A stretch of 64,000 nt of DNA from assembly GCA_019359375.1 (NCBI GenBank), contig JAHHHL010000001.1:186001-250000 (forward strand), in the 5' to 3' direction. The notes below the pieces were generated by a model. It was given only the letters and a program-made list of their open reading frames with translations, had not been told where the DNA came from and did not search any database. This DNA comes from Lyngbya sp. HA4199-MV5. GTDB lineage: Bacteria > Cyanobacteriota > Cyanobacteriia > Leptolyngbyales > Leptolyngbyaceae. The translations under genes and the position numbers were made by a program. This document shows, piece after piece, positions 1-64,000 of the stretch (its first letter is position 1; each line of letters opens with the position of its first letter).

Positions 1-1
1 G

Positions 2-334
2 AAGATCAAAACGGGGGTTGAGGTTTTTGTCTTTATCCGTCGATCGCAGGAAGATTTTTCGGATCTCCTCAGTCGTTGGCGGCAAACGCAGGTGATACTG
101 AGTCGCGGTTACGAATGGGATTTACCGTTGCGGTACAAACACATCCTAAACGAAGGGGCTGACAATCCCTATCCCCTCTTTGTGGTGTTTGAAGAGACTC
201 CAGAACGCATCAAACGCGGGCTAAAGGGTGCTTTTTTGCCCTTTGTACAGCAAGAAGTGGCGATGACTGAAGCGGTGCAAGCCAGTGAGCCTGTTGCTTC
301 AGAAGTGCGGTCAGGTGACGATGTGGACTCTTAA
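2..334 (+). CDS. 3' end of an unrecognised protein (partial, 5' truncated by window edge)
   Basis: The frame is open from base 2 to the TAA at 332-334, giving about 110 C-terminal residues. An internal GTG at 92 could be read as a start, but the upstream frame is equally protein-like (KTGVEVFVFIRRSQEDF), so the gene almost certainly begins outside the window. The segment is rich in charged and aromatic residues, with a compact folded-looking part followed by an acidic Ala/Ser/Glu tail (EAVQASEPVASEV). No membrane segment or catalytic motif is visible, and I do not recognise the family. It ends about 40 bp before the convergent kinase gene. Confidence 0.6.
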   Translation, partial: KIKTGVEVFVFIRRSQEDFSDLLSRWRQTQVILSRGYEWDLPLRYKHILNEGADNPYPLFVVFEETPERIKRGLKGAFLPFVQQEVAMTEAVQASEPVASEVRSGDDVDS

Positions 335-372
335 CCTGTAGACTCTTAACCACTGAGCGCTATCGATCTCCT

Positions 373-2802
373 TCAGGAGTCATATTTGGTATCGCGATCG
401 GGTGCGGCTTCAGTCAACGGTAAATAGTCATTGGACTCTCCAAAGGTGTTTGGCCACGGCTGAGTCGAAGCATGAAGCGGGATCACATCGGTGTCTAGCT
501 GTGGTGGTAAAACGATCGCCTCTGCTAGTGTCGATGGTCCCACACCGTTTCCTAGAGCCTGGAGTGCCTGGAGTGCTTCTGTCGCTGACTGGTAGCGGTG
601 CCTAAAATCGTAGCGCACCATGTTGCTGAGCACTTCTGCAAGGGCATAGCTGACCTGCGCTCGGTGCTTCCAGGAGATTTCACCCGTGTTTTTGTCTTGA
701 ATAAGCTGACTTGGAGACAACCCTGTCAGCGCTTGAATGCCAATCATCCCCACGGCATAGATATCACTGTTGAGCCGAGGATTGCCAGCACACTGCTCGT
801 TGGACATGTATCCCTGAGTACCAATGCCAACGGTGAACCCGGTGCGCCGATCGTCTTCTGTGATCTGGCTAATTTCTTTCACCGCCCCAAAGTCAATGAG
901 AACGAGTTTGCCATCAGAGCGCCGCCGGATAATATTGTTCGGTTTGATGTCTCGATGGATCACATTGTGACGATGGACAAACTCTAAAATAGTCAGCAGT
1001 TCTTGCAAGATTGCCACCACTCTGAACTCCGGTTCCTGTTTGCCAAGCGATAGTTCGCTGCTCAGGGGTTGTCCAGCAATAAATTCTTGGGCAAGATAAA
1101 ACTCTTGATCTTCCTCAAAGTACGCCAGCAGTTGCGGAATCTGGTCGTGTTTGCCCAACTTCTCAAGCGCTTCTGCTTCCTGCTGAAAGAGCCGTCGCGC
1201 CAGATGAAAAAGCTTGGGGTTATTGCTGTTGGGTCGAAGTTGTTTTACAACACAAACTGGATTACCGGGTCGCTGGGTATCTTCAGCCACATAGGTTTCG
1301 CCAAACCCACCAGAGCCAAGCACCTTCTTGATGGTGTAGCGACCTGCCAGCGTTTTGCCAAACATTTCCTGCTCCCGATAGGCTGGCAGCAGATCTTTCA
1401 AATCATCTTGTTCACTCTTGCTAATGATTTCTTGAATCAGGGGGGAGCCAGCGTAACTTTTGATCGTGCGCCGCAGCTTGAATTTTTCACTTGCAATGCC
1501 AATGAACAGATACCCTGTCCCGCTGAGCGCGATCGCAGCCATGGGCACTGCCGCTGGTAAAATTAACCGCTTTTGGGTAAAGACAAGATAGGTAAGGATC
1601 CCCCACAGAAGGACGATACCCATTGCCAGCGCAAACCGTCGTAAGGAGCGCTTTGCCCTGCTTTGCAGATAGCCAGCCACCACAACCACAACAAAGACGA
1701 AGGCACCCTGAAGTGGAGCGCTTGGGATACCGTCTGCGATCGCTTTATCTTCCAGCAGGGTGGCGATCGCGTTGGCGTTGAGTTCTACCCCTGACATGGA
1801 TTGGGGATAGAGGGGGCTTTCTGAGAACGGTGCCGCGTGAAAATCTTGCGATAGCCCAAAGGTGGGACCAATCAGTACAATCTTGTCCTTAAACTCTCCA
1901 CTTTTAACCAGTCGCTCCCAACTAGCAGGGTCAAGCACCTGCCAGAAGGGGATTTGCTTGAACGTCCCGGCAGGACCGTAGAAAAACAGATTCTCGCCTC
2001 GCGGGGCAGGATACATGCGCTGGGACGTTCGCATGGTAGCTTCCGCAAAAGACGGCATGACGGTTTGAGAGCCAATCAACCATTCTGGAGGTGGTTTGGA
2101 GACGTTGGTTTGTTCGACCTGACGGGCAAAACGGCTACCCAACGCATGAATACGGCTGTTTGGCTCAACAGGATAATTAATTAAGCCAACCGACATAGGC
2201 TTGGTTTGGAACAGGTCATGCGGTCCCACAAGCTGGGTCAAAATACCTTGCGGCGTTGTGGTGTCTTCATACTTAGCCGCCAGGGTAATGCGTCCGGCAT
2301 AACGCTGTAGCACTTGCTGAAACGCACGATCGCCCTCCGCATAGCTGCTGGGAGAGTCAAAAATCAAATCAACCGCTACCGATCGCGCACCCGCTGTCAT
2401 GAGACGGTCGATCGCATGTGCATACGCTACTCGGCTCCAGGGCCAGGTTTGCAACGGTTCCAGAAACGCATATTTTTGGGGATCAAGGGGATAAACTTTC
2501 GTGCCCTGGGAAAGCGAATCTTCATCGATCGCCAGAATCACGACTTCTTGAGGGGGCGAAACGGGACCGCGTAATTCAAAAAACAGGGTTTGCACCTGGC
2601 GTTCTAGCAGTTGTGCCAGATTTGATTGGCTGGTAGTGAGCAAGGCAGTCGCGATCGCCACTGCTCCCACAACAAGATGCCCAAAGCCGCTTGGTTCTGG
2701 TGTGTGTAGCCGCGACTTCAGCGTATTTGTGAGGCGTTTAGTGGTAGAAGGTGTCTTAACAGTCAGCGGTTCCGTTTGGGGTAACGGCAGATTTTTAGCC
2801 AT
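373..2802 (-). CDS. CHASE2 sensor serine/threonine protein kinase
   Basis: This 809-residue membrane kinase probably senses an extracytoplasmic signal and phosphorylates Ser/Thr on unknown targets. Order of parts: a hydrophobic segment near residues 41-58; an extracytoplasmic CHASE2 domain at about 60-350; three membrane helices at about 364-436; and a Hanks-type kinase domain at about 487-765. The kinase motifs are complete: glycine loop GSGGFG at 496-501, Lys520 in VVKQL, HRDIKPNN at 616-623, DFG at 637-639, and an activation segment reading GTQGYMSNEQ. It should therefore be active. CHASE2-TM-kinase fusions are typical of cyanobacteria. It stands alone, convergent with the gene at the left edge. 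The signal cannot be deduced from sequence. Confidence 0.93.
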   Translation of the reverse strand: MAKNLPLPQTEPLTVKTPSTTKRLTNTLKSRLHTPEPSGFGHLVVGAVAIATALLTTSQSNLAQLLERQVQTLFFELRGPVSPPQEVVILAIDEDSLSQGTKVYPLDPQKYAFLEPLQTWPWSRVAYAHAIDRLMTAGARSVAVDLIFDSPSSYAEGDRAFQQVLQRYAGRITLAAKYEDTTTPQGILTQLVGPHDLFQTKPMSVGLINYPVEPNSRIHALGSRFARQVEQTNVSKPPPEWLIGSQTVMPSFAEATMRTSQRMYPAPRGENLFFYGPAGTFKQIPFWQVLDPASWERLVKSGEFKDKIVLIGPTFGLSQDFHAAPFSESPLYPQSMSGVELNANAIATLLEDKAIADGIPSAPLQGAFVFVVVVVAGYLQSRAKRSLRRFALAMGIVLLWGILTYLVFTQKRLILPAAVPMAAIALSGTGYLFIGIASEKFKLRRTIKSYAGSPLIQEIISKSEQDDLKDLLPAYREQEMFGKTLAGRYTIKKVLGSGGFGETYVAEDTQRPGNPVCVVKQLRPNSNNPKLFHLARRLFQQEAEALEKLGKHDQIPQLLAYFEEDQEFYLAQEFIAGQPLSSELSLGKQEPEFRVVAILQELLTILEFVHRHNVIHRDIKPNNIIRRRSDGKLVLIDFGAVKEISQITEDDRRTGFTVGIGTQGYMSNEQCAGNPRLNSDIYAVGMIGIQALTGLSPSQLIQDKNTGEISWKHRAQVSYALAEVLSNMVRYDFRHRYQSATEALQALQALGNGVGPSTLAEAIVLPPQLDTDVIPLHASTQPWPNTFGESNDYLPLTEAAPDRDTKYDS

Positions 2803-3148
2803 CTTGCAGGGTTACATAGGGGACTTTCAAATCAACGCACCCGACGGATGGAGCATTGGAGCCATGCTGCCACTACGACTTATCTTACGCGATCGTTGAA
2901 GGAGCGGCTCTTGGCTGACGCTGGCTGCTGGCTCTAATATCGTTTTGAACAAGGTCTTTTTAATTTTCTTAATATTCCCTACTATAGAGATAGGACGTTT
3001 GAGTTAAAAAGTCCTAAACGGCAGCACATTTCACGGTCACGACGCTTTGCGCAATTGAGTAGAGGTTAGTTGCCGGTGGTGCTGCTAGCGTAGCGTAACC
3101 CAAAGGTCATTCGCAGCCCAAAACGGGGGCATTGGTCAGAATTGATTC
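2803..3148. other. Intergenic region between divergent genes
   Basis: These 346 bases separate the kinase gene (-) and the pseudouridine synthase gene (+), so they must hold both promoters. The part around 2950-3010 is clearly AT-rich (TTTTTAATTTTCTTAATATT), which fits promoter DNA. A fragment GCTAGCGTAGCGTAAC near 3086 has the look of dispersed cyanobacterial repeat debris. I see no RNA gene or convincing operator. Confidence 0.4.
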
Positions 3149-3943
3149 ATGGATGAGCGAGTACAGAAGCTATTGTCGCAATGGGGCATTGCCTCGCGCC
3201 GTCAGGCAGAGCAAATGATTTTGGCTGGACGTGTGCAGTTGAATGGCACGATCGCTCAACTGGGTCAGAAAGCGAATCCTGCGATCGATCTCGTTGCCGT
3301 GGATGGTGTGGTGATTCGTCCAGCACAGCGCCCTGCATCTCTTTATCTGCTTATGCACAAACCGGCGGGTGTGCTGACTTCCTGTACCGATCCCTGGCAG
3401 CGTACGACTGTCCTTGATCTCCTTCCTCCCTCTCTGGCAGAAAGCACGGGCATTCACCCCGTCGGACGTTTAGATGCAGATTCGACCGGGGCGCTGCTGT
3501 TGACGAATGATGGCGCGCTGACCTTCTATCTCACCCATCCTCGACATCATATTCCCAAAACCTATGAGGTTTGGGTGGAGGGGTATCCATCAGAGTCGGT
3601 TTTACAGCAGTGGCGGCAAGGGGTAATGCTAAATGGTCGTCGCACCTTACCCACAAACGTCACGGTTCTTAAAGACTCCCCTCATCGTAAAACACGGTTG
3701 CAGGTTGTTTTGACTGAGGGTAGAAAGCGACAAATTCGTCGTGTCGCGGAGCAGCTAGGTCATCCCGTTTTACAACTGCATCGCACGGCGATCGGACCCA
3801 TTCAATTGCAAGCTGCGGACACAGAGCGATTGGCAAGTGGTCAATACCGCCCACTAAAAGATTTAGAGATCCGTTTCTTGAACGCTCAACTTAACCTAAC
3901 ATCAGAAGGGGAGACTGTGACGCGCGAGGAGTACAGCCGATGA
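3149..3943 (+). CDS. RsuA/RluB-type rRNA pseudouridine synthase
   Basis: The 264-residue enzyme isomerises a specific uridine in rRNA to pseudouridine. An S4 RNA-binding domain occupies about residues 2-50 ([20 protein letters not shown]). The catalytic domain follows, with the family signature [17 protein letters not shown] starting at 106; the catalytic Asp is D109. A typical C-terminal motif [10 protein letters not shown] is present. Length fits the RsuA/RluB/RluE family; which rRNA position it modifies cannot be decided. The ATG at 3149 places the S4 domain exactly at the N-terminus. The last four bases overlap the start of the next gene (ATGA at 3940), so the two are probably co-translated. 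Confidence 0.93.
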
Positions 3944-4815
3944 GTAACCAAATGGCTCAGATCACCCTGGAGCAGGCAGAACGGCTCAAAGAGTTGGGCT
4001 ACCACTTGCAGCAATTTCGTCAGAAGCAGCACATTTCGTTAGATACGGTTGCATCAAAAACGCTGATTCCCGTCCGTCTGCTGTCGGCGATCGAAACGGG
4101 CAATGTCGAGCAATTGCCGGAGCCAGTCTACATTCAGGGATTTATTCGTCGCTACGCCGACGCGATCGGCATGAACGGCATGGAGCTGGCAAACGCGTTC
4201 CCGGCTCAAACCGATTTGAAGGCAGTGCGATCGTCGTGGCGAGGCACCGTCCAGGCACAACTACGCCCCTTGCACCTCTATCTGATCTACATGGCACTGG
4301 TGATTGGTGCCGTCAGCGGGTTGTCTTTCCTCTTAAACCGTTCTTCAACACCACAAATGGCGGGGCTAGACAAAACGGCAAAACCCGTACAGATCAACAC
4401 AGCCGCTGTCCCGTCCTCACCAAACGGTCCAGAGAATAGCGCTCAGCCCTCTCCCTCACCCGCAACGGGGAGTAATGCAGCGCCTCTCACTACGGCTTCA
4501 CCGTTGCCACAGAAGTCAGTGCGCGTTGGTCTGACGATGACCTCCCAATCGTGGGTTCGCATTGTTGTGGATGGCAAAACAGACTTTGAAGGTGTGTTGT
4601 CAGAAGGCACCCAACGAGAATGGGAAGCCAACAAACAGTTGATTTTACGGGCTGGAAACGCAGGCGGAGTGATGGTGAGCTTGAATAACGGTACGGCTAA
4701 GCGGCTCGGAGAACCCGGTGCTGTTGAAGAGGTTACGTTTGGGGCAAACGCAAATGCACAGCGTCTTGAATCCCCTTCTGAAACCCTGACAGCCTCTAAC
4801 CCAAGCTCGTTTTGA
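3940..4815 (+). CDS. RodZ-like helix-turn-helix membrane protein with DUF4115
   Basis: The 291-residue protein has the architecture of RodZ, the protein that links MreB to the membrane in rod-shaped bacteria. A Xre-type HTH domain spans about residues 15-85 ([19 protein letters not shown]). One membrane helix lies at about 111-133, followed by a Pro/Ser/Ala-rich linker at about 135-190. The C-terminal DUF4115 beta domain covers about 193-270 ([17 protein letters not shown]). Its start overlaps the stop of the pseudouridine synthase gene by ATGA, which indicates coupling. A role in cell shape is inferred from architecture only. Confidence 0.85.
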
Positions 4816-5128
4816 GCACGCTCGATCGCACCTGAAACCTCAGACACCACTGCACTGCTTGGCACAAACTTGTCGCGTTCAGCCCTCTTGCCACTGCCCC
4901 TTAAGGGGTAAAGATGAGTCCAGCTATTTCTAACCCTGGGCAGAACATGCCATGTGTCAGCATCTTATCGACGCTGCTGGCAGTTTCTAAGGTGATTTGC
5001 TGATGGTCAGCTAAGAATCTCGGTTTCTTGGCGATCGTCGCTCAGCACGCTCTCATCATCTCTCGCTACCATAAAGGAACGTAGCTGTTAAACGCACATT
5101 TGTTCAACACACATTGGAGTTAAACCGT
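4816..5128. other. Intergenic region upstream of msrA
   Basis: These 313 bases between two co-directional genes contain no open frame that looks like a protein. The last 20 bases carry the msrA ribosome binding site GGAG (from 5115). No repeat family found elsewhere in the window occurs here, and no clear terminator hairpin was found. Confidence 0.4.
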
Positions 5129-5785
5129 ATGGCAATCTTTGGCTTGGGTAAAAAACTGACGCTGCCAACTCCTGAAGAAGCCCTGCCAGGACGAACGGAG
5201 CCAATGCCAGTGCCTGCCAAGCATTTTGTGAATGGCAATCCGCTGCAACCGCCCTATCCCAGTGGGCTTGAAGTAGCCGTCTTTGGTTTGGGTTGTTTCT
5301 GGGGTGCAGAGCGCAAATTTTGGCAGCAAAACGGCGTTTTTTCCACGGCTGTTGGCTACGCGGCTGGGAGTACGCCCAACCCAACCTATCAGGAAGTCTG
5401 CTCTGGCAGAACGGGGCATAATGAAGTCGTTCAGGTGGTTTTTGACCCTAACGTGATTAGCTACGAAGCGCTGCTTAAAGTCTTTTGGGAAAGTCACAAT
5501 CCGACTCAAGGGATGCGGCAGGGTAATGATACGGGCACTCAATACCGCTCTGGTATTTACGTCTACTCCGATGCACAACGAAAATCGGCAGAAGCGTCAC
5601 GCGAGGCTTACCAAAAGGCGTTGAGCGCTTCAGGCTACGGCGAAATCACGACTGAAATCATGGATGCGCCTCCCTTCTACTATGCAGAAGGATATCACCA
5701 GCAGTACCTTGCTAAAAATCCAGGTGGTTACTGTGGGCTAGGTGGCACCAATGTTTCCTGCCCGATCGGAGTGGCAACCGCGTAG
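5129..5785 (+). CDS. msrA: Peptide-methionine (S)-S-oxide reductase MsrA
   Basis: MsrA reduces methionine-S-sulfoxide in oxidised proteins back to methionine, using thioredoxin. The signature GLGCFWGAE places the catalytic Cys at residue 56. Two more Cys near the C-terminus ([16 protein letters not shown]) are probably the resolving Cys. The 218-residue protein has about 45 residues before the core ([20 protein letters not shown]), similar to other cyanobacterial and plant forms. The ATG at 5129 was chosen over an in-frame TTG at 5114 because GGAG lies at a suitable distance before the ATG and would fall inside the longer version. It converges on the transglutaminase gene. Confidence 0.95.
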
Positions 5786-5864
5786 AAACAAGCTATCAGC
5801 GGTCAGCGGTTAGCTTCAATGCGTAAGTTGATCACTGACCGCTTAATCGAGTGAATTCCATTGA

Positions 5865-6671
5865 CTATGATTCAGCCGCATTAACCCAGACGCGCATTTC
5901 GTTGAGGATTAGTGGACCATATTGAGTTGCCAGGGCGACATCGGTGGCATCTCGCCCATAGGCGATCGCAATGCGATTACCGCGTGGCTCTGGCTGGGTA
6001 GCATCAAAGGTAAACCAGCGCCCTTCAGCAGTACCAGCAGGATCGCCCAGGTAGGCTTCAAACCAGGCGTGAAGATCCATTGGGTCAAGCTGGTATAAAT
6101 AGCCCACCACCATCCGCGCTGGAATGCTGAAGCTGCGGCAAAGCGCGATCCCCAGATGGGCAAAGTCTCGACATACGCCAACGCGGGTTTTGGCGGTATC
6201 GACGGCGGAGGTTGAGGTATCACTCGTGCCGTATTCGTATGCCACGTTCGTTTGAATCCACTGGCGAATGGCTTCTACTTGCGCGTAGCCTGGTGTGCGA
6301 TCGCCCACAATTTCACTCGCTAACTCACCCAGGCGATCGGCTTCACAGTAGCGGCTGGGCAGTAAAAATTGCAGTACATTTTCTGGTAAGTGCTGAACGG
6401 GTAGGTAGGGTGCTCCAGGTTCCAGGTCGATCGTGTCGGCAGTTTCTACACAAGCGGTGGTGTAAACACGAAATGCCCCTTGCGGTGTGACCAGGCGTTG
6501 GCAAAGGTTGCCATAACTATCGGTGTATTCCACAACTGGAGTCGTGGGTTCCAGAACATATTCTTCGCGTACAACCCATTGTCCTGCACCGCTGCGCGGT
6601 CGTAGCATCAAGATAAGCGGTGTTGGCTCACCCGCCTCAAACAACAGTTCGCACCCCGCATCTAGACGCAT
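5865..6671 (-). CDS. Transglutaminase-like cysteine protease family protein
   Basis: The 268-residue protein has an N-terminal beta-rich domain followed by a transglutaminase-like core. The Cys-His-Asp triad is visible as C167 (TRVGVCRDFAH), H201 (DLHAWFEAYL) and D223 (WFTFDATQ). Family members hydrolyse or transfer amide bonds; many are peptidases acting on peptide or peptidoglycan substrates. A longer in-frame ORF reaches 6857, but that would run through the upstream gene. The ATG at 6671 has a strong GGGGGAAAG just before it and lies 20 bp after the stop of the PG-binding gene. The pair is probably an operon. Confidence 0.88.
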   Translation of the reverse strand: MRLDAGCELLFEAGEPTPLILMLRPRSGAGQWVVREEYVLEPTTPVVEYTDSYGNLCQRLVTPQGAFRVYTTACVETADTIDLEPGAPYLPVQHLPENVLQFLLPSRYCEADRLGELASEIVGDRTPGYAQVEAIRQWIQTNVAYEYGTSDTSTSAVDTAKTRVGVCRDFAHLGIALCRSFSIPARMVVGYLYQLDPMDLHAWFEAYLGDPAGTAEGRWFTFDATQPEPRGNRIAIAYGRDATDVALATQYGPLILNEMRVWVNAAES

Positions 6672-6691
6672 CTTTCCCCCAATACCTTCAA

Positions 6692-7222
6692 CTACCACCA
6701 GTTGCGACGTTCCCAAAACCAGCGTCGTTGTTTTTCGTGCTGTTTGGCTAGGGGTCGTCCGCGTAAAATTGCCCAGGTGACAGCATCCACGACACCATCG
6801 TCTCTCAGCTTGTGTTCCTGCTGAAAGTGATGCAAACAAGTGTGCGTGGTCGGACAAAAGATGCCGTTGCGATCGACCGTATAGCCATTGATCCGCAGCA
6901 AGCCCTGCAATTCAGCCACATCTGCGCCCGTATGCCCTCGCCTGAGTAATCGTGTGCCAGGTTCAATTGATGCTTTCAACGCAGCCCAGGTTTTGGGACC
7001 AACCCAGCCATCAATTCGTAACCCCTGCTGCCGCTGAAAGGCTTTGACAGCCGCTTCTGTGATGTAGCCAAAGCTGCCATCAATTCTCAAGCGAGAAAAC
7101 CCATGAGCAACGAGCAATTCTTGTAGTTCTGCAACAGCGGCTCCAATGTCCCAGGGGTGTACGGTGTGACCGCCCATTGCGGCAGGTGCAAGCGTGTGTT
7201 CAGCCCATGCATGAGATTCCAC
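6692..7222 (-). CDS. Double peptidoglycan-binding domain protein
   Basis: The 176-residue protein contains two PG_binding_1 repeats. The first covers about residues 28-87 (AVAELQELLVAHGFSRLRID then GWVGPKTWAAL). The second covers about 92-155 (DVAELQGLLRINGYTVDRNG then DDGVVDAVTWAIL). No signal peptide or catalytic domain is evident. The basic, Trp-rich tail (KQRRWFWERRNWW) is unusual. The start is GTG at 7222, supported by AAGGAG ten bases upstream; an ATG at 7177 is possible but has no comparable site. It sits just before the transglutaminase gene, so both may act on the cell wall (inference). Confidence 0.85.
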   Translation of the reverse strand: MESHAWAEHTLAPAAMGGHTVHPWDIGAAVAELQELLVAHGFSRLRIDGSFGYITEAAVKAFQRQQGLRIDGWVGPKTWAALKASIEPGTRLLRRGHTGADVAELQGLLRINGYTVDRNGIFCPTTHTCLHHFQQEHKLRDDGVVDAVTWAILRGRPLAKQHEKQRRWFWERRNWW

Positions 7223-7289
7223 TGACTTAATGCTCCTTCATGCCCAAATGTTGTTGACGGGTGGTGTTCTAAAAATGTTGTTCACGATT

Positions 7290-7319
7290 TCGTAGGTAGG
7301 TTACAGGTAACGTCCCTAC
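7290..7319. repeat. Degenerate copy of the GTAGGGACGTTAC palindrome
   Basis: The arms CGTAGGTAGGTTAC and GTAACGTCCCTACG form an imperfect inverted repeat with two mismatches. It is a decayed relative of the perfect palindrome at 23801-23834. It lies in the divergent region between the PG-binding gene and ccaA. Confidence 0.6.
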
Positions 7320-7429
7320 GGTTCGCCGACCACACGTTTGAAACACTACCTTGTTGACGAATGTTGTTGATGTAAGCGCGATCGATCCGAGTCCTGGTGA
7401 ATGCCTTTAACACCCTATCAGGGTTTCAC

Positions 7430-7512
7430 GATCGAGGCAGCAATGTTGGTAACAAAGCAGGGGAAGCAGAGGGGGCAGTTTTAAGATCGAGGCAGTAATG
7501 GTGATAACAAAG
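7430..7512. repeat. Two 28-bp direct repeats upstream of ccaA
   Basis: The 28-base words at 7430-7457 and 7485-7512 share 25 of 28 bases (both begin GATCGAGGCAG and end TAACAAAG), 55 bp start to start. The second ends about 50 bp before the ccaA start codon. They could be paired regulator sites or a simple local duplication; nothing in the sequence decides. The rest of the 7223-7562 gap holds only the degenerate palindrome. Confidence 0.6.
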
Positions 7513-7562
7513 GCTAAACTTAAGGGCGGTGCGTATGAACCGAGGGCGTGGAGTCTCATGCA

Positions 7563-8414
7563 ATGAAGAAATTAGTTAGAGGGTTACGAGAATTTCGGGA
7601 CACTTACTTTTCCACTCATCGGGAACTGTTTGAACAGTTGTCCCACAAGCAGAAGCCGAGAGTGCTGTTCATTACCTGCTCAGACTCTCGCATTGACCCC
7701 ACGTTGATTACCCAGGCGGCACCGGGTGAGCTGTTTGTCGTCCGTAATGCTGGCAATATTATTCCACCGTTTGGGGCAACCAATGGCGGTGAAGGGGCAG
7801 CGGTTGAGTATGCCATTCATGCCCTCAACATTGAGCAGATTGTTGTCTGCGGACATTCTCACTGCGGCGCGATGAAGGGGCTGCTGCAACTGGGCAAATT
7901 GGAAGAGGACATGCCGCTGGTTTATGACTGGCTGCGGCACGCTGAGGCAACCCGTCGGTTAGTCAAAGAAAACTATGAGGAGTATGAGGGTGAGGAACTG
8001 CTGGAGATTACGATCGCTGAAAACGTCCTCACACAAATTGAAAATCTCCAAACCTATCCCGTCGTTCATTCCCGGCTGTACCAGGGACGGCTGAAAATCT
8101 ACGGCTGGGTTTACCACATTGAAACAGGCGAGGTCTTTGCCTACGATGCAGTTGACCACACGTATGTCCCTCTCCCTCAATTCTTTAGCGAAGAGCAAGA
8201 AGGAACGGCACAAGCGGGAGGAAGATTTCCCTCGCCCGTTGCCTGCGAATTGCCACAGCGCTTTAATAACCATCGCTCTAGCGAGAACGGACAGTCAGCG
8301 CAGCCCAAGCCAGCCCAGGGTACGCCAGATCCGGGTGTACAGGAGTTAGCGACAGAGTTCTGGCTTTCAACGGAGCAGGCAGAGCGCATTTATCGGGGAT
8401 CGTCGCATAAGTAA
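7563..8414 (+). CDS. ccaA: Carboxysomal beta-carbonic anhydrase CcaA
   Basis: The enzyme interconverts CO2 and bicarbonate; the carboxysomal form supplies CO2 to RuBisCO. The beta-class zinc site is complete: CSDSR (C39, D41, R43) and GHSHCG (H98, C101). It is 283 residues long. It resembles the Synechococcus IcfA/CcaA protein along its length, including the C-terminal extension that ends in WLSTEQAERIYRG, a feature of carboxysomal enzymes. The variable linker at about 205-260 is Pro/Gln/Ser-rich. The ATG at 7563 has GGAG nine bases upstream; an in-frame GTG at 7548 would contain that site. It stands alone and is not next to ccm genes. Two direct repeats precede it. Confidence 0.93.
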   Translation: MKKLVRGLREFRDTYFSTHRELFEQLSHKQKPRVLFITCSDSRIDPTLITQAAPGELFVVRNAGNIIPPFGATNGGEGAAVEYAIHALNIEQIVVCGHSHCGAMKGLLQLGKLEEDMPLVYDWLRHAEATRRLVKENYEEYEGEELLEITIAENVLTQIENLQTYPVVHSRLYQGRLKIYGWVYHIETGEVFAYDAVDHTYVPLPQFFSEEQEGTAQAGGRFPSPVACELPQRFNNHRSSENGQSAQPKPAQGTPDPGVQELATEFWLSTEQAERIYRGSSHK

Positions 8415-8895
8415 CGAGGCAGGGGGCAGAAGGCAAAGGACGTTGTTAGTTGTAAAGCCTTCGGCATGGCTTCGCTAAGGTTGTTAGTTGTTAGAAGAAG
8501 GCAGAAGGCAGGAGGCAGAGGGCAGAAGGCAAGGGCGTTGTTGGTTGTTAGAAGAAGGCAGAAGGCAGGAGGCAGAGGGCAGAGGGGTGGAAGGCAGAAG
8601 GCAGAAGGGCAAGTCGTTTCGTTATGCTTCAGGATCGTTTCTGACGAGTTTGAAGAAACACTGCTTTCGAGCAGCCAACTGGAAAGAACACGTTAATCTT
8701 GAGGCATGGCAGAAGACGCTGACTGCTTTCGTTTTGGGTGTTGCCACGAAACAAACAGAGTACGAAACCAACAGAAAGAGTTGAACCTCTGGTCTGTTTG
8801 CTCCTGCTACAGCAACACCCTTCTACTGAAGTGGACGCACGGGGTTAAACTTGATGGCGTTCTGCTTCATTCATCGCACAATCAAGGAGAGTGGC
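8415..8895. repeat. Heptamer (GGCAGAR) repeat region, two tandem blocks
   Basis: The intergenic stretch is filled between about 8478 and 8606 by tandem heptamers of the type GGCAGAA/GGCAGAG/GGCAGGA. A larger unit, a GTTGTTAGTTGTTAGAAG leader plus heptamers, occurs twice (from about 8478 and from about 8537). Such heptamer tracts are common in filamentous cyanobacteria. Apparent ORFs across it are translated repeat. From about 8640 to 8880 the sequence is unremarkable and presumably holds the promoter of the lipoprotein gene. Confidence 0.8.
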
Positions 8896-9423
8896 ATGAC
8901 TGTTTTTAACTGGCGTAGGGCGATCGCACCGCTTGTGCTGTCCGTTTTGCTTTTAGTCACAGGCTGCACCGCGAAAGAACCTTCACCATTCGCGCAGGCA
9001 CAGCAAGAGAGCACTCAAAAAGGTGCTCAGCCTGCGGTTGCTAAAGATGCAACTCAAGGTAGCAGTTTTAACAAGTTTTTCCCCAAGCCAGGTAATGGCT
9101 ATGAGCGGGTATTTACGCAAGAGAAAAAAGGCTTTGCCGAAGCGAAACTGAAGAAAGATGGCAAAGATGTTGCCATGCTGGCGATTTCAGATGCAGCGGC
9201 TGATACTACGGCTGGCGTGAGTGCCACCAAAAAGTTTGAAAAGAGCGTGACGAAGATTGCGGGCTACCCGGCTGTGGATGTGGGTACAACGCAGACGGCT
9301 GTTTTGGTTGCCGATCGCTATCAGGTGAAAGTGTTATCGCGCAGTCCAGCCTTCGACAAAACCGATCGACAGGCATGGATTCAGCGGTTTGATCTCGCTG
9401 GTCTAGCGAGATTAAAGAAATAG
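8896..9423 (+). CDS. Putative lipoprotein, conserved cyanobacterial type, unknown function
   Basis: The 175-residue protein starts with a lipoprotein signal: basic residues (NWRRA), a hydrophobic run, and the lipobox LVTGC with the lipidated Cys at residue 24. The mature part has a Gln/Ala-rich linker at about 25-58, then a compact domain with many Lys and Asp and no Cys (FFPKPGNGYERVFTQEKKGF). The ATG at 8896 has AAGGAGAG immediately upstream; the longer in-frame start at 8851 would put a charged stretch before the signal peptide. I do not recognise a defined family. Confidence 0.8.
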   Translation: MTVFNWRRAIAPLVLSVLLLVTGCTAKEPSPFAQAQQESTQKGAQPAVAKDATQGSSFNKFFPKPGNGYERVFTQEKKGFAEAKLKKDGKDVAMLAISDAAADTTAGVSATKKFEKSVTKIAGYPAVDVGTTQTAVLVADRYQVKVLSRSPAFDKTDRQAWIQRFDLAGLARLKK

Positions 9424-9542
9424 GAAGAACCATGGCTGACGCGTCTAGCTAAACTGCATCAGTCCTGGAAAGGCTCAACCATCACTTTCAACCATTGACT
9501 CTACGTACCGCTCTGTTCTTTTAAGCAACCCTACCTTTAACT

Positions 9543-10430
9543 ATGAGCAAATCCATTTTTGAGTTGGTCGATGAGCTACCGACGGGTGGCGTGACGGTCA
9601 TGGCACTGCGATCGCTCGACTTCGCCGTACCAGGGCAGTGGAACAATCTCACTGGTTTCACCAATACCATCCGGGAAGTCACAGGCGAAACCGATGAGGC
9701 ATTAATTCAGCAAATTGGTGAACGTGCCGTCTACCTGTTTAACGATAAATCTCAGGGCTACCAGCGTGCTTTGTGGCTCTACCAAACCGTAGACAGCGCT
9801 TCTGGGGCACTGGGCGCTGCTGCAATGGCAAATAAAGTGGGTCAAGACATTTCTTTTCTAGGCTTCTTGGGAAACCTCACTCCCAAGCCAGAAAAAGCCC
9901 AAAGCATTGACCTGACCGTCAAGCTAGTCGTTGAACTGGTGGCTTTTTGTCAAATCAATGGCATTCCAGGCGACAGCATCGGCGACTTTCTGGCAGCACT
10001 GGGCGACTATGGCGGCGAATCATTGATGCGGATGGCGGCGCTGGTCTGCTTCGATGGGCTGATTCCCCTGGGACCTGACTTTATCCTCAAAGGGCTATCC
10101 ACCATTCAAGGAACATCGCCAAAAGAACTGGAGCAAAACCAAACCTTTAAGGGCGTAAGCGATCTGATTCCTGGTGGTGATTCGGCTGGCAAGCTGGGGT
10201 TCATCAATCAGAGTTTTGATTCCGTAAAAGGCTGGATGAGTGACTTTGTGTCGTCGCGTGGTTTGACCCAGGACAACGTGCTGGATAATTTGACCAAGTT
10301 TGTTGAAGTCTCGAAAGACAAGCTGGATTACGTAGGCGCGTTTCTCGATATATCGGTTAACTACTACACCCATACAGGCACTCAAACCCTGGCTCGTCGG
10401 CTAATCGAACGTGCAGTAGCGGAAATCTAG
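9543..10430 (+). CDS. Conserved hypothetical protein
   Basis: This 295-residue protein has no signal peptide and no clear catalytic motif. It is mostly helical in appearance. Two Gly-rich, moderately hydrophobic segments lie near residues 80-100 (SGALGAAAMANKVGQ) and 170-190. The overall style is of a soluble or peripherally bound protein, and the composition is ordinary for the genome. It lies 120 bp after the lipoprotein gene and may be transcribed with it. I do not recognise the family and assign no function. Confidence 0.75.
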   Translation: MSKSIFELVDELPTGGVTVMALRSLDFAVPGQWNNLTGFTNTIREVTGETDEALIQQIGERAVYLFNDKSQGYQRALWLYQTVDSASGALGAAAMANKVGQDISFLGFLGNLTPKPEKAQSIDLTVKLVVELVAFCQINGIPGDSIGDFLAALGDYGGESLMRMAALVCFDGLIPLGPDFILKGLSTIQGTSPKELEQNQTFKGVSDLIPGGDSAGKLGFINQSFDSVKGWMSDFVSSRGLTQDNVLDNLTKFVEVSKDKLDYVGAFLDISVNYYTHTGTQTLARRLIERAVAEI

Positions 10431-10471
10431 TAGTGACGTAGCCCGGTGATCGATCGACAGCATCACGAAAC

Positions 10472-10570
10472 GGGTGCATCCCAATGTTGCAGAGTTAAGG
10501 TTTTTACAGTGCGAGCGTCTCGCTCGCGAGCGAGACGCTCGCACTATTGATACAAAAATGGGATGCACTC
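10472..10570. mobile_element. 99-bp MITE-like element with 8-bp target duplication
   Basis: The ends are inverted repeats: GGGTGCATCCCA on the left, and TGGGATGCACTC on the right, whose complement is GAGTGCATCCCA (11 of 12 bases match). The element is flanked directly by CACGAAAC on both sides (10464-10471 and 10571-10578), which looks like a target-site duplication. It is too short to code, so a transposase encoded elsewhere must have moved it. It contains the perfect 38-bp palindrome annotated separately. Confidence 0.75.
10508..10545. repeat. Perfect 38-bp palindrome
   Basis: The half AGTGCGAGCGTCTCGCTCG is followed at once by its exact reverse complement, with no spacer. The GC-rich hairpin could act as a bidirectional terminator between the gene ending at 10430 and the flv1 region. 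It lies in the middle of the 99-bp MITE-like element. Confidence 0.85.
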
Positions 10571-10715
10571 CACGAAACTATTATCACAAGTGACTGGATC
10601 TTTGCGTTCAGCCACCTTATGTTTGTGCGCGATACTGATGCCTCACGGCTGCTCGATCAGTGAAGAGCTACCAGTACAGAACCGAGTACGCAAAGGCTGA
10701 ATCAGCGATCGCGGG

Positions 10716-10913
10716 TTAATGGAACCGCCCGATCGAGGATCGCAGCCGCCAACCCAGACGCTCCAGGTTTTGGCGCTGACCACAAACCACCGTGTTTGTT
10801 GCAGGGCAAAAAATGATCGCGCTTTCATGGATGTCGATCGCACGAATGTAGCAATCTGCTGGGTGTTGCCCCGGTCGATCGCACACGACTTCTTGTCCCA
10901 CCTTCCATTTCAT
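10716..10913 (-). CDS. Possible small protein, unknown
   Basis: This 65-residue frame (MKWKVGQEVVCDRPGQHPAD onward) reads like a compact beta-type domain: regular hydrophobic/polar alternation, four Cys and a C-terminal LERLGWRL. The opposite-strand frame looks random. The frame continues upstream to 10988. A GTG at 10943 is an alternative start, and GGAGG is 17 bases before the ATG. It lies in a 658-bp gap beside a mobile element. I do not recognise it. It could be a real small gene or chance. Confidence 0.4.
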   Translation of the reverse strand: MKWKVGQEVVCDRPGQHPADCYIRAIDIHESAIIFCPATNTVVCGQRQNLERLGWRLRSSIGRFH

Positions 10914-11088
10914 CGCGTGTCGCTTTAAGTCCTCCAGTGACACATTAGAGCGAGAAATGCGCGCCGACATCCTGCAACTGTCAACCATTCGGGTGATTTT
11001 TGCTGAACGTCCTTTAGGTAAGGCTTGCCTGGTGCCCTGCGGTCATCCAAGTCTCGGTGGACTCAACCATCAAGAGATGCATTCGTCA

Positions 11089-12963
11089 TTATGGCTGAAG
11101 GGCTGACTTCCGGTGATTCACGGCTGTTACGCCAGTTGCATCTAGAACTTTGCCACGCTCGACCACCGCATAGATGAGCCAGTGGTCGCCGCATTCCATC
11201 AGGTTTTGAATCGTGCATTCCAGATACGCCAGCGCATTCGTTAAGATCGGGCAACCATTTGTGGCGGTTTCAGTGGCGATCGCCTCAAACGGGTCATCGC
11301 CCAGGCTGGGTGGCTTGAGAAAGTGTCGGCGCAGATTTTTACCCTGCTTGAGAATATTCAGGACAAACGGTTCGCCTGGATGAGCCAGCAACTCGCCCGT
11401 CTGATCTTTGGCGATCGCGATCGTGAGTCCGGGTGGATTGAAGCTCGCTTGTGATACCCAGGAGGTCAGGATACCAAACCGTGCGTCATCTTGCTGGGCT
11501 GTGAGCACGCACAGTGATCCAGTGACTCGCCCAACGGCTTGCCCCGTGCGATCGGTCTGCACTTCAGCCGGGTTTTGATAGGGTGCCCGAATGCGTTTTG
11601 CTTTGCGGAGACTTTGGGCAAACTCCGTCCCGGCTGCTTCACACTGCTGGAGGGTTTCTTCGGTCGGTTTAAACTTAATCCGTAGGGTATCAAACCCCAA
11701 CCGATAGCCAGAGTCTTTCAGCTTTTCCTCAATCTGATCAACCGCTTCACCGCTCCAGCCATAGGAACCAAACACACCCGCTAGCAACGTTCTGGGAGCC
11801 GTAGAGAGAATGATGCCCAATGCAGTCTGAATTTGGGTGGGAGCGTGTCCGCCTAGAGTTGGCGAGCCAATGATGAAGCCGTCACATTGTTCAATCAAAC
11901 TGGTCAACTCAGCAGGATCGGTAAACTCGCAGTTCACACACTCTACATTCACTCCCGTTTGGGCAATGCCTTTGGCGATCGCCTGCCCGATCGCCGTCGT
12001 ATTCCCGTAAGCCGAGGCGTAAAGCAGCACTACCTTCAAGTCTTTTGTTTGCTGCTGCTGGCTCCACTCTCGATAGTCATAGGTCAGGCGGCTCAGGCTA
12101 TAACGCACGATCGGACCATGAGCAGGCGCATAGAGCTTTGCTTTCAGCGTGGCAAACTTATCCAGCGCAGTTTCGACCTGACGCGTTTGAGCAGCATGGA
12201 GGCAGTCGAAATAGTAGTGCCGATCTTCGTCAAGCGCCTTCCAGTTCTCATCCAGCACAGGGTCATCGCAGAGATGAGTGCCAAAAAATTTGTCCGTGAA
12301 GAGAATGCGTGTAGCGAGATCGTAAGTACAAAGGGCATCGGGCCAGCGGGGAGTGGGAACAAACACAAACCGGAGTTCGTGTCCCTGCCCCAGATCGAGC
12401 ACTTCATCGCCGCGAATGGACTTGATTTGGACGGTCTCTTCTGCAAATACGGCTCGGAGCGCGATCGCCGCTGGTTTTGAGCCAATCACCGTTGCCTGTG
12501 GTGCCAGCGCCAGGAGACGTTTGAGCGTTGACATGCGATTGGGATTCACATGCCCCACAATCACATAGTCCAACTGCGACAGATCCAGGTGCTGCTGTAA
12601 CTCTGCTAGAAAAATCTCTGTAAACGATTCGCCGGGGGGATCAATCAGCGCCGTCTTGTCTGCCTGAATAAGATACGCGTTGGCTGTCGTACCCTTTTGT
12701 CGCCCGTACTCCACCTCAAACTTCAGACGATCCCAGGTGCGCGATCGCAACACCGTCGTACCTTCGCCAATTTCCGCCACCTGCACATCGCGCGGTTTCG
12801 TCTCTACAGGCGGCGCATCGGATTCCGCAGTAAGCGGCACGGCTGCTTCGGTCTCTGCCTCTGCAATAGCGCTTTGAACCCCCGTTTCCTGTAACGCATC
12901 TGGTGACGGCGCAAACTTGAAAAAGCTGGAAAGTGCTCTGAGAAACGGATTAGGCGAAGACAT
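11089..12963 (-). CDS. flv1: Flavodiiron protein Flv1-type (non-canonical diiron site)
   Basis: Cyanobacterial flavodiiron proteins pass electrons from the photosystem I acceptor side to O2, making water. Architecture: metallo-beta-lactamase-like domain at about 60-310, flavodoxin domain at about 320-465 and flavin reductase domain at about 480-624. The diiron ligand motif HxExDH reads HVNPNR here (H138, N140, N142, R143), so three ligands are replaced. That substitution is typical of Flv1/Flv2, which work as heteromers with Flv3/Flv4. About 58 N-terminal residues precede the core. The ATG at 12963 was chosen because the longer frame to 13035 translates a G-rich repeat tract into a Pro-rich leader. 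It lies downstream of flv3. Confidence 0.88.
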   Translation of the reverse strand: MSSPNPFLRALSSFFKFAPSPDALQETGVQSAIAEAETEAAVPLTAESDAPPVETKPRDVQVAEIGEGTTVLRSRTWDRLKFEVEYGRQKGTTANAYLIQADKTALIDPPGESFTEIFLAELQQHLDLSQLDYVIVGHVNPNRMSTLKRLLALAPQATVIGSKPAAIALRAVFAEETVQIKSIRGDEVLDLGQGHELRFVFVPTPRWPDALCTYDLATRILFTDKFFGTHLCDDPVLDENWKALDEDRHYYFDCLHAAQTRQVETALDKFATLKAKLYAPAHGPIVRYSLSRLTYDYREWSQQQQTKDLKVVLLYASAYGNTTAIGQAIAKGIAQTGVNVECVNCEFTDPAELTSLIEQCDGFIIGSPTLGGHAPTQIQTALGIILSTAPRTLLAGVFGSYGWSGEAVDQIEEKLKDSGYRLGFDTLRIKFKPTEETLQQCEAAGTEFAQSLRKAKRIRAPYQNPAEVQTDRTGQAVGRVTGSLCVLTAQQDDARFGILTSWVSQASFNPPGLTIAIAKDQTGELLAHPGEPFVLNILKQGKNLRRHFLKPPSLGDDPFEAIATETATNGCPILTNALAYLECTIQNLMECGDHWLIYAVVERGKVLDATGVTAVNHRKSALQP

Positions 12964-12970
12964 GATAGGT

Positions 12971-13247
12971 GAGGGGGAGAAATGGGGCAGGGGAGGCAGG
13001 GGGAGCAGAGGGGCAGGGGGAGCAGAAGAAGGCATGACTTTAAGTTGGACTGAGCGATCAATGGTCAGCTTTCAGCCTTAAACCTTAAACCTTTAGCCTT
13101 TAGCGTTTAGGCGGTCAGCAGTCAGCCGACCCTACGGGAAGCAAGCTACAGTTTTTAGCCTTTAGCCTTTAGCCTTTCGCTTTGACCTACTCCCCACTCC
13201 CTACTCCCCATTCATTCACTAACAACTAACAACCAAAAACTAACAAC
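12971..13247. repeat. Repeat-filled spacer between flv3 and flv1
   Basis: From 12971 to about 13034 lies a G-rich heptamer-type tract (GGGGCAGGGGAGGCAGGGGG). Next come TTTAGCC-type repeats and, at 13128-13151, the dispersed motif CCCTACGGGAAGCAAGCTAC. The end (about 13191-13246) is ACTCCCC/AACAACTAACAACC repeats. If flv3 and flv1 are co-transcribed, the mRNA runs through all of this. Confidence 0.75.
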
Positions 13248-14993
13248 TTAATAATGGTTTCCCACTTTTCGATGATGCACGGCAGTTAAACCATCCTGAT
13301 TGGAGATCCGTCCTGCATCCACCGTGCTGTAGACGATCCAGTGGTCGCTACATTCCATGCGGCTGGTGACCTGGCATTCTATGTAAGCCAAGGCATCTGC
13401 CAGAATGGGTGAGCCGTTTGTTGCGGGGTAGGTTTTCACTCCCACAAAGCGATCGGCACCGGGTGCAAAGCGCTTGAGAAAATGCCGCATCAAGGGCTGG
13501 TAATTCCCTTCCTCTAGAATATTGAGCACAAAGCGATCGCCCACATGCATGAAGGATTCGATCGCCCGATCTTTGGCAACCGCGATCGTAATGCCCAATG
13601 GTTCAACGCTTGCCTGAGCGACCCAGGAGGCAAGCATGGCGCTGGATGCCTTACCTTTTTGAGCCGTAATGATATAGAGTCCACCACTCAACCGTCCCAA
13701 CGCTTTGTCCAGATCGCCATCCAGAGACTTCATTTGCTTGATGGCGCGATCGCGGGTCAGCCATTGCCCCAGGTCTGTTCCTGCTTCATCGCAAAGCTGA
13801 TAGGTTGCCTCGGTAGGCGCTTCTTTCACCAAAATGGGCGGGAAGGCTTCGGACAAGCCCACGTCTTGCAATTTGTTACGCAGCAGGTGAACAGAATCGT
13901 CGTCACCGCCGCCACTTTCAAAGAGTCCAAAGGATTGCTTGGCATGGGTCGCCGCCAGAATCGTTCCCAGCGCGGCTTTTGCAGAAGGTGCAAAGTAACC
14001 CGACTGAGGCGGCATGGCAATCACCACACCGACAGCGATCGTGACCAACTCTCGGATTTCGTGCGGTTCAGCAGTCCGCAGATCCATCTGTTCCACCGCA
14101 ACGCCTGTTTTGAGAATGCCCTGGGCGATCGAATGAGCCAATCGTTCCCCATCGCCGTAGTCTGAGACGTAAAACAGAGCAACCGTTTTCACTGCTTTTG
14201 CCTGTTCCTGGCTCCAGGTGCGGTAGCGCCCCACCAGTTCTTCCAGGTTGTATTGCAACAGGGGGCCATGCCCGGTGGCGATCGTCACCACTCCCGGCAA
14301 ATCGCCCATGCGCTTGAGGGCGGACAGCACCGATCGGGCATTGGGTCCCATCAAGCAGTCATAGTAGTAATGAAAATCGTGCTCAATGAGTTCCAGGTCT
14401 TCGTCGAAGGTGGAATCGTCGCAGTAGTGCATCCCAAAGGCATCGCAGGTATACAGCACTTGCGTTTTGTGATCGTAAGTAAAGATGGTATCAGGCCAGT
14501 GCAGGTTCGGTGCCGACACAAACTCCAGGATGTGACCGTTGCCCAAATCGAGGCGATCGCCGTTCTTCACCAACTTCCGCTCAAACGGTTGATGCACCAG
14601 ATCTTCCAAAAACTGAATTGCTACCTTTGCCCCGACAACTGTGATATGAGGCGCGAGCTTCAGAATGTCTGCCACCAAACCGCTGTGATCCGGCTCGGTG
14701 TGGCTAATCACCAGGTAGTCAATCTCAGCGGGATCAATTAGCCCTTTCAGAGTATCCAGGTAGAGCTTCCGAAACTTTTCGTGGGAGGTATCCACAAGGG
14801 CAACTTTCTCACCCCGAATAAGAAATGAGTTGTAGGTCGTGCCGTTGTCGAGCGCAAATTCAATGTCGAAGCGTTCCCGATCCCAATCTAGACAGCGGAT
14901 GGCAGTTGTATCGGTGCTGTCAATACCATTGGGATGTGCCAGTGCAACGGTTTCCAGGGTCAATCGCTGAACTCGCCCGGTGAGTGCTACCAT
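13248..14993 (-). CDS. flv3: Flavodiiron protein Flv3-type (canonical diiron site)
   Basis: The 581-residue protein has the three-domain layout of cyanobacterial flavodiiron enzymes: metallo-beta-lactamase-like domain (about 30-265), flavodoxin domain (about 270-415) and flavin reductase-like domain (about 430-581). The diiron motif is intact, HTEPDH at 98-103, and later ligand regions (CDAFGMHYCDD, TGHGPLLQ) are also present. An intact site next to a non-canonical partner identifies the pair as Flv3/Flv1 type. A Flv4/Flv2 assignment is less likely because no sll0218-like gene lies between them. The start ATG at 14993 gives a usual length. It is transcribed before flv1, with a repeat-filled spacer. 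Confidence 0.88.
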   Translation of the reverse strand: MVALTGRVQRLTLETVALAHPNGIDSTDTTAIRCLDWDRERFDIEFALDNGTTYNSFLIRGEKVALVDTSHEKFRKLYLDTLKGLIDPAEIDYLVISHTEPDHSGLVADILKLAPHITVVGAKVAIQFLEDLVHQPFERKLVKNGDRLDLGNGHILEFVSAPNLHWPDTIFTYDHKTQVLYTCDAFGMHYCDDSTFDEDLELIEHDFHYYYDCLMGPNARSVLSALKRMGDLPGVVTIATGHGPLLQYNLEELVGRYRTWSQEQAKAVKTVALFYVSDYGDGERLAHSIAQGILKTGVAVEQMDLRTAEPHEIRELVTIAVGVVIAMPPQSGYFAPSAKAALGTILAATHAKQSFGLFESGGGDDDSVHLLRNKLQDVGLSEAFPPILVKEAPTEATYQLCDEAGTDLGQWLTRDRAIKQMKSLDGDLDKALGRLSGGLYIITAQKGKASSAMLASWVAQASVEPLGITIAVAKDRAIESFMHVGDRFVLNILEEGNYQPLMRHFLKRFAPGADRFVGVKTYPATNGSPILADALAYIECQVTSRMECSDHWIVYSTVDAGRISNQDGLTAVHHRKVGNHY

Positions 14994-15187
14994 ACCTGCC
15001 TCCCTGTCGAATGACGTTTGGGTTTCTGTAACGTGCTACACCTCTATTATTGGTGCTGCGATCGCTTTTTGTAAAGTTTTGTTAGGTAAAGATACTCATT
15101 AACCCTGCTTATGAGCAAAGCTCGCTCGGTCATACAGTCGCTCCTGAAGTAGAATACAGGCACATTCTGTAGGAATTGAGATCCGCT

Positions 15188-16561
15188 ATGCCCGATCGTG
15201 AGGCACTTCAACAACGCCTTGAAGACTTTCGTACCGCTGGACAAAACCTTCAGCTTGTACCGTTGGTGACGCAAGAGGCATTCAACGACTTTGGGGTGGA
15301 GTATCAAACAAAACTGATCGATGAGCTAGAGCAATCGGTTGAAGACTGTACTAAGCAAGACAATAAGCTGATTTTTACGGGGCATCGTGGTTGTGGCAAA
15401 TCCACTCTCCTGGCAGAGTTAGGCTTTAGGCTGACGGAGACTAACCGCTATTTTGTGGTGATGTTTTCCATTTCCGACACGATCGAGCAATCAGCGGTGG
15501 ATCATGTCAATATTTTGTTTTCAATGGCAGTACAACTGCTGGAAGAAGCAGAAAAGCGGCAGGTGAAGCTGAAGCCAGGACTGAAAAAAGACCTCTATCG
15601 CTGGCTGGCAAAGCACACGAAAACCGAGGTAAATGCGGTAGAGTCGGCAATTGAAGCTACTGGCGAAGTTAGCAGTAAAGTTGGATTGCCAGTCATTCTA
15701 GAGTTTTTGCTGAAAGTGAAGTCCATCCTGAAAGTGAACTCAGTGATTCGGGATGAGATCAGCACTGAGTTTGCGCGCAAAATTTCTGACCTGATTGCAA
15801 GGCTGAATGAAATTCAGACCTATATTGAAAACGCGACTGGGCAAACGGTTTTGGTCATGATTGATGACCTGGATAAACTGGATTTGAGCATTACAGAAAC
15901 AATCTTTAGCAAAAATATTCAGCCGTTGCTTGAACCTGCCTTTCGGATTCTTTATACAATCCCGATCGCAACTCTCCGCGAAGTGTCACTCAAACGCAAC
16001 ATCGAAGCGGTTGTGAAAAAGATTCACAAGATGCCAGTGGCGAAGTTTTTTAGCAAGGCTACCGTGCGCCAAGTCGATCGCGTGCCAGATACAGCAATGA
16101 TGGCAATCTTTAGCAAAATTCTGGAACGACGGTTGCCTAAGCATTTAATTGACCCAACGCTTAAGCCCCAGATAATCCTTAAAAGTGGTGGCGTGTTGCG
16201 AGAATTGATTCGGATTGCGGATAGCTGCTGCGATCGTGCGATGCAAGACATTCGCCGCCAACTACGTCAAGCTCAGTTTGACCAGCCTACTGTGGTGATT
16301 AGCCAAACGATTTTGGAGGTTGTGTTAACCGATTTGCAGATTGGCTATTCCGAGTCATTAGGGCAAAACGACTTCGACTTGTTAAAAGGGATTTATCAGG
16401 ATTTTAAGCCCAAAGATACCGAAAATCAGCGGTTTTTAGATTTGTTGCATGGCTTATACCTACTGGAATACAGTAATGCCTTGCATTGGTATGATCTGAA
16501 CCCGATCGTGAAAGACCTGCTGGAGCAAGAGGGGGTGCTGGATGGTGCCACAACCGGATGA
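15188..16561 (+). CDS. P-loop ATPase (AAA/STAND-like), partner of the downstream TPR protein
   Basis: This 457-residue protein binds and probably hydrolyses ATP. The Walker A motif is GHRGCGKST near residue 65 and the Walker B is VLVMIDDLDKLD near 220. Its core resembles KAP/STAND-type NTPases, and its tail is helical (winged-helix-like in appearance). No transmembrane segment is clear. The ATG at 15188 is preceded by AGGA; an in-frame TTG at 15176 is less likely. Its last 20 bases overlap the next gene, so translation is coupled and the two proteins probably act together. Such pairs suggest a signalling or conflict role, but no effector domain is visible. Confidence 0.8.
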   Translation: MPDREALQQRLEDFRTAGQNLQLVPLVTQEAFNDFGVEYQTKLIDELEQSVEDCTKQDNKLIFTGHRGCGKSTLLAELGFRLTETNRYFVVMFSISDTIEQSAVDHVNILFSMAVQLLEEAEKRQVKLKPGLKKDLYRWLAKHTKTEVNAVESAIEATGEVSSKVGLPVILEFLLKVKSILKVNSVIRDEISTEFARKISDLIARLNEIQTYIENATGQTVLVMIDDLDKLDLSITETIFSKNIQPLLEPAFRILYTIPIATLREVSLKRNIEAVVKKIHKMPVAKFFSKATVRQVDRVPDTAMMAIFSKILERRLPKHLIDPTLKPQIILKSGGVLRELIRIADSCCDRAMQDIRRQLRQAQFDQPTVVISQTILEVVLTDLQIGYSESLGQNDFDLLKGIYQDFKPKDTENQRFLDLLHGLYLLEYSNALHWYDLNPIVKDLLEQEGVLDGATTG

Positions 16562-18140
16562 GGCTCAAGCGCTGACTCAGGCAAACGAGGAAACCTACGA
16601 TCAACTCATTTCGCTGATTGAAAACACACAGGGTCGCTTAGCGCCGATCATTGTTGCCTGTGATGATGAAGCGCTGCGGCAACGGATCATCCAGCGTTAC
16701 GAATCAGACGCATGGGAGGCACAGATTCGCCCCTATCGGATTGTGTTGGGGCAGGAACCGAGTATGAGGGCAGGGTTAGAAACGCTGACGCAACAGCAAC
16801 CCCATTTACAGCGTGGTGGCAAGGCAGTCTTTACGGTGACAGGAGCCGAGATGCTTCTGCGGGTAAAGCTGAATCCCCAGGATGAACAGAGCGAATTAGA
16901 CAAGTTTTTTGGCTATTTGCAGTGGACGCGGGAGGGCTTACGGGAGTTTCGCTATCCGATCGTCCTCTGGGTCACGTACCGGATTTTGCATGAGCTAGGT
17001 ATTCGGGCAGCCGATTTTTGGAGTTGGCGCAAGGCAGTCTTACGCTTTGAGGCAGAATCGCCTTCGGTCATTCAAAATAGTGTCGCTGGATCACAGCCAC
17101 TCAGACCATTCGAGGACGATCCTGATGCCGAACCGTTGCCACCGCTAGCAGAGCTACAGGCAGAAATCGCCGAACTTACTGCCCAAGATCCCGATGCTCC
17201 CGGTTTGGCAACGCTGTACGAGCGCTTGGGGCAAGTCTATGCTCAACGAGTCCGCCAAGGAATCGCTGAAAACTTAGAGCAGGAACGTGAGAATGCGATC
17301 AATGCTTTTCAGAAAGCCATAGCCTACTATCAGGCACAAAACAATCGATCAGCTGAAATGTGGGCACTCAGAGACTTGGGCGGCTTCTTTAATTCTCAAT
17401 CGCGTCATTTAGAGGCGATCGATAATCATCAGAAATCGCTAGACATTGCACGAGAGATCGACGACCGCTACGGCGAAGCACTCTCTTTGATGAGTTTAGG
17501 CAATGCCTATCACTTATTGGAGCAATACCAAAAGGCAATCGAATTCCACCAACAGTCTTTAGAAATTAACCGAAAAATTGGCAATCGCGATGGTGAGGGA
17601 GGGAGCCTTTGCAACCTAAGCAATGGCTACTACTTTTTAAAGCAATATCAACTTGCAATTAACCTATATCAACAGGCATTAGATGTTCAACGTGAGGTTG
17701 GAAATCGTAACTATGAGTCTAATTCACTTCTAGGAATAGGTAACGTTTACCACTCATTAGGGCAATATTCGCGATCAATTTACTTCTACCAGAGGTCTTT
17801 AGAAATTAAACGTGAAATAGGCGATCGTAAAGGCGAAGCTAGTTCTCTACTTAACCTAGCGAATGTTCTTGCTAAATTAGGACGATCCTGGGATGCACTT
17901 CAGCATTACCAGCAAGCTAAACAGATCTACCGGGCATTGGGGTTAAAACACGCGGTAGAAGAGTGTGACGCTGCCATTTATCACCTCAACCAAATCATTC
18001 CGGTGCAACAAGCCATCCGTGCGCCTGAGATTACCAGAAGTGCGCTTCCTCGAAGAAATCGGAGGTCTAAACGCCTGTTGTGGGTTTATGGGCTGGTAGG
18101 GTTGGCGATCGTCCTTCTCATCTGGTGGCTCAGACGGTAG
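16542..18140 (+). CDS. TPR protein with degenerate NTPase-like N-terminus and C-terminal membrane anchor
   Basis: The 532-residue protein has three parts. Residues about 1-170 form an alpha/beta domain (PIIVACDDEALRQR, then a FRYPIVLWVTYRIL segment and DFWSWRKAVLRFEAES). It looks like the head region of bacterial NTPase-TPR proteins but has no Walker A. Residues about 215-480 are TPR repeats of the 40-residue type, with recurring SLGNAYHLLEQYQKAIEFH. A basic stretch (RRNRRSKR) and one membrane helix at about 513-528 end the protein. It overlaps the ATPase gene by 20 bases. A working model is a membrane-anchored TPR sensor that regulates the ATPase (inference). Confidence 0.8.
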   Translation: MVPQPDEAQALTQANEETYDQLISLIENTQGRLAPIIVACDDEALRQRIIQRYESDAWEAQIRPYRIVLGQEPSMRAGLETLTQQQPHLQRGGKAVFTVTGAEMLLRVKLNPQDEQSELDKFFGYLQWTREGLREFRYPIVLWVTYRILHELGIRAADFWSWRKAVLRFEAESPSVIQNSVAGSQPLRPFEDDPDAEPLPPLAELQAEIAELTAQDPDAPGLATLYERLGQVYAQRVRQGIAENLEQERENAINAFQKAIAYYQAQNNRSAEMWALRDLGGFFNSQSRHLEAIDNHQKSLDIAREIDDRYGEALSLMSLGNAYHLLEQYQKAIEFHQQSLEINRKIGNRDGEGGSLCNLSNGYYFLKQYQLAINLYQQALDVQREVGNRNYESNSLLGIGNVYHSLGQYSRSIYFYQRSLEIKREIGDRKGEASSLLNLANVLAKLGRSWDALQHYQQAKQIYRALGLKHAVEECDAAIYHLNQIIPVQQAIRAPEITRSALPRRNRRSKRLLWVYGLVGLAIVLLIWWLRR

Positions 18141-18464
18141 CAGGGGCAGTGAGGGCGCGATCGGGGCCATCAATGTCGCACGCCTAAGCAAGTCTGCGAG
18201 CTAGAGGGAATCGATCGCGCGTGCGATCCACGGTGGTGGCTGGCATGGTGCTTAGAAATAGGGGGTATAGCAATTGAAAGGTTGATTAGGACACATAGCA
18301 CTGCTCAAAGCATTGATAACCGTAGTTTTGCCTTCTGCCTTCTGCCCTCTGCCTCCTGCCTTTTGCTATATGATGCCGATGGGTGCCACGCCCTATTAGC
18401 TTTTCAGCGTTGATCCAGTCTCCTGCCTTCTCTTTCCTCCTGTGCCTTCTATCTTTTCACCCTC
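18141..18464. repeat. Intergenic region with CTTCTGC heptamer tract
   Basis: The gap before glgX contains, at 18331-18360, tandem CCTTCTG/CCCTCTG/CCTCCTG units, the complement of the GGCAGAR heptamers seen elsewhere. No other structure was seen. Confidence 0.7.
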
Positions 18465-20528
<2,064 letters not shown>

Positions 20529-20622
20529 GGGCGATCGCAATCCTCTTAAGAGTTTTGAGTTGAACAGAGAGGAGTGAGGAGTGAGGAGTTGATTGCGCGG
20601 TCAGCGGTCAGCTTTTTATCCT

Positions 20623-20901
20623 TTATCCCTCATCCTTCATCTCTCCTGCCTTCTGCACCTGCTTTTTGCTAAACATAAACCACCACAGTTCCAGTCCAAT
20701 GAGGGCTGCACCACCAACCGCTACCCCAATTTTTAGCCCCAAAGGTTGCTCAAGACGATGTAACGGTTGATGGGGTTCTGATGCAGGCATTGCCATCGGC
20801 ATTTGAGCGTTGGCACTATCTTGTAAGGAGGGAAGGATGGTGCTTGCAGCGAGGAGGAGACCCAATCCTGCAAGCCTGAAGATCATTTTTCTACTGACCA
20901 T
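20623..20901 (-). CDS. Small membrane protein of the copper operon
   Basis: The 92-residue protein has an N-terminal signal-like helix (about 7-25, cut probably after ANA), a Met/Pro/His-rich stretch (MPMAMPASEPHQPLH) that could bind copper, and a membrane helix at about 57-77 (GVAVGGAALIGLELWWFMFS). It ends KAGEMKDEG, where the DNA turns into CATCCTTCATC-type repeat. The LELWWF segment is, as I recall, the N-terminal part of longer cyanobacterial proteins that carry a cupredoxin domain, so this may be a shortened version. It lies 63 bp downstream of copA and is probably in the same operon. Confidence 0.65.
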   Translation of the reverse strand: MVSRKMIFRLAGLGLLLAASTILPSLQDSANAQMPMAMPASEPHQPLHRLEQPLGLKIGVAVGGAALIGLELWWFMFSKKQVQKAGEMKDEG

Positions 20902-20964
20902 GCTTCAATCTCCTGCAACGTTGAATCGGTTTCATCTGCACACTACCACACACACCCTCTGAAT

Positions 20965-23289
20965 CTATGTAGCTGCTTTGGGCTGAAACTTTCGTAGCCG
21001 CAGGGCATTGGTGACAACTGAAACTGAGCTAAACGCCATTGCGCCACCCGCAAGGATGGGACTCAGCAACCAGCCAAAGAACGGAAACAAAATACCAGCG
21101 GCGATCGGAATGCCTGCCACGTTATAGATAAAGGCGAAGAAGAGATTTTGGCGAATATTTTGCATCGTGGCGCGGGAGAGTTGAATGGCGGTGACAATGC
21201 TCTGGAGATCGCCAGAAATGAGGGTGATGTCACTGGCGGCGATCGCCACATCGGTTCCAGTGCCGATCGCAATGCCCACATCTGCTTGAGCGAGAGCAGG
21301 TGCATCATTAATGCCATCGCCGACCATTGCTAAAATCCGAGCCTGTGGATGCCTGACTTTTGCCTGTTTAAAGTTGGTACGGGTGTCAGGCTTCCCACGT
21401 TGTAGGGATGCAATGACATCAGCTTTCTGGTCAGGACGCACTTCCGCAATGACATGAGAAATGCCGACTTCACGGGCGATCGTCTCAGCCGTGGAACGAT
21501 TATCGCCCGTCAGCATCACCACCTCTAACCCCAAGCGCTGTAAGGCTCGAATAGCTTGAGCAGACGAAGGTTTAATGGCATCGGCAATGCCCATGATGGC
21601 TTGGACTTCTCCATCAACAGCCAGCCAAATCACCGTTTTGCCGATCGCTTCTAGTCGATCCCTCTCGTGTTGCAGCGCTTCGGTAGGGATACCCAATTCA
21701 TGAAACCATCGTTGCGTACCAATTTGCACCCGTCGATCGGACACCATGCCCCGAACGCCACTGCCTGCAATTGCTTCAAAATCATGCACGGTGGCGAATT
21801 CTACCTGTTGCGTTTTGGCATAGTTCACTACCGCTTCTGCCAGGGGATGTTCTGAGTTGCGCTCTACCGATGCCACCAGGCGCAGCAGTTTTAGCTCGTT
21901 GCGGTTCGCGGTGCCTTGGGTGGTGACAAAATCCGTTACGGTGGGTTTGCCCTGCGTGATGGTGCCCGTTTTATCCAGCACGATCGTTTGGATTTGATGC
22001 GCCAGTTCTAAGCTTTCTGCACCTTTGATCAAAATGCCGTTCTCTGCGCCCTTGCCCGTCCCCACCATGACCGATGTAGGCGTGGCTAAACCCAGCGCAC
22101 AGGGGCAGGCAATAATCAGCACGCCCACCGTAGCGATCAACGCCAGGGTGAGATTGCCCATAGTCAAAAACCAGATGACAAAGGTGGCGATCGCAATAGC
22201 GATGACAACGGGGACAAACCAACCCGTCACCTGATCGGCTAATCGCTGGATGGGCGCTTTGGAACCCTGAGCCTCCTGCACCAATTTGACAATTTGCGCC
22301 AGCACCGTGTCTTTGCCCACGCGAGTCGCCCGAAATTTGAAGCTGCCTGTTTTATTCAGGGTGGCTCCAATCACCTCGTCGCCTACGTGCTTCTTGCTGG
22401 GAACACTCTCGCCCGTGACCATCGATTCGTCGATCGTCGAGATCCCTTCGACAATTTCGCCATCCACAGGAATCTTTTCACCGGGGCGCACCACCACGAC
22501 ATCATGAATTTGCACGTCCTGAATGGGCACTTGCATCTCTTGTCCATTCCGGATAATGCGTGCTTCTCTCGCCTGTAACCCAATCAATTTGCGAATGGCT
22601 TCTAAGGTTTGCCCCCGTGCGCGGGCTTCAAACAGTCGCCCCAGCAAGATCAACGTAATGACGATCGCCGCTGTCTCGTAGTAAAACTCTGGCATCAAGC
22701 CTTGATGGAGGAGAAATTGGGGAAACAGCGTTGCAAACACCGAGTAGAAATAGGCGGCACTCGTCCCCAGCGCAATGAGTGTATCCATCGTGGCGGCATG
22801 GCGCTTCAAGGCTTTCCAGGCATTGCGGTAAAAAGAGTAGCCGCACCAAAATTGGACAGGAGCCGTGAGCATAAGCTGAAACCACGGATTTGACAGCCAA
22901 CCAGGAATGAACGGTAGCTTCAGTCCTGTCATTGCCGACAGTGAGCCGATCGCCAGAATGAGGCTGACGATCGCCCCAACTCCAACTTTCCGATTCAGAG
23001 CACGGGTTTCGGCAGCACGAGCCGCTTTTTCAGCCGCATCTTCTCCGATCGACTCCTCCTCTTGCAGCGAAGCCACATAGCCCGCATCCTTCACCGCGTT
23101 TTGAATGACTTCTACGGTCGTCTTTCGCGGGTCATAGGTGACCGTGCCCTGCTCGACCCCGAAATTTACACTGCTGGCGCTGACTCCTGGTACAGCACGA
23201 ATTGCGCGCTCGATGCTATTGGCACAGGCGGCACAACTCATGCCTCGCAGCTTGAGGTTAACGGTTTCCATTGTCGATACCTTGCTCAC
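20965..23289 (-). CDS. copA: Copper-exporting P1B-type ATPase CopA
   Basis: CopA pumps Cu(I) out of the cytoplasm (or into thylakoids) at the cost of ATP. An N-terminal HMA domain carries GMSCAAC (C19, C22). Membrane helices cover about 101-220. The actuator motif TGES lies near 292, the ion-binding CPC at 395-397 ([15 protein letters not shown]), the phosphorylated Asp D439 in DKTGT, and GDGIND in the P-domain. Length (774) is typical. The start is GTG at 23289, overlapping the chaperone stop (GTGA); an ATG at 23271 with AAGG upstream is equally possible. Whether it is the plasma-membrane or thylakoid (CtaA/PacS) paralogue cannot be told. Confidence 0.93.
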
Positions 23290-23480
23290 GCAACAGCATA
23301 ACCAGCCGCCACGATCGCCTCTTTCACGGTTGCTTCAGGCGTTTGTGTTTCAACCACAACGAGTTTAGTTTTGGGATCAGCTTGCACAGAGGCAGCAGGG
23401 TCGATCGACTGAATGGCATGGGTGATGGTATTGCTACATGCAGAGCAAGCCATATTAGAAACGGTGAGTTCAATCGTCAT
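23286..23480 (-). CDS. HMA-domain copper chaperone (CopZ/Atx1-like)
   Basis: This 64-residue protein is a single heavy-metal-associated domain that delivers Cu(I) to P-type ATPases. The metal motif is MACSAC at residues 10-15. The remainder has the ferredoxin-like pattern ending [12 protein letters not shown]. It is the first gene of the copper operon and overlaps copA by GTGA. A MerR-type promoter lies about 40 bp upstream. Confidence 0.9.
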
Positions 23481-23511
23481 GCTTCAAATCCTTTGATGCG
23501 TCATTATCCCA

Positions 23512-23542
23512 TCTTGAAGTCTCCAGTCCACTGGACAGTCAA
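23512..23542 (-). promoter_or_regulatory. MerR-family (CueR-like) operator/promoter of the copper operon
   Basis: On the minus strand a -35 element TTGACT (23542-23537) is followed by the dyad TCCAGTGGACTGGA (23535-23522) and a weak -10 such as CAAGAT at a 19-20 bp spacing. An over-long spacer filled by a CCAGT..ACTGG dyad is the hallmark of promoters activated by MerR-family metal sensors. The chaperone start codon is about 32 bp downstream. No merR-type gene lies in the window. Confidence 0.6.
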
Positions 23543-23800
23543 GGGGTAAGACGAAGAATTTACATAACATTCTGTCGGAACGTTTCATACCATCCCGATA
23601 GAACAGAAGCTATACCATTGCTGTAAACATCTGGCGGCACGTTTCGGCGCAACGGCGGCAGGATGCGGCTGAATGCCGGGTTCTAATTGCCTCCAGTCAG
23701 AGTGATTAAAGAGGGTTAGGCAGCCGCCCGACCCTGATGGTTAACTCTCCAGTAAGCTGGAGCATTCAGATTAAATAAGATCGAACATTTAGTAATTCTT

Positions 23801-23834
23801 TCTGTAGGGACGTTACATGTAACGTCCCTACAGA
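23801..23834. repeat. Perfect 34-bp palindrome (GTAGGGACGTTACA family)
   Basis: TCTGTAGGGACGTTACA is followed directly by its exact reverse complement. A degenerate relative lies at 7290-7319. It sits in the 401-bp divergent/convergent gap 23481-23881 and about 48 bp beyond the 3' end of the dehydrogenase gene, so it may serve as its terminator. Confidence 0.8.
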
Positions 23835-23881
23835 CGGGAAGTGGTTCAGGTTAATTAATCCACGATCCTCAGCGATCGCAC

Positions 23882-24988
23882 CTAAACGGCAACAGCTTGA
23901 GAAAATTCATGGAGCTGTGCATCCTTTTGTTGCCAGACCTGCCCATCCAGCGCCATTTGCTCAATCAGACTGGCAAGACGCAGGGCTTTGAGTGCTTGTT
24001 CGCCGCCCACCGATGGCTGATTACCACCCCGCACACACCCAACAAAATGTTCCAGCTCAGCGTTGAGTGGTTCAATATTGCTGGTGTAGACCTTTTCAAT
24101 CAAGCCATCCTGCCGATAGAGCACCTGCCCGTGATCGGTCATGCAGTTGGATGTAGTGCGGCGATGAATCAGGATCTCATTGTTGAGGAAATCCGCTTCG
24201 GTGAGCGAATTTTTGCAATGGGCGGCAATGCGTCGAATTTTGCGATGGGTGACTTTGCTAGAGGTGAGCGTTGCCACAATACCGTTGGCAAAGCCCAGCG
24301 TTGCGGTGACGTAATCTAAGAAGCCAGAGTCGGAGGCACGGCTACCGCTAGCGGTGAGCTTCACAACGGGGGATGCGGCTAACTCTAACAGCAGATCGAT
24401 GTCGTGGATCATCAGATCCAGCACCACCGACACATCATTGGCACGATCGGAGTAGGGACTCATCCGATGTGCTTCCAACGCCAGCAGTTCCTCACCTTTA
24501 AGAATCTTATGCAGTTCTTGAAAGGCTGGATTGAACCGCTCAATGTGTCCCACTTGCAAAATACATTGTGATGCTGCTGCGGCGTTCACCAACGATTCGG
24601 CTTCGGCAATGCTGGCGGCGATCGGCTTTTCAATCAACACATGAATGCCTGCTTGAAGGCAGGTCATCCCCACTTGATGATGCAGCCGTGTTGGGACAGC
24701 CACACAGACGGCATCGACGTGTAGCAATAGGTCGCGGTAATCTTCAAAAAAGCGCACTCGATACTTGCTAGCCGTATCAATGCCACGTTCGACATTAACA
24801 TCAGACACACCAACCAGCTCAACGTCTTTCAACATACTCAGAACGCGAGTATGATGTTGACCCATGTTACCAACCCCAATCACGCCGACCCGAATCGGTT
24901 CAGGATGACTGCGCTGTAACTGTGCGGTCGTAAGCTGAGCACTGGCAGACTGTGTGCCTGCAAAACCCGACGAAATGCCATTTTGCAT
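23882..24988 (-). CDS. Gfo/Idh/MocA family NAD(P)-dependent oxidoreductase
   Basis: The 368-residue enzyme oxidises or reduces a sugar or related substrate with NAD(P). An N-terminal Rossmann fold starts at about residue 32 with VGVIGVGNMGQHH. The family's EKPIA motif (Lys near 120) follows, and a C-terminal alpha/beta domain contains the DLMIHDIDLLL segment with the usual catalytic His. The substrate is unknown. A nucleotide-sugar dehydrogenase is possible because family members of this size often work in cell-surface sugar synthesis. The start ATG at 24988 has GGAGGAG nine bases upstream. The first 30 residues are a Ser/Gln/Thr-rich extension. Confidence 0.85.
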   Translation of the reverse strand: MQNGISSGFAGTQSASAQLTTAQLQRSHPEPIRVGVIGVGNMGQHHTRVLSMLKDVELVGVSDVNVERGIDTASKYRVRFFEDYRDLLLHVDAVCVAVPTRLHHQVGMTCLQAGIHVLIEKPIAASIAEAESLVNAAAASQCILQVGHIERFNPAFQELHKILKGEELLALEAHRMSPYSDRANDVSVVLDLMIHDIDLLLELAASPVVKLTASGSRASDSGFLDYVTATLGFANGIVATLTSSKVTHRKIRRIAAHCKNSLTEADFLNNEILIHRRTTSNCMTDHGQVLYRQDGLIEKVYTSNIEPLNAELEHFVGCVRGGNQPSVGGEQALKALRLASLIEQMALDGQVWQQKDAQLHEFSQAVAV

Positions 24989-25287
24989 TTCTATTAATCT
25001 CCTCCACCACCGAGAATGTGATCAACAGATGCCATAGAGCGACGCTGACCATCCAGATGGTAACATGGCATCTCTGTTTGTGAAGAATTTCAAAGCTATG
25101 ACAATGTTCCCAACGATGCCCTGCTTTTTGGGCTCAGCCGTGGCGCAATTTTTCGGTTCAATTTTTCGTTTCTAATACGTTTTAAGATTTTGCACATCCT
25201 CGGATTCATCGCTGGGGAATGCTAGAAAATAGGGAACTCTTTTGACGACATCATCGCTTTGTGTCCTCTGATACCTTTTAGGCTCTG

Positions 25288-26964
25288 ATGAAACGCTTCT
25301 CACTCAAATTCAATCGTCGATCGCTCCAACGCTATGGCACGGCTGGAGTGGTAGGTATGTTGGTGTTAGGTGCTGGGCTGGCGTTTAAACCAGCGCTGCG
25401 ATCGAACGCAGATATCCCTCAGGTGTTGGCTGGCGACAACCGCGAACAGGTACAAGCAAACGTTGAGTTTAGAGCACAGCAACGGCAAGAGCAGCAGCGC
25501 CAAATTCTGCCGGAGAATTTTGATCTCAATCGTTACCCCGTTACCAACCAGAACGAAAAATACTGGCGCAACTTACTATGGACAACAGCAGTTGTGCAGC
25601 CCCAAGAAGAGTTTGTTGCCAGCACAATCGAGCAAGTGCTGGCGATGGCGGTACGTCCTGGCTTATCCGACTCGCAAAAGCGCACGATCGATGCCGCCGC
25701 ACGAGTGGGCACCCAACTGTATTTAAGCAACCCCAACCGCTATACCAGCATTGGTGAGCAGTTTCGCCAACTGATCGATCGCAGCCCTGATCCTGAATGG
25801 GTGGCAATGGCACTGTCTGGGCTTGGTAAAGGCGGTTTAGAGCCAGAGCAAATTCAACCGCTGGTGGGACGGGTCAAGGCGCGCTTTCCCCGCTGGTCTG
25901 GAAACGTTTCGTTGCAGACAACCCTGCGTGAGATGGCTGAGTTGATTTCACCTAGCCCCGTGCCACCCCTCAAAGATTTGCTCAACTGGACGATCGCCCC
26001 CAATCAGTTGCAGATGTACGTTCTGTGTCAGCAAAATCGTGCCGTGCTCTGCCAGACCGTCCTGAAAGATCGCAAGGGCGAGTTTGTGCGGCAGCAGAAT
26101 GGTCAACTCTGGTCGGTGCCTCTGCTTCTGCGATCGATTCACGGTCTGAGCTGGAATTTCATCCGAGGTGAAACGCCTCAAGGGATCTTCCGCATTGAAG
26201 GCAAAGTGCCTCAACCCGATGACGAATTTTTTAGGGCGTATGGTCAGTTTGCGTTGGTGAATCTCTTTGTGCCGTTTGAACCGGGTGCCAAGCAGTTTGT
26301 GCCCGGAAAGTCAGGTCCGTTTAGGGGCAGTCTGGCGAATTACAAGCGCTTGCTACCCCCCTCCTGGCGGAACCACTGGTCGATTCAAGAAAGTTTTTGG
26401 GCAGGTAGAGCGGGACGATCGTTCTTTCGCATTCACGGCTCTGGTGAGTCGCCCGATTTCTTCAGCGGCAAAGACAAATACCCCGATACTTACAACTGGA
26501 ACCCCACGATCGGCTGCCTCTCCGCGCTGGAGCTTTACAACGAGCAAGGTCAACTCATCCAGGCAGACATGCCCAAAATTCTCAATGCTCTCGAAGGTAT
26601 AGGCGGCAAGAATTTTTCAGGCTATCTTGTGGTCGTGGATCTGCCGGGTGATGCTACCAAGCCGATCGCGCTGGATGCGATCGAAGCGGCACTGGGTAGC
26701 GGCAGGCTCTCGCGCAATTCCAAAGGGAAGGTTCCCGTGCGTCAGGTGCAAGCACGCGCAGTGAAGCCTCTTTCAAAAACTTTGGCTCAGCAGCCACAGG
26801 CATACAGTTCTAAAACCGCATCGGCTTCAATCGCGGTGCAACCTGCGATCGTTTCCCAATCACCCGATAGTGCAGACGCTCCTGCCCCGGAGGTACTCAG
26901 CCCTTCACCACCAGCCCAGCCAGAAATTAATCCCAGTACGCGACCGTTGCCGATCGGGTATTGA
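25288..26964 (+). CDS. Exported protein with L,D-transpeptidase-like motif
   Basis: This 558-residue protein has a basic N-terminus and a hydrophobic segment at about 17-35, which is a signal peptide or anchor. A long helical region follows (about 45-220). Residues about 250-450 hold a beta-rich domain with FFRIHGSGES and then NPTIGCLSALELYN. The spacing of a His-Gly and a Gly-Cys-Leu-Ser resembles the catalytic HxG...S/TxGC site of YkuD L,D-transpeptidases. The tail (about 470-558) is Pro/Ser/Ala/Gln-rich and disordered. A cell-wall role is plausible; the family assignment is inference from this motif. Confidence 0.65.
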   Translation: MKRFSLKFNRRSLQRYGTAGVVGMLVLGAGLAFKPALRSNADIPQVLAGDNREQVQANVEFRAQQRQEQQRQILPENFDLNRYPVTNQNEKYWRNLLWTTAVVQPQEEFVASTIEQVLAMAVRPGLSDSQKRTIDAAARVGTQLYLSNPNRYTSIGEQFRQLIDRSPDPEWVAMALSGLGKGGLEPEQIQPLVGRVKARFPRWSGNVSLQTTLREMAELISPSPVPPLKDLLNWTIAPNQLQMYVLCQQNRAVLCQTVLKDRKGEFVRQQNGQLWSVPLLLRSIHGLSWNFIRGETPQGIFRIEGKVPQPDDEFFRAYGQFALVNLFVPFEPGAKQFVPGKSGPFRGSLANYKRLLPPSWRNHWSIQESFWAGRAGRSFFRIHGSGESPDFFSGKDKYPDTYNWNPTIGCLSALELYNEQGQLIQADMPKILNALEGIGGKNFSGYLVVVDLPGDATKPIALDAIEAALGSGRLSRNSKGKVPVRQVQARAVKPLSKTLAQQPQAYSSKTASASIAVQPAIVSQSPDSADAPAPEVLSPSPPAQPEINPSTRPLPIGY

Positions 26965-27034
26965 GGGATGAAGGCAAAGGAGTTGTTGGTTTTTAGTTGT
27001 TAGTTTTTAGAAGGAGTCAGGAACGGCTCATACA

Positions 27035-27164
27035 CTAGGGGCTGTCACAAATTACGATTACATAGGACTTGCAGCAATGGTTTCAGCCTTAGCTTGGTAT
27101 GTTGGGGCGGGCGCGATGATGCTGATACTGCAAGGTTTCAGAGCTAATTGATGACGCGCCCTAG
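27035..27164 (+). mobile_element. MITE copy A (131-bp CTAGGG family)
   Basis: The element starts CTAGGGGCTGTCA and ends TTGATGACGCGCCCTAG, which are inverted repeats of each other. It aligns throughout with copies at 37227-37357 (inverted) and 63520-63651. It has no coding capacity. It lies in the gap 26965-27313, which otherwise holds TTGTTAGTTTTTAG and AACAACTAACAACC repeats. Confidence 0.85.
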
Positions 27165-27313
27165 TAACTTTTCTGGTATGCCCATTTCTGATATGCCTCA
27201 AAGCTTCAGGTCTTTATAACCAACAACTAACAACCAACAACTAACAACCGATTCACCTCCTCACTCCTCACCCTATAATAAGTGTCTTCTCAAATGAGGG
27301 TGTCTCATTGGCA

Positions 27314-27808
27314 ATGCCTGTAGAAGTAATTGCGGTGAATGCGGATGATTGGTGGGGCTTGACGTGGCGGTTGCTGTTAGCGTCTCTTTCTGGCGGGGCG
27401 ATCGGCTTGAATCGGCAAATAGCGGGTAAAGCAGGTGGCTTGAGAACGCATATGCTGGTGAGTTTGGGATCAGCCCTGTTTGTCATGATGACGACGATCG
27501 GCATCACCGTTCATGCCGACGCAACCAGTCGTGCAATCCAGGGCGTGGCAACCGGGGTTGGCTTTTTAGGGGCGGGTGAAATTGTGCATCAATCGCGTGC
27601 CAAGTCAGGTAAACCGGGCGTAAAAGGTTTAACCTCTGCTGCTGCTATTTGGGTGACGGCGGCTCTGGGCATGATTGCGAGCTTGGGTTTATGGCAAACT
27701 AGCCTCATTGGCACACTCTTGACCTTATTAATTTTGAGTGGAGCAAAGTGGCTGGAACGATTTGTACCCGTGATCCATGAGGGAAGAGGGGAGCGGGGGG
27801 AGGAGTGA
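27314..27808 (+). CDS. MgtC/SapB family membrane protein
   Basis: The 164-residue protein has four to five membrane helices, with the MgtC signature region at about residues 20-50: SLSGGAIGLNRQIAGKAGG followed by LRTHMLVSLGSALF. MgtC-type proteins are linked to growth at low Mg2+ and to control of membrane ATPases; exact function is unsettled. The C-terminal tail (EGRGERGEE) is encoded by G-rich repeat DNA, so the native end may have been replaced or extended by a repeat. The ATG at 27314 was preferred over TTG at 27308. It is a single gene between repeat-rich spacers. Confidence 0.88.
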   Translation: MPVEVIAVNADDWWGLTWRLLLASLSGGAIGLNRQIAGKAGGLRTHMLVSLGSALFVMMTTIGITVHADATSRAIQGVATGVGFLGAGEIVHQSRAKSGKPGVKGLTSAAAIWVTAALGMIASLGLWQTSLIGTLLTLLILSGAKWLERFVPVIHEGRGERGEE

Positions 27809-28079
27809 GGGGAAGGGGGAGAGGGTTAAGAGTTAAGAATTAAGAGTTCAGAGTTAAATAGCGGTCAGCGGTCAGTCTTCAGTCAACCCTGCGGGAAGCA
27901 AGCTACAGCGATCAGTTTGCAGTTTCCAGCCTTCGGTCATGCTACGCCTGTCCACTGGTGACTGTTTCACTGAATCACTGGCGACTGTTAAGACCTTTTA
28001 GCCCTCTGCCTTCTGCCTCCCCTACTCCCCTTGCCTCCCCTGCTCCCCTTGCCTCCCCTCTCACCGCCTACATCCGCCC
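27809..28079. repeat. Repeat-rich intergenic spacer
   Basis: The spacer contains GAGTTAAGAATTAAGAGTT units, a GCGGTCAGCGGTCAG unit, and the dispersed motif CCCTGCGGGAAGCAAGCTAC (27888-27907; related copies at 13131-13150 and, inverted, near 40011-40037). From 28001 to 28062 lies a CCTCTGC/CCTTCTGC and CTCCCCTTGCC tract. Confidence 0.7.
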
Positions 28080-29720
28080 ATGCTCCGTAAGCCGTTTTCC
28101 TGGAACAACTCAAGCGATGGATCGATCGCCCCCGCATGGATCGATCGCTTCTGGTTGCTGGGGCTTTTGCTAGCAGCAGGGGTATTGTTTGGGTTAGATC
28201 TGGGCACGCTGCCGCTGCGAGATTGGGATGAGGGGACGGTTGCACAGGTAGCACGGGACATCTGGCGATCGCCGTCTGGTTCCTGGGTGTGGTTGCATCC
28301 GACGATCGCGGGTGAACCGTACCTCAACAAGCCGCCTTTGATGCACTGGTTGATGGCGTTGGCGTTTCGGTTGGGGGGCGTGAATGAGTGGATGGCGCGT
28401 TTGCCTGGAGCAAGCCTGACTGCGCTTTCAGTAGCGCTGCTCTATGCGATCGGGCGAGAACTGTTTTCCCGTCGGATTCCTGCCATTTTTGGAGCATTGG
28501 TCTACCTGACGCTGCTGCCTGTGGTGCGGCATGGACGGCTGGCAATGCTGGATGGCGCGGTGCTGTGCTTTTTTCTGCTGCTCGTCCTTTGTCTACTGCG
28601 ATCACGGCGGGATTTGCGCTGGGGATTGGGCGTGGGGCTGGCATTTGGGCTACTGTGCCTGACGAAGGGGATTGTGGCGCTGCTGCTGGGCGCGATCGCG
28701 ATCGCCTTCATTGCCTGGGATACGCCACGGCTGCTCACCTCTATCTATGTCTGGCTGGGAGTGCTGCTGGGGAATGTGCCTGTAGTTGCGTGGTACTGGG
28801 CGCAATGGTTGCACTACGGGCAAGCGTTTGTCAGTACGAGTGTGCTGGGTCAATCGCTTGATCGAGTCGTGGTGTCTGTCGAAGGCAATCGCGGCGCACC
28901 CTGGTACTACCTGCTCGAAATTGTGAAATATAGCCTTCCGTGGCTACTGTTTTTTCCTCAGAGCGTTCGCTTGGCATGGGAAAACCGGAATGTGAGCTGG
29001 GCAAAGCTGGTGCTGGTGTGGGCGGCTGGCTACCTGCTCGTAATTTCGCTGATGAGTACAAAATTGCCCTGGTATGTGCTGCCCGTTTATCCTGCCCTGG
29101 CGCTTGCGGTGGGAGCTTTTTTTGCGGAGCTTTGGCACCCATCCGACCTGGTGGGTTTGCGTCAACCCGATCGCCTCCGCTATCCGATCGCCTGGATCGT
29201 ACTGCTGAGTCTGGTGGCGATCGCGGGCTGGATCGGGTGTTTCTACTTCAGTCCCGTTGGTGGTTATTCTCAAGCAGGCTTACCAATCATTCTGGGTGCG
29301 ATCGCCCTTACGCTGACGGTGGCGATCGTGCTGCTGTGGCGGCGCGATTCACAGTTTTTGCTGGTGCTGCTGTGGGGTATGTATGTATCGCTGGCGCTCT
29401 TTGTCGCGTCACCCTACTGGATCTGGGAACTGGATGAGTCCTACCCGGTGAAGCCTGTAGCGGCTCTGGTACGACAGCACACGCCGCCGGATGCCACGAT
29501 CTGGACACTGTATCCCTATAGTCGCCCGTCGCTCAACTTCTACAGCGATCGGCGCATAGTGCAAACGACCGCTGAGACTGCCATCACGGACTATTGGCAG
29601 CGTGATCCTTATCCCTATGTGCTGGTCGAACAGGTGCTGGCGGCAAAGCTTGCCCTACCGTCTGTGCAACCATTAGGCAGTGCAGACGGGTTTGTGTTGC
29701 TGACACGCCAAAAACCATAG
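28080..29720 (+). CDS. GT39-family membrane glycosyltransferase (ArnT-like), copy 1
   Basis: The 546-residue protein is an integral membrane transferase that uses a polyprenyl-phosphate sugar donor to modify lipid or protein on the outer face of the membrane. It has about ten to twelve helices. The first extracytoplasmic loop carries the acidic motif RDWDEG (D48, D50, E51), typical of the PMT/ArnT superfamily. A KPPLMHW motif follows near 93. The C-terminal soluble part holds PYSRPSLNFYSDRR. The acceptor is unknown. It is followed 76 bp later by a second GT39 gene on the same strand. Confidence 0.87.
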   Translation: MLRKPFSWNNSSDGSIAPAWIDRFWLLGLLLAAGVLFGLDLGTLPLRDWDEGTVAQVARDIWRSPSGSWVWLHPTIAGEPYLNKPPLMHWLMALAFRLGGVNEWMARLPGASLTALSVALLYAIGRELFSRRIPAIFGALVYLTLLPVVRHGRLAMLDGAVLCFFLLLVLCLLRSRRDLRWGLGVGLAFGLLCLTKGIVALLLGAIAIAFIAWDTPRLLTSIYVWLGVLLGNVPVVAWYWAQWLHYGQAFVSTSVLGQSLDRVVVSVEGNRGAPWYYLLEIVKYSLPWLLFFPQSVRLAWENRNVSWAKLVLVWAAGYLLVISLMSTKLPWYVLPVYPALALAVGAFFAELWHPSDLVGLRQPDRLRYPIAWIVLLSLVAIAGWIGCFYFSPVGGYSQAGLPIILGAIALTLTVAIVLLWRRDSQFLLVLLWGMYVSLALFVASPYWIWELDESYPVKPVAALVRQHTPPDATIWTLYPYSRPSLNFYSDRRIVQTTAETAITDYWQRDPYPYVLVEQVLAAKLALPSVQPLGSADGFVLLTRQKP

Positions 29721-29796
29721 CTGGAGAAAACCCACCTGCACCTATTTCCCGCTACAGTGAGTCTGAATAACGCGAGATGTTGAACAGAAGAAACGC

Positions 29797-31737
29797 ATGG
29801 GTGTGAAATTTGCGCGTGTCATGCAGCCGCTACAGGACTATGGCAAGCGGTATCCAGCAATGGTGAGGGCGCTTCCCTGGCTCTGGCTACTGGCGATCGC
29901 GGTGATTACACTCTTCTGGCATGTGGGCAGCATTGGGCTGATTGATGAAACCGAACCCCTGTTTGTCGAAGCCTCGCGCCAGATGTGGTTGACGGGCGAT
30001 TGGGTGACTCCCGCCTTTGATGGCGAACCCCGATTTGACAAGCCGCCTCTTATCTACTGGTTGATGGTGATGGCGTTTCAAGTGTTCGGTGTCAATGAGT
30101 TTGCGGCACGGTTGCCATCGGTACTTGCGGCAGTTGCGATCGTTTTCTTGTGCTTTTACACGCTGCAATGGTGTGGGGTAGAGGGGGAAAGGCAGGAGGC
30201 AGGGAGCGGAAGGCAGAGGGCAGAGGGCAGAGGGCAGAAGGTGGAGAGAGCAGAGGAGGCAGGGGGGGCAACCGCAGAGGCGCAGAGACGCGGAGAGGTA
30301 GAACATTCTGAGTTTGGTGCTTCAACTGACCCTATACCCCATACCCCACACCCTACACCCTACACTCCTCACTCCTCACTCCTCACCCCTCTCACTCCCT
30401 GGATCGGCGCAACGATGCTCCTCCTCAACCCCAACACCTTCTTCTGGGGACGGACGGGCTATGCGGATATGCTGCTGACGGCGTGTATGGGTGGGACGCT
30501 GTTGGCGTTCTTTCTGGGATATGCTCAGCCCGATCACCCGATCAGTCAAAAGCGCTGGTATTTTGCGTTTTATGGGTTGATGGCGCTGGCGGTGCTAACG
30601 AAGGGACCGATCGGCATTCTCTTGCCAGGGCTGATTATTGGCGGCTTTTTGCTGTACGTGGGCAACGCGAAAGTGGTGCTGCGAGAAATGCGATTGCTGC
30701 GGGGTGCCTTAGTGGTGCTGGTCATTGCGCTGCCGTGGTACGTGCTGGTGACGCTGGCAAACGGGAGAGCGTTTATCGATTCGTTCTTTGGCTACCACAA
30801 CGTTGAGCGGTTTACCCAGGTGGTGAATCGTCATGCAGGGCCGTGGTATTTTCACATCGTGGTGATTCTGGTGGGTTTTTTACCCTGGTCAGCCTACCTG
30901 CCAGCGGCGATCGCCCACATCAAACCGCTGCAACGTCGCTATTGGCAGGATCAGCCCCGGTTCCAGCAGCTTGGTCTGTTTGCCCTGGTCTGGTTTGTCG
31001 TGATTTTGGGCTTTTTTACGATCGCCACCACAAAATACTTCAGCTATACGTTGCCGCTGATGCCTGCCGCTGCCATTCTGGTGGCGCTGCTGTGGACTCA
31101 TTACATCACCCGAACAGATTCTCGCAGACAACCCGGATTCTTGCTTAGCGGCGGGTTTAACATCGTTCTGCTAGTCGCAATGACGGCGGCGATCGTGTAC
31201 TGCCCTCACTGGCTGGGCAATGATCCGTGGATGCCAAATCTGGGGTTGCAGATCCAGGAGGCACAGTTGCCCATTATTGGAGGTGTTCTCTGGGGGATGA
31301 CGACGATCGCAGCGATCGGTTTCTGGCTGTGGCGTAGTCGCTGGCTGTGGTTTGCGAATCTGCTGGGCTTTCTGGCGTTTCTCATCCTGGTAGTTCATCC
31401 GCTGGTGTTGATTGCCGATGTGGAGCGTCAACTTCCCTTGCGGCAACTGGCAGCGGTCGCGGTGCAAACGAAGCAGCCCACGGAAGATCTGCTCATGCTG
31501 GGGTTCAAGAAGCCGAGTCTGGTGTTTTACACCCGCCAGCATGTGACCTATCTCAGTCCGCCTACGAAGGTGATGGATCATCTCCGATCGCAAGCGGGCG
31601 ATCGCACGGGCGCACTCGTCATTGCGGGAGACAAACCACTACAGCAATCTGGCTTACAGCCTGATCAATATCAAGAAATCAGCCGCGCTGGGGTCTATCG
31701 TCTGGTACGAGTGCCCGACCTGCGTAAGCCCTATTAA
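29797..31737 (+). CDS. GT39-family membrane glycosyltransferase (ArnT-like), copy 2, with repeat insertion
   Basis: The 646-residue protein has the same fold as its upstream neighbour: the acidic motif LIDETEP (D50, E51), KPPLIYWL near 91, many membrane helices, and a C-terminal KPSLVFYTRQ segment. It is about 75 residues longer than expected because residues about 128-200 are low complexity (EGERQEAGSGRQRAEGRG, then TPHPTPYTPHSSLLTP). These residues are encoded by heptamer and other dispersed repeats inserted in frame between two membrane helices. The reading frame is intact, so the protein may be functional with an enlarged loop. Confidence 0.87.
   Translation: MGVKFARVMQPLQDYGKRYPAMVRALPWLWLLAIAVITLFWHVGSIGLIDETEPLFVEASRQMWLTGDWVTPAFDGEPRFDKPPLIYWLMVMAFQVFGVNEFAARLPSVLAAVAIVFLCFYTLQWCGVEGERQEAGSGRQRAEGRGQKVERAEEAGGATAEAQRRGEVEHSEFGASTDPIPHTPHPTPYTPHSSLLTPLTPWIGATMLLLNPNTFFWGRTGYADMLLTACMGGTLLAFFLGYAQPDHPISQKRWYFAFYGLMALAVLTKGPIGILLPGLIIGGFLLYVGNAKVVLREMRLLRGALVVLVIALPWYVLVTLANGRAFIDSFFGYHNVERFTQVVNRHAGPWYFHIVVILVGFLPWSAYLPAAIAHIKPLQRRYWQDQPRFQQLGLFALVWFVVILGFFTIATTKYFSYTLPLMPAAAILVALLWTHYITRTDSRRQPGFLLSGGFNIVLLVAMTAAIVYCPHWLGNDPWMPNLGLQIQEAQLPIIGGVLWGMTTIAAIGFWLWRSRWLWFANLLGFLAFLILVVHPLVLIADVERQLPLRQLAAVAVQTKQPTEDLLMLGFKKPSLVFYTRQHVTYLSPPTKVMDHLRSQAGDRTGALVIAGDKPLQQSGLQPDQYQEISRAGVYRLVRVPDLRKPY
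30181..30400. repeat. Repeat block inside a coding sequence
   Basis: GGCAGAG/GGCAGAA heptamers run from 30181 to about 30262. They are followed by an AACCGCAGAGGCGCAGAGAC unit (near 30269), then CCCATACCCCACACCCTACA units and CTCCTCACTCCTCACTCC. All three types also occur in intergenic DNA of this window. The block keeps the frame of the GT39 gene open. Confidence 0.9.
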
Positions 31738-31861
31738 TTTGAACAAGTGGCAGATGAAGCGGGGCAAAGGGGAAAGGGAATACTCATCCGCCCTTTGCCG
31801 TTTCCCCCTTCGCCTTTTACCCGTTCAGATCTGTCGCATACTCTAAACAAATTGGTCTCAC

Positions 31862-34800
31862 TCACTGAATCACAAGGGTGAAGCTGCTGCTAGCGGATGC
31901 TCCTTTGGTATCGGTGGCTTTGACGACGATGCTGAGACTGCCAACCGTGCCGCTGGTGGGTGTGCCGCTAAAGACACCCGTTGATGGGTTAAATCTGAGC
32001 CAACTGGGTAAGCTACGCCCATCGCTGAGGGTGGCGCGGAGCGTGAGCCAATCCAGGTCATCGTTGGCAGCCATATCTTCGTCAAAGAAGGTTGATGCAG
32101 GTATCGTGTAGCGGAATGCTCTTCCGACTGTCGCCCTCTGGTTTGTGAGTGGAGTGGTCACAAGGGGGGCATCGTTAGCATCGCTAATCCTAATCGTAAA
32201 CACCCGTTCTAACACTCCACCTTTACCGTCATCCGTGCGAACCCGCACGCTGTAGGTGGATTTGGCTTCGTAGTTAAACGATCGAGTCGTTCGCAAAGTG
32301 TTCCCCACAATCGTGAAGGCAGCATTATCGGTTGCACCCGTTCCTGAAACCAGGCTGTAGGTGAAGGTATCGCCAACATTGGGGTCAGTGGTGGTGAAGC
32401 TACCGATAATTGCATTGGCAGGTAGATTTTCGGCGATCGTGGCGTTACTCAAGCTCAGACTGGTCGGTGCTTGATTGCTATTACTGCCATTGACGGTCAA
32501 GTTAAAGCCCGTCGCAGTAGAGAGACCCGCGCGATCGGTGGCTTTAATCAGTAAATTCAAGGTGCCGACATTACTACTGGTCGGCGTGCCACTGAAGGTG
32601 AGGCTGGTTGGGTCAAAGCTGAGCCAGGTCGGTAGAGCATTACCATTGGCAAGGGAAGCACTCAGGGTCAGCGCATCGCCTGCATCTGGATCAGAGAAGG
32701 GATTTGCAGGCAGAACGAAACGCAACGCCGTACCAGCCGTCGCTGTTTGATTGGCGATCGCCGTGGTTACAACGGGCTGCTCGTTCACGTCAAGCACATT
32801 GATGGTTAACGCTTTTTCAAAGCTGCCACCTTTACCATCATCAGTACGCACCCGAATCGTGTAAGCGGACTTTGCCTCAAAGTTAAAGGCTTGGCTGGTG
32901 CGAAGCGTATTTGCAGACAGGTCAAAGGACGCGTTATCGTCGCTGCCAGTGCCTGTAACGAACGAGTAGGTAAAGGTATCCCCAGCATCAGGATCAACGG
33001 TACTCAAGGTACCCACGATCGTATTCGCGGCTAAATTTTCAGCGATAGTCGTGCTGCTCACGCTGAGGTCGGTTGGCGCACCGTTTGGCACTACGGGTGA
33101 ATCGGAAACATCGAAAATGGCAACCGTGAGTGCTTTCTCAAAAATACCGCCTCTGCGATCGTCTGTCCGCACCCGAATGCTGTAGCTAGATTTCGTTTCA
33201 AAATCAAAGGTTTGGGTTGGAATCAGCAGCGATCCATCAATGATAAAGGCAGTGTTATCCGCATCCCCTGCTCCAGCAACCAGGGTGTAGGTATGCAGAT
33301 CGGTTGGATCAGGGTCAGTTGTCCCCAGCGTCAGCGCAACCGAGTAAGCGCTCTGAATGGGTGTCACCGGGACGTTTTCTGGAATAAATGTGCGACCCCT
33401 GAACGCGATGTCAGTGGGAACATTGTTGACGGGACTGACCCCACTGCTACCGTCATAGCGAGCCAGAGCAAAACTACCGTTGGCTGACCCTGTGACCACA
33501 ATTCTGCCGTCTGCTTGAATGACGAGCTTAGACGGGCTATCGCTGCTGGTGCCAAAATCTGTTGCGACTTTACCACTGCTGCCAAAGCCCGTATCCAGGC
33601 TGCCGTCACTGTTGTAGCGAATCAGGGCAAAATCACCATTGCTCTGCCCTGTCACCACAATTTTGCCCGTGGCATCGATCGCTACCCCACTACTGGTTGT
33701 GAGACTGGAGCTAATGACACGACCACCCGTCCCAAAGCTCGTATCCAGGCTACCGTTGCTGTTGAAACGGAGTAAGACAAAACTTCTGCCGCTGCCAGAA
33801 CTACCGTTGGCGATCACGACAATCTTGCCATCCGGTGTTACAGCCATCCGGCTTTCAGACGCATCATCAAAGGCAAAACTATTGGGCGGGATAAAGCTGC
33901 TTGTGGTGACAACACCCCCATTGCCGAAGGTAGGATCAAGACCCGCATTCGAGCCATAACGCAAAAGTGTCAGGCTTCTCATCGTATCAATGCCACCACT
34001 CAGTAGATCAACGCGGGAAATGCCAGAAACAAGAATGGTGCCATCGGCTTGCTGTAGGACATCATCAGAAATATCCCGGTAGTTAACATCCGTTATCACC
34101 GCTGCGGGACCTGAGACCGAACCAATTCCAGGTGGAGGGACGTTGCCAAAGCTGGTATCAAAGCTGCCGTTGCTGTTATAGCGAACGAGAAAGAAGTCAC
34201 CCGATCGGCTATAGGTGTTGTCGCCCGCCACCACAATCTTGCCGTCAGCTTGCAGAAAGGCATTACTGACACTGTTGGCATAGCCACCGATCCAGCCTGT
34301 TACTTTGCCACCGTTGCCAAAACTGCTATCCAGGCTGCCATCGCTGTTGTAACGAATGAGGGCATAGTCTGGTGCTGCTCTTTGTACATTGGTGGTGCCA
34401 CCCACAACCACGATTTTGCCATCTGGTTGCACTAAGACAGTGATGCCCCCATCCGCATCATTGCCATAGGGATAACTGGTCGGTGGGGTGTAAATATCGG
34501 TTGTGACTTTGCCACCATTGCCAAAGGTCGTGTCTAGACTGCCATCCAGGTTGTAGCGAGTGAGCGCAAACACGCTACTACTGCTTGAGCCAACCGCACC
34601 AGTGGACAAAATCTTGCCGTCGGGCTGGAGGGTGATGCCGTAACTCGTTGCCGAAGCACCAAAACTGGTTGTCACCTTACCGCCACTACCAAAGCTCGTA
34701 TCCAGATCGCCCGCCGCAAGGACGGCAGGGTATGTCTGCATAACGTCATCCTGAAAGCACACCGCCACATCCATGTCACGGGTCGTTGCATCCAAGTGCC

Positions 34801-35296
34801 AGTTGCCCCCCAAGGAGGAGTGACCGATCGGGGTTGTTGATGCCGCGATCGCAGCCCCTGTCAACGTCTGCAAGCGTTCAATCAGCTCGGCTCCCGCATC
34901 CCCTGCCGCTACGTTGCAGCCATAGAGAAAAAGCTGAGACTTGCGATGGGGAAACCAACTTTGCAATTGAGACGCATGGTTCTCTAGTGTTTCCAGACTC
35001 AACTGTCCATCGCCCAGATAAAGGCAACCCGGTGCGCCATGACAAACTAAGTGTAAATTTCTGAGATGGGGATGATTTGAGAGCGCCGTTGTAATTTGTG
35101 CAACACCGTCCAGGCGAGGATTAAGGATAAGTATCGCTGTGCCTTTAACACCCCCCGCAGCTAAATGAGTGTAGTTGGGAAGACAAGGATCGATGACTAC
35201 CATCGTGTCGGTAGTTGGTGATGGTGAAGGCTGAAACGTCAGGCAGACAGGCGAAACAGGACGTGTTTGCACGCCCAAAGGAGAAACTGTTTTCAT
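31862..35296 (-). CDS. Large DUF4347 / delta-60 repeat / cadherin-like protein
   Basis: The 1144-residue protein starts with a DUF4347 domain (about 30-195; LHLVCHGAPGCLYLGDG and LFLYGCNVAAGDAG), common at the N-terminus of very large cyanobacterial surface proteins. Next come seven delta-60 beta-propeller-like repeats (about 200-660) with recurring GSLDTSFGNGGKV and LQPDGKIVV. The remainder has three cadherin-like modules (APTDLSVSSTTIAENL) and two Ig-like putative-binding domains (ATVGRAFRYTIP), ending at LVIQ. There is no classical signal peptide, so a non-Sec export route is possible. It is probably a secreted or surface adhesin; the role is inferred. Confidence 0.87.
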   Translation of the reverse strand: MKTVSPLGVQTRPVSPVCLTFQPSPSPTTDTMVVIDPCLPNYTHLAAGGVKGTAILILNPRLDGVAQITTALSNHPHLRNLHLVCHGAPGCLYLGDGQLSLETLENHASQLQSWFPHRKSQLFLYGCNVAAGDAGAELIERLQTLTGAAIAASTTPIGHSSLGGNWHLDATTRDMDVAVCFQDDVMQTYPAVLAAGDLDTSFGSGGKVTTSFGASATSYGITLQPDGKILSTGAVGSSSSSVFALTRYNLDGSLDTTFGNGGKVTTDIYTPPTSYPYGNDADGGITVLVQPDGKIVVVGGTTNVQRAAPDYALIRYNSDGSLDSSFGNGGKVTGWIGGYANSVSNAFLQADGKIVVAGDNTYSRSGDFFLVRYNSNGSFDTSFGNVPPPGIGSVSGPAAVITDVNYRDISDDVLQQADGTILVSGISRVDLLSGGIDTMRSLTLLRYGSNAGLDPTFGNGGVVTTSSFIPPNSFAFDDASESRMAVTPDGKIVVIANGSSGSGRSFVLLRFNSNGSLDTSFGTGGRVISSSLTTSSGVAIDATGKIVVTGQSNGDFALIRYNSDGSLDTGFGSSGKVATDFGTSSDSPSKLVIQADGRIVVTGSANGSFALARYDGSSGVSPVNNVPTDIAFRGRTFIPENVPVTPIQSAYSVALTLGTTDPDPTDLHTYTLVAGAGDADNTAFIIDGSLLIPTQTFDFETKSSYSIRVRTDDRRGGIFEKALTVAIFDVSDSPVVPNGAPTDLSVSSTTIAENLAANTIVGTLSTVDPDAGDTFTYSFVTGTGSDDNASFDLSANTLRTSQAFNFEAKSAYTIRVRTDDGKGGSFEKALTINVLDVNEQPVVTTAIANQTATAGTALRFVLPANPFSDPDAGDALTLSASLANGNALPTWLSFDPTSLTFSGTPTSSNVGTLNLLIKATDRAGLSTATGFNLTVNGSNSNQAPTSLSLSNATIAENLPANAIIGSFTTTDPNVGDTFTYSLVSGTGATDNAAFTIVGNTLRTTRSFNYEAKSTYSVRVRTDDGKGGVLERVFTIRISDANDAPLVTTPLTNQRATVGRAFRYTIPASTFFDEDMAANDDLDWLTLRATLSDGRSLPSWLRFNPSTGVFSGTPTSGTVGSLSIVVKATDTKGASASSSFTLVIQ

Positions 35297-35529
35297 AAAA
35301 ACCTGCGATCGTGTGTGCTGAGATCAACCCGAGATCAAATCAACATCTAACCGAACTACTTTCTTGAGAGAATTTTGTCACACTCTCCGTAGAATTGCAG
35401 GGATGATTTCGACTGTTTATGAAAACTTTAATGCACACCTGTCAAAGCTTTAATTTCACTCGTCAACACTTCAGATTTTTGGTCTATGGCGGTTTCTAAT
35501 CGAGTGAAGAACAGTTGCGAACAGGTAGA

Positions 35530-35557
35530 AGACAGAAGGCAGAAGGCAGAGGGCAGA
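35530..35557. repeat. Short GGCAGAR heptamer tract
   Basis: Four units of GACAGAAG/GCAGAAG/GCAGAGG lie in the 507-bp gap 35297-35803, just before the 97-bp repeat. The first part of that gap (35300-35470) is AT-rich and presumably contains the promoter of the large surface protein gene. Confidence 0.7.
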
Positions 35558-35568
35558 CGTAAACAGGA

Positions 35569-35665
35569 CTGACGTATTTTGACTAAAACCTCGGAGATTT
35601 AAGCCAAAACGTTGGCTGCGATGCTTGATGCTTGGTTAAAACCTCCGAGGTTTGCGTAAGACCTA
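35569..35665 (+). repeat. 97-bp dispersed repeat, copy 1
   Basis: It begins CTGACGTATTTTGACTAAAA and ends GCGTAAGACCTA, with two internal near-palindromes, AAACCTCGGAGATTT and AAACCTCCGAGGTTT. It aligns with 54644-54740. It shows no coding potential and ends about 139 bp before the sigma factor start. Confidence 0.8.
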
Positions 35666-35803
35666 AAAGAAGGTTGAGCGATCGAGAAGAATATTGCATC
35701 GATTTAGCCGTGTCGTGCGTAATGCTGATAGAGCCATCAAGAATGGCATGATAAGTGCATATCGTTTTTGCCCGTTGTCTACCATCTATGCTCAAGTTGT
35801 TTG

Positions 35804-36361
35804 ATGGCCTCCTCTCCTCCAGCCCCCAGCTTTAATTGTGAATCTGCCCTCCATGCCTGTGCTCAGGGCGATCGTGCTGCGCTCCATCAAATCTATGCCC
35901 AGGAAGCCAGTCAACTATTGGGAGTTGCCCTCCGCATCGTGCGACGGCGCGATCTGGCAGACGAGGTGCTACAAGATGCCTTCTTGCAGATTTGGCAGAA
36001 AGCCGCCCTGTTCGATCGCCGCCGTGGTACAGCCCGTAGCTGGATCTTTAGCATCGTGCGGTATCGTGCGCTGGATGCCTTGCGAAAAGCCTCCCGCGAG
36101 ATTGCGGTAGACGAAACGCTCATTGCCAATCGATCGCCTGCCACCCCAGATTTGCTAGACAATCTCTCACGGTTGGCAGAAACCAAAGAGTTGCAGCAAT
36201 GCCTGGAGCAACTGGAATCACCAAAACGACAGAGCATCCTACTGGCTTACATGGATGGGTACACTCACATACAGATAGCGGCGCAGCTTGAAGTGCCGCT
36301 GGGTACGGTGAAGTCCTGGATTCGGCGGGGGCTTTTAGCACTGCGAGAGTGTTTGCAATGA
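35804..36361 (+). CDS. ECF sigma factor (SigK/RpoE-like)
   Basis: The 185-residue protein is a group 4 (ECF) sigma-70 factor that directs RNA polymerase to stress promoters. Region 2 is at about 25-95 (DLADEVLQDAFLQIWQKA, then GTARSWIFSIVRYRALD). Region 4 is at about 125-180 with the helix-turn-helix TLVP-like segment IQIAAQLEVPLGTVKSWI. The ATG at 35804 gives the usual length; the frame stays open to a TTG at 35768. Its stop overlaps the start of the anti-sigma gene by ATGA, so the two are translated together. Confidence 0.92.
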   Translation: MASSPPAPSFNCESALHACAQGDRAALHQIYAQEASQLLGVALRIVRRRDLADEVLQDAFLQIWQKAALFDRRRGTARSWIFSIVRYRALDALRKASREIAVDETLIANRSPATPDLLDNLSRLAETKELQQCLEQLESPKRQSILLAYMDGYTHIQIAAQLEVPLGTVKSWIRRGLLALRECLQ

Positions 36362-37080
36362 ATGCACAAGACTGGAATTTACAAGACCGTGATGAGCTTT
36401 GGGGGTTGGCGGGTGAATATGTCCTCGGTGTGCTGACGGCGGAGGAAACCGCCGCGATCGAGCGCCTGATGACCACCAATGACGAGTTGCGAACAGCCGT
36501 CCACTACTGGGAAGAGCGCTTATTGGGCATGGTGGCACTGGCATCACCCGTCACACCATCCCCAGACCTGTGGAGCCAGATTGAACGCCGTTTGCCTGCA
36601 CCTGTGCAAACAGCCGTCTCGCCGCCTCGCCGTTCTCCCTTTTGGGAAACACTGGCATTCTGGCGCTTTACCACCGCGATCGGCGCTGCTGCTTCTGTCC
36701 TTCTGGCGGTGACAACGTTTTCCAAACCAACGCAGCAAGCCCCTACTTATGTTGTCGTTTTGCAATCCCCTGCTGATAAAAGCGCTGGCTGGGTGGTGCA
36801 GGGCGATCGTGCAGGCGAACTGCAAGTCATTCCTGTCGCAAAGCCAGCCGTTGACCCTGACCGCGCGCTTCAGCTCTGGACAAAACCCGTGCAGGCGAAG
36901 AAACCCACCTCTCTAGGCTTGTTACCCAGCGATCGCCCGGTGCAAATTCCAGCCGATCGTCTCCCCGGTTTAGAAGCAGGGCAGTTGTTTGAAATCACCC
37001 TGGAGCCATCCACCGGTTCGCCCCTCGATCGTCCCACCGGAAAAATTCTCTTCATCGGACGCATCGCCACCGTGCAATGA
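36358..37080 (+). CDS. Anti-sigma factor, RskA type
   Basis: The 240-residue protein should hold the upstream sigma factor inactive at the membrane. An N-terminal anti-sigma domain covers about 1-75 (ELWGLAGEYVLGVLTAEETA, the zinc-free RskA form). A single membrane helix lies at about 101-120. An extracytoplasmic RskA C-terminal domain follows (about 125-240), with the family pattern RALQLWTKPVQ and GLEAGQLFEITLEPSTGSP. The ATG at 36358 overlaps the sigma stop codon. Release by regulated proteolysis is known for the family; the signal is not visible here. Confidence 0.92.
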   Translation: MNAQDWNLQDRDELWGLAGEYVLGVLTAEETAAIERLMTTNDELRTAVHYWEERLLGMVALASPVTPSPDLWSQIERRLPAPVQTAVSPPRRSPFWETLAFWRFTTAIGAAASVLLAVTTFSKPTQQAPTYVVVLQSPADKSAGWVVQGDRAGELQVIPVAKPAVDPDRALQLWTKPVQAKKPTSLGLLPSDRPVQIPADRLPGLEAGQLFEITLEPSTGSPLDRPTGKILFIGRIATVQ

Positions 37081-37226
37081 CATGAGAAGGTTGCTGAAGG
37101 TGCAGAGGCGCTAAACGACCCGGCATAACACCGTAAGAAATTGATAGTCCGTGCCTTGTAAAAGACCTCTTGCATCTAGCTGATTTGAGCAGACTGAGCA
37201 CACTCAAAGTTGTATAGCGCTGCAAT

Positions 37227-37357
37227 CTAGGGCGTGTGATCAATTGGCTCCGAAACCTTGCAATATCAGCAGTGTCACGCCCGTCCCCGCGCACCAGGCT
37301 AGGGGCTGGAACCCTTCCTGCAAGCAATGTGTAGTATTGATTGATGACAGCCCCTAG
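37227..37357 (-). mobile_element. MITE copy C (131-bp CTAGGG family), inverted
   Basis: The element reads CTAGGGCGTGTGATCAATT at the left and ATTGATGACAGCCCCTAG at the right. Its reverse complement aligns with copies A and B over the whole length. It lies in the 459-bp gap 37081-37539 between the anti-sigma gene and tRNA-Pro. The rest of the gap shows no other feature apart from the tRNA terminator. Confidence 0.85.
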
Positions 37358-37506
37358 ATTAAGCCGAGTTCGAGATAAGCTGAAACCCCTATGCCATCGT
37401 TGCTTACGTCAAGCTCTCCTCAACATGTTTGCGGTGTTTTAGCCGATCAGCACTGCCTCAGCGCTCTCAACTCCAAACTGATGTTAGACCCAGCTTGCTT
37501 TAAAAC

Positions 37507-37537
37507 GCAAAAACCCTCTCATTGAGAGGGTTTTTGC
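37507..37537 (-). terminator. Intrinsic terminator after tRNA-Pro
   Basis: The stem AAAAACCCTCTC / GAGAGGGTTTTT has a 3-base loop, followed on the minus strand by a T-run. It begins just after the tRNA 3' end. The symmetry means it could also work in the other direction. Confidence 0.85.
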
Positions 37538-37539
37538 CA

Positions 37540-37613
37540 TCGGAGCGGCGAGATTCGAACTCACGACCCCTACTACCCCAAAGTAGTGCGCTACCAAGCT
37601 GCGCTACGCCCCG
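37540..37613 (-). tRNA. tRNA-Pro (anticodon GGG)
   Basis: The minus strand folds as a complete cloverleaf: acceptor CGGGGCG/CGCTCCG (one G-T pair), D-arm with AGCTTGGTAGC, anticodon stem CTACT/AGTAG with loop TTGGGGT (anticodon GGG), and T-arm with GTTCGAATC. The discriminator is A at 37540. The CCA end is not encoded. It reads Pro codons CCC and CCU. Confidence 0.95.
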
Positions 37614-37659
37614 GTTTGCTTGCTCAGTATAGCACGATCGCACACACCACTGGTAGCCG

Positions 37660-38376
37660 TCAAACGACTTCCTTCACCGCTGCCTGTGCTTCTCGGCGCA
37701 ACCCAGCCGCGATCCGAAACAACTCTTGTCCAGTGTGCAGATACGAGTCGTCGTAGTTGAGCGTAAAAAACTCTAGCTGCTCAATGCCATCATCCACCTG
37801 GTTTAAGCAGTAATAAAGGTGGGCAGCAACGCCTGCCAGTGTTTTGGGGTTGGGAAGAGACTGGAAAATGGTTTCGGCGCGATGAAGGCGATCGCGGCAA
37901 TCTTCCAAATACTCCTGAAAATCCGCCATCAGCGCATCGTCAAAGGGATCAGCAGAAAGATTGTCAATTTGCTCCTTTAAAGGCTTGAGAATTTGCTGTA
38001 TTAGGTTACTGACAGGCGCGTAGATTTGGGTCAACCACTGTTCCAGATGCGCGTCAGCCTGCTGAGCTGTCTGCTGCGGTTTACGGTACCGCGCCTGAGC
38101 GTCAGCCGTCCGCTGCTGCCGATTCCCTCGCCCTGTAGAGAAACCAGCGTCTTCCAGTTGTGTCAGGTACTGGAGCTGCTGATCATAGGATTTACGGTGG
38201 TCAGGATCTCCCAGCACCTCGTAGGCGGCGTTGACCCTGGCAATCTTTTCGTGGTTAGCCGTTTCCCGGTTGCTGTCGGGGTGAAACTGCTTTGCTAGCT
38301 GCCGATACGCCCGTTTAATCTCTGCCTGCGTTGCGGTCGGCGAAACGTTTAAAGTGCGATAGTGATCAGACCTCAT
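37660..38376 (-). CDS. DnaJ-domain protein
   Basis: The 238-residue protein has an N-terminal J domain (about 4-67) with the HPD motif at 32-34 (FHPDSNRETA), which stimulates the ATPase of an Hsp70. There is no Gly/Phe or zinc-finger region, so it is a type III J-protein. The middle part (about 70-110) is Gln/Arg-rich, and the C-terminus (about 110-238) is a helical domain with no recognised family. It probably recruits DnaK to a specific client. It lies 15 bp downstream of cysK on the same strand and could be read through from it. Confidence 0.9.
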   Translation of the reverse strand: MRSDHYRTLNVSPTATQAEIKRAYRQLAKQFHPDSNRETANHEKIARVNAAYEVLGDPDHRKSYDQQLQYLTQLEDAGFSTGRGNRQQRTADAQARYRKPQQTAQQADAHLEQWLTQIYAPVSNLIQQILKPLKEQIDNLSADPFDDALMADFQEYLEDCRDRLHRAETIFQSLPNPKTLAGVAAHLYYCLNQVDDGIEQLEFFTLNYDDSYLHTGQELFRIAAGLRREAQAAVKEVV

Positions 38377-38391
38377 GCGGTTGCTTCAGGC

Positions 38392-39357
38392 TTACCCTCC
38401 CAGCATAGCGGGCAAGTTTAGCTCAGATTCCTGGAAGAGCGGGGTACTCAAATAGCGCTCACCAAAGCTCGGTTGAATCATGACAATGAGCTTGCCTGCA
38501 TAGTCAGGACGACGACCGACCTGGATAGCTGCATACAGCGCGGCACCACTGGAAATACCAGACAGCAACCCTTCTTCACGAGCTAAGCGCCGCCCATAGG
38601 CGATCGCATCATCATCCGAAACGGTGATCACTTCGTCAATCAGTTTGACATTCAGCACGGGCGGCACAAACCCAGCGCCAATACCCTGAATTTTGTGGGC
38701 ACCGGGGCGACCACCCGACAACACGGGGCTGTTAGCAGGTTCAACGGCGATCGCCCGAAACTCTGGCTTGCGCGTTTTGATGACATCGGCAACGCCTGTG
38801 ATGGTGCCGCCAGTGCCCACCCCTGCCACGATCGCGTCAATTTGACCATCTGTATCATCCCAAAGCTCTTCTGCGGTTGTTTGGCGATGAATCTGTGGAT
38901 TGGCTGGATTGCGAAACTGTTGCAGCATGTAGGCATTGGGCAGCGTTTCAACAATCTGTTGTGCCCGCTGAATGCAACCGCTCATGCCTTCAATACCTGG
39001 CGTGAGTTCCAGTTGGGCACCATACGCTCGCAGCATGGCACGCCGTTCTGAACTCATGGTTTCTGGCATCGTCAAAATCAGACGATAGCCTTTGGCAGCG
39101 GCAGCCATCGCCAGGGCAATCCCTGTATTGCCTGAGGTTGGCTCAACTAAGACGGTTTTGCCCGGTGTGATCAACCCTTCTTTTTCGGCGGCATCGATCA
39201 TGCTGATGCCAATGCGGTCTTTAACTGAAGCCGAGGGGTTCATCCCTTCAAGCTTCACTAAAATGCGTGCCACACACCCGTCTGCCTGGGGGATCCGATT
39301 TAACTGCACCAGCGGTGTGCGACCAATGAGTTCGGTAATATTCTGAGCGATTCGCAT
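38392..39357 (-). CDS. cysK: Cysteine synthase A (O-acetylserine sulfhydrylase)
   Basis: The PLP enzyme makes cysteine from O-acetylserine and sulfide. The 321-residue sequence carries the PLP Lys at 46 ([11 protein letters not shown]), the [11 protein letters not shown] loop, and [11 protein letters not shown] for phosphate binding. The [13 protein letters not shown] segment is typical of CysK. The frame is open to 39642, but the ATG at 39357 gives the canonical N-terminus ([19 protein letters not shown]) and avoids overlapping the regulator gene. The start is 4 bp after the Rrf2 stop, so the two genes form an operon. Confidence 0.95.
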
Positions 39358-39361
39358 GGGT

Positions 39362-39799
39362 CTAGATGTAATACATGATGTCGAGTTGTCGTCGGGCGTT
39401 GCATTTTTCGCTAAGGTCTTGCAGGGTGCAGCGCTGTAAAACGGCATTTGCGGCTTGATGCGCTTCTTGCCATACATCCCAGATGACGGCGCTTTCAACC
39501 GTTTTGGGCACAACCTGCGGTTCTGCTGATTGAGCTTCGGCTCCCTCCAGGCATTGGAGCACCTCGAAAAGATTGATCTTCCAGGGTTCACGAGCCAAAA
39601 TGTAGCCGCCTTTTGCCCCTCGCTGCGATCGCACCAAGCCACACCGTCTGAGTGTAGCTAATAATTGCTCCAGGTAGCGATCGGGAATTTGTTGTTGCGC
39701 GGCAATCTGACGAATCTGAAGCGGTTCACCACTGGCGTAATGGGTCGTTAACTCAATGAGCGCCAAAATAGCATATTCGTTTTTGCTTGAGATTTCCAC
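39362..39799 (-). CDS. Rrf2-family regulator, CymR-like, of cysK
   Basis: The 145-residue protein has the Rrf2 winged helix at the N-terminus ([40 protein letters not shown] and [10 protein letters not shown]). Rrf2 members sense Fe-S, NO or, as CymR does, cysteine status. The Cys residues present are not in the spacing usual for an IscR-type cluster. The gene sits 4 bp upstream of cysK. In Firmicutes CymR represses cysteine genes together with CysK, so a similar role is a good hypothesis. The effector is not known. Confidence 0.88.
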
Positions 39800-40124
39800 G
39801 GCTAAATTTTAATAAACAATAGTTGAAGTTGCCTTCTATACGATTATACTACGGTTCTCCGCTGGGGTTTTCGGATGAACAAAAACAAATCAGCCCCACG
39901 ATCGCAGGGCTGATCTATTCATTGAGGAATGAGAATTTATCAAGGTGTTATTCTCTGCGTAGGGGCGTGGCATTCGGCAGATGGTTCTCGTTAATGGCAA
40001 AAATTGTTTACCGTAGCTTGCTTCCCACAGGGTATGCCGCGCCCTTAAAAGTAAACGGCTGAGGTTGTTGAAGTTATTTAATCCACATTCTAAATACCTT
40101 CAGGACAGCTCAAACGTCACCCAG
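39800..40124. other. Intergenic region between the Rrf2 gene and porin 1
   Basis: The first part (39800-39850) is AT-rich and holds the promoter of the Rrf2-cysK operon. At 40011-40037 lies CCGTAGCTTGCTTCCCACAGGG, the inverted form of a motif seen at 13131-13150 and 27888-27907. An open frame at 39823-40062 runs through this repeat and does not look like a gene. No clear terminator for porin 1 was identified. Confidence 0.4.
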
Positions 40125-41990
40125 CTAGAACGTAAAGGTGGTGCGTAAAACCCCAACGAACACGTCTTCATTGTCGTTGACACCCGGAATCCCGGCGTTT
40201 TGGTTCACGTTGGGAAGATAGATGAGTCCGGGTGTGATTGAAATGTTATCTGTCAACTGGTACTTGTAGAAGACTTCGATGTGGTAAGCAAAATCCTGAC
40301 TCCGGCTGGCAAACGCTGGGCTTAGGTTGGCGTTACCCACATCAATGCCTCTCAGCGTCGGTTCTGCACCCGCAACAATGCCCAGCAAGTTGCCTTTCTT
40401 ACCCAAATCTGGGAAGCCAACCGCGACCGCAAAGTTCCAGATATCAGCATCGCCTAAGCCGATCAGCGTTGCATCGCTATAGCCTACCCAACCATTCACA
40501 ACAAAGCCAGGAGCGGGTCGGAAAGACGCTTCTACCCCAAAGGAGTTGCTTTCGACGGGGAACGATCGCCCTCTTAGCAGGGAATTATTATTCAAGTTGG
40601 CGAACGTCGTACCCGTGCCACCCAGGTTGAAGTTGTTACCAGCCGTCAAACCTGGAGTATTTCGCTCGTAGCCACGCACATAGGTCAAGCCGAGCTTGAA
40701 CCCACCTGTGTTGAAGACTAACTGCGCTAGAGCTGAAAAATTACCATCAAACAGTCCGCCATCCGCTCCAGGGTTGCTGGCAGTATTAGAAAGGTAGCCC
40801 AGATCAAGCTTTAAATTATTGCTGAGTTTAACGTTAAGACCCAGACCTGCGCCCAAGGGACCAATGCGGTAAATTGGGTTGCGCTCAGCAAAGCGAGAGA
40901 TGGCATTCTGACCGCCACCATTGCCTTCAAAGAAGGGGTTCACCGTATCGGCATAGTAGTGATGCAGGGCACCGTTGGCAAAAACCGTCGCCGTGAGATT
41001 GCTCCCGATCGGAAAGCGGTAATCTAAGACATCAACAAAGACGCTATTGCCGCCGTTATTTGAATCAGTGATCGTTCCATCAGCCGCAGGGTTAGCACCG
41101 TCGTAGGGCAGGTTTGCTTCGTTGGTGCGCTGGTAGTTTGCCTGTGCGTTAGGAATAGTGGGATTGCTCAGTAACCGAGTCGCATTACCAGCTTGAAGAC
41201 GCACTCTCAAGCGATCTTTGCCTGTAAAGCTGGAGAGAAAGTTGAGTCGAATGCGATCGTTAAACACCGTATTGGTGCCACCCTGTCTGGGGAAATCACC
41301 AAAGGCATCGGCGATCGTGAAAATCACCTCGCCTGTGAGCTTGGTCGTCGTGGAGAATTGCTGCTTCTCCAACGTTGCCGTCCGCGACTCCAGAGCATCC
41401 ACACGACCACGTAATGTTGCTAGCTCAGCCGCAAATTCTTCTTGCAGCTTTTGTACCGTTAGCAAGTCTTCTTTTTTGACGAGATCAGCAGTGCCAGCGG
41501 CAATGAGTTCATTAATGCGATCCATGCAAGCGTTCAAGCCTGCTGCAAACTCATAACGAGTGGTGGCGCGGTTGCCACGATACGTTTTGTCGGGGTAGCC
41601 CACAATGCAGCCGTAGCGTTCAACCAGCGATTGCAACGCCTGGAATGCCCAGTCAGTGGGTTTCACGTCCGATAGCTGTGATACCGAGGTCACTTGACTT
41701 GCAGCACTGGCGGGAACGGTGCCTTCTGTGCCGTAAATCAGCACCTGGCTTAGAGGCACTGTCGGTGGAGCGGGTACAGGGGTAGCTTCTGCTAGCAGCA
41801 CCGGACTTTCAGGGCGTGCCGATAAAGTTTTGTCTGTCTGCCTTTCAGTCGTGGGTTGCACAAGGGCATCAGCCGCTTCAGTTGCTTTTGCAGCCGGAGC
41901 TATAGTCGCGATCGCAGAAACAACAACGGCAACGCTAAGAAGCGCTGGAGCTGCCAGCAAAGGCTTCCAGAATTGGTTTGACATGATCAT
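40125..41990 (-). CDS. SLH-domain OprB-type porin 1 ('iron uptake porin')
   Basis: The 621-residue outer-membrane protein starts with a signal peptide (about 1-37), then a Pro/Ala-rich stretch. One SLH domain lies at about 98-160 (QLSDVKPTDWAFQALQSLVE), and a short coiled coil at about 165-210 (QEEFAAELATLRGRVDALES). The rest is the 16-strand-type OprB barrel, ending in RTTFTF with the C-terminal Phe used for outer-membrane insertion. Relatives in Synechocystis (Slr1908/Slr1841 group) pass inorganic ions including iron. The start at 41990 has GAGG closely upstream; the frame is open to 42020. It is the last of four paralogues in a row. Confidence 0.9.
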   Translation of the reverse strand: MIMSNQFWKPLLAAPALLSVAVVVSAIATIAPAAKATEAADALVQPTTERQTDKTLSARPESPVLLAEATPVPAPPTVPLSQVLIYGTEGTVPASAASQVTSVSQLSDVKPTDWAFQALQSLVERYGCIVGYPDKTYRGNRATTRYEFAAGLNACMDRINELIAAGTADLVKKEDLLTVQKLQEEFAAELATLRGRVDALESRTATLEKQQFSTTTKLTGEVIFTIADAFGDFPRQGGTNTVFNDRIRLNFLSSFTGKDRLRVRLQAGNATRLLSNPTIPNAQANYQRTNEANLPYDGANPAADGTITDSNNGGNSVFVDVLDYRFPIGSNLTATVFANGALHHYYADTVNPFFEGNGGGQNAISRFAERNPIYRIGPLGAGLGLNVKLSNNLKLDLGYLSNTASNPGADGGLFDGNFSALAQLVFNTGGFKLGLTYVRGYERNTPGLTAGNNFNLGGTGTTFANLNNNSLLRGRSFPVESNSFGVEASFRPAPGFVVNGWVGYSDATLIGLGDADIWNFAVAVGFPDLGKKGNLLGIVAGAEPTLRGIDVGNANLSPAFASRSQDFAYHIEVFYKYQLTDNISITPGLIYLPNVNQNAGIPGVNDNEDVFVGVLRTTFTF

Positions 41991-42142
41991 TTTAATCCTC
42001 ACACTCATGACGCTAACCACATCAGCTAAAGCAGTCCATTCAAGATTGCCGTAGCCTAACGGTTAACTTGCTAAAATCTTACACTCAATAGTTAAAAAGC
42101 GCTTGCAGCCTATGCTGTTTATGCATAGACCCGATGCTGTAA

Positions 42143-42174
42143 CTCAGGGCTGTCATCAATTACTACTACACAGA
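42143..42174 (+). mobile_element. MITE fragment D (left end of the CTAGGG family)
   Basis: About 30 bases (CTCAGGGCTGTCATCAATTA onward) match the left end of copies A and B; the remainder is missing. It lies between porin 1 and the terminator of porin 2. Confidence 0.65.
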
Positions 42175-42197
42175 ATCACTCATCAACGTTCATGCAC

Positions 42198-42227
42198 AAA
42201 AAAGCCCCATCAAAACGGGGCTTTTTT
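42198..42227 (-). terminator. Intrinsic terminator of porin 2
   Basis: The stem AAAAAAGCCCC / GGGGCTTTTTT has an 8-base loop (the last bases pair loosely) and a T-run on the minus strand. It begins 28 bp after the porin 2 stop codon. Confidence 0.88.
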
Positions 42228-42254
42228 CATGAATTAGCTTGAAGCTTGAGCAAC

Positions 42255-44234
42255 CTAGAACGTGAACGTTGTCCGAATAACGCCAACAACTTGAGTGTCG
42301 TTTCTGTTGTTTCCTTCGGGGTTAAACAAGACAAAGACACCAGGTGTAATGGCGATATTGTCCGTCAGGCGGTAGCGGTAGAAGGCTTCCAGATGGAGGG
42401 GCGTGGAACGATCGTCACGACGGAGGCCAGCCGCGTTAATAAAGTCGGTATCAATCACGGTTGGTGCGATACCGAACAGGATGCCGCCCAGGTTGCCTTT
42501 CTTACCCAAATCTGGGAGGGCTAAGTAGCCCATTGCGCTTAAGATCGTTGCGTTATTGCTGTTGCTGCTTTGATGAGCAAACGAGGCGGATGCCCAGCCA
42601 CCGATGATGAGTTTAGGATTAAGCTTAAACTGTACAGAAGCTGCAACGGAGTCTGCTGCTGTCGCGGCACCGTTGAAGGGGTTGGAGGCGTAGTCAGTAC
42701 CCGTACTGCCTGTGAGGTTAACTTTGCCACCATTTGGCTCAGTGCCAGGGTAATACGAGTGAGCATAGGCAAGACCCAACGTTAATGCTTGACTAGGCTG
42801 AAGAACAACCTGAGCCATCGCAGCATAGGAGCCGTTAAACAAACCTCCCTTAGCAGAAGGGTTGTTGCTGCTGACACCGGAAAGATAACCGCCCTCTAAT
42901 CTCACCGCATCATTAAACTTGTAAGCAAATGTAACGCCAGCAGAGCCAGGGTTATTAGGGTTGCTGAGCCGATAGAACGAGTTGAAGCGTCCGAGGCGAG
43001 ATACGGCTCCCGCACCACTACTCTCAAAAGGACTCAAACTGCTGATCATTCCATCTTGAGGCTCATCATTGAGTGCATCAATTTGGACGGTGAGTTTGTC
43101 ACCCAACGGGAAGCGGTAGAACAGCTTGTCGATTTGAACCGCATTGCCCTCGTTGCCGTCAAATCCCAGGCGGGTTTCGTTGGTGCCTGTAAAAGCACCG
43201 TTAAAGGGAGTGGTGTTCCGAGCCTGTAGTCGAGTCCGCAGACGATCCTTGCCAGTGAAACTGGTATCAAGCGACAGCCGTACCCGATCGCTGAAGATCG
43301 TCTGGGTTTGATCCCTTCGCAAGGCATTCGCGTTCCCCGCATTAACACCATTTACAGCGAGGAAGGAATTGTTGCCCGTGCGGGTCGCCCGATCGCCGAA
43401 CGTATCTGCGATCGAGAAAATGACTTCACCGCTTAGCTTTGTGGTGGTCGAGAACTGCTGTTTCTCCAAAGTCGCCGTTCGTGCTTCCACCGCATCCACA
43501 CGACCACGCAACGTTGCCAACTCTGCCGCAAACTCTTCTTGCAGCTTTTGCACAACCAGCAGATCTTCTTTTTTGACTAAATCAGCCGTGCCAGCCGCAA
43601 TCAGCTCATTCACCCGATCCATACAAGCATTGAGACCCGCCGCAAACTCGTAGCGACTGAGCGCCCGGTTGCCGCGATAGGTTTTATCGGGATAGCCCAC
43701 AATGCAACCATAGCGTTCAACCAGCGATTGCAACGCTTGAAATGCCCAGTCAGTCGGTCTCACGTCTGAAAGCTGCGATACAGAGGTCACTTGACCAACC
43801 ATATTTGTGGACGTGTTGCCTTCAGCAGTATAAGCAGCGATCTGACTAAGCGTTGCGGTTGGTGGCGTTGGCTGAGGTGACGGGTCTGACGCGATCGTCT
43901 CAGGTGTTTGGCTCACCGACTGCACAGACGCTACCGTTTGTGCAACTACACTGCCTTCGACGCTATAGGCAGCCATTGGATCAAGGGTCGAGGCAGGCGG
44001 CGATGGTTGAGGCAAGGCGGCAGCAATGCTGACCCCAGTCGCCTGGTTTGTCGGACGCAAAGACACTGCATTCGCCACATCCGTAGCGTGATCAATCGTT
44101 GCCGCTGGTAAAGTAGCATCCGTCGCTTCAGCCGCTTGCACAGCGATACTGTTACCCGCGATCGCAGACGCTGCCGCCGTAGCACTCAGAAGTGCTGGAG
44201 CTACCAGCAACCTTTTCCAAGACTGATTTAACAT
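42255..44234 (-). CDS. SLH-domain OprB-type porin 2
   Basis: The 659-residue paralogue has a signal peptide (about 1-36), SLH domain at about 155-215, coiled coil at about 220-265, and an OprB barrel ending VIRTTFTF. It is longer than its neighbours because the linker before SLH contains a repeat: MAAYSVEGSVVAQTVASVQS near 86 and IAAYTAEGNTSTNMVGQVTS near 132 are related copies. The ATG at 44234 has GAGAGGG six bases upstream; an open frame to 44264 is not supported. A terminator follows the gene, so it is probably a single transcript. Confidence 0.9.
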   Translation of the reverse strand: MLNQSWKRLLVAPALLSATAAASAIAGNSIAVQAAEATDATLPAATIDHATDVANAVSLRPTNQATGVSIAAALPQPSPPASTLDPMAAYSVEGSVVAQTVASVQSVSQTPETIASDPSPQPTPPTATLSQIAAYTAEGNTSTNMVGQVTSVSQLSDVRPTDWAFQALQSLVERYGCIVGYPDKTYRGNRALSRYEFAAGLNACMDRVNELIAAGTADLVKKEDLLVVQKLQEEFAAELATLRGRVDAVEARTATLEKQQFSTTTKLSGEVIFSIADTFGDRATRTGNNSFLAVNGVNAGNANALRRDQTQTIFSDRVRLSLDTSFTGKDRLRTRLQARNTTPFNGAFTGTNETRLGFDGNEGNAVQIDKLFYRFPLGDKLTVQIDALNDEPQDGMISSLSPFESSGAGAVSRLGRFNSFYRLSNPNNPGSAGVTFAYKFNDAVRLEGGYLSGVSSNNPSAKGGLFNGSYAAMAQVVLQPSQALTLGLAYAHSYYPGTEPNGGKVNLTGSTGTDYASNPFNGAATAADSVAASVQFKLNPKLIIGGWASASFAHQSSNSNNATILSAMGYLALPDLGKKGNLGGILFGIAPTVIDTDFINAAGLRRDDRSTPLHLEAFYRYRLTDNIAITPGVFVLFNPEGNNRNDTQVVGVIRTTFTF

Positions 44235-44426
44235 GGTTAACCCTCTCCTCCACACCGTTCGCATTGAGATACAGACATCACATACAGGTTGGTGAATGCA
44301 CTCAGGGTGTTCTAACCCTACTCACCTTACGCGTCTGCTCCACGCGATCCGGACGTTCTCAATGCGCACACTTAACGCTCATCACAGTGCCCCTTTAAGC
44401 CTGATCAGCAACATACGGCTAGACGC

Positions 44427-44454
44427 AAAAAAGCCCCGCTCACGCGGGGCTTTT
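44427..44454 (-). terminator. Intrinsic terminator of porin 3
   Basis: The stem AAAAGCCCCGC / GCGGGGCTTTT has a 4-base loop. It is followed by A/T-rich sequence, located 29 bp after the porin 3 stop codon. Confidence 0.88.
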
Positions 44455-44483
44455 CGATGGATTTGATTCAGTGACCTAACAAC

Positions 44484-46283
44484 TTAGAACGTGAAGGTCG
44501 TCCGAAGCACGCCAACATATTGAGTCGCGTTGTCGTTGTTCCCTTCTGGGTTGAAGAGCACAATGACACCAGGTGTAATCGCAATGTTGTTCGTCAGTTG
44601 ATAGCGATACAGGGCTTCCACATGGAATGTGGTGTCGTCGTCATAGCGGCGAATACCCGCAGCATTGCGGAAATCGTTGCCAGTCACCTTCGCTGGAACA
44701 CCAACGATAATGCCGCCCAGGTTGCCTTTCTTACCCAAATCAGGAAATGCTAAATAGACAGCGCCAGTGTAAATCTCTGCCTCATTGCTACTCCGCCCCT
44801 GATAGGCTTTGTAGTAGCCAAACCAGCCTCCAATAATAAACTGAGGACTCAGGCGGAAGTTTACCTGGGCACCAAAGGTATCAACCGATGTAGGATTAGC
44901 GGTGAATGGGGTAGACGCATAGGCGCTACCCGTGCTTGCCGATACGTTGACATTACCACCGGGGTAGTAAGAACGAACGTAGGACAACGCAATTTCAAGG
45001 GGCTTGGCTGGTCTAATGACCACTTGCCCGATCGCGGAGTAAGCACCATTAAATAGACCATTTTTAGGGCTTGGGTCGTTGCTGTCGGTATCCGATGTGA
45101 AACCACCTTGCAAGCTCAACGCAGGACCAAACTTGTAATCAAACGTAAGCCCAGCGCCCGCTGCACCACTTCGCAGCGTTGAGTTGAGTCGTCCAAAACG
45201 AGACAACGCTCCGGCACCACTGGGTGTAAAGGGGCTAAGGCTAGTGACGAGACCATCGTAGAACTCGTTCTTGACAGCATCAACCTGAACACGGAGGTTA
45301 TCGCCAAGTGGGAAACGATAGTACAGCTCATCAATCCCAAAGGCATTATTGCCACCATCATCAAACCCCAGACGGGTTTCGTTAGTGCCGGTGAAGGCAC
45401 CGCTGAAGGACGTAAAGTTACCAGCTTGTAGACGAGTCCGCAGCCGATCCTTACCCGTGAAGCTTGTATCAAAGTTTAGACGAACACGATTGGCAAAAGT
45501 AGTTTGCGTTTGATCATCTTCTAAACGACCTTCGTTGCCCGCGTTCACGCCAGCAAGAAAACCATTGCGACCGTTGCGGGTAGCCCGATCACCAAAGGTA
45601 TCGGCAACAGCAAAGACCACTTCTCCAGCCAGCTTCGTGGTGGTAGAGAACTGCTGTTTCTCCAGAGTCGCTGTCCGCGCTTCTAGCGCATCCACACGAC
45701 CACGGAGGGTTGCCAGCTCTGCCGCAAACTCTTCTTGCAGCTTTTGTACCGCCAGCAAGTCTTCTTTCTTCACCAGATCAGCGGTGCCAGCGGCAATGAG
45801 TTCATTAATGCGATCCATGCAGGCATTCAAGCCAGCCGCAAACTCATAGCGGCTCAACGCCCGGTTGCCACGGTAGGTCTTGTCAGGATAGCCCACAATA
45901 CAGCCGTAGCGTTCCACCAGCGATTGCAGTGCCTGGAACGCCCAATCAGTTGGTCTTACGTCTGAGAGCTGTGAGACCGAAGTGACTTGACCAACAATCC
46001 CTGTAGAAGCAGCGCCTTCACTATAACCAGCGACCTGATTCAAAGACGCTGTAGGAGCAGTTGGCTGAGCTTGCGAAACCGAAGCATCAGCAACAATTGC
46101 TGGACTTTCAGGCAGAGGAGCTTGGCTAGCAGTAAGCTCAACAGTCGCTGCCTTGGGTGCAGCAGTAGCCGTTTCGGCAGCATTCACAGCCGCATTAGAA
46201 CCCACGATCGCAGAAGCGACAACAGTAGCACCCAGGAGGGTTGGAGCCGCTAGCAGAGACTTCCAAATAGTTTTCGACATCAT
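44484..46283 (-). CDS. SLH-domain OprB-type porin 3
   Basis: The 599-residue paralogue has a signal peptide (MMSKTIWKSLLAAPTLLG), a short linker, an SLH domain at about 90-155 (VGYPDKTYRGNRALSRYEF), coiled coil at about 160-205 and an OprB barrel ending VLRTTFTF. It is closest in style to porin 2 (both have DTFGDRATRNG-type and FDTSFTGKDRLRTRLQA segments), which suggests a recent duplication of that pair. The ATG at 46283 was chosen by comparison with porins 1 and 2; a GTG at 46298 is also in frame. A strong terminator follows. Confidence 0.9.
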   Translation of the reverse strand: MMSKTIWKSLLAAPTLLGATVVASAIVGSNAAVNAAETATAAPKAATVELTASQAPLPESPAIVADASVSQAQPTAPTASLNQVAGYSEGAASTGIVGQVTSVSQLSDVRPTDWAFQALQSLVERYGCIVGYPDKTYRGNRALSRYEFAAGLNACMDRINELIAAGTADLVKKEDLLAVQKLQEEFAAELATLRGRVDALEARTATLEKQQFSTTTKLAGEVVFAVADTFGDRATRNGRNGFLAGVNAGNEGRLEDDQTQTTFANRVRLNFDTSFTGKDRLRTRLQAGNFTSFSGAFTGTNETRLGFDDGGNNAFGIDELYYRFPLGDNLRVQVDAVKNEFYDGLVTSLSPFTPSGAGALSRFGRLNSTLRSGAAGAGLTFDYKFGPALSLQGGFTSDTDSNDPSPKNGLFNGAYSAIGQVVIRPAKPLEIALSYVRSYYPGGNVNVSASTGSAYASTPFTANPTSVDTFGAQVNFRLSPQFIIGGWFGYYKAYQGRSSNEAEIYTGAVYLAFPDLGKKGNLGGIIVGVPAKVTGNDFRNAAGIRRYDDDTTFHVEALYRYQLTNNIAITPGVIVLFNPEGNNDNATQYVGVLRTTFTF

Positions 46284-46628
46284 TGCTTTCACACTCACAC
46301 CTTAAATACAAACGAATCTATGGACAGAAAAGCCATCAAGGCAATGCTGACTGACCGACCAGCTAGAAATTCTTAAGGGTGAAACCGCTTAAGAACAGTG
46401 CAAGCGAACCTCAGAGATAACCTCTGGAGTGCCTTTAGCTCAGTCACCTTTAGCTCGGTCATTAGAAAGCGCTTACCCATTTCTCCAACCATTATCAGAG
46501 ACGATGGTTAACGTAACTTTAAAGATATACACCTTTTCAGAACCAGTTTTTAGCGATCGAGTTGGAAAAACAGGAAAATTTTTGAATTTTCAGTTACAAG
46601 CACTACGACCACACGAAAACATTCTTCT

Positions 46629-46659
46629 CAAAAAAAAGCTCTCCCAGAAGGAAGAGCTT
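46629..46659 (-). terminator. Intrinsic terminator of porin 4
   Basis: On the minus strand the stem AAGCTCT / AGAGCTT has a 10-base loop and is followed by a run of eight T. It lies about 75 bp after the porin 4 stop codon. An open frame on the plus strand through this region is therefore unlikely to be a gene. Confidence 0.8.
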
Positions 46660-46732
46660 ACAAAAGTTGAATCGTTAAAACTTCGTCAGGAAGCTTGCGA
46701 AACACTCTACGAGCAGCCACTATCAGCAGCTA

Positions 46733-48580
46733 CTAGAACGTGAAGGTCGTTCTGAGCGTACCAATCAGAGCATCGGTGTCTCCATTACCCTGAGCAGGGT
46801 TAATGACATAGATGACACCAGGCGTGATCGAGATGTTATCGCTCAGTTGGTATCTGTAGAAGGCTTCAAAGTGAAGCGGTTGGACGTTTGTGCCCTGACC
46901 AAACTTTCTGGAGTTACCCAGATATGGCTCAACCCCAGCAGACAACCCTAGTAGGTTACCTTTCTTGAGGAAATCAGCAAACGCAAGACCAACCCCATAA
47001 GACCAGATTTCGCCTCGACCAACACCATCACCAGGCTTGTTCGCTTCGACGTAGGTACCAAACGCGTTCAGCGAGATGGTTCTACCCAAATTCAAAGAAC
47101 CCGAAAGACCAAACGCGTTAACTGTTGTTGAGGTGAATTGTCCGGCTTTGCTGCCTGCTACGTTAGTAAAGGCAAAGTTACCTGCTGTGGTACCTTCAAC
47201 GGGTGCGCCGCCGCCAGTATCAAAGATAGCGCCGCGACGATAGGCGTTGACGTAGGTTGCACCGATCGAGAAGAAGTCTGTCTTGTAAGCAACCTGAGCC
47301 AGAGCAGAGTAGCTTCCGTTGAACAAACCAGCTTTATCAGCAGGGTTGTTTGCTCCCAGACCAACCGTGGTAAGCGTCGAGTTGTCAGCCAGGTAGCCAA
47401 GGCTCAACTTGAAGCCTTTAGCGACATCAAAGTTGATGCCGATACCCGAACCGCCGCCAATGTTGTAAATGGGGTTGCGCTGAGGGAAGAAACCAATGGG
47501 ACCAGAACCACTATCAAACCCTTCCATCAAACCAGCCTGGGTGGGAGCGTAGTCGTACTGAAGACCCGCAAAGGCAGGGATGTAAACGTTGATTTTTTCG
47601 CCCAGCGGGAAGTAGTAAGCGACCCAGTCAGCAAAAACCTGGTTGCCACCTGTGCTACCAAACTGAAAGCTTTGTAGACCAATACCACCTGTTGCACCCT
47701 GGTAGGTAAAGGGCACGAAGTTACCAGCGGCAAGACGAGTAATCAACAGATCCTTACCCGTGAAGCTGGTGTTGAGTGACAAACGAACCCGGTCTTGGAA
47801 GACAGTGTTGTTATTGAACGGCTGTCTAAATTCGTCGGTGACACCAAAGATGACTTCACCCGCCAGCTTGGTGGTGGTGGAGAACTGCTGTTTTTCCAGG
47901 GTTGCAGTGCGAGCTTCCAGGGAGTCAACGCGACCACGCAACGTCGCTAATTCAGCCGCAAACTCTTCTTGCAGCTTTTGCAAGACGGCTAGGTCTTCTT
48001 TTTTGACTAAATCAGCCGTACCAGCCGCAATCAGCTCGTTGACGCGATCAAGGCAAGCATTCAAACCAGCCGCAAATTCATAACGCGTTGTAGCGCGGTT
48101 GCCTCGGTAGGTGCGATCGGGATAGCCCGCAATACAGCCATAACGCTCAACCAGCGATTGCAATGCCTGAAACGCCCAGTCTGTCGGCTTAACGTCAGAT
48201 AGTTGAGAAACAGACGTTACCTGGCTAGCATTCGATGAACGACCTTCGCGGGTGTAGCGATTGATCTGATTCAAAGAGCTATCAGCGGCTTCAGGAGCAG
48301 GGCTGGCTGCTTCAGGAGCAGGACTAGCTGCTTGAGGAGCAGGGCTAGCGACTTCTGCTGGTGTAGAAGCAACTTGCACGGGTACGATCTTCTGACCGAA
48401 GCTGATTGTCGAAGGATTCGATGCTGCATCTACCGACAGAGGCTGCAATGCAGAAGCTTGAGGCTGAACAGCTTCGTTCACCGCTTTTGCTTCCGTTGCC
48501 ATTGCAGATGCAGAAACCGTTAAAGCAGCAGCAAGAACGGCAGGGCTGACTAGCAGCGATTTCAAAAATACGTTTGACAT
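46733..48580 (-). CDS. SLH-domain OprB-type porin 4
   Basis: This 615-residue protein is the first gene of the array in transcription order and the most divergent. It has a signal peptide (about 1-28, SASAMA), then a linker with repeated APQAASPAPEAASPAPEAAD. The SLH domain is at about 128-190 (CIAGYPDRTYRGNRATTRYE), followed by a coiled coil and an OprB barrel ending TLRTTFTF. AGGAGAA lies 12 bases before the ATG. The SLH domain should bind peptidoglycan-linked polymer while the barrel sits in the outer membrane. Confidence 0.9.
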   Translation of the reverse strand: MSNVFLKSLLVSPAVLAAALTVSASAMATEAKAVNEAVQPQASALQPLSVDAASNPSTISFGQKIVPVQVASTPAEVASPAPQAASPAPEAASPAPEAADSSLNQINRYTREGRSSNASQVTSVSQLSDVKPTDWAFQALQSLVERYGCIAGYPDRTYRGNRATTRYEFAAGLNACLDRVNELIAAGTADLVKKEDLAVLQKLQEEFAAELATLRGRVDSLEARTATLEKQQFSTTTKLAGEVIFGVTDEFRQPFNNNTVFQDRVRLSLNTSFTGKDLLITRLAAGNFVPFTYQGATGGIGLQSFQFGSTGGNQVFADWVAYYFPLGEKINVYIPAFAGLQYDYAPTQAGLMEGFDSGSGPIGFFPQRNPIYNIGGGSGIGINFDVAKGFKLSLGYLADNSTLTTVGLGANNPADKAGLFNGSYSALAQVAYKTDFFSIGATYVNAYRRGAIFDTGGGAPVEGTTAGNFAFTNVAGSKAGQFTSTTVNAFGLSGSLNLGRTISLNAFGTYVEANKPGDGVGRGEIWSYGVGLAFADFLKKGNLLGLSAGVEPYLGNSRKFGQGTNVQPLHFEAFYRYQLSDNISITPGVIYVINPAQGNGDTDALIGTLRTTFTF

Positions 48581-48889
48581 GACTTTAATTTGTTCTCCTC
48601 ACACCGATATAGAACGACTGTCAAGGTCTTCTATCGTTATACGCAAACAGTCTAACAAGCTGACGCACTCAAGCGTAATCCAGATTAATTTCTGGTGCAA
48701 GCGCATTTTGTGCTGCTCACTACACTTTCCAAACATCATACCGAATCTTTTGCCTCCTGTCTTGGAAGTTGTGGAATCTTTAAGCACGATAAATTTATGG
48801 CTTGAGATTGCGTGGCTGGAAGTGCTTTAAGCGCCATACGGTTCATCTTGGTCTAAAGGGGCGGTCTGGCGGCAGCGTTTAGGAAGAGC
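48581..48889. other. Intergenic region upstream of porin 4
   Basis: This 309-base AT-rich stretch lies between the amidase stop and the porin 4 start and holds the porin promoter. The frame at 48579-48830 does not look like a protein. I saw no Fur-box-like dyad and no repeat. Confidence 0.35.
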
Positions 48890-50302
48890 TTAGTCTTTAG
48901 ATGGGAAAGGAGGACGATGCTGGCTCCAAGGGTTTGCTGCCTCAAGTTGAGCGGCGAGAGTGATGAGAGTAGCTTCGGCAGCAGGGCGACCAATCAGTTG
49001 CACGCCGATCGGCAAGCCACGAGGGTCAAAGCCAGCAGGAATTGTGATGACAGGTTGACCTGTGGCATTGAACGGTGGACAGGGCGCAACCCAGCCAATA
49101 ATGTTTGCCATTGTCTGAGCGGGACGGAGTTGTGCCCATTCGCCCACTCGAATAGTGGTATGGAGATAGGTCGGTAGCACCAGGACATCCACAGTGTCAA
49201 AAAAGGTCACGATGCGGCGGGCAATAATCTGCATTTTGCTGACGGCTCGCAAGTATTTACCACTGGACTGGAAGCGCGATCGATTGAGTAACCAGCGGTT
49301 CATTTTGCCCAGAAAGATAAATGGAATGCCTGCTTCACTCAAAACCGATTGCCAGACGATCGTAAACGGCTCAATCAGATCGCCCACGTCAGGGCACCCA
49401 GGCTCAACGACATGCCCCAATGATTGCAGTAACTGCACGGTATTGAGAACGGCTTGCTGGCAAGGAGCATCGGCAGTTCCAACGGGGTCTATGGTCGTGG
49501 CAAAGGCAATGCGTAACTGTCCCAGAGGTGCTTGGGTCGCCGAAAGAAACGATGTTGCGGGATCGGGCAACCAATAGGGATCGCCCGTTGTATAGCCCGA
49601 CATCACATCCAGCAGAGCGGCGGCATCAGCTACAGTACGCCCGATCGGTCCACTGGTAGAAATGCCGCTCAACCGATCGCCATAGGGCGCATGAGTCACC
49701 CGTCCGCGTGAGGGTTTAATGCCGACCAGACCGCAGCAAGAGGCAGGTCCCCGAATGGAGCCACCCCCATCTGACCCCTGAGCGATCGCACACAACCCTG
49801 CTGCCACTGCTGCTGCTGCTCCCCCACTAGAACCACCAGGCGTATAATCCAGGTGCCACGGGTTGCGAGCGGGTGGAAAACCATCTGGCTCTGTGTAGGG
49901 AAGCGTACCTACTTCGGATGTGGCGGTTTTCCCTAACAGAATGAAGCCTGCTTGCTTAATCCGAGTCACTACCCCGTCGTCTTCGGTGGCGATCCGCTTT
50001 TTGAGCAACTTGACCCCATAGGCACAGGGTAGCCCCGCTACAGCGTTGAGATCTTTGATCGAAATGGGCACGCCGAAAAAGGGCGGCAGATCGTCGGTGC
50101 TGTGAGCGATCGCCTCTGTCTTCGCTTTGGCATCGGCGATCGCTTGCTCGGCAGCGACAGTCACGTAACTACCCAGTTGCCCATTGAATTGCTCAATGCG
50201 GTGCAGGTATAGCTCTACTAACTCCAGCGGCGAGATTTCCCGTTGGCGCACCAAGTTTGCTTGTTCAAGCGCTGGGGCAAACGCCAGGTTGATCGAATTC
50301 AT
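48890..50302 (-). CDS. Amidase signature family enzyme
   Basis: The 470-residue enzyme hydrolyses an amide bond with the Ser-cisSer-Lys triad: K83 (PISIKDLNAV), cis-Ser S158 (GGSSGG) and nucleophile S182 (DGGGSIRGPAS). It looks like the AtzF/NylA-type hydrolases rather than GatA: it lacks obvious GatCAB context, and its C-terminal part differs. The substrate is unknown. It starts one base after the stop of the glycosyltransferase gene, so the two are probably co-transcribed. Confidence 0.87.
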   Translation of the reverse strand: MNSINLAFAPALEQANLVRQREISPLELVELYLHRIEQFNGQLGSYVTVAAEQAIADAKAKTEAIAHSTDDLPPFFGVPISIKDLNAVAGLPCAYGVKLLKKRIATEDDGVVTRIKQAGFILLGKTATSEVGTLPYTEPDGFPPARNPWHLDYTPGGSSGGAAAAVAAGLCAIAQGSDGGGSIRGPASCCGLVGIKPSRGRVTHAPYGDRLSGISTSGPIGRTVADAAALLDVMSGYTTGDPYWLPDPATSFLSATQAPLGQLRIAFATTIDPVGTADAPCQQAVLNTVQLLQSLGHVVEPGCPDVGDLIEPFTIVWQSVLSEAGIPFIFLGKMNRWLLNRSRFQSSGKYLRAVSKMQIIARRIVTFFDTVDVLVLPTYLHTTIRVGEWAQLRPAQTMANIIGWVAPCPPFNATGQPVITIPAGFDPRGLPIGVQLIGRPAAEATLITLAAQLEAANPWSQHRPPFPSKD

Positions 50303-50303
50303 G

Positions 50304-51455
50304 TCAGGAAACCCGCTTCAGTGGTGCGGGCTGATGCCGTAGAACTTCGTCGTAGAGGCGCTCCAGGTGCGTAATGTTGTCTGTCAACGTATAGCGTTCT
50401 TTCGCTCGCTGGCGGGCATTTTGTCCCAGCAGTTTTGTCCAACCCGTATGGTCGCACAGTTGGGGAAGCAAGGTTTTGAGTTGGGTCGCTACGTTTTGAG
50501 TTTTTAGAATCACGCCTGCTTCGTCTTCTAGTACCTCGCCATCGGCCCCGGCATCGGTGGCAACGCAGGCTAACCCGCACGCCATCGCTTCTAACAGTGA
50601 GAGCGAAAGCCCTTCTACCAATGAGGGCAGCACAAAGACATCAGACCCACGCAAGATGTTGATGCGCTCCTGTTCGTCGGCAATGAAGCCCAGCCAGATG
50701 ATGCCGTGTTCTGGTCCATAGAAGGGAATCAGGGAAGCGGCTAACGACCCATGGTTGCCGACAATCACAAGCTTGGCGCGATCGTCCAGGCGGCAATGCT
50801 TCCAGGCTTTGAGCAACGATTCGATGTTTTTCTCTGGCGCGATGCGTCCCTGATACACAAAAATGCGATCGGCATCCAGTTCTGCTTTGAGGCTAGATGG
50901 TCCAGGGGAGTACTTTTGCGTATCCACACCGTTGGGGATCACAGCCAGTGTGTCAGCAGGTACACCCAGGCGAACGAGGAGTTCTTCCTGAAGGTGAGAG
51001 AAGATGATGACACGATCGTACTTTGCCAGAAACGGCGCATAAAGCTGATACATCAGGTGTTGAGTGCCCGATGTGAGATTACGCGGCTTGCGATCGAAGG
51101 GCGGATGAAACGTGGCAACTAAGGGAATGCCCAACTCAAAGCAGATTTCTGGCAGCATAAAGTCCAGCGGCGACAGCGTTAACGACGCATGAACCACATC
51201 AGGCTTGAGCTTATAGAGCGCCTGAGCCAGAATTTTGCTCGATTTGAATGTGGGGATCGTATAAATTTGCGACTTGTAGAGAAACGGAATGGAAATCTCT
51301 TGAAAGTCGGGCCAGTTATCGGGCGGCGGTTCTGCCTGAGCAAAATGGAAAAAACTGACCTGATGACCGCGATCGAGCAGTGCATTGGTCACTTCTCGAC
51401 CGTAGGTGACATTGCCGCAGAACGGCGACTTTTTTCCGAGCCATGCAATATGCAT
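50304..51455 (-). CDS. GT4-family glycosyltransferase (GT-B fold)
   Basis: The 383-residue enzyme transfers a sugar from a nucleotide donor. The N-terminal Rossmann domain begins MHIAWLGKKSPFCGNVTYGR. The C-terminal domain has the donor-site motif VYQGRIAPEKNIESLLKA and the EX7E-type pair in EGLSLSLLEAMACG. The acceptor is unknown; cell-surface glycan or glycolipid synthesis is typical. It is upstream of the amidase gene with a 1-bp gap. Confidence 0.9.
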   Translation of the reverse strand: MHIAWLGKKSPFCGNVTYGREVTNALLDRGHQVSFFHFAQAEPPPDNWPDFQEISIPFLYKSQIYTIPTFKSSKILAQALYKLKPDVVHASLTLSPLDFMLPEICFELGIPLVATFHPPFDRKPRNLTSGTQHLMYQLYAPFLAKYDRVIIFSHLQEELLVRLGVPADTLAVIPNGVDTQKYSPGPSSLKAELDADRIFVYQGRIAPEKNIESLLKAWKHCRLDDRAKLVIVGNHGSLAASLIPFYGPEHGIIWLGFIADEQERINILRGSDVFVLPSLVEGLSLSLLEAMACGLACVATDAGADGEVLEDEAGVILKTQNVATQLKTLLPQLCDHTGWTKLLGQNARQRAKERYTLTDNITHLERLYDEVLRHQPAPLKRVS

Positions 51456-51557
51456 TCAGGTATCAAGCGAAAGGATAGGGGTAAGGGATTAACGGTCAGT
51501 CGCTAGCGAGCCATTGGCAGGAGTCCAACAAACCGAAACCGAACAGCCCCCAACCCA

Positions 51558-53414
51558 CTAACGCTGCTTTAGTCCTGTACGGGAAATATACCAGGTTAAG
51601 ACCCCTCCTGCGACGACCAAAGCCGCAAGACCCAGAAAGACCGTTCGCAAGCCTAAAAACGTTTCGGCGACTCCTGCCAGCGCCAGTGGCAAACTCAGGG
51701 CAATGTTGATCGCGTTGTTCTGTAACCCAAACACTTTGCCCCGCATGGCTTCGGGGGTTTCTTCTTGAATCGCCGTTTGCATGGGGACACCGACAACCGC
51801 TGCAAAGCCACCCAACGCGGCAATGAGCAAGAGTGTGGGCACCAAGCGCGTCACGGACAAAGAAATGCCCACCAATGCCGCTGCCATGCCAAGCGACCCC
51901 AACAGACTGAGTTGCGCGTGGGGAAAGCGTTGCCCAAACTGACCGATAAACGTCGCCCCGATCGCCATGCCCACTCCACCCATTGCCAGCAAAAAGCCAA
52001 ACTGGGAGGATTTGATTTCGGGGGTGACTTCTGCCAGACGCACCGAAAGCACTGCCAACGCCGCAAACACAGAAAACAAGATGACGAGTTGGATCAGGGC
52101 ACTCCGCACGCGACCCTGTTCGGCTAAAAAGCGCAGCCCATCCCGGATATCTTGCCAAACATGGGGCGTTTCAACTTCGATCGCGCCTTCCACGGGGTCG
52201 TCAGCCACCACGTCTCCTGCCAAAAGGGTTTTGGTGCGGCGTTTCTCCCCCGTTCGCAGCAGCAGCAGAATGAATCCCGCGATCGTGTAGCCACTGGCAA
52301 CCACCAACTCCTTGCCCAGCCCGATCGCCGTCCAGCCAAGCTTACTGATGAGCGTATCTGCTAGAGCCAGGAGCGGCTCACCCACCGCAAAACCAATGAT
52401 CACCGATGCCATCATGGTGGTGGTATACAGCGAGTTTGCAGACAAGAGATGGCGGCGCTCAACTACCAGCGGCAGTGCAGACTGTTCAGCAGGCGCAAAA
52501 AACTGAGTCAGCGTTGACACAAAGAACGTAATGCCAAGCAGCACGCAAAAGCCAACGGGCAATCCAGCTAAGGGAGACCAGCCTTTTGATACCCACAGCA
52601 GCGGCGGTAGTGCAAATACCAGTCCTCCTCGCAGCAAGTTTGTCAGCACCAGAACGGTTTTCTTTGACCAGCGATCGACAAAAACGCCTGCGATCGAACC
52701 AAACAGCACCGCTGGGATCGTGGACGCAATCATAATCGACGAGACCCAACCACTAATCGATTGATCGTCCCGTTGAAAGCGGCTAGCAATCAGGGCAATC
52801 ATCAACACCAGGTAGACTTTATCTGCCAGTTGTGAAAAGACCTGACCACTCCATAAGGTTAAAAAATTGCGATTCTTGAGCACAGGAAAGAAGCCGCGCT
52901 CTGGTTCTGGTGCCTGTCCATTTGGCGGAGTCAAATCGTTCTGAACCAGCTCTAACGCTTCTGAAGCCCCTGAACTGCTGGCAGAAGAAGTTGAAGCATG
53001 CCCGTTACGAGAGGGTGATAACGGCTGCACTGAGGGCGTGTCTGGTTTGGCGGCTGGAGCAGTCTGAACTGCCTTCTCGTCAGATGTTTCTGCGTCTGCG
53101 CGGTGATCCAGTTGATGCGTTGATGATGGGGTCGCTTCAGTCTTGAGACTATCCTCTGCCGATCGATCATCTGCTATTCTTGGTTTGTCAGCCTTTTGGC
53201 TGCTTGGTTTGTCAGCCTTCTGACTGCTTGGCTTGCCAGCATGGTGGTTAGCTGGCGACTCTGCGCCATCCTTGAACGACGGCAGTTCTTGCTTAGACAA
53301 GAGAGCTTCCGTTCCTGGTTTGCGCTCCCCATCGTTGGTCTTATCACCTGTGTTGGGAAGATTCAAAGACAACATCATTGTGGCTTCCAGGTCAGAGTTA
53401 GACAATCGCATCAT
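51558..53414 (-). CDS. MFS transporter with long disordered N-terminal extension
   Basis: The 618-residue protein has a twelve-helix major facilitator part at about 180-615 (FLTLWSGQVFSQLADKVYLV as the first helix; WSKKTVLVLTNLLRG as the conserved loop). It resembles the enterobactin-exporter/DHA3-like subgroup. The first 175 residues are hydrophilic and low complexity, with a tandem KPSSQKAD repeat and many Ser, Ala, Asp and Glu. That is unusual for this family. An alternative start at 53378 would remove 12 residues only. The substrate is unknown. It precedes the glycosyltransferase gene by about 100 bp. Confidence 0.87.
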   Translation of the reverse strand: MMRLSNSDLEATMMLSLNLPNTGDKTNDGERKPGTEALLSKQELPSFKDGAESPANHHAGKPSSQKADKPSSQKADKPRIADDRSAEDSLKTEATPSSTHQLDHRADAETSDEKAVQTAPAAKPDTPSVQPLSPSRNGHASTSSASSSGASEALELVQNDLTPPNGQAPEPERGFFPVLKNRNFLTLWSGQVFSQLADKVYLVLMIALIASRFQRDDQSISGWVSSIMIASTIPAVLFGSIAGVFVDRWSKKTVLVLTNLLRGGLVFALPPLLWVSKGWSPLAGLPVGFCVLLGITFFVSTLTQFFAPAEQSALPLVVERRHLLSANSLYTTTMMASVIIGFAVGEPLLALADTLISKLGWTAIGLGKELVVASGYTIAGFILLLLRTGEKRRTKTLLAGDVVADDPVEGAIEVETPHVWQDIRDGLRFLAEQGRVRSALIQLVILFSVFAALAVLSVRLAEVTPEIKSSQFGFLLAMGGVGMAIGATFIGQFGQRFPHAQLSLLGSLGMAAALVGISLSVTRLVPTLLLIAALGGFAAVVGVPMQTAIQEETPEAMRGKVFGLQNNAINIALSLPLALAGVAETFLGLRTVFLGLAALVVAGGVLTWYISRTGLKQR

Positions 53415-53438
53415 AGCTTGAAGAGGTGCTTGAAGGTA

Positions 53439-54425
53439 TTAAGCAAGATCAGCAGTCGTGAAACAGGCATCGATGAGAGCCGCAGAGCGAATGGGACGAT
53501 CAAGATAGTACTGGGCATAGGAGCGCAACGCTTGCTCAACCGATCGCCAGAGCTGATGGAGCGTCTGCTGAGACAGTTCGGCAACACCGACTGAGGCTAA
53601 TAACCCTTTCAGTTCCGGCAGGGTGGCATCCGTGAGATGCTGTAACAGCAGTAGTTCAGAGGCACTGATGCGTCGATGCAAGCCTGCGATCGAGGGCGAT
53701 GGTTTATACGATAGGGCTGAATCGCTAAACGATGAGTCAACTGAAGTTTTAGCCGACACAGATGGGCTAGTGCGGCTTGCCTCAATTTGAGGAGACGCTA
53801 CCACTTTTTCAGCCACCTTGTAGCGTTGTCGGGATGGTTGCGTTGCCAATAACTGCTCTAGCGTAGGCAGGGTAACGGTGCCACCAGCGGGGATGCTGAA
53901 CCCAATCCGCCAGTTGCGATCGCCAAAAGCGGGCGGCAATGCCTCACGGGTGACGCAGCAGAGATGCACTTGGGGAGCAACCCCTGCCAGCACCAGCAAT
54001 TGAAAGACAGCGTGGGTCAAATGGGCTAAAACGTCTGACCCCGGCGATCGCTCCAATCGCGCCAAATGTTCATTGAGCAGGCAAAACAGGTCTTCTTGCG
54101 GTTGGTCACTCAACGCCTGGTGCAGGCACAGTTCGGCAAGATACTGACCCGCAATCAACCTCTTCAAATCCTGCCCCAATCCTGGGTAGGACTCCAGCGT
54201 TTCTGCTTGCGTAATCTTGTCGAGCGATCGACCTTTGGCAATCAGCAACTCATTCACGACAAACGGTTCGCTCCGCCCACCCAAGCGCGAATTGTGCTTG
54301 CGTGCCCCCATTGCCACTGCTCGCACCAAGCCAAATTCGCGCGTCAAAATCGTCAGCAGTCGATCGGACTCGCCCATCGGCATACTTTTGAGGTTAATTC
54401 CAGTGGTCTTGTAGGTGCGACTCAT
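53439..54425 (-). CDS. recO: DNA repair protein RecO
   Basis: RecO works with RecF and RecR to load RecA on gapped DNA. The N-terminal OB fold begins SRTYKTTGINLKSMPMGESDR and the helical domain follows (LAGVAPQVHLCC). The usual zinc Cys cluster is reduced. The C-terminal third contains an inserted low-complexity region at about 197-250 (Ser/Thr/Val-rich, TSPSVSAKTSVDSSFSDSA). The ATG at 54425 gives the canonical start; the frame is open to 54473. At 328 residues it is longer than average because of the insertion. It lies 24 bp before the MFS gene on the same strand. Confidence 0.9.
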   Translation of the reverse strand: MSRTYKTTGINLKSMPMGESDRLLTILTREFGLVRAVAMGARKHNSRLGGRSEPFVVNELLIAKGRSLDKITQAETLESYPGLGQDLKRLIAGQYLAELCLHQALSDQPQEDLFCLLNEHLARLERSPGSDVLAHLTHAVFQLLVLAGVAPQVHLCCVTREALPPAFGDRNWRIGFSIPAGGTVTLPTLEQLLATQPSRQRYKVAEKVVASPQIEASRTSPSVSAKTSVDSSFSDSALSYKPSPSIAGLHRRISASELLLLQHLTDATLPELKGLLASVGVAELSQQTLHQLWRSVEQALRSYAQYYLDRPIRSAALIDACFTTADLA

Positions 54426-54643
54426 GCAGCAGGCAGTAAAAGGATGCGATCGTGAAAGGCATGAAACCGTCATAACTTAACAATGAATCAAGCGTTCTGC
54501 CGTCTGTCTTATAGCCGAATCGCTCCGGTTATACAGGATTGATTGACACTTGAATTCTATGTCCATGATCTGAATTCATAAATTGATGAGGGCGATCACA
54601 TCCACTCATCAGCTCATCAACTCCAACGCGTGCTTAAAGAAGG

Positions 54644-54740
54644 CTGACGTGTTTTGACTAAACCTCGGAGGTTTCAGCTAGAACGGGAATGACTATGCAT
54701 ATTGCTTGGCGAAAACCTCGGAGGTTTGCGTAAGTCCTAT
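54644..54740 (+). repeat. 97-bp dispersed repeat, copy 2
   Basis: It begins CTGACGTGTTTTGACTAAA and ends GCGTAAGTCCTA, with two internal palindromes AAACCTCGGAGGTTT. It aligns with 35569-35665. It fills much of the 345-bp gap between recO and deoC. Confidence 0.8.
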
Positions 54741-54770
54741 ACTTTGCCGATGGAGCTTTTCTGACTTTCT

Positions 54771-55457
54771 CTAGCGTATCGTGATCTCTTCTCGCTGTCG
54801 GATTAATTCCGGTCCGCGAGAAGTTCCTAAGCGTGTTGCCCCAGCCATCACCAACTCTAACGCTTGCTCAGCCGTGCGAATACCTCCCGATGCCTTGATG
54901 CCAATGCGATCTTTGGTGATCTCTTTCAGCAGGCGCACATCGGCAACGGTGGCACCACCATACAAGCCCGTACTGGTTTTTAAGAATGCTACACCCGCTT
55001 CCATACACACTTCAGCCGCCAACCGTTTTTCCGCTTCAGTCAAAAGCGCGAGTTCTAAAATCGCCTTGATGGGTTGCCCCGTGGCATCATGAATTTCGGC
55101 AATCTCGCGGTGTACGGCATCTGCTTTGCCCGCTTTCAACCAGCCAATATTGATCACTACATCCAGTTCCGTTGCCCCATGCTCAACCGCTTCTTGTGCT
55201 TCATAGAGCTTGACGGCTGACGTGGTTGCGCCATAGGGAAAGCCAATCACAGTACAGACTTTGGGACGCTTGCCATGCAGCCACGCAGCAGCTTGCGCGA
55301 CATAAGCGGGGTGAAGACAAACGGTCGCAAACTTAAACCGATCGGCATCGGCGCACCATTGATCCACTTGCTCTGGCGTTGCGGTAGGGGTGAGCAGCGC
55401 ATGGTCAATCAACGGAGCCAAATCAATGTCTGAATCCCGGCTCGATCGCTCTGCCAT
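54771..55457 (-). CDS. deoC: Deoxyribose-phosphate aldolase
   Basis: The class I aldolase cleaves 2-deoxyribose-5-phosphate to glyceraldehyde-3-phosphate and acetaldehyde. The Schiff-base Lys is K160 ([12 protein letters not shown]), and the proton-relay residues D99 ([12 protein letters not shown]) and K188 ([10 protein letters not shown]) are present. Length (228) is standard. It lies upstream of recO on the same strand, separated by a repeat. Confidence 0.95.
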
Positions 55458-55526
55458 ACATGCCTCCTAAATCTCCTGGTCAATTTCCAACGCGAGTGCT
55501 GCAACTACCCACTACTTCACTGTCCA

Positions 55527-55952
55527 CTATTTCACTGTCAGCAAGCTCAACCCAATCAGCGTGGTGATGCTCAACGTTCCTGTGAGAAACATCAGCGATC
55601 GCCCGATCGGCACATTCAGAATATAAAACGCAGGATAGAACAGACGAGCGATGACATAGGCGATCGCAGCCCACCCAGCCAGTGAGGACTGCTGCCCAGT
55701 CACGTATGCCATCAAAGCCGCTGCTGTAAACAGCACAAACGACTCAAACGCATTCTCATGCGCCCAGGTGGCTCGCTTAGCGTAGTCCGGTAGTTTATCA
55801 AACAGGGCACGAGGTGATGCCATGTCATAGCCAGCTTGCAGGCGACCATAGGCGACGACGAGAAACGGCAGGTAGATGAGAGCCGCTGCGGTGGCGATCG
55901 CATAGAGCAAGAGAGTAGAGGTCGAAACGGGTAATAATGGCAATGAGGGCAT
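55527..55952 (-). CDS. MAPEG family membrane protein
   Basis: The 141-residue protein has four membrane helices in the MAPEG pattern. The conserved polar motif KRATWAHENAFESFVLF lies near residues 56-72, and the YVIARLFYPAFYILN motif near 99-113. Members include glutathione-dependent enzymes and uncharacterised bacterial homologues. The ATG at 55952 was chosen; the frame is open to 56006. It lies 69 bp upstream of deoC on the same strand. Confidence 0.85.
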   Translation of the reverse strand: MPSLPLLPVSTSTLLLYAIATAAALIYLPFLVVAYGRLQAGYDMASPRALFDKLPDYAKRATWAHENAFESFVLFTAAALMAYVTGQQSSLAGWAAIAYVIARLFYPAFYILNVPIGRSLMFLTGTLSITTLIGLSLLTVK

Positions 55953-56384
55953 ATCCTGCTGTGATAACGGCTGTTCTAGCTTAAGCGGTTTGCCTGGTCG
56001 CCACACACCTTTAGCCGCGATCGACCCAAAAATCCCGATCGGTGGCTACAGAGGTAGCATATAGCACTGCCCATGCTACTCCAAACCCGTAGAGCGCTAT
56101 TGAGAACTGTTGCATCGACGGTCATTGCGTCACCCCCAGAGATCAAACCCAAAGTAGCCAAATTCAGCTTGATCCCTGAGATTCATGGTGCTTGTTGAGA
56201 ACTTTGAGTAAAATCTAGACAGCGATAGCGAAGTGTAAAAACCTGGATTCGTGAGGGCGTGGTGCAAACCCCACCCATCGGGCACGTAACCCATCTGGCT
56301 CAAAGTAGCGCTTTATAGTCTGTTGAGTGCCACGCTTTCAGCCATTGGGCAATTGCTATCGCCGTTCATGCACCGGGAAATGGT
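55953..56384. other. Intergenic region between divergent genes
   Basis: These 432 bases separate the MAPEG gene (-) and a plus-strand membrane protein gene. No repeat family, RNA gene or clear operator was found. Short frames on both strands do not look like proteins. Confidence 0.4.
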
Positions 56385-57092
56385 ATGGAAAGGCAGCAAC
56401 CTCTGCATCGCTCAAGGCAGCCACAATCACCAATGCCAGCGCATTCAAGCCAGCCGCTACGCAAGCCTAGAACCGCGCTCAGCCGTGGTAAGTTTAGGTG
56501 GCATCTTTCTCTAGTGCTTCTGGGCAGTGCATGGCTAGTTGTGGTGGTGATCTCGCTCATTGCAGTCAGCGGTTTGCTTAGCCCTAACCTGTCCAGTAAC
56601 AAACCACCTCAAGGAACGGCAGCCGTTCGATCGACCCCCTCGGAAGTTACCAGAGCCAGTCAAAGCCATCTGCCGCTGTGGTTGTTTGGAGCGATTGCCC
56701 TCAGTTGCGCCGCTGGTTCCATGCTCATCTCGTCGCAGGCAAACCGACCACCGCGATCGCGCAAGAATGCGAAACCGAAGCGACTCGCGCCCTACGCTGC
56801 TTCAGAAGCCGCACCTCTTTTTCCTACAGCCGCGCCAACGACTGTTGAGACAGCATTGCAATCCCTGGCGCTGGTCTCCCAAGCACCTCAGCCTGCACCA
56901 GTTGCGGCTCCGTTTATGGCTCCTACAACCCTGATGCAATTGGCTCAGCAAGTGTCACAAACAGCCAAGCAAGCCGCTGATTTGCCGACGGCGATCGTGC
57001 CCGAAGATAAAAAACCGCTTGATTGGGGCGAAGCCAGCCTTGCCGATCGGCTAGATATTCGCAAGCCGCGATCGGTGTCGCCGTTGCTATGA
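56385..57092 (+). CDS. Hypothetical two-helix membrane protein
   Basis: The 235-residue protein has a basic, Pro/Gln-rich N-terminus (RQPQSPMPAHSSQPL) and membrane helices at about 40-64 and 95-114. The rest is a soluble Ala/Pro-rich tail ending in a compact acidic motif (DKKPLDWGEASLADRLDIRK). That last motif recurs in cyanobacterial proteins of unknown function as far as I recall. No catalytic site is visible. The start ATG at 56385 is convenient but not strongly supported by a ribosome binding site. Confidence 0.7.
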   Translation: MERQQPLHRSRQPQSPMPAHSSQPLRKPRTALSRGKFRWHLSLVLLGSAWLVVVVISLIAVSGLLSPNLSSNKPPQGTAAVRSTPSEVTRASQSHLPLWLFGAIALSCAAGSMLISSQANRPPRSRKNAKPKRLAPYAASEAAPLFPTAAPTTVETALQSLALVSQAPQPAPVAAPFMAPTTLMQLAQQVSQTAKQAADLPTAIVPEDKKPLDWGEASLADRLDIRKPRSVSPLL

Positions 57093-57167
57093 TGCTGTCA
57101 GAAATGTTCTTCGTGTACATTGCAGCTAGACGCGATCGTCAAAAGCGGTAAACCTGTTGGAGGTTGT

Positions 57168-57728
57168 ATGACTCTCACCATTAAAGATCTGGAGAAGTTG
57201 CAAGCACAGGCTCCTGACTATCGGATGGAGTTGGTGAATGGGAGCATCACGGTTATGAGTCCATCAGGCTACGAGTCCGATGAAGTTGCCTCTAGAATGA
57301 TTGGTAAGCTATTCACGTTTGTGGATCAAAACCGCTTAGGTCGAATCACGGGTGCAGGTGCAGGTTTCACCCTGCCCAACTCTGATACTCGCGCCCCAGA
57401 TGTTTCCTTTGTCCAGGCACAGCGACTGCGGAAAAGCCCTCGCAGCTTTGCCGAACTAGCGCCAGATTTGATGGTGGAGGTGAAATCGCCCAGTGACAGC
57501 ATCAAGGGGTTGCGGGAGAAAATCGATAGCTTCCTGGCACAAGGTACGCGAGTAGGGCTTTTGATTCACCCAGAACAGCGCTGGGTCGAGGTTCGTCGCT
57601 CAGAGCAGGAGCCAGTCACCCTGCGAGATGGAGATACGCTGACGATTCCTGACCTCCTCCCTGGCTGGGAGGTGAAGGTTGAAGATCTCTGGTCGCCACA
57701 ATTTGATGAGTTAGACGATGCGGAATAG
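57168..57728 (+). CDS. Uma2-family (DUF820) putative endonuclease
   Basis: The 186-residue protein has the restriction-endonuclease-like fold of the Uma2 family, common and multicopy in cyanobacteria. The PD-(D/E)xK pattern is visible as D78 (TRAPDVSFV) and E104-x-K106 (LMVEVKSPSD). Biological role is unknown; many copies are associated with mobile DNA. The ATG at 57168 has GGAGG four to eight bases upstream; the longer frame from 57120 is not supported. Confidence 0.9.
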   Translation: MTLTIKDLEKLQAQAPDYRMELVNGSITVMSPSGYESDEVASRMIGKLFTFVDQNRLGRITGAGAGFTLPNSDTRAPDVSFVQAQRLRKSPRSFAELAPDLMVEVKSPSDSIKGLREKIDSFLAQGTRVGLLIHPEQRWVEVRRSEQEPVTLRDGDTLTIPDLLPGWEVKVEDLWSPQFDELDDAE

Positions 57729-57884
57729 CGCAGCATAGAGCACTTATTGTCCCGCCCGAGTTTGTGAGTGAGGACGTAGCACAACGTTACCGACTGTGAT
57801 TTGAGCTTGCATCTCTGAGCATCCCCTTCACAAAGCACACGCTAATAGAGCGAAAGAACCCAGATTCTGACAAGTAAACATACT

Positions 57885-58151
57885 GTGAAAGTAGACATTT
57901 CATTTCAATCACTGCTGGAAGCAATTTCATCACTTGAAAGTTCTGAAAAGCATCAGCTTTGGGAACTTTTAGAAGCTGAATTATTCTCTGATGATGAGGA
58001 TTCTGCGGAGGATATTGCTGAAATTCAAGCTGCCCGTGCCGACTACAAGGCTGGTGACTACACTACATTTGACCAATACGCAGCACAGCGTGCGAACCGA
58101 TCGGCATCACTTACGTCATCATCACACCTAAATCTGTGCAAAAACAGCTAG
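57885..58151 (+). CDS. Antitoxin-like protein of a RelE/ParE-type pair
   Basis: The 88-residue protein starts with GTG. It has a helical, acidic core (LLEAISSLESSEKHQLWELL, then DDEDSAEDIAEI) and a YKAGDYTTFDQYAAQRANR segment typical of small antitoxins of RelE-type pairs. The final 16 residues (SASLTSSSHLNLCKNS) do not look native and are read in the toxin region in another frame. They probably result from loss of the original stop. It overlaps the downstream toxin frame. Confidence 0.65.
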   Translation: MKVDISFQSLLEAISSLESSEKHQLWELLEAELFSDDEDSAEDIAEIQAARADYKAGDYTTFDQYAAQRANRSASLTSSSHLNLCKNS

Positions 58152-58366
58152 ATGTTTTGCCTGATGAAACCTACAAATACATTGCTGCTAAGATTCAACA
58201 ACTCGCTGAGAACCCACTCCCTGATGGAGTGATCAAAATAAAAGGTGCTGACAACGAGTACCGCATTCGTAGCGGTGATTATCGCGTTCGTTATGAAGTC
58301 GATGATAGAGAGCTAACCGTTCTCCTCCTGCAATGCAAGCACCGGAAGGATGTTTACAGAAAGTGA
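58073..58366 (+). pseudogene. RelE/ParE-type toxin without a start codon
   Basis: The frame encodes a RelE-type toxin: GITYVIITPKSVQKQLDVLP, then LPDGVIKIKGADNEYRIRSG and DYRVRYEVDDRELTV, ending HRKDVYRK. A full-length protein should start near 58100, but the codon there is ATC; the open frame after the TGA at 58070 has no ATG, GTG or TTG until GTG at 58136. Starting at 58136 removes the first beta strand and gives 76 residues. One base change would turn ATC (58100-58102) into ATG. The toxin is thus probably inactive or weakly made. Confidence 0.65.
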
Positions 58367-58599
58367 TATTGCTTGCTTCACTTTAGACAATTCACGATCA
58401 GGAACAACTCACGACCAGAACCGAAAGCGACGCGAACAGCGGTACGATACCGTGTCTCAGCAAAAGGCTAAAGATCTTAGAGGTGATGCGAAGGTTATTA
58501 GCCGCTGCTGAACAAGTAGGTAGCCCTAATTGAACGTAGGATGTTCTAGGCGTAGCCGTAACGCATCAAATCCTTTGACTACCGCAATTCGCTGATTGG

Positions 58600-58989
58600 T
58601 CAAGCAAGTTCGTTAAACCTCTTAACTCCTTCGTCAGTTGGGATGTAGAGATATCTTTCACTGTCATAGGTAGTATCGCAGCTCCATGTCTTTGGATGGC
58701 GCAGAATTTCAAGCGCAAGCTCTTTGGAAACTAATTCCTCGGCAACAAATTGCCAGTGATTGTCATCTGACTTCTGAAAAATCTGCTTCGCAAAATAAAT
58801 TAAACCTTCTCTTTCAAGTGACCCTAAAGTATCAAGCGCAAGTTGATAAATATCTGCAATCGTTGAGTCAGGCTGATCAAAGTAAAAATGAATGACATAA
58901 ATAAGCAAGTCTAAGCGCATTCCACCCGCTTCATAATCTTCAATGATGTCATGAAGTACTGTAGTCTCAATATCAGACAGTTCAGCCAT
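58600..58989 (-). CDS. Hypothetical protein
   Basis: The 129-residue, acidic protein is mainly helical (SDIETTVLHDIIEDYEAGGM, YQLALDTLGSLEREGLIYFA) with two Cys-free halves and one late Cys (TWSCDTT). The local DNA is AT-richer than its surroundings, which suggests transfer. Its size and character resemble immunity or antitoxin proteins, but no family is recognised. It is 40 bp downstream of the CHAT-protein gene on the same strand. Confidence 0.7.
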   Translation of the reverse strand: MAELSDIETTVLHDIIEDYEAGGMRLDLLIYVIHFYFDQPDSTIADIYQLALDTLGSLEREGLIYFAKQIFQKSDDNHWQFVAEELVSKELALEILRHPKTWSCDTTYDSERYLYIPTDEGVKRFNELA

Positions 58990-59028
58990 TTGAAATATTA
59001 AGGAAGCAAACTAATTGGCGAAAGCTTT

Positions 59029-62000
59029 TTATTTGATTGCAAGGGTCGATCGCCAGTCACGAATGGCGGTTTCAGACCACATCCAATTTTTCGCCAATTC
59101 TTCTGGCTGGAAGTTGACCGGATCGTCTGCCAGCACCCGTTGACGGAGTTGAATCGCTTCGTTTTTGAGGCTGGCTTGCTTCGTTGGGGGCTGGTTTGCA
59201 GCCGTTTTTGCCGCGATAAGAGCTAGCCCTGCATACGCTGTGAGGATGGGCGATGGTGATGTGCTGGTCTGCGTTGCCGCTTTGGTGCTTTGACCACCCT
59301 CTAGCTTAGTTGCTTGCAGCCACGCGCGACTCGCCCGATCGACCTTGCCTTCAGTGTAGTAAGCAAAGCCCAACGCATTTTGGTACTGAGCGCTCGGTTG
59401 ACGCTTTGCAGCGGTTTCCCAGTAGCGGCGCGCATCATCTACGCTGTAATCGTTGTTGCCCACTTTGACAGACTGCCACGCAAGGCGACCCATGAGGAAG
59501 TTTACGGTTGGGTTCTCTGGCTCTCGCCCTAAGGCAGATGTCAGCACTGCCGCCGCCTGAACAAGGGCACCCCGATCGAACAGCGTTTCGATCGCCGCCT
59601 GAGCCTCGGTAAGCTTGCCCTGATTGAGCCGCTCTGTTGCTAGTGCTGCTACCAGATTTGTACTCAGTTGCTTTAATTCGCCGGTTGAATTGGCAGAAAA
59701 GGCTGTTTCGGCGGGTGGAAGCTGAGGCGTAGTAGGCAACCAGCGATCGCGGAAGAACCAACTGCCAGCTACCAGCGTTGCCACCATGCCAGCGCCGACC
59801 CACAGCAAGGGTTGACGATACCACGGGGCTTTTCTGTAGGCGATCGACGCAGAACCGCCGTCTGCCAATTGCAGATTGCGATCGGCATAGGCAAGCAAGG
59901 GTTGCTCGGTGCTGCGCCGTTGGGCTGGTGCGCGTTCTAGCAGCGCCTGCTTCGCTTCTCCGAGGTTGCCCTGCCGCAGCAGAGTCGCTTCTAAGTTGCG
60001 TTTAGCGCTGGTCAACTCTGGGTCAAGCTGAATCGCGTGGTCGTAAGACTGTACCGCATCGGTTAGATTGCCCTGCTGGTAAAGCGCCAGCCCCAATTGG
60101 TTATGTGCATCCGCTAGGGTGGGGTTAAGACGCAATGCCTGATGGTACGCCGCGATCGCCTCAGAGACATAGCCCTGCTGGTTGAGCGCCATCCCCAGGC
60201 GATAATAGGCATTGGCATCATTGGGGTTATCCTGTATCGCTTGATGACAGGTAGCGATCGCTTCCGTCAGCTTGCCAGTTTCCGCCAGCATTCTTGTCAG
60301 CTCTGAGTAAACTTCCACCTCGCTGGCATCAACGGCTGTGGAGGTCAGTGCGCCTCCAGGTTGAGTAGAGTCAAGCTCCGATGCGGCTGGTTCCAAAGGT
60401 GCCAGTTCATGAGGATAGTCGGGCAGAACCAGGTAGTCGTCGGCTTTAAAGGTGTAGCCCGCTTCAGGAAGCAGGTTTTCTGAAGGAGGGGCTGGCAGCA
60501 GACGATCGTCCTCTGATGGCTCGGAGGCGGCACCATAGGAAAGCTGATTGACCAGATGAGCGACGCTTTCCATATCGCTCTCATAGGCTGGATCGTCAAA
60601 TTCCAGCGCCTCCAGGTCACTGGATTCATCCTCAGTAGACGTGGACACATCCACCAACTCATCACGATCGGATTCAGCCTGCTTCAACGGGTTCAGTAAC
60701 GCTTCCGTCCCATCACGCAGAGCACTGACTGAGGGTAGCACGGACTCTAACGCGGCGAAGGGAGCGATCGGTTCGATCGTCTTGACCGGAGGGTCTGATT
60801 CCAGCAGGCGATCGACATCATTCATCTGCCCACTCAACCCATCCAGCGATTGCAGGTTGCCGTCAAATTCTGGATGCAGGTAGAGAATCGGCAGTGCCCA
60901 GTACAGTTGCTTGGAGCTATAGGAAGACACCAACCCCTGCCGCGCCCGATTCAGGCTGAGATCCACCGGATAAACCTGCTTCAAATTGCGGTAGAACAGG
61001 CGACTCAGGTTAAGCGCTACATCGTCTGGAATGCGCTCTGCCATTGCCAGAACTGCCGGAATGCCCCGCTTGACCAATGCCTCTGCCAGGTTGCCCTCAC
61101 CTGTTTCTGTCGCCGCTTCTGTCGTTGCCGTGTAGACTCCTCGACAGGAGTTGAAAACCGCCATGCGAATGCCGTTGTTCACCAGCAGCCCCGCCAGATC
61201 ATCGCCACTCAGGGTTTCCGTCAGCCCTGTTTTGCTGCTGACCAGATAGAGTTTGCCACCAGCCGCGCCCGAATTGCTGTGCCCTGCATAGTGCAGCACA
61301 TGGTAGTGGTTATGCTCCAGCGCTTGCGTAAGCTGTTCCCGTCCCGGTTGCTCCAGGATTGTTAGTTGAATCTCTGAGTAGCGGCTGCTGCCGTTCCGAC
61401 TCCCGTTTTGCAGGGTGGTTTCCAGTTCTTCCTGGAGGTACAGGGCTTCTTGTTTGAGCGCCAGCATTTCCTGATCGGTTGGGGCAGCCAGTACCAGGAG
61501 AATTTTGAGCGGTTGATTTGCTTCGGCGTTTGTGGGCGAGGATTGCACCAACGAAGCCATTGCAGCAAAGCTGGAATGATAGCGAGAGAAGACGACATCA
61601 GTGCCCGTGGCGATCGAGCGATTGCCCGCATGTAGCACTTCCCAGGGCAGACGTGGCAAGCGGGTATCTTTCAACCCTAACCGCAAGCGCAGCACCTCCT
61701 GCCGATGTTGAGCAATGCCCTGAGCGGTCATCCAGCTATCTCGAATCGTCCCTTGAAACAGCGCATTGTAAAGCTGTTGCCCCAGTGCCACCAGCGTTCC
61801 CTGTGCCTCTGAGGCTGGGTCAGAATTTGGCGTGGAGGCATCCGAAAAGGAATGGAGCATGTCACCCCGCAACAATCCCTGCAACGGGTCATTCATCAAC
61901 AAACTTGCCTGGGTCAACCACTCCTCGACGGGCCAGGTGACTTGTTCTTCTGCCAATGGCACACCTGGGGCTACCCGTTCCGTCCGTACAAGGTAGTCGT

Positions 62001-62043
62001 CTTCCCCTATCGGAGTCACAGAAATATGAAATTCCTGGGTCAC
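59029..62043 (-). CDS. CHAT-domain protease with TPR repeats and membrane anchor
   Basis: The 1004-residue protein has a caspase-like CHAT domain at about 175-410, with the catalytic pair H255 (LHYAGHSNSG) and C300 (AVFNSCRGV). A low-complexity acidic region follows (about 420-580). Three to four TPR repeats cover about 585-700 (YYRLGMALNQQGYVSEAIAAY). One membrane helix lies at about 748-765 (PLLWVGAGMVATLVAGSWFF), followed by more helical repeats at about 785-1000. CHAT-TPR proteins are proposed to act in regulated proteolysis, cell death or defence. No target or partner is evident apart from the small downstream gene. Confidence 0.88.
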   Translation of the reverse strand: MTQEFHISVTPIGEDDYLVRTERVAPGVPLAEEQVTWPVEEWLTQASLLMNDPLQGLLRGDMLHSFSDASTPNSDPASEAQGTLVALGQQLYNALFQGTIRDSWMTAQGIAQHRQEVLRLRLGLKDTRLPRLPWEVLHAGNRSIATGTDVVFSRYHSSFAAMASLVQSSPTNAEANQPLKILLVLAAPTDQEMLALKQEALYLQEELETTLQNGSRNGSSRYSEIQLTILEQPGREQLTQALEHNHYHVLHYAGHSNSGAAGGKLYLVSSKTGLTETLSGDDLAGLLVNNGIRMAVFNSCRGVYTATTEAATETGEGNLAEALVKRGIPAVLAMAERIPDDVALNLSRLFYRNLKQVYPVDLSLNRARQGLVSSYSSKQLYWALPILYLHPEFDGNLQSLDGLSGQMNDVDRLLESDPPVKTIEPIAPFAALESVLPSVSALRDGTEALLNPLKQAESDRDELVDVSTSTEDESSDLEALEFDDPAYESDMESVAHLVNQLSYGAASEPSEDDRLLPAPPSENLLPEAGYTFKADDYLVLPDYPHELAPLEPAASELDSTQPGGALTSTAVDASEVEVYSELTRMLAETGKLTEAIATCHQAIQDNPNDANAYYRLGMALNQQGYVSEAIAAYHQALRLNPTLADAHNQLGLALYQQGNLTDAVQSYDHAIQLDPELTSAKRNLEATLLRQGNLGEAKQALLERAPAQRRSTEQPLLAYADRNLQLADGGSASIAYRKAPWYRQPLLWVGAGMVATLVAGSWFFRDRWLPTTPQLPPAETAFSANSTGELKQLSTNLVAALATERLNQGKLTEAQAAIETLFDRGALVQAAAVLTSALGREPENPTVNFLMGRLAWQSVKVGNNDYSVDDARRYWETAAKRQPSAQYQNALGFAYYTEGKVDRASRAWLQATKLEGGQSTKAATQTSTSPSPILTAYAGLALIAAKTAANQPPTKQASLKNEAIQLRQRVLADDPVNFQPEELAKNWMWSETAIRDWRSTLAIK

Positions 62044-62753
62044 AGTTCTTCTCCAAGGAGACTATAGATGCAATCCCCTGTTTGTCTGCACGTCGATCGT
62101 ATGGGGCTAACCTATCTAATCAACGATCGCAGGGGTCAATCAGGGGAACTTGTTGTGATCTTGATCATGCTCACTCAGATTTAGGTTGCCCTACTGAAGC
62201 CATAACAACACAATCGGTCTAGGGTCTCCACAAAACGTAGCTCGATTGCAGACGACTTCAGAGAAAGGGCGGATGTTTTCGGTAAATGCACTGAGTCAGC
62301 AAACTCAGTTTTATTAAGTCTTATTGATCATGGCATGGGCTATGTCCGTGGATATTCTTCAACGGGGAACGTTACCGAAACTTCAAACAGCTTCCCAATT
62401 TCTTTAAGGAATCAGCGTAAAGTAAGCCGGAAAATACAGCTTTGCTCTAGAAGGTGAGGTGCAGCTAGTGGGGACAGGGTGTAGGGTGTGGGGTGTGGGG
62501 TGTAGAACCAAGACACAGACCAAAGGACAGACGCTAAGATACGGCTGCTTGTAAAGAACCATGTCTAATCCGTCGTCACTGTAAGTCCATAGTTTCATTC
62601 TAGGGAGTTCGATCGTCCGCTTGGGGAGGTGGTACACCCCTCGACAAGATTTGCAACAGTTTGAGCGCGAGATCGATCGGCATTCCAACGTAGAATTTAA
62701 GCATCGCTCCCGTCATGGTGGGCGATCGCTCATGTGTTGAAGAGGCTGATTCT
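62044..62753. repeat. Long intergenic region with GGTGTGG heptamers
   Basis: The 710-base gap includes, at 62469-62508, tandem GTGGGGT/GTAGGGT-type heptamers (AGGGTGTGGGGTGTGGGGT), the complement of the CACACCCTACACCC units inside the GT39 gene. The remainder, AT-rich near 62270-62420, shows no gene; a minus-strand frame at 62404-62688 runs through the repeat and was rejected. It must hold the promoter of the CHAT-protein gene. Confidence 0.6.
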
Positions 62754-63068
62754 ATGACGCGGGCTGTGATCAAATTTTCGTCGGAAGACTGCGGCATTTG
62801 CCACAAGATGTCGTTCTACGACCAGAAAGTGGTTGAGGAGCTTGGGCTTGAGTTCGTTAGCGTCAAGATGCAGGACACGGCGACCTATCGGAAGTACCGC
62901 AAGATTTTGCTGGCGCAGTATCCTGACAAAGCTGACATGGGGTGGCCCACCTATTTGATCTGTGACACTCCTGAAGGTGATTTCAAAATTTTGGGCGAAG
63001 TCAAAGGCGGACATCCCAAGGGCGAATTTCGTAGCCGCTTGCAGGAAGTGCTGGCAGAGACGAATTGA
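62754..63068 (+). CDS. Thioredoxin-like protein
   Basis: The 104-residue protein has a thioredoxin fold with the redox motif CGIC at residues 13-16 (FSSEDCGICHKMSFYDQKVV), close to the N-terminus. The cis-Pro is in WPTYLICD near residue 64. The Lys-rich segment before it (YRKYRKILLAQYPDKADMGW) is unlike classical thioredoxin. It is probably a specialised thiol-disulfide protein rather than TrxA. The ATG at 62754 has GAGG eight bases upstream; the GTG/ATG at 62715 is less likely. Confidence 0.87.
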   Translation: MTRAVIKFSSEDCGICHKMSFYDQKVVEELGLEFVSVKMQDTATYRKYRKILLAQYPDKADMGWPTYLICDTPEGDFKILGEVKGGHPKGEFRSRLQEVLAETN

Positions 63069-63919
63069 GTTGCATAGGACTTACGCACTTGGCACTTGAA
63101 ACATCCTTAAGAAAGGGAGGAACTCCGAAAGCCCCTCTTTAATAGGGTTGAGGATCTCCTCTGCTTAATTCTCTTCTGTCTCTCTAAAGTAGATGAAAAG
63201 ATGCGTTGTCAGTTTGATTGCTGCACCCGTGGACAAATAAAGCCATTCATCTTGTGCCGCAGTTGCTCAAAACCAGCTTCTTAGTTTTGTCAGTCAGGCA
63301 GATCTTGCCACATAGGGTCACGTTGACGCAGATTTTCACGATCGACCTGGAAGCGGATGCATTAACAGGTCTACGACATTGGCTTCAGAGGCAGTATCTA
63401 CAAATCATTGCTCCTCGGTTCACCAACACTCACGCTGCCAATAACTCAAAAAACTGTTCCTCCAAAAAGCAATCCAGGAGCAGTGATCCCGCAGTGAAGT
63501 ACATCACCTGGTCTGAACGCTAGGGGCTGTCATCAATTACTACGACACATCAGTTGCAGCAAGGCTTACAGCCCCTGACCTGGTGTGTTGGTACGGGCGC
63601 GGTAATGCTGGTACCGCAAGGCTTCGGAGCTGAATTGATGACGCGCCCTAGCATGGAAGCCTTCTTCACTTCTAACTCCTGGCTTCTGAATGGTACTGTA
63701 TACCCAACTGCCTAAACCTTAAGAAACCTGCTTGGTTTCGCCCCACGGTCAGTAGCCAGCGAAACAGTAGATTAAAGCTTTTGGATGATAATCTCCGTTC
63801 TTACGAACCCCCGGTACTATAGCCGTAGCGACGATCGCCACTGCGATGATCTAGTCAGCCCGTAGCGTGTTGTACGCTGCCAACCTGCCAACTCTGCGTC
63901 CATCTCTTAGGAGTCACTC
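63069..63919. other. Long intergenic region upstream of transaldolase
   Basis: These 851 bases hold TAGGACTTACGCA near 63075, which is the complement of the GCGTAAGTCCTA end of the 97-bp repeat, and MITE copy B at 63520-63651. The frame at 63218-63523 does not look like a protein. The last 15 bases carry the transaldolase ribosome binding site. Confidence 0.5.
63520..63651 (+). mobile_element. MITE copy B (131-bp CTAGGG family)
   Basis: It starts CTAGGGGCTGTCATCAATTA and ends TTGATGACGCGCCCTAG, with inverted terminal repeats of about 18 bases. It aligns throughout with copies A and C (inverted). It has no coding capacity. Confidence 0.85.
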
Positions 63920-64000
63920 ATGGCAAAGAATTTACTCGAACAACTGCGGGAGATCACGGTTGTCGTCGCAGACACCGGGGATATTCAGGCGATCGAAACC
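63920..64000 (+). CDS. tal: Transaldolase, N-terminal part (cut by window edge)
   Basis: The first 27 residues (AKNLLEQLREITVVVADTGD) match the start of cyanobacterial transaldolase, the pentose-phosphate enzyme that moves a dihydroxyacetone unit between sugar phosphates. The ATG at 63920 follows TTAGGAG at a distance of nine bases. The gene continues beyond the window, so the catalytic Lys cannot be checked. Confidence 0.8.
   Translation, partial: MAKNLLEQLREITVVVADTGDIQAIET

Follow-up and report, generated by a model that had tools for sequence, protein, structure and literature searches.

Spacer-type heptamer repeats in frame within a membrane glycosyltransferase gene of Lyngbya sp. HA4199-MV5 and at slots shared with its congeners

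We analyzed a 64,000-nucleotide stretch of the draft genome of Lyngbya sp. HA4199-MV5, called the window below; coordinates without a contig name refer to it. Two glycosyltransferase genes of the same kind follow each other on its forward strand. The upstream gene (28080-29720, +; ORF and Pfam) encodes a protein of 546 aa that matches the full PMT_2 profile in a single stretch. The downstream gene (29797-31737, +; ORF, Pfam, and fold) encodes a PMT/ArnT-type (GT-C) membrane glycosyltransferase of 646 aa and hosts the repeat tract studied here. The host protein passes the Pfam PMT_2 cut-off of 26.1 bits with 38.3 bits and was assigned the ArnT fold (Foldseek E 7.5e-19; TM 0.66 for 5ezm and 0.68 for 5f15), and domain and fold together place it in the PMT/ArnT-type GT-C group. 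Against the NCBIfam ArnT equivalog model it reaches 113.5 bits, with a cut-off of 567. Therefore, the glycosyltransferase identity given in the initial annotation stands, while its label GT39 holds at the superfamily level only and is used here in that sense.

A DETE motif at residues 50-53 (29944-29955, +), recognized from invariant columns, lies in the loop preceding TM2, and its D50 is invariant in both alignments (2/2). From its role in ArnT and PMT we take this motif to mark the presumed catalytic face. The repeat-filled slot was placed after TM2, between TM2 and TM3. Since the DETE loop precedes TM2 and the tract follows it, helix parity and ArnT topology indicate that the tract should lie on the opposite side of the membrane. 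In the AlphaFold (AF2) model, which was built from 42 sequences (pLDDT 86.8), the TM2 helix continues to residue 163 with dropping confidence, and residues 166-192 have a pLDDT below 50.

The slot (30181-30400, +; residues about 129-201), delimited by the ORF, TRF, loop comparison, and AF2, is organized as two heptamer arms around a core. The purine (R) arm (30189-30256, +; TRF) consists of degenerate GGCAGAG/GGCAGAA heptamers and is read as GRQRAEGRGQ. It is followed by a non-tandem core of about 60 bp (about 30266-30328, +), GGGGCAACCGCAGAGG...GAACATTCTGAGTTTGG...TTCAACT, recognized from its copies in spacers of the same genome. The pyrimidine (Y) arm (30329-30391, +; TRF) contains ACCCCAC/ACCCTAC and then CACTCCT heptamers and is read as PHTPHPTPYTPHSSLLTP. 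The period-7 scores of the two arms are 22.5 (purine) and 38.5 (pyrimidine). We counted arrays from a score of 18, a threshold at which Markov shuffles of a 340-kb and a 60-kb contig sample (one shuffle each) gave none. No stop interrupts the ORF (29797-31737, +) across the tract. The ORF, TRF, and the AF2 model thus agree with the earlier description of low-complexity residues added between two membrane helices, about 70 of them at about 128-200.

The heptamer families of the tract recur in spacers of the window. The GGCAGAA family forms two arrays of the AGAAGGC type at 8480-8608 (TRF; coding fraction 0), a TGCCTTC array (its reverse strand) at 18326-18361, and an AGGCAGA array at 35527-35557; the ACACCCT family is represented by AGGGTGT, its reverse strand, at 62476-62503. 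The latter three arrays were found by TRF and hold no called coding base. The spacer at 13065-13183 contains heptamers of other kinds. A further array (27779-27855) crosses the 3' end of the ORF at 27308-27808, which thereby receives the C-terminal tail EGRGERGEE. With the frame open, the arms detected by TRF, and matching arrays in neighboring spacers, the initial view that spacer-type repeats sit in frame inside a glycosyltransferase gene was borne out. A 360-base query comprising the tract and short flanks gave at least 54 matches, itself included, in the genome of 6.91 Mb and 95 contigs; of the 785 first-look candidates, scores were computed for 40.

The initial annotation had expected this segment to be cleanly absent from close relatives. 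The host protein was matched in 57 of 58 genomes, its own included, and we read the GT39 loop in the 30 best loci (own included) and in the best 80 of 553 named loci. Contrary to that expectation, every one of the six congeners has a long loop; five carry other heptamers in it, and G004 carries none. Counted over residues 118-212 of the host protein, the loop measures 95 residues in the window genome (G000), 91 in the sister species G006, 85 in G002 (Tildeniella nuda U140), 84 in G005 (Leptolyngbya ES-bin-22), 68 in G001 (Stenomitos frigidus ULC18), 67 in G004, and 57 in G003 (Leptolyngbya FACHB-321). The heptamers in this slot are of the GGCAGAR type in the window genome, G003, and G005, AACTCAA in G006, GGTCAGC in G002, and GGGGAGA in G001; no array was detected in the slot of G004, although its loop is long. 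Outside the genus, to which Leptolyngbya FACHB-36 (G007) does not belong, the loop has at most 42 residues in 17 of 23 relatives (one locus, L037, ends at a contig end), and loops of 49-68 residues occur in G017 (68), G016 (62), G057 (62), G028 (57), G046 (54), and G051 (49). None of the loops read from distant genera had the same sequence. Because the loop is long in all congeners and its content changes, we regard it as a genus-wide slot and not as a strain-specific gain; judged from these alignments, its origin is no younger than the genus, and its content turns over. Of the proposal that repeat spread creates new protein sequence, the part concerning spacer repeats in frame holds, and the part concerning absence from close relatives found no support as worded.

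The same loops bear on whether the tract could be an assembly or sequencing artefact, an error that the initial annotation had kept in view. Repeat tracts assemble poorly, and the window genome is a 95-contig draft. But the slot is filled in six other assemblies, and its content depends on the species. Since differing repeats at the equivalent slot of other assemblies make an error at the level of the tract unlikely, we give this explanation next to no weight.

Some Microcoleus and Tychonema loops in the GT39 slot are also long, hinting that this loop was colonized outside the genus too. Long slots were seen at L086, L088, L090, L096, and L123 (Microcoleus, Tychonema, and related), several of them with other repeats, namely SSAADFVADVADR units and TPxxPPQGGNEEG units. 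In the best 80 of the 553 named orthologues, surveyed with an array threshold of 13 or more, period-7 arrays were present in the slot of the tract in four, all congeners of the window genome; in ten others they occupy the loop that follows, behind the GYA motif. The latter belong to Nostoc, Desmonostoc, Spirirestis, Hassallia, and Komarekiella. Their heptamers (GGGAGCA, GGGGACT, and CCCAATC) differ from those of the window, and in all four Nostoc-group copies that have a pair of arrays (score at least 10) the purine array precedes the pyrimidine array. The Nostoc heptamers, which lie in a different loop of this protein, represent an independent parallel. The helices between the two loops (196-209, 212-220, and 222-242) should, according to the model, amount to two membrane passes, which would put both loops on the same face. 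One of the 80 orthologues, L140 from Oscillatoria sp. SIO1A7, has its array elsewhere: at the N terminus of the same glycosyltransferase, residues 10-34 of the ORF are encoded by CCCAATT-type heptamers with a score of 50.

Heptamer arrays inside genes are not restricted to this glycosyltransferase. In 1.198 Mb of the window genome, on contigs that all contain a match to the tract and whose array density may therefore be somewhat high, we found 201 arrays. Called genes, 37 in all, account for 62 of them and spacers for 116; the other 23 sit at edges. Gene calls were hexamer-based, and the coding potential is at least 15 on both sides of the array in 33 of the 37 host genes. The other four (C55:18959, C6:12359, C82:146820, and C84:4713) show low coding potential on one flank and are doubtful hosts, but were retained in the count. 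Per kb, coding DNA held 0.064 arrays and spacer DNA 0.508, an 8-fold depletion in coding regions. Arrays within genes amounted to 23 of 40 in G006 (459 kb), 16 of 40 in G002 (300 kb), 13 of 28 in G001 (280 kb), and five of five in G003 (80 kb), with gene-to-spacer density ratios of 0.18-0.29 in G006, G002, and G001. Neither 20 kb of G004 nor 60 kb of G017, from another genus, contained an array. Extrapolated roughly, the window genome would hold 150-250 host genes, a number that may be too high for the reason given above. Two individual loci were conspicuous. A 1925-aa ORF (L187:9893-15667, corresponding to G000:C84:169893-175667) has six separate in-frame heptamer arrays. An ORF with S1 RNA-binding domains (L039:18959-20000, in G000:C55:18959-20203) begins with an extension that derives from repeats and scores negative for coding potential; this is probably a false start and no true insert.

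We then followed nine host genes through the genus: GT39, LysA, PyrC, ChlD, a Clp-family ATPase that stays below the NCBIfam cut-offs, NagA, RsgA, HemW, and a Cu-ATPase with three slots. The eight hosts besides GT39 were chosen for their conserved look and not randomly. For LysA, PyrC, ChlD, and the Clp-family ATPase the search extended to 14 relatives, including eight non-congeneric genomes, in which seven loops were read for LysA, seven for PyrC, seven for ChlD, and eight for Clp; NagA, RsgA, HemW, and the Cu-ATPase were compared within the genus. All eleven slots keep their positions in each congener that yielded the gene. Own genome included, the slot was seen in seven genomes for GT39, LysA, ChlD, RsgA, HemW, and the Cu-ATPase, and in six for PyrC, Clp, and NagA. 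Of the 63 possible gene-by-genome copies, 60 were found, the missing ones being PyrC in G004 and both the Clp paralogue and NagA in G005, and in all 60 a single open frame spans the slot. A fragment resembling the last 92 residues of the HemW host (L318, G000:C80:59775-60050; 79% identity, one TGA) lies at a distance of about 5 kb from that gene and is perhaps a duplication remnant.

The repeats at these shared slots mostly differ between congeners. The ChlD slot contains GGCAGAA and ACCCCAC heptamers in G000 and G006, AACTCAA and CCCACTC in G005, and the GTCAGCG type in G002 and G001. The RsgA slot has an array in two of seven genomes, with GGCAGAA in G000 and GTCAGCG-type heptamers (score 73) in G002, and none in the other five. 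An exception to this turnover is the second Cu-ATPase slot, where most congeners have a similar CACTCCT-type sequence. In G004, the first-branching congener, none of the ten slots compared gave a period-7 signal, although most of its loops are long (the third Cu-ATPase slot, with a short loop of 16, differs). The heptamers may thus have entered loops that were already variable or tolerant. Compared to other genera, the slots are longer within the genus for LysA (27-85 vs 16-25), PyrC (31-52 vs 13-22), and ChlD (43-70 vs 21-34); the ranges overlap for Clp (40-54 vs 27-43), where the copies from outside the genus may be other paralogues. Solved homologues lack the inserts: 47 aa in LysA correspond to five in 1hkv, and 40 in PyrC to seven in 2z00. 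Similarity searches may split insert-bearing proteins, as with LysA and PyrC.

The length of these slots changes within the genus only by multiples of three. Counted as distinct lengths minus one and summed over slots, at least 24 changes occurred in five slots, and all are 3n because all copies are open; if each is taken as one independent event, the chance of this without frame constraint is about (1/3)^24. The flanks have dN/dS values of 0.045-0.109 (15 comparisons against three congeners), which points to strong purifying selection on them at the sequence level. For the slots the values are 0.19-1.22, with an uncertain slot alignment. Among the 62 in-gene arrays the heptamer contains a stop in three on the sense strand and in 22 on the antisense strand. 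The sense strand is the more hydrophilic one in 46 of the 62; among the 39 arrays without a stop on either strand, this is so in 34. As 7 is coprime with the codon, an array passes through the three phases every 21 bases and encodes one and the same 7-residue peptide whichever frame is used. A perfect heptamer array without stops can therefore be read through in all frames, and its total length is all that matters. In spacer arrays half of the frames are open on average, and of 33 slot sequences 20 and 19, respectively, have no stop in the two alternative frames.

A one-unit change nevertheless shifts the frame, and long in-frame runs exist, such as that of RsgA in G002. Slippage by seven bases could thus act as a phase-variation switch that toggles the gene. 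However, none of the 60 gene-by-genome copies is off frame, many arrays are degenerate, and housekeeping enzymes are among the hosts, and we consider such a switch very improbable. A search of orthologue pairs for out-of-frame tracts (86 and 66 queries) found no HSP junction with an array, but the small overlap in genes makes this search weak: eight of 78 pairs hold any array, and six of these eight are the GT39 gene.

It could also be that the tract is absent from the protein, through removal from the mRNA or ribosome skipping, one route by which enzymes as conserved as LysA, PyrC, and ChlD might keep their function despite the interruption. The 60 open copies, the 3n changes, and the stop-free, hydrophilic-biased sense heptamers would be unexpected if the segment were skipped. 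Furthermore, no Rfam family reaches its gathering score within 27000-33000, and the RNA fold of the tract (z +1.27; a fold at least as good was obtained for 179 of 200 shuffles) does not go beyond composition. A structured RNA at the tract was rejected on these grounds, and removal or skipping would surprise us even more than a phase-variation switch.

A copy of the whole module lies in the spacer at C9:2946-3080 (0/135 bases coding; 89% identity over 135 bp), and the core of the tract is 94%, 91%, and 86% identical to the spacer copies on C9, C80, and C82, with 0/129 (C80) and 4/174 (C82) coding bases. To the core in the orthologous slot of G006 it is 85% identical. The G006 slot core, in turn, is 94% identical to a spacer copy in its own genome, 2.2 kb from the slot and with 0/71 bases coding, compared to 86% for the G000 slot. 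The near G006 spacer copy itself is 87% identical to the G000 slot, vs 85% for the G006 slot. For comparison, the flanks of the two GT39 orthologues are 84% identical, and 61% at 4-fold sites. Higher similarity within than between genomes is a mark of concerted evolution, by spacer exchange or re-insertion; here it was assessed on one element in two genomes, with three spacer copies in G000 and one in G006. The copy most similar to the G006 slot core, at G006:C34:31955-32025 (L334, L336), lies in a spacer, on the strand opposite to the slot; it is a possible local donor of that slot.

Across six genomes, paired arrays are in purine-then-pyrimidine order in 21 cases vs three reversed in spacers, and in 23 vs none in genes. 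Since the spacers have this order too, it belongs to the module; selection in genes as its cause was rejected for this reason. We also asked if each slot draws on the repeats of its own genome. In four genomes the affinity of slots to the spacer repeats of their own genome was equaled in 10 of 20,000 permutations (own genome best in 9 of 20), but without G000 this was no longer significant (2190 of 7776 permutations; own best in 6 of 15). As the effect is significant only with G000 included, we do not retain this statement.

These data bear on the strongest competing explanation, that indel-tolerant disordered loops came first and acquired their heptamers by local slippage and drift, without exchange with spacers. 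The mostly long, non-heptameric slots of G004 fit it, as do the long and variable loops of the GT39 protein in some other genera. So do the remaining core copies in G006, whose next-best long matches to its slot core (78-81%) are no closer than the G000 slot. It does not account for a non-tandem core that is also found in spacers, with own-genome spacer copies as the best non-self match of both slots, nor for an array order that is equal in spacers and genes. We therefore hold it to be unlikely, though clearly less so than the other alternatives.

Our preferred reading, at a probability of roughly 0.78, sees in the tract one copy of a module of purine heptamers, core, and pyrimidine heptamers that is dispersed in the genome; this copy would occupy an old, tolerant loop of a working membrane glycosyltransferase and be translated with it. 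Heptamer modules would have entered protein loops before the radiation of the genus or early in it. Copies would have survived where the strand being read has no stops and is mostly hydrophilic and where the overall length is divisible by three. Slippage and exchange with spacer copies, by gene conversion or re-insertion, would keep rewriting the content of the slot. By default, we regard the added loop as a neutral, tolerated disordered linker. A more far-reaching version is that the modules form a frame-neutral coding repeat system, holding standing slots in perhaps 150-250 proteins of this genome and actively overwriting them from spacer copies; we put this forward tentatively, at somewhat less than even odds. 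If it is true, homologues in sister species gain disordered segments by DNA exchange rather than by point mutation.

The origin of new protein segments in bacteria is usually inferred from single old cases, and here one genus provides many parallel ones: it offers cases in conserved enzymes, short sites in many neighboring genera, and possible donors in the same genome. The selective filter on repeat invasion of genes (frame, stops, hydrophilicity, and position in loops) can be tested here, as can the gain of function by tolerated inserts. In the open-licence literature, titles and abstract openings of the papers listed contained nothing on heptamer inserts in cyanobacterial proteins, by which we do not claim absence from print.

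Among known systems, heptamer repeats of filamentous cyanobacteria, the STRRs, were reportedly described by Mazel in 1990. Going by its title, a report by Vioque (1997) concerns STRR heptamers in an RNA gene. According to PMC4692102, STRR heptamers are enriched in non-coding DNA and depleted in coding DNA, and some intragenic heptamers were counted in its genomes, including Nostoc PCC 7120; the repeats are also treated in PMC2670836. Translation at genus-wide slots sets our repeats apart from the portions of these two accounts available to us (PMC4692102, PMC2670836). In line with STRRs as outlined there, TRF and the period-7 scan found degenerate tandem 7-mers in many dispersed copies, and STRRs supply the unit of the module; unlike them, the tract lies in an ORF and 62 of 201 arrays lie in called genes. 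The SDRs of Nostoc punctiforme, said to be covered by Elhai et al. in 2008, are by description a short non-tandem repeat embedded in heptamer arrays, and the core of about 60 bp resembles them in this respect. PMC8619395, in the part available, deals with repeat units of 1-6 bases. The PARCELs of Mollicutes and others, as summarized in an excerpt of PMC2996958, differ from our modules in being amphipathic tandem domains with dyad-symmetric coding DNA, many of them in membrane proteins; going by this description, they share with our modules that repeats form coding modules in many proteins.

The nearest known kind are the Rickettsia palindromic elements (RPEs). The excerpts available describe them as elements of about 150 bp, nearly half of which are inserted in ORFs (PMC10969869), and as in-frame insertions in non-structured protein segments (PMC2996958); both summarize the original work by Ogata et al. 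(2000, 2002), and RPE-like cases are named alongside for Wolbachia and Methanocaldococcus. As in these outlines, small dispersed repeats are found here inserted in frame into conserved genes unrelated to one another, usually where the protein is unstructured; the heptamer families occur both in spacers and in such genes, and the core itself was observed in the GT39 gene and in spacers. RPEs, as portrayed there, have about 150 bp, a conserved peptide, and a palindromic structure, whereas here a degenerate heptamer array of variable length surrounds a core. The ends of the tract are only imperfectly complementary and it lacks a hairpin-forming palindrome; its peptide is not conserved but follows the heptamer family (GRQKAEG, SGQRSAV, TQNSKLK, or PTPHTPH). 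Unlike RPEs as sketched in these sources, the slots followed here are common to the genus, and species often differ in the repeat family that a given slot contains.
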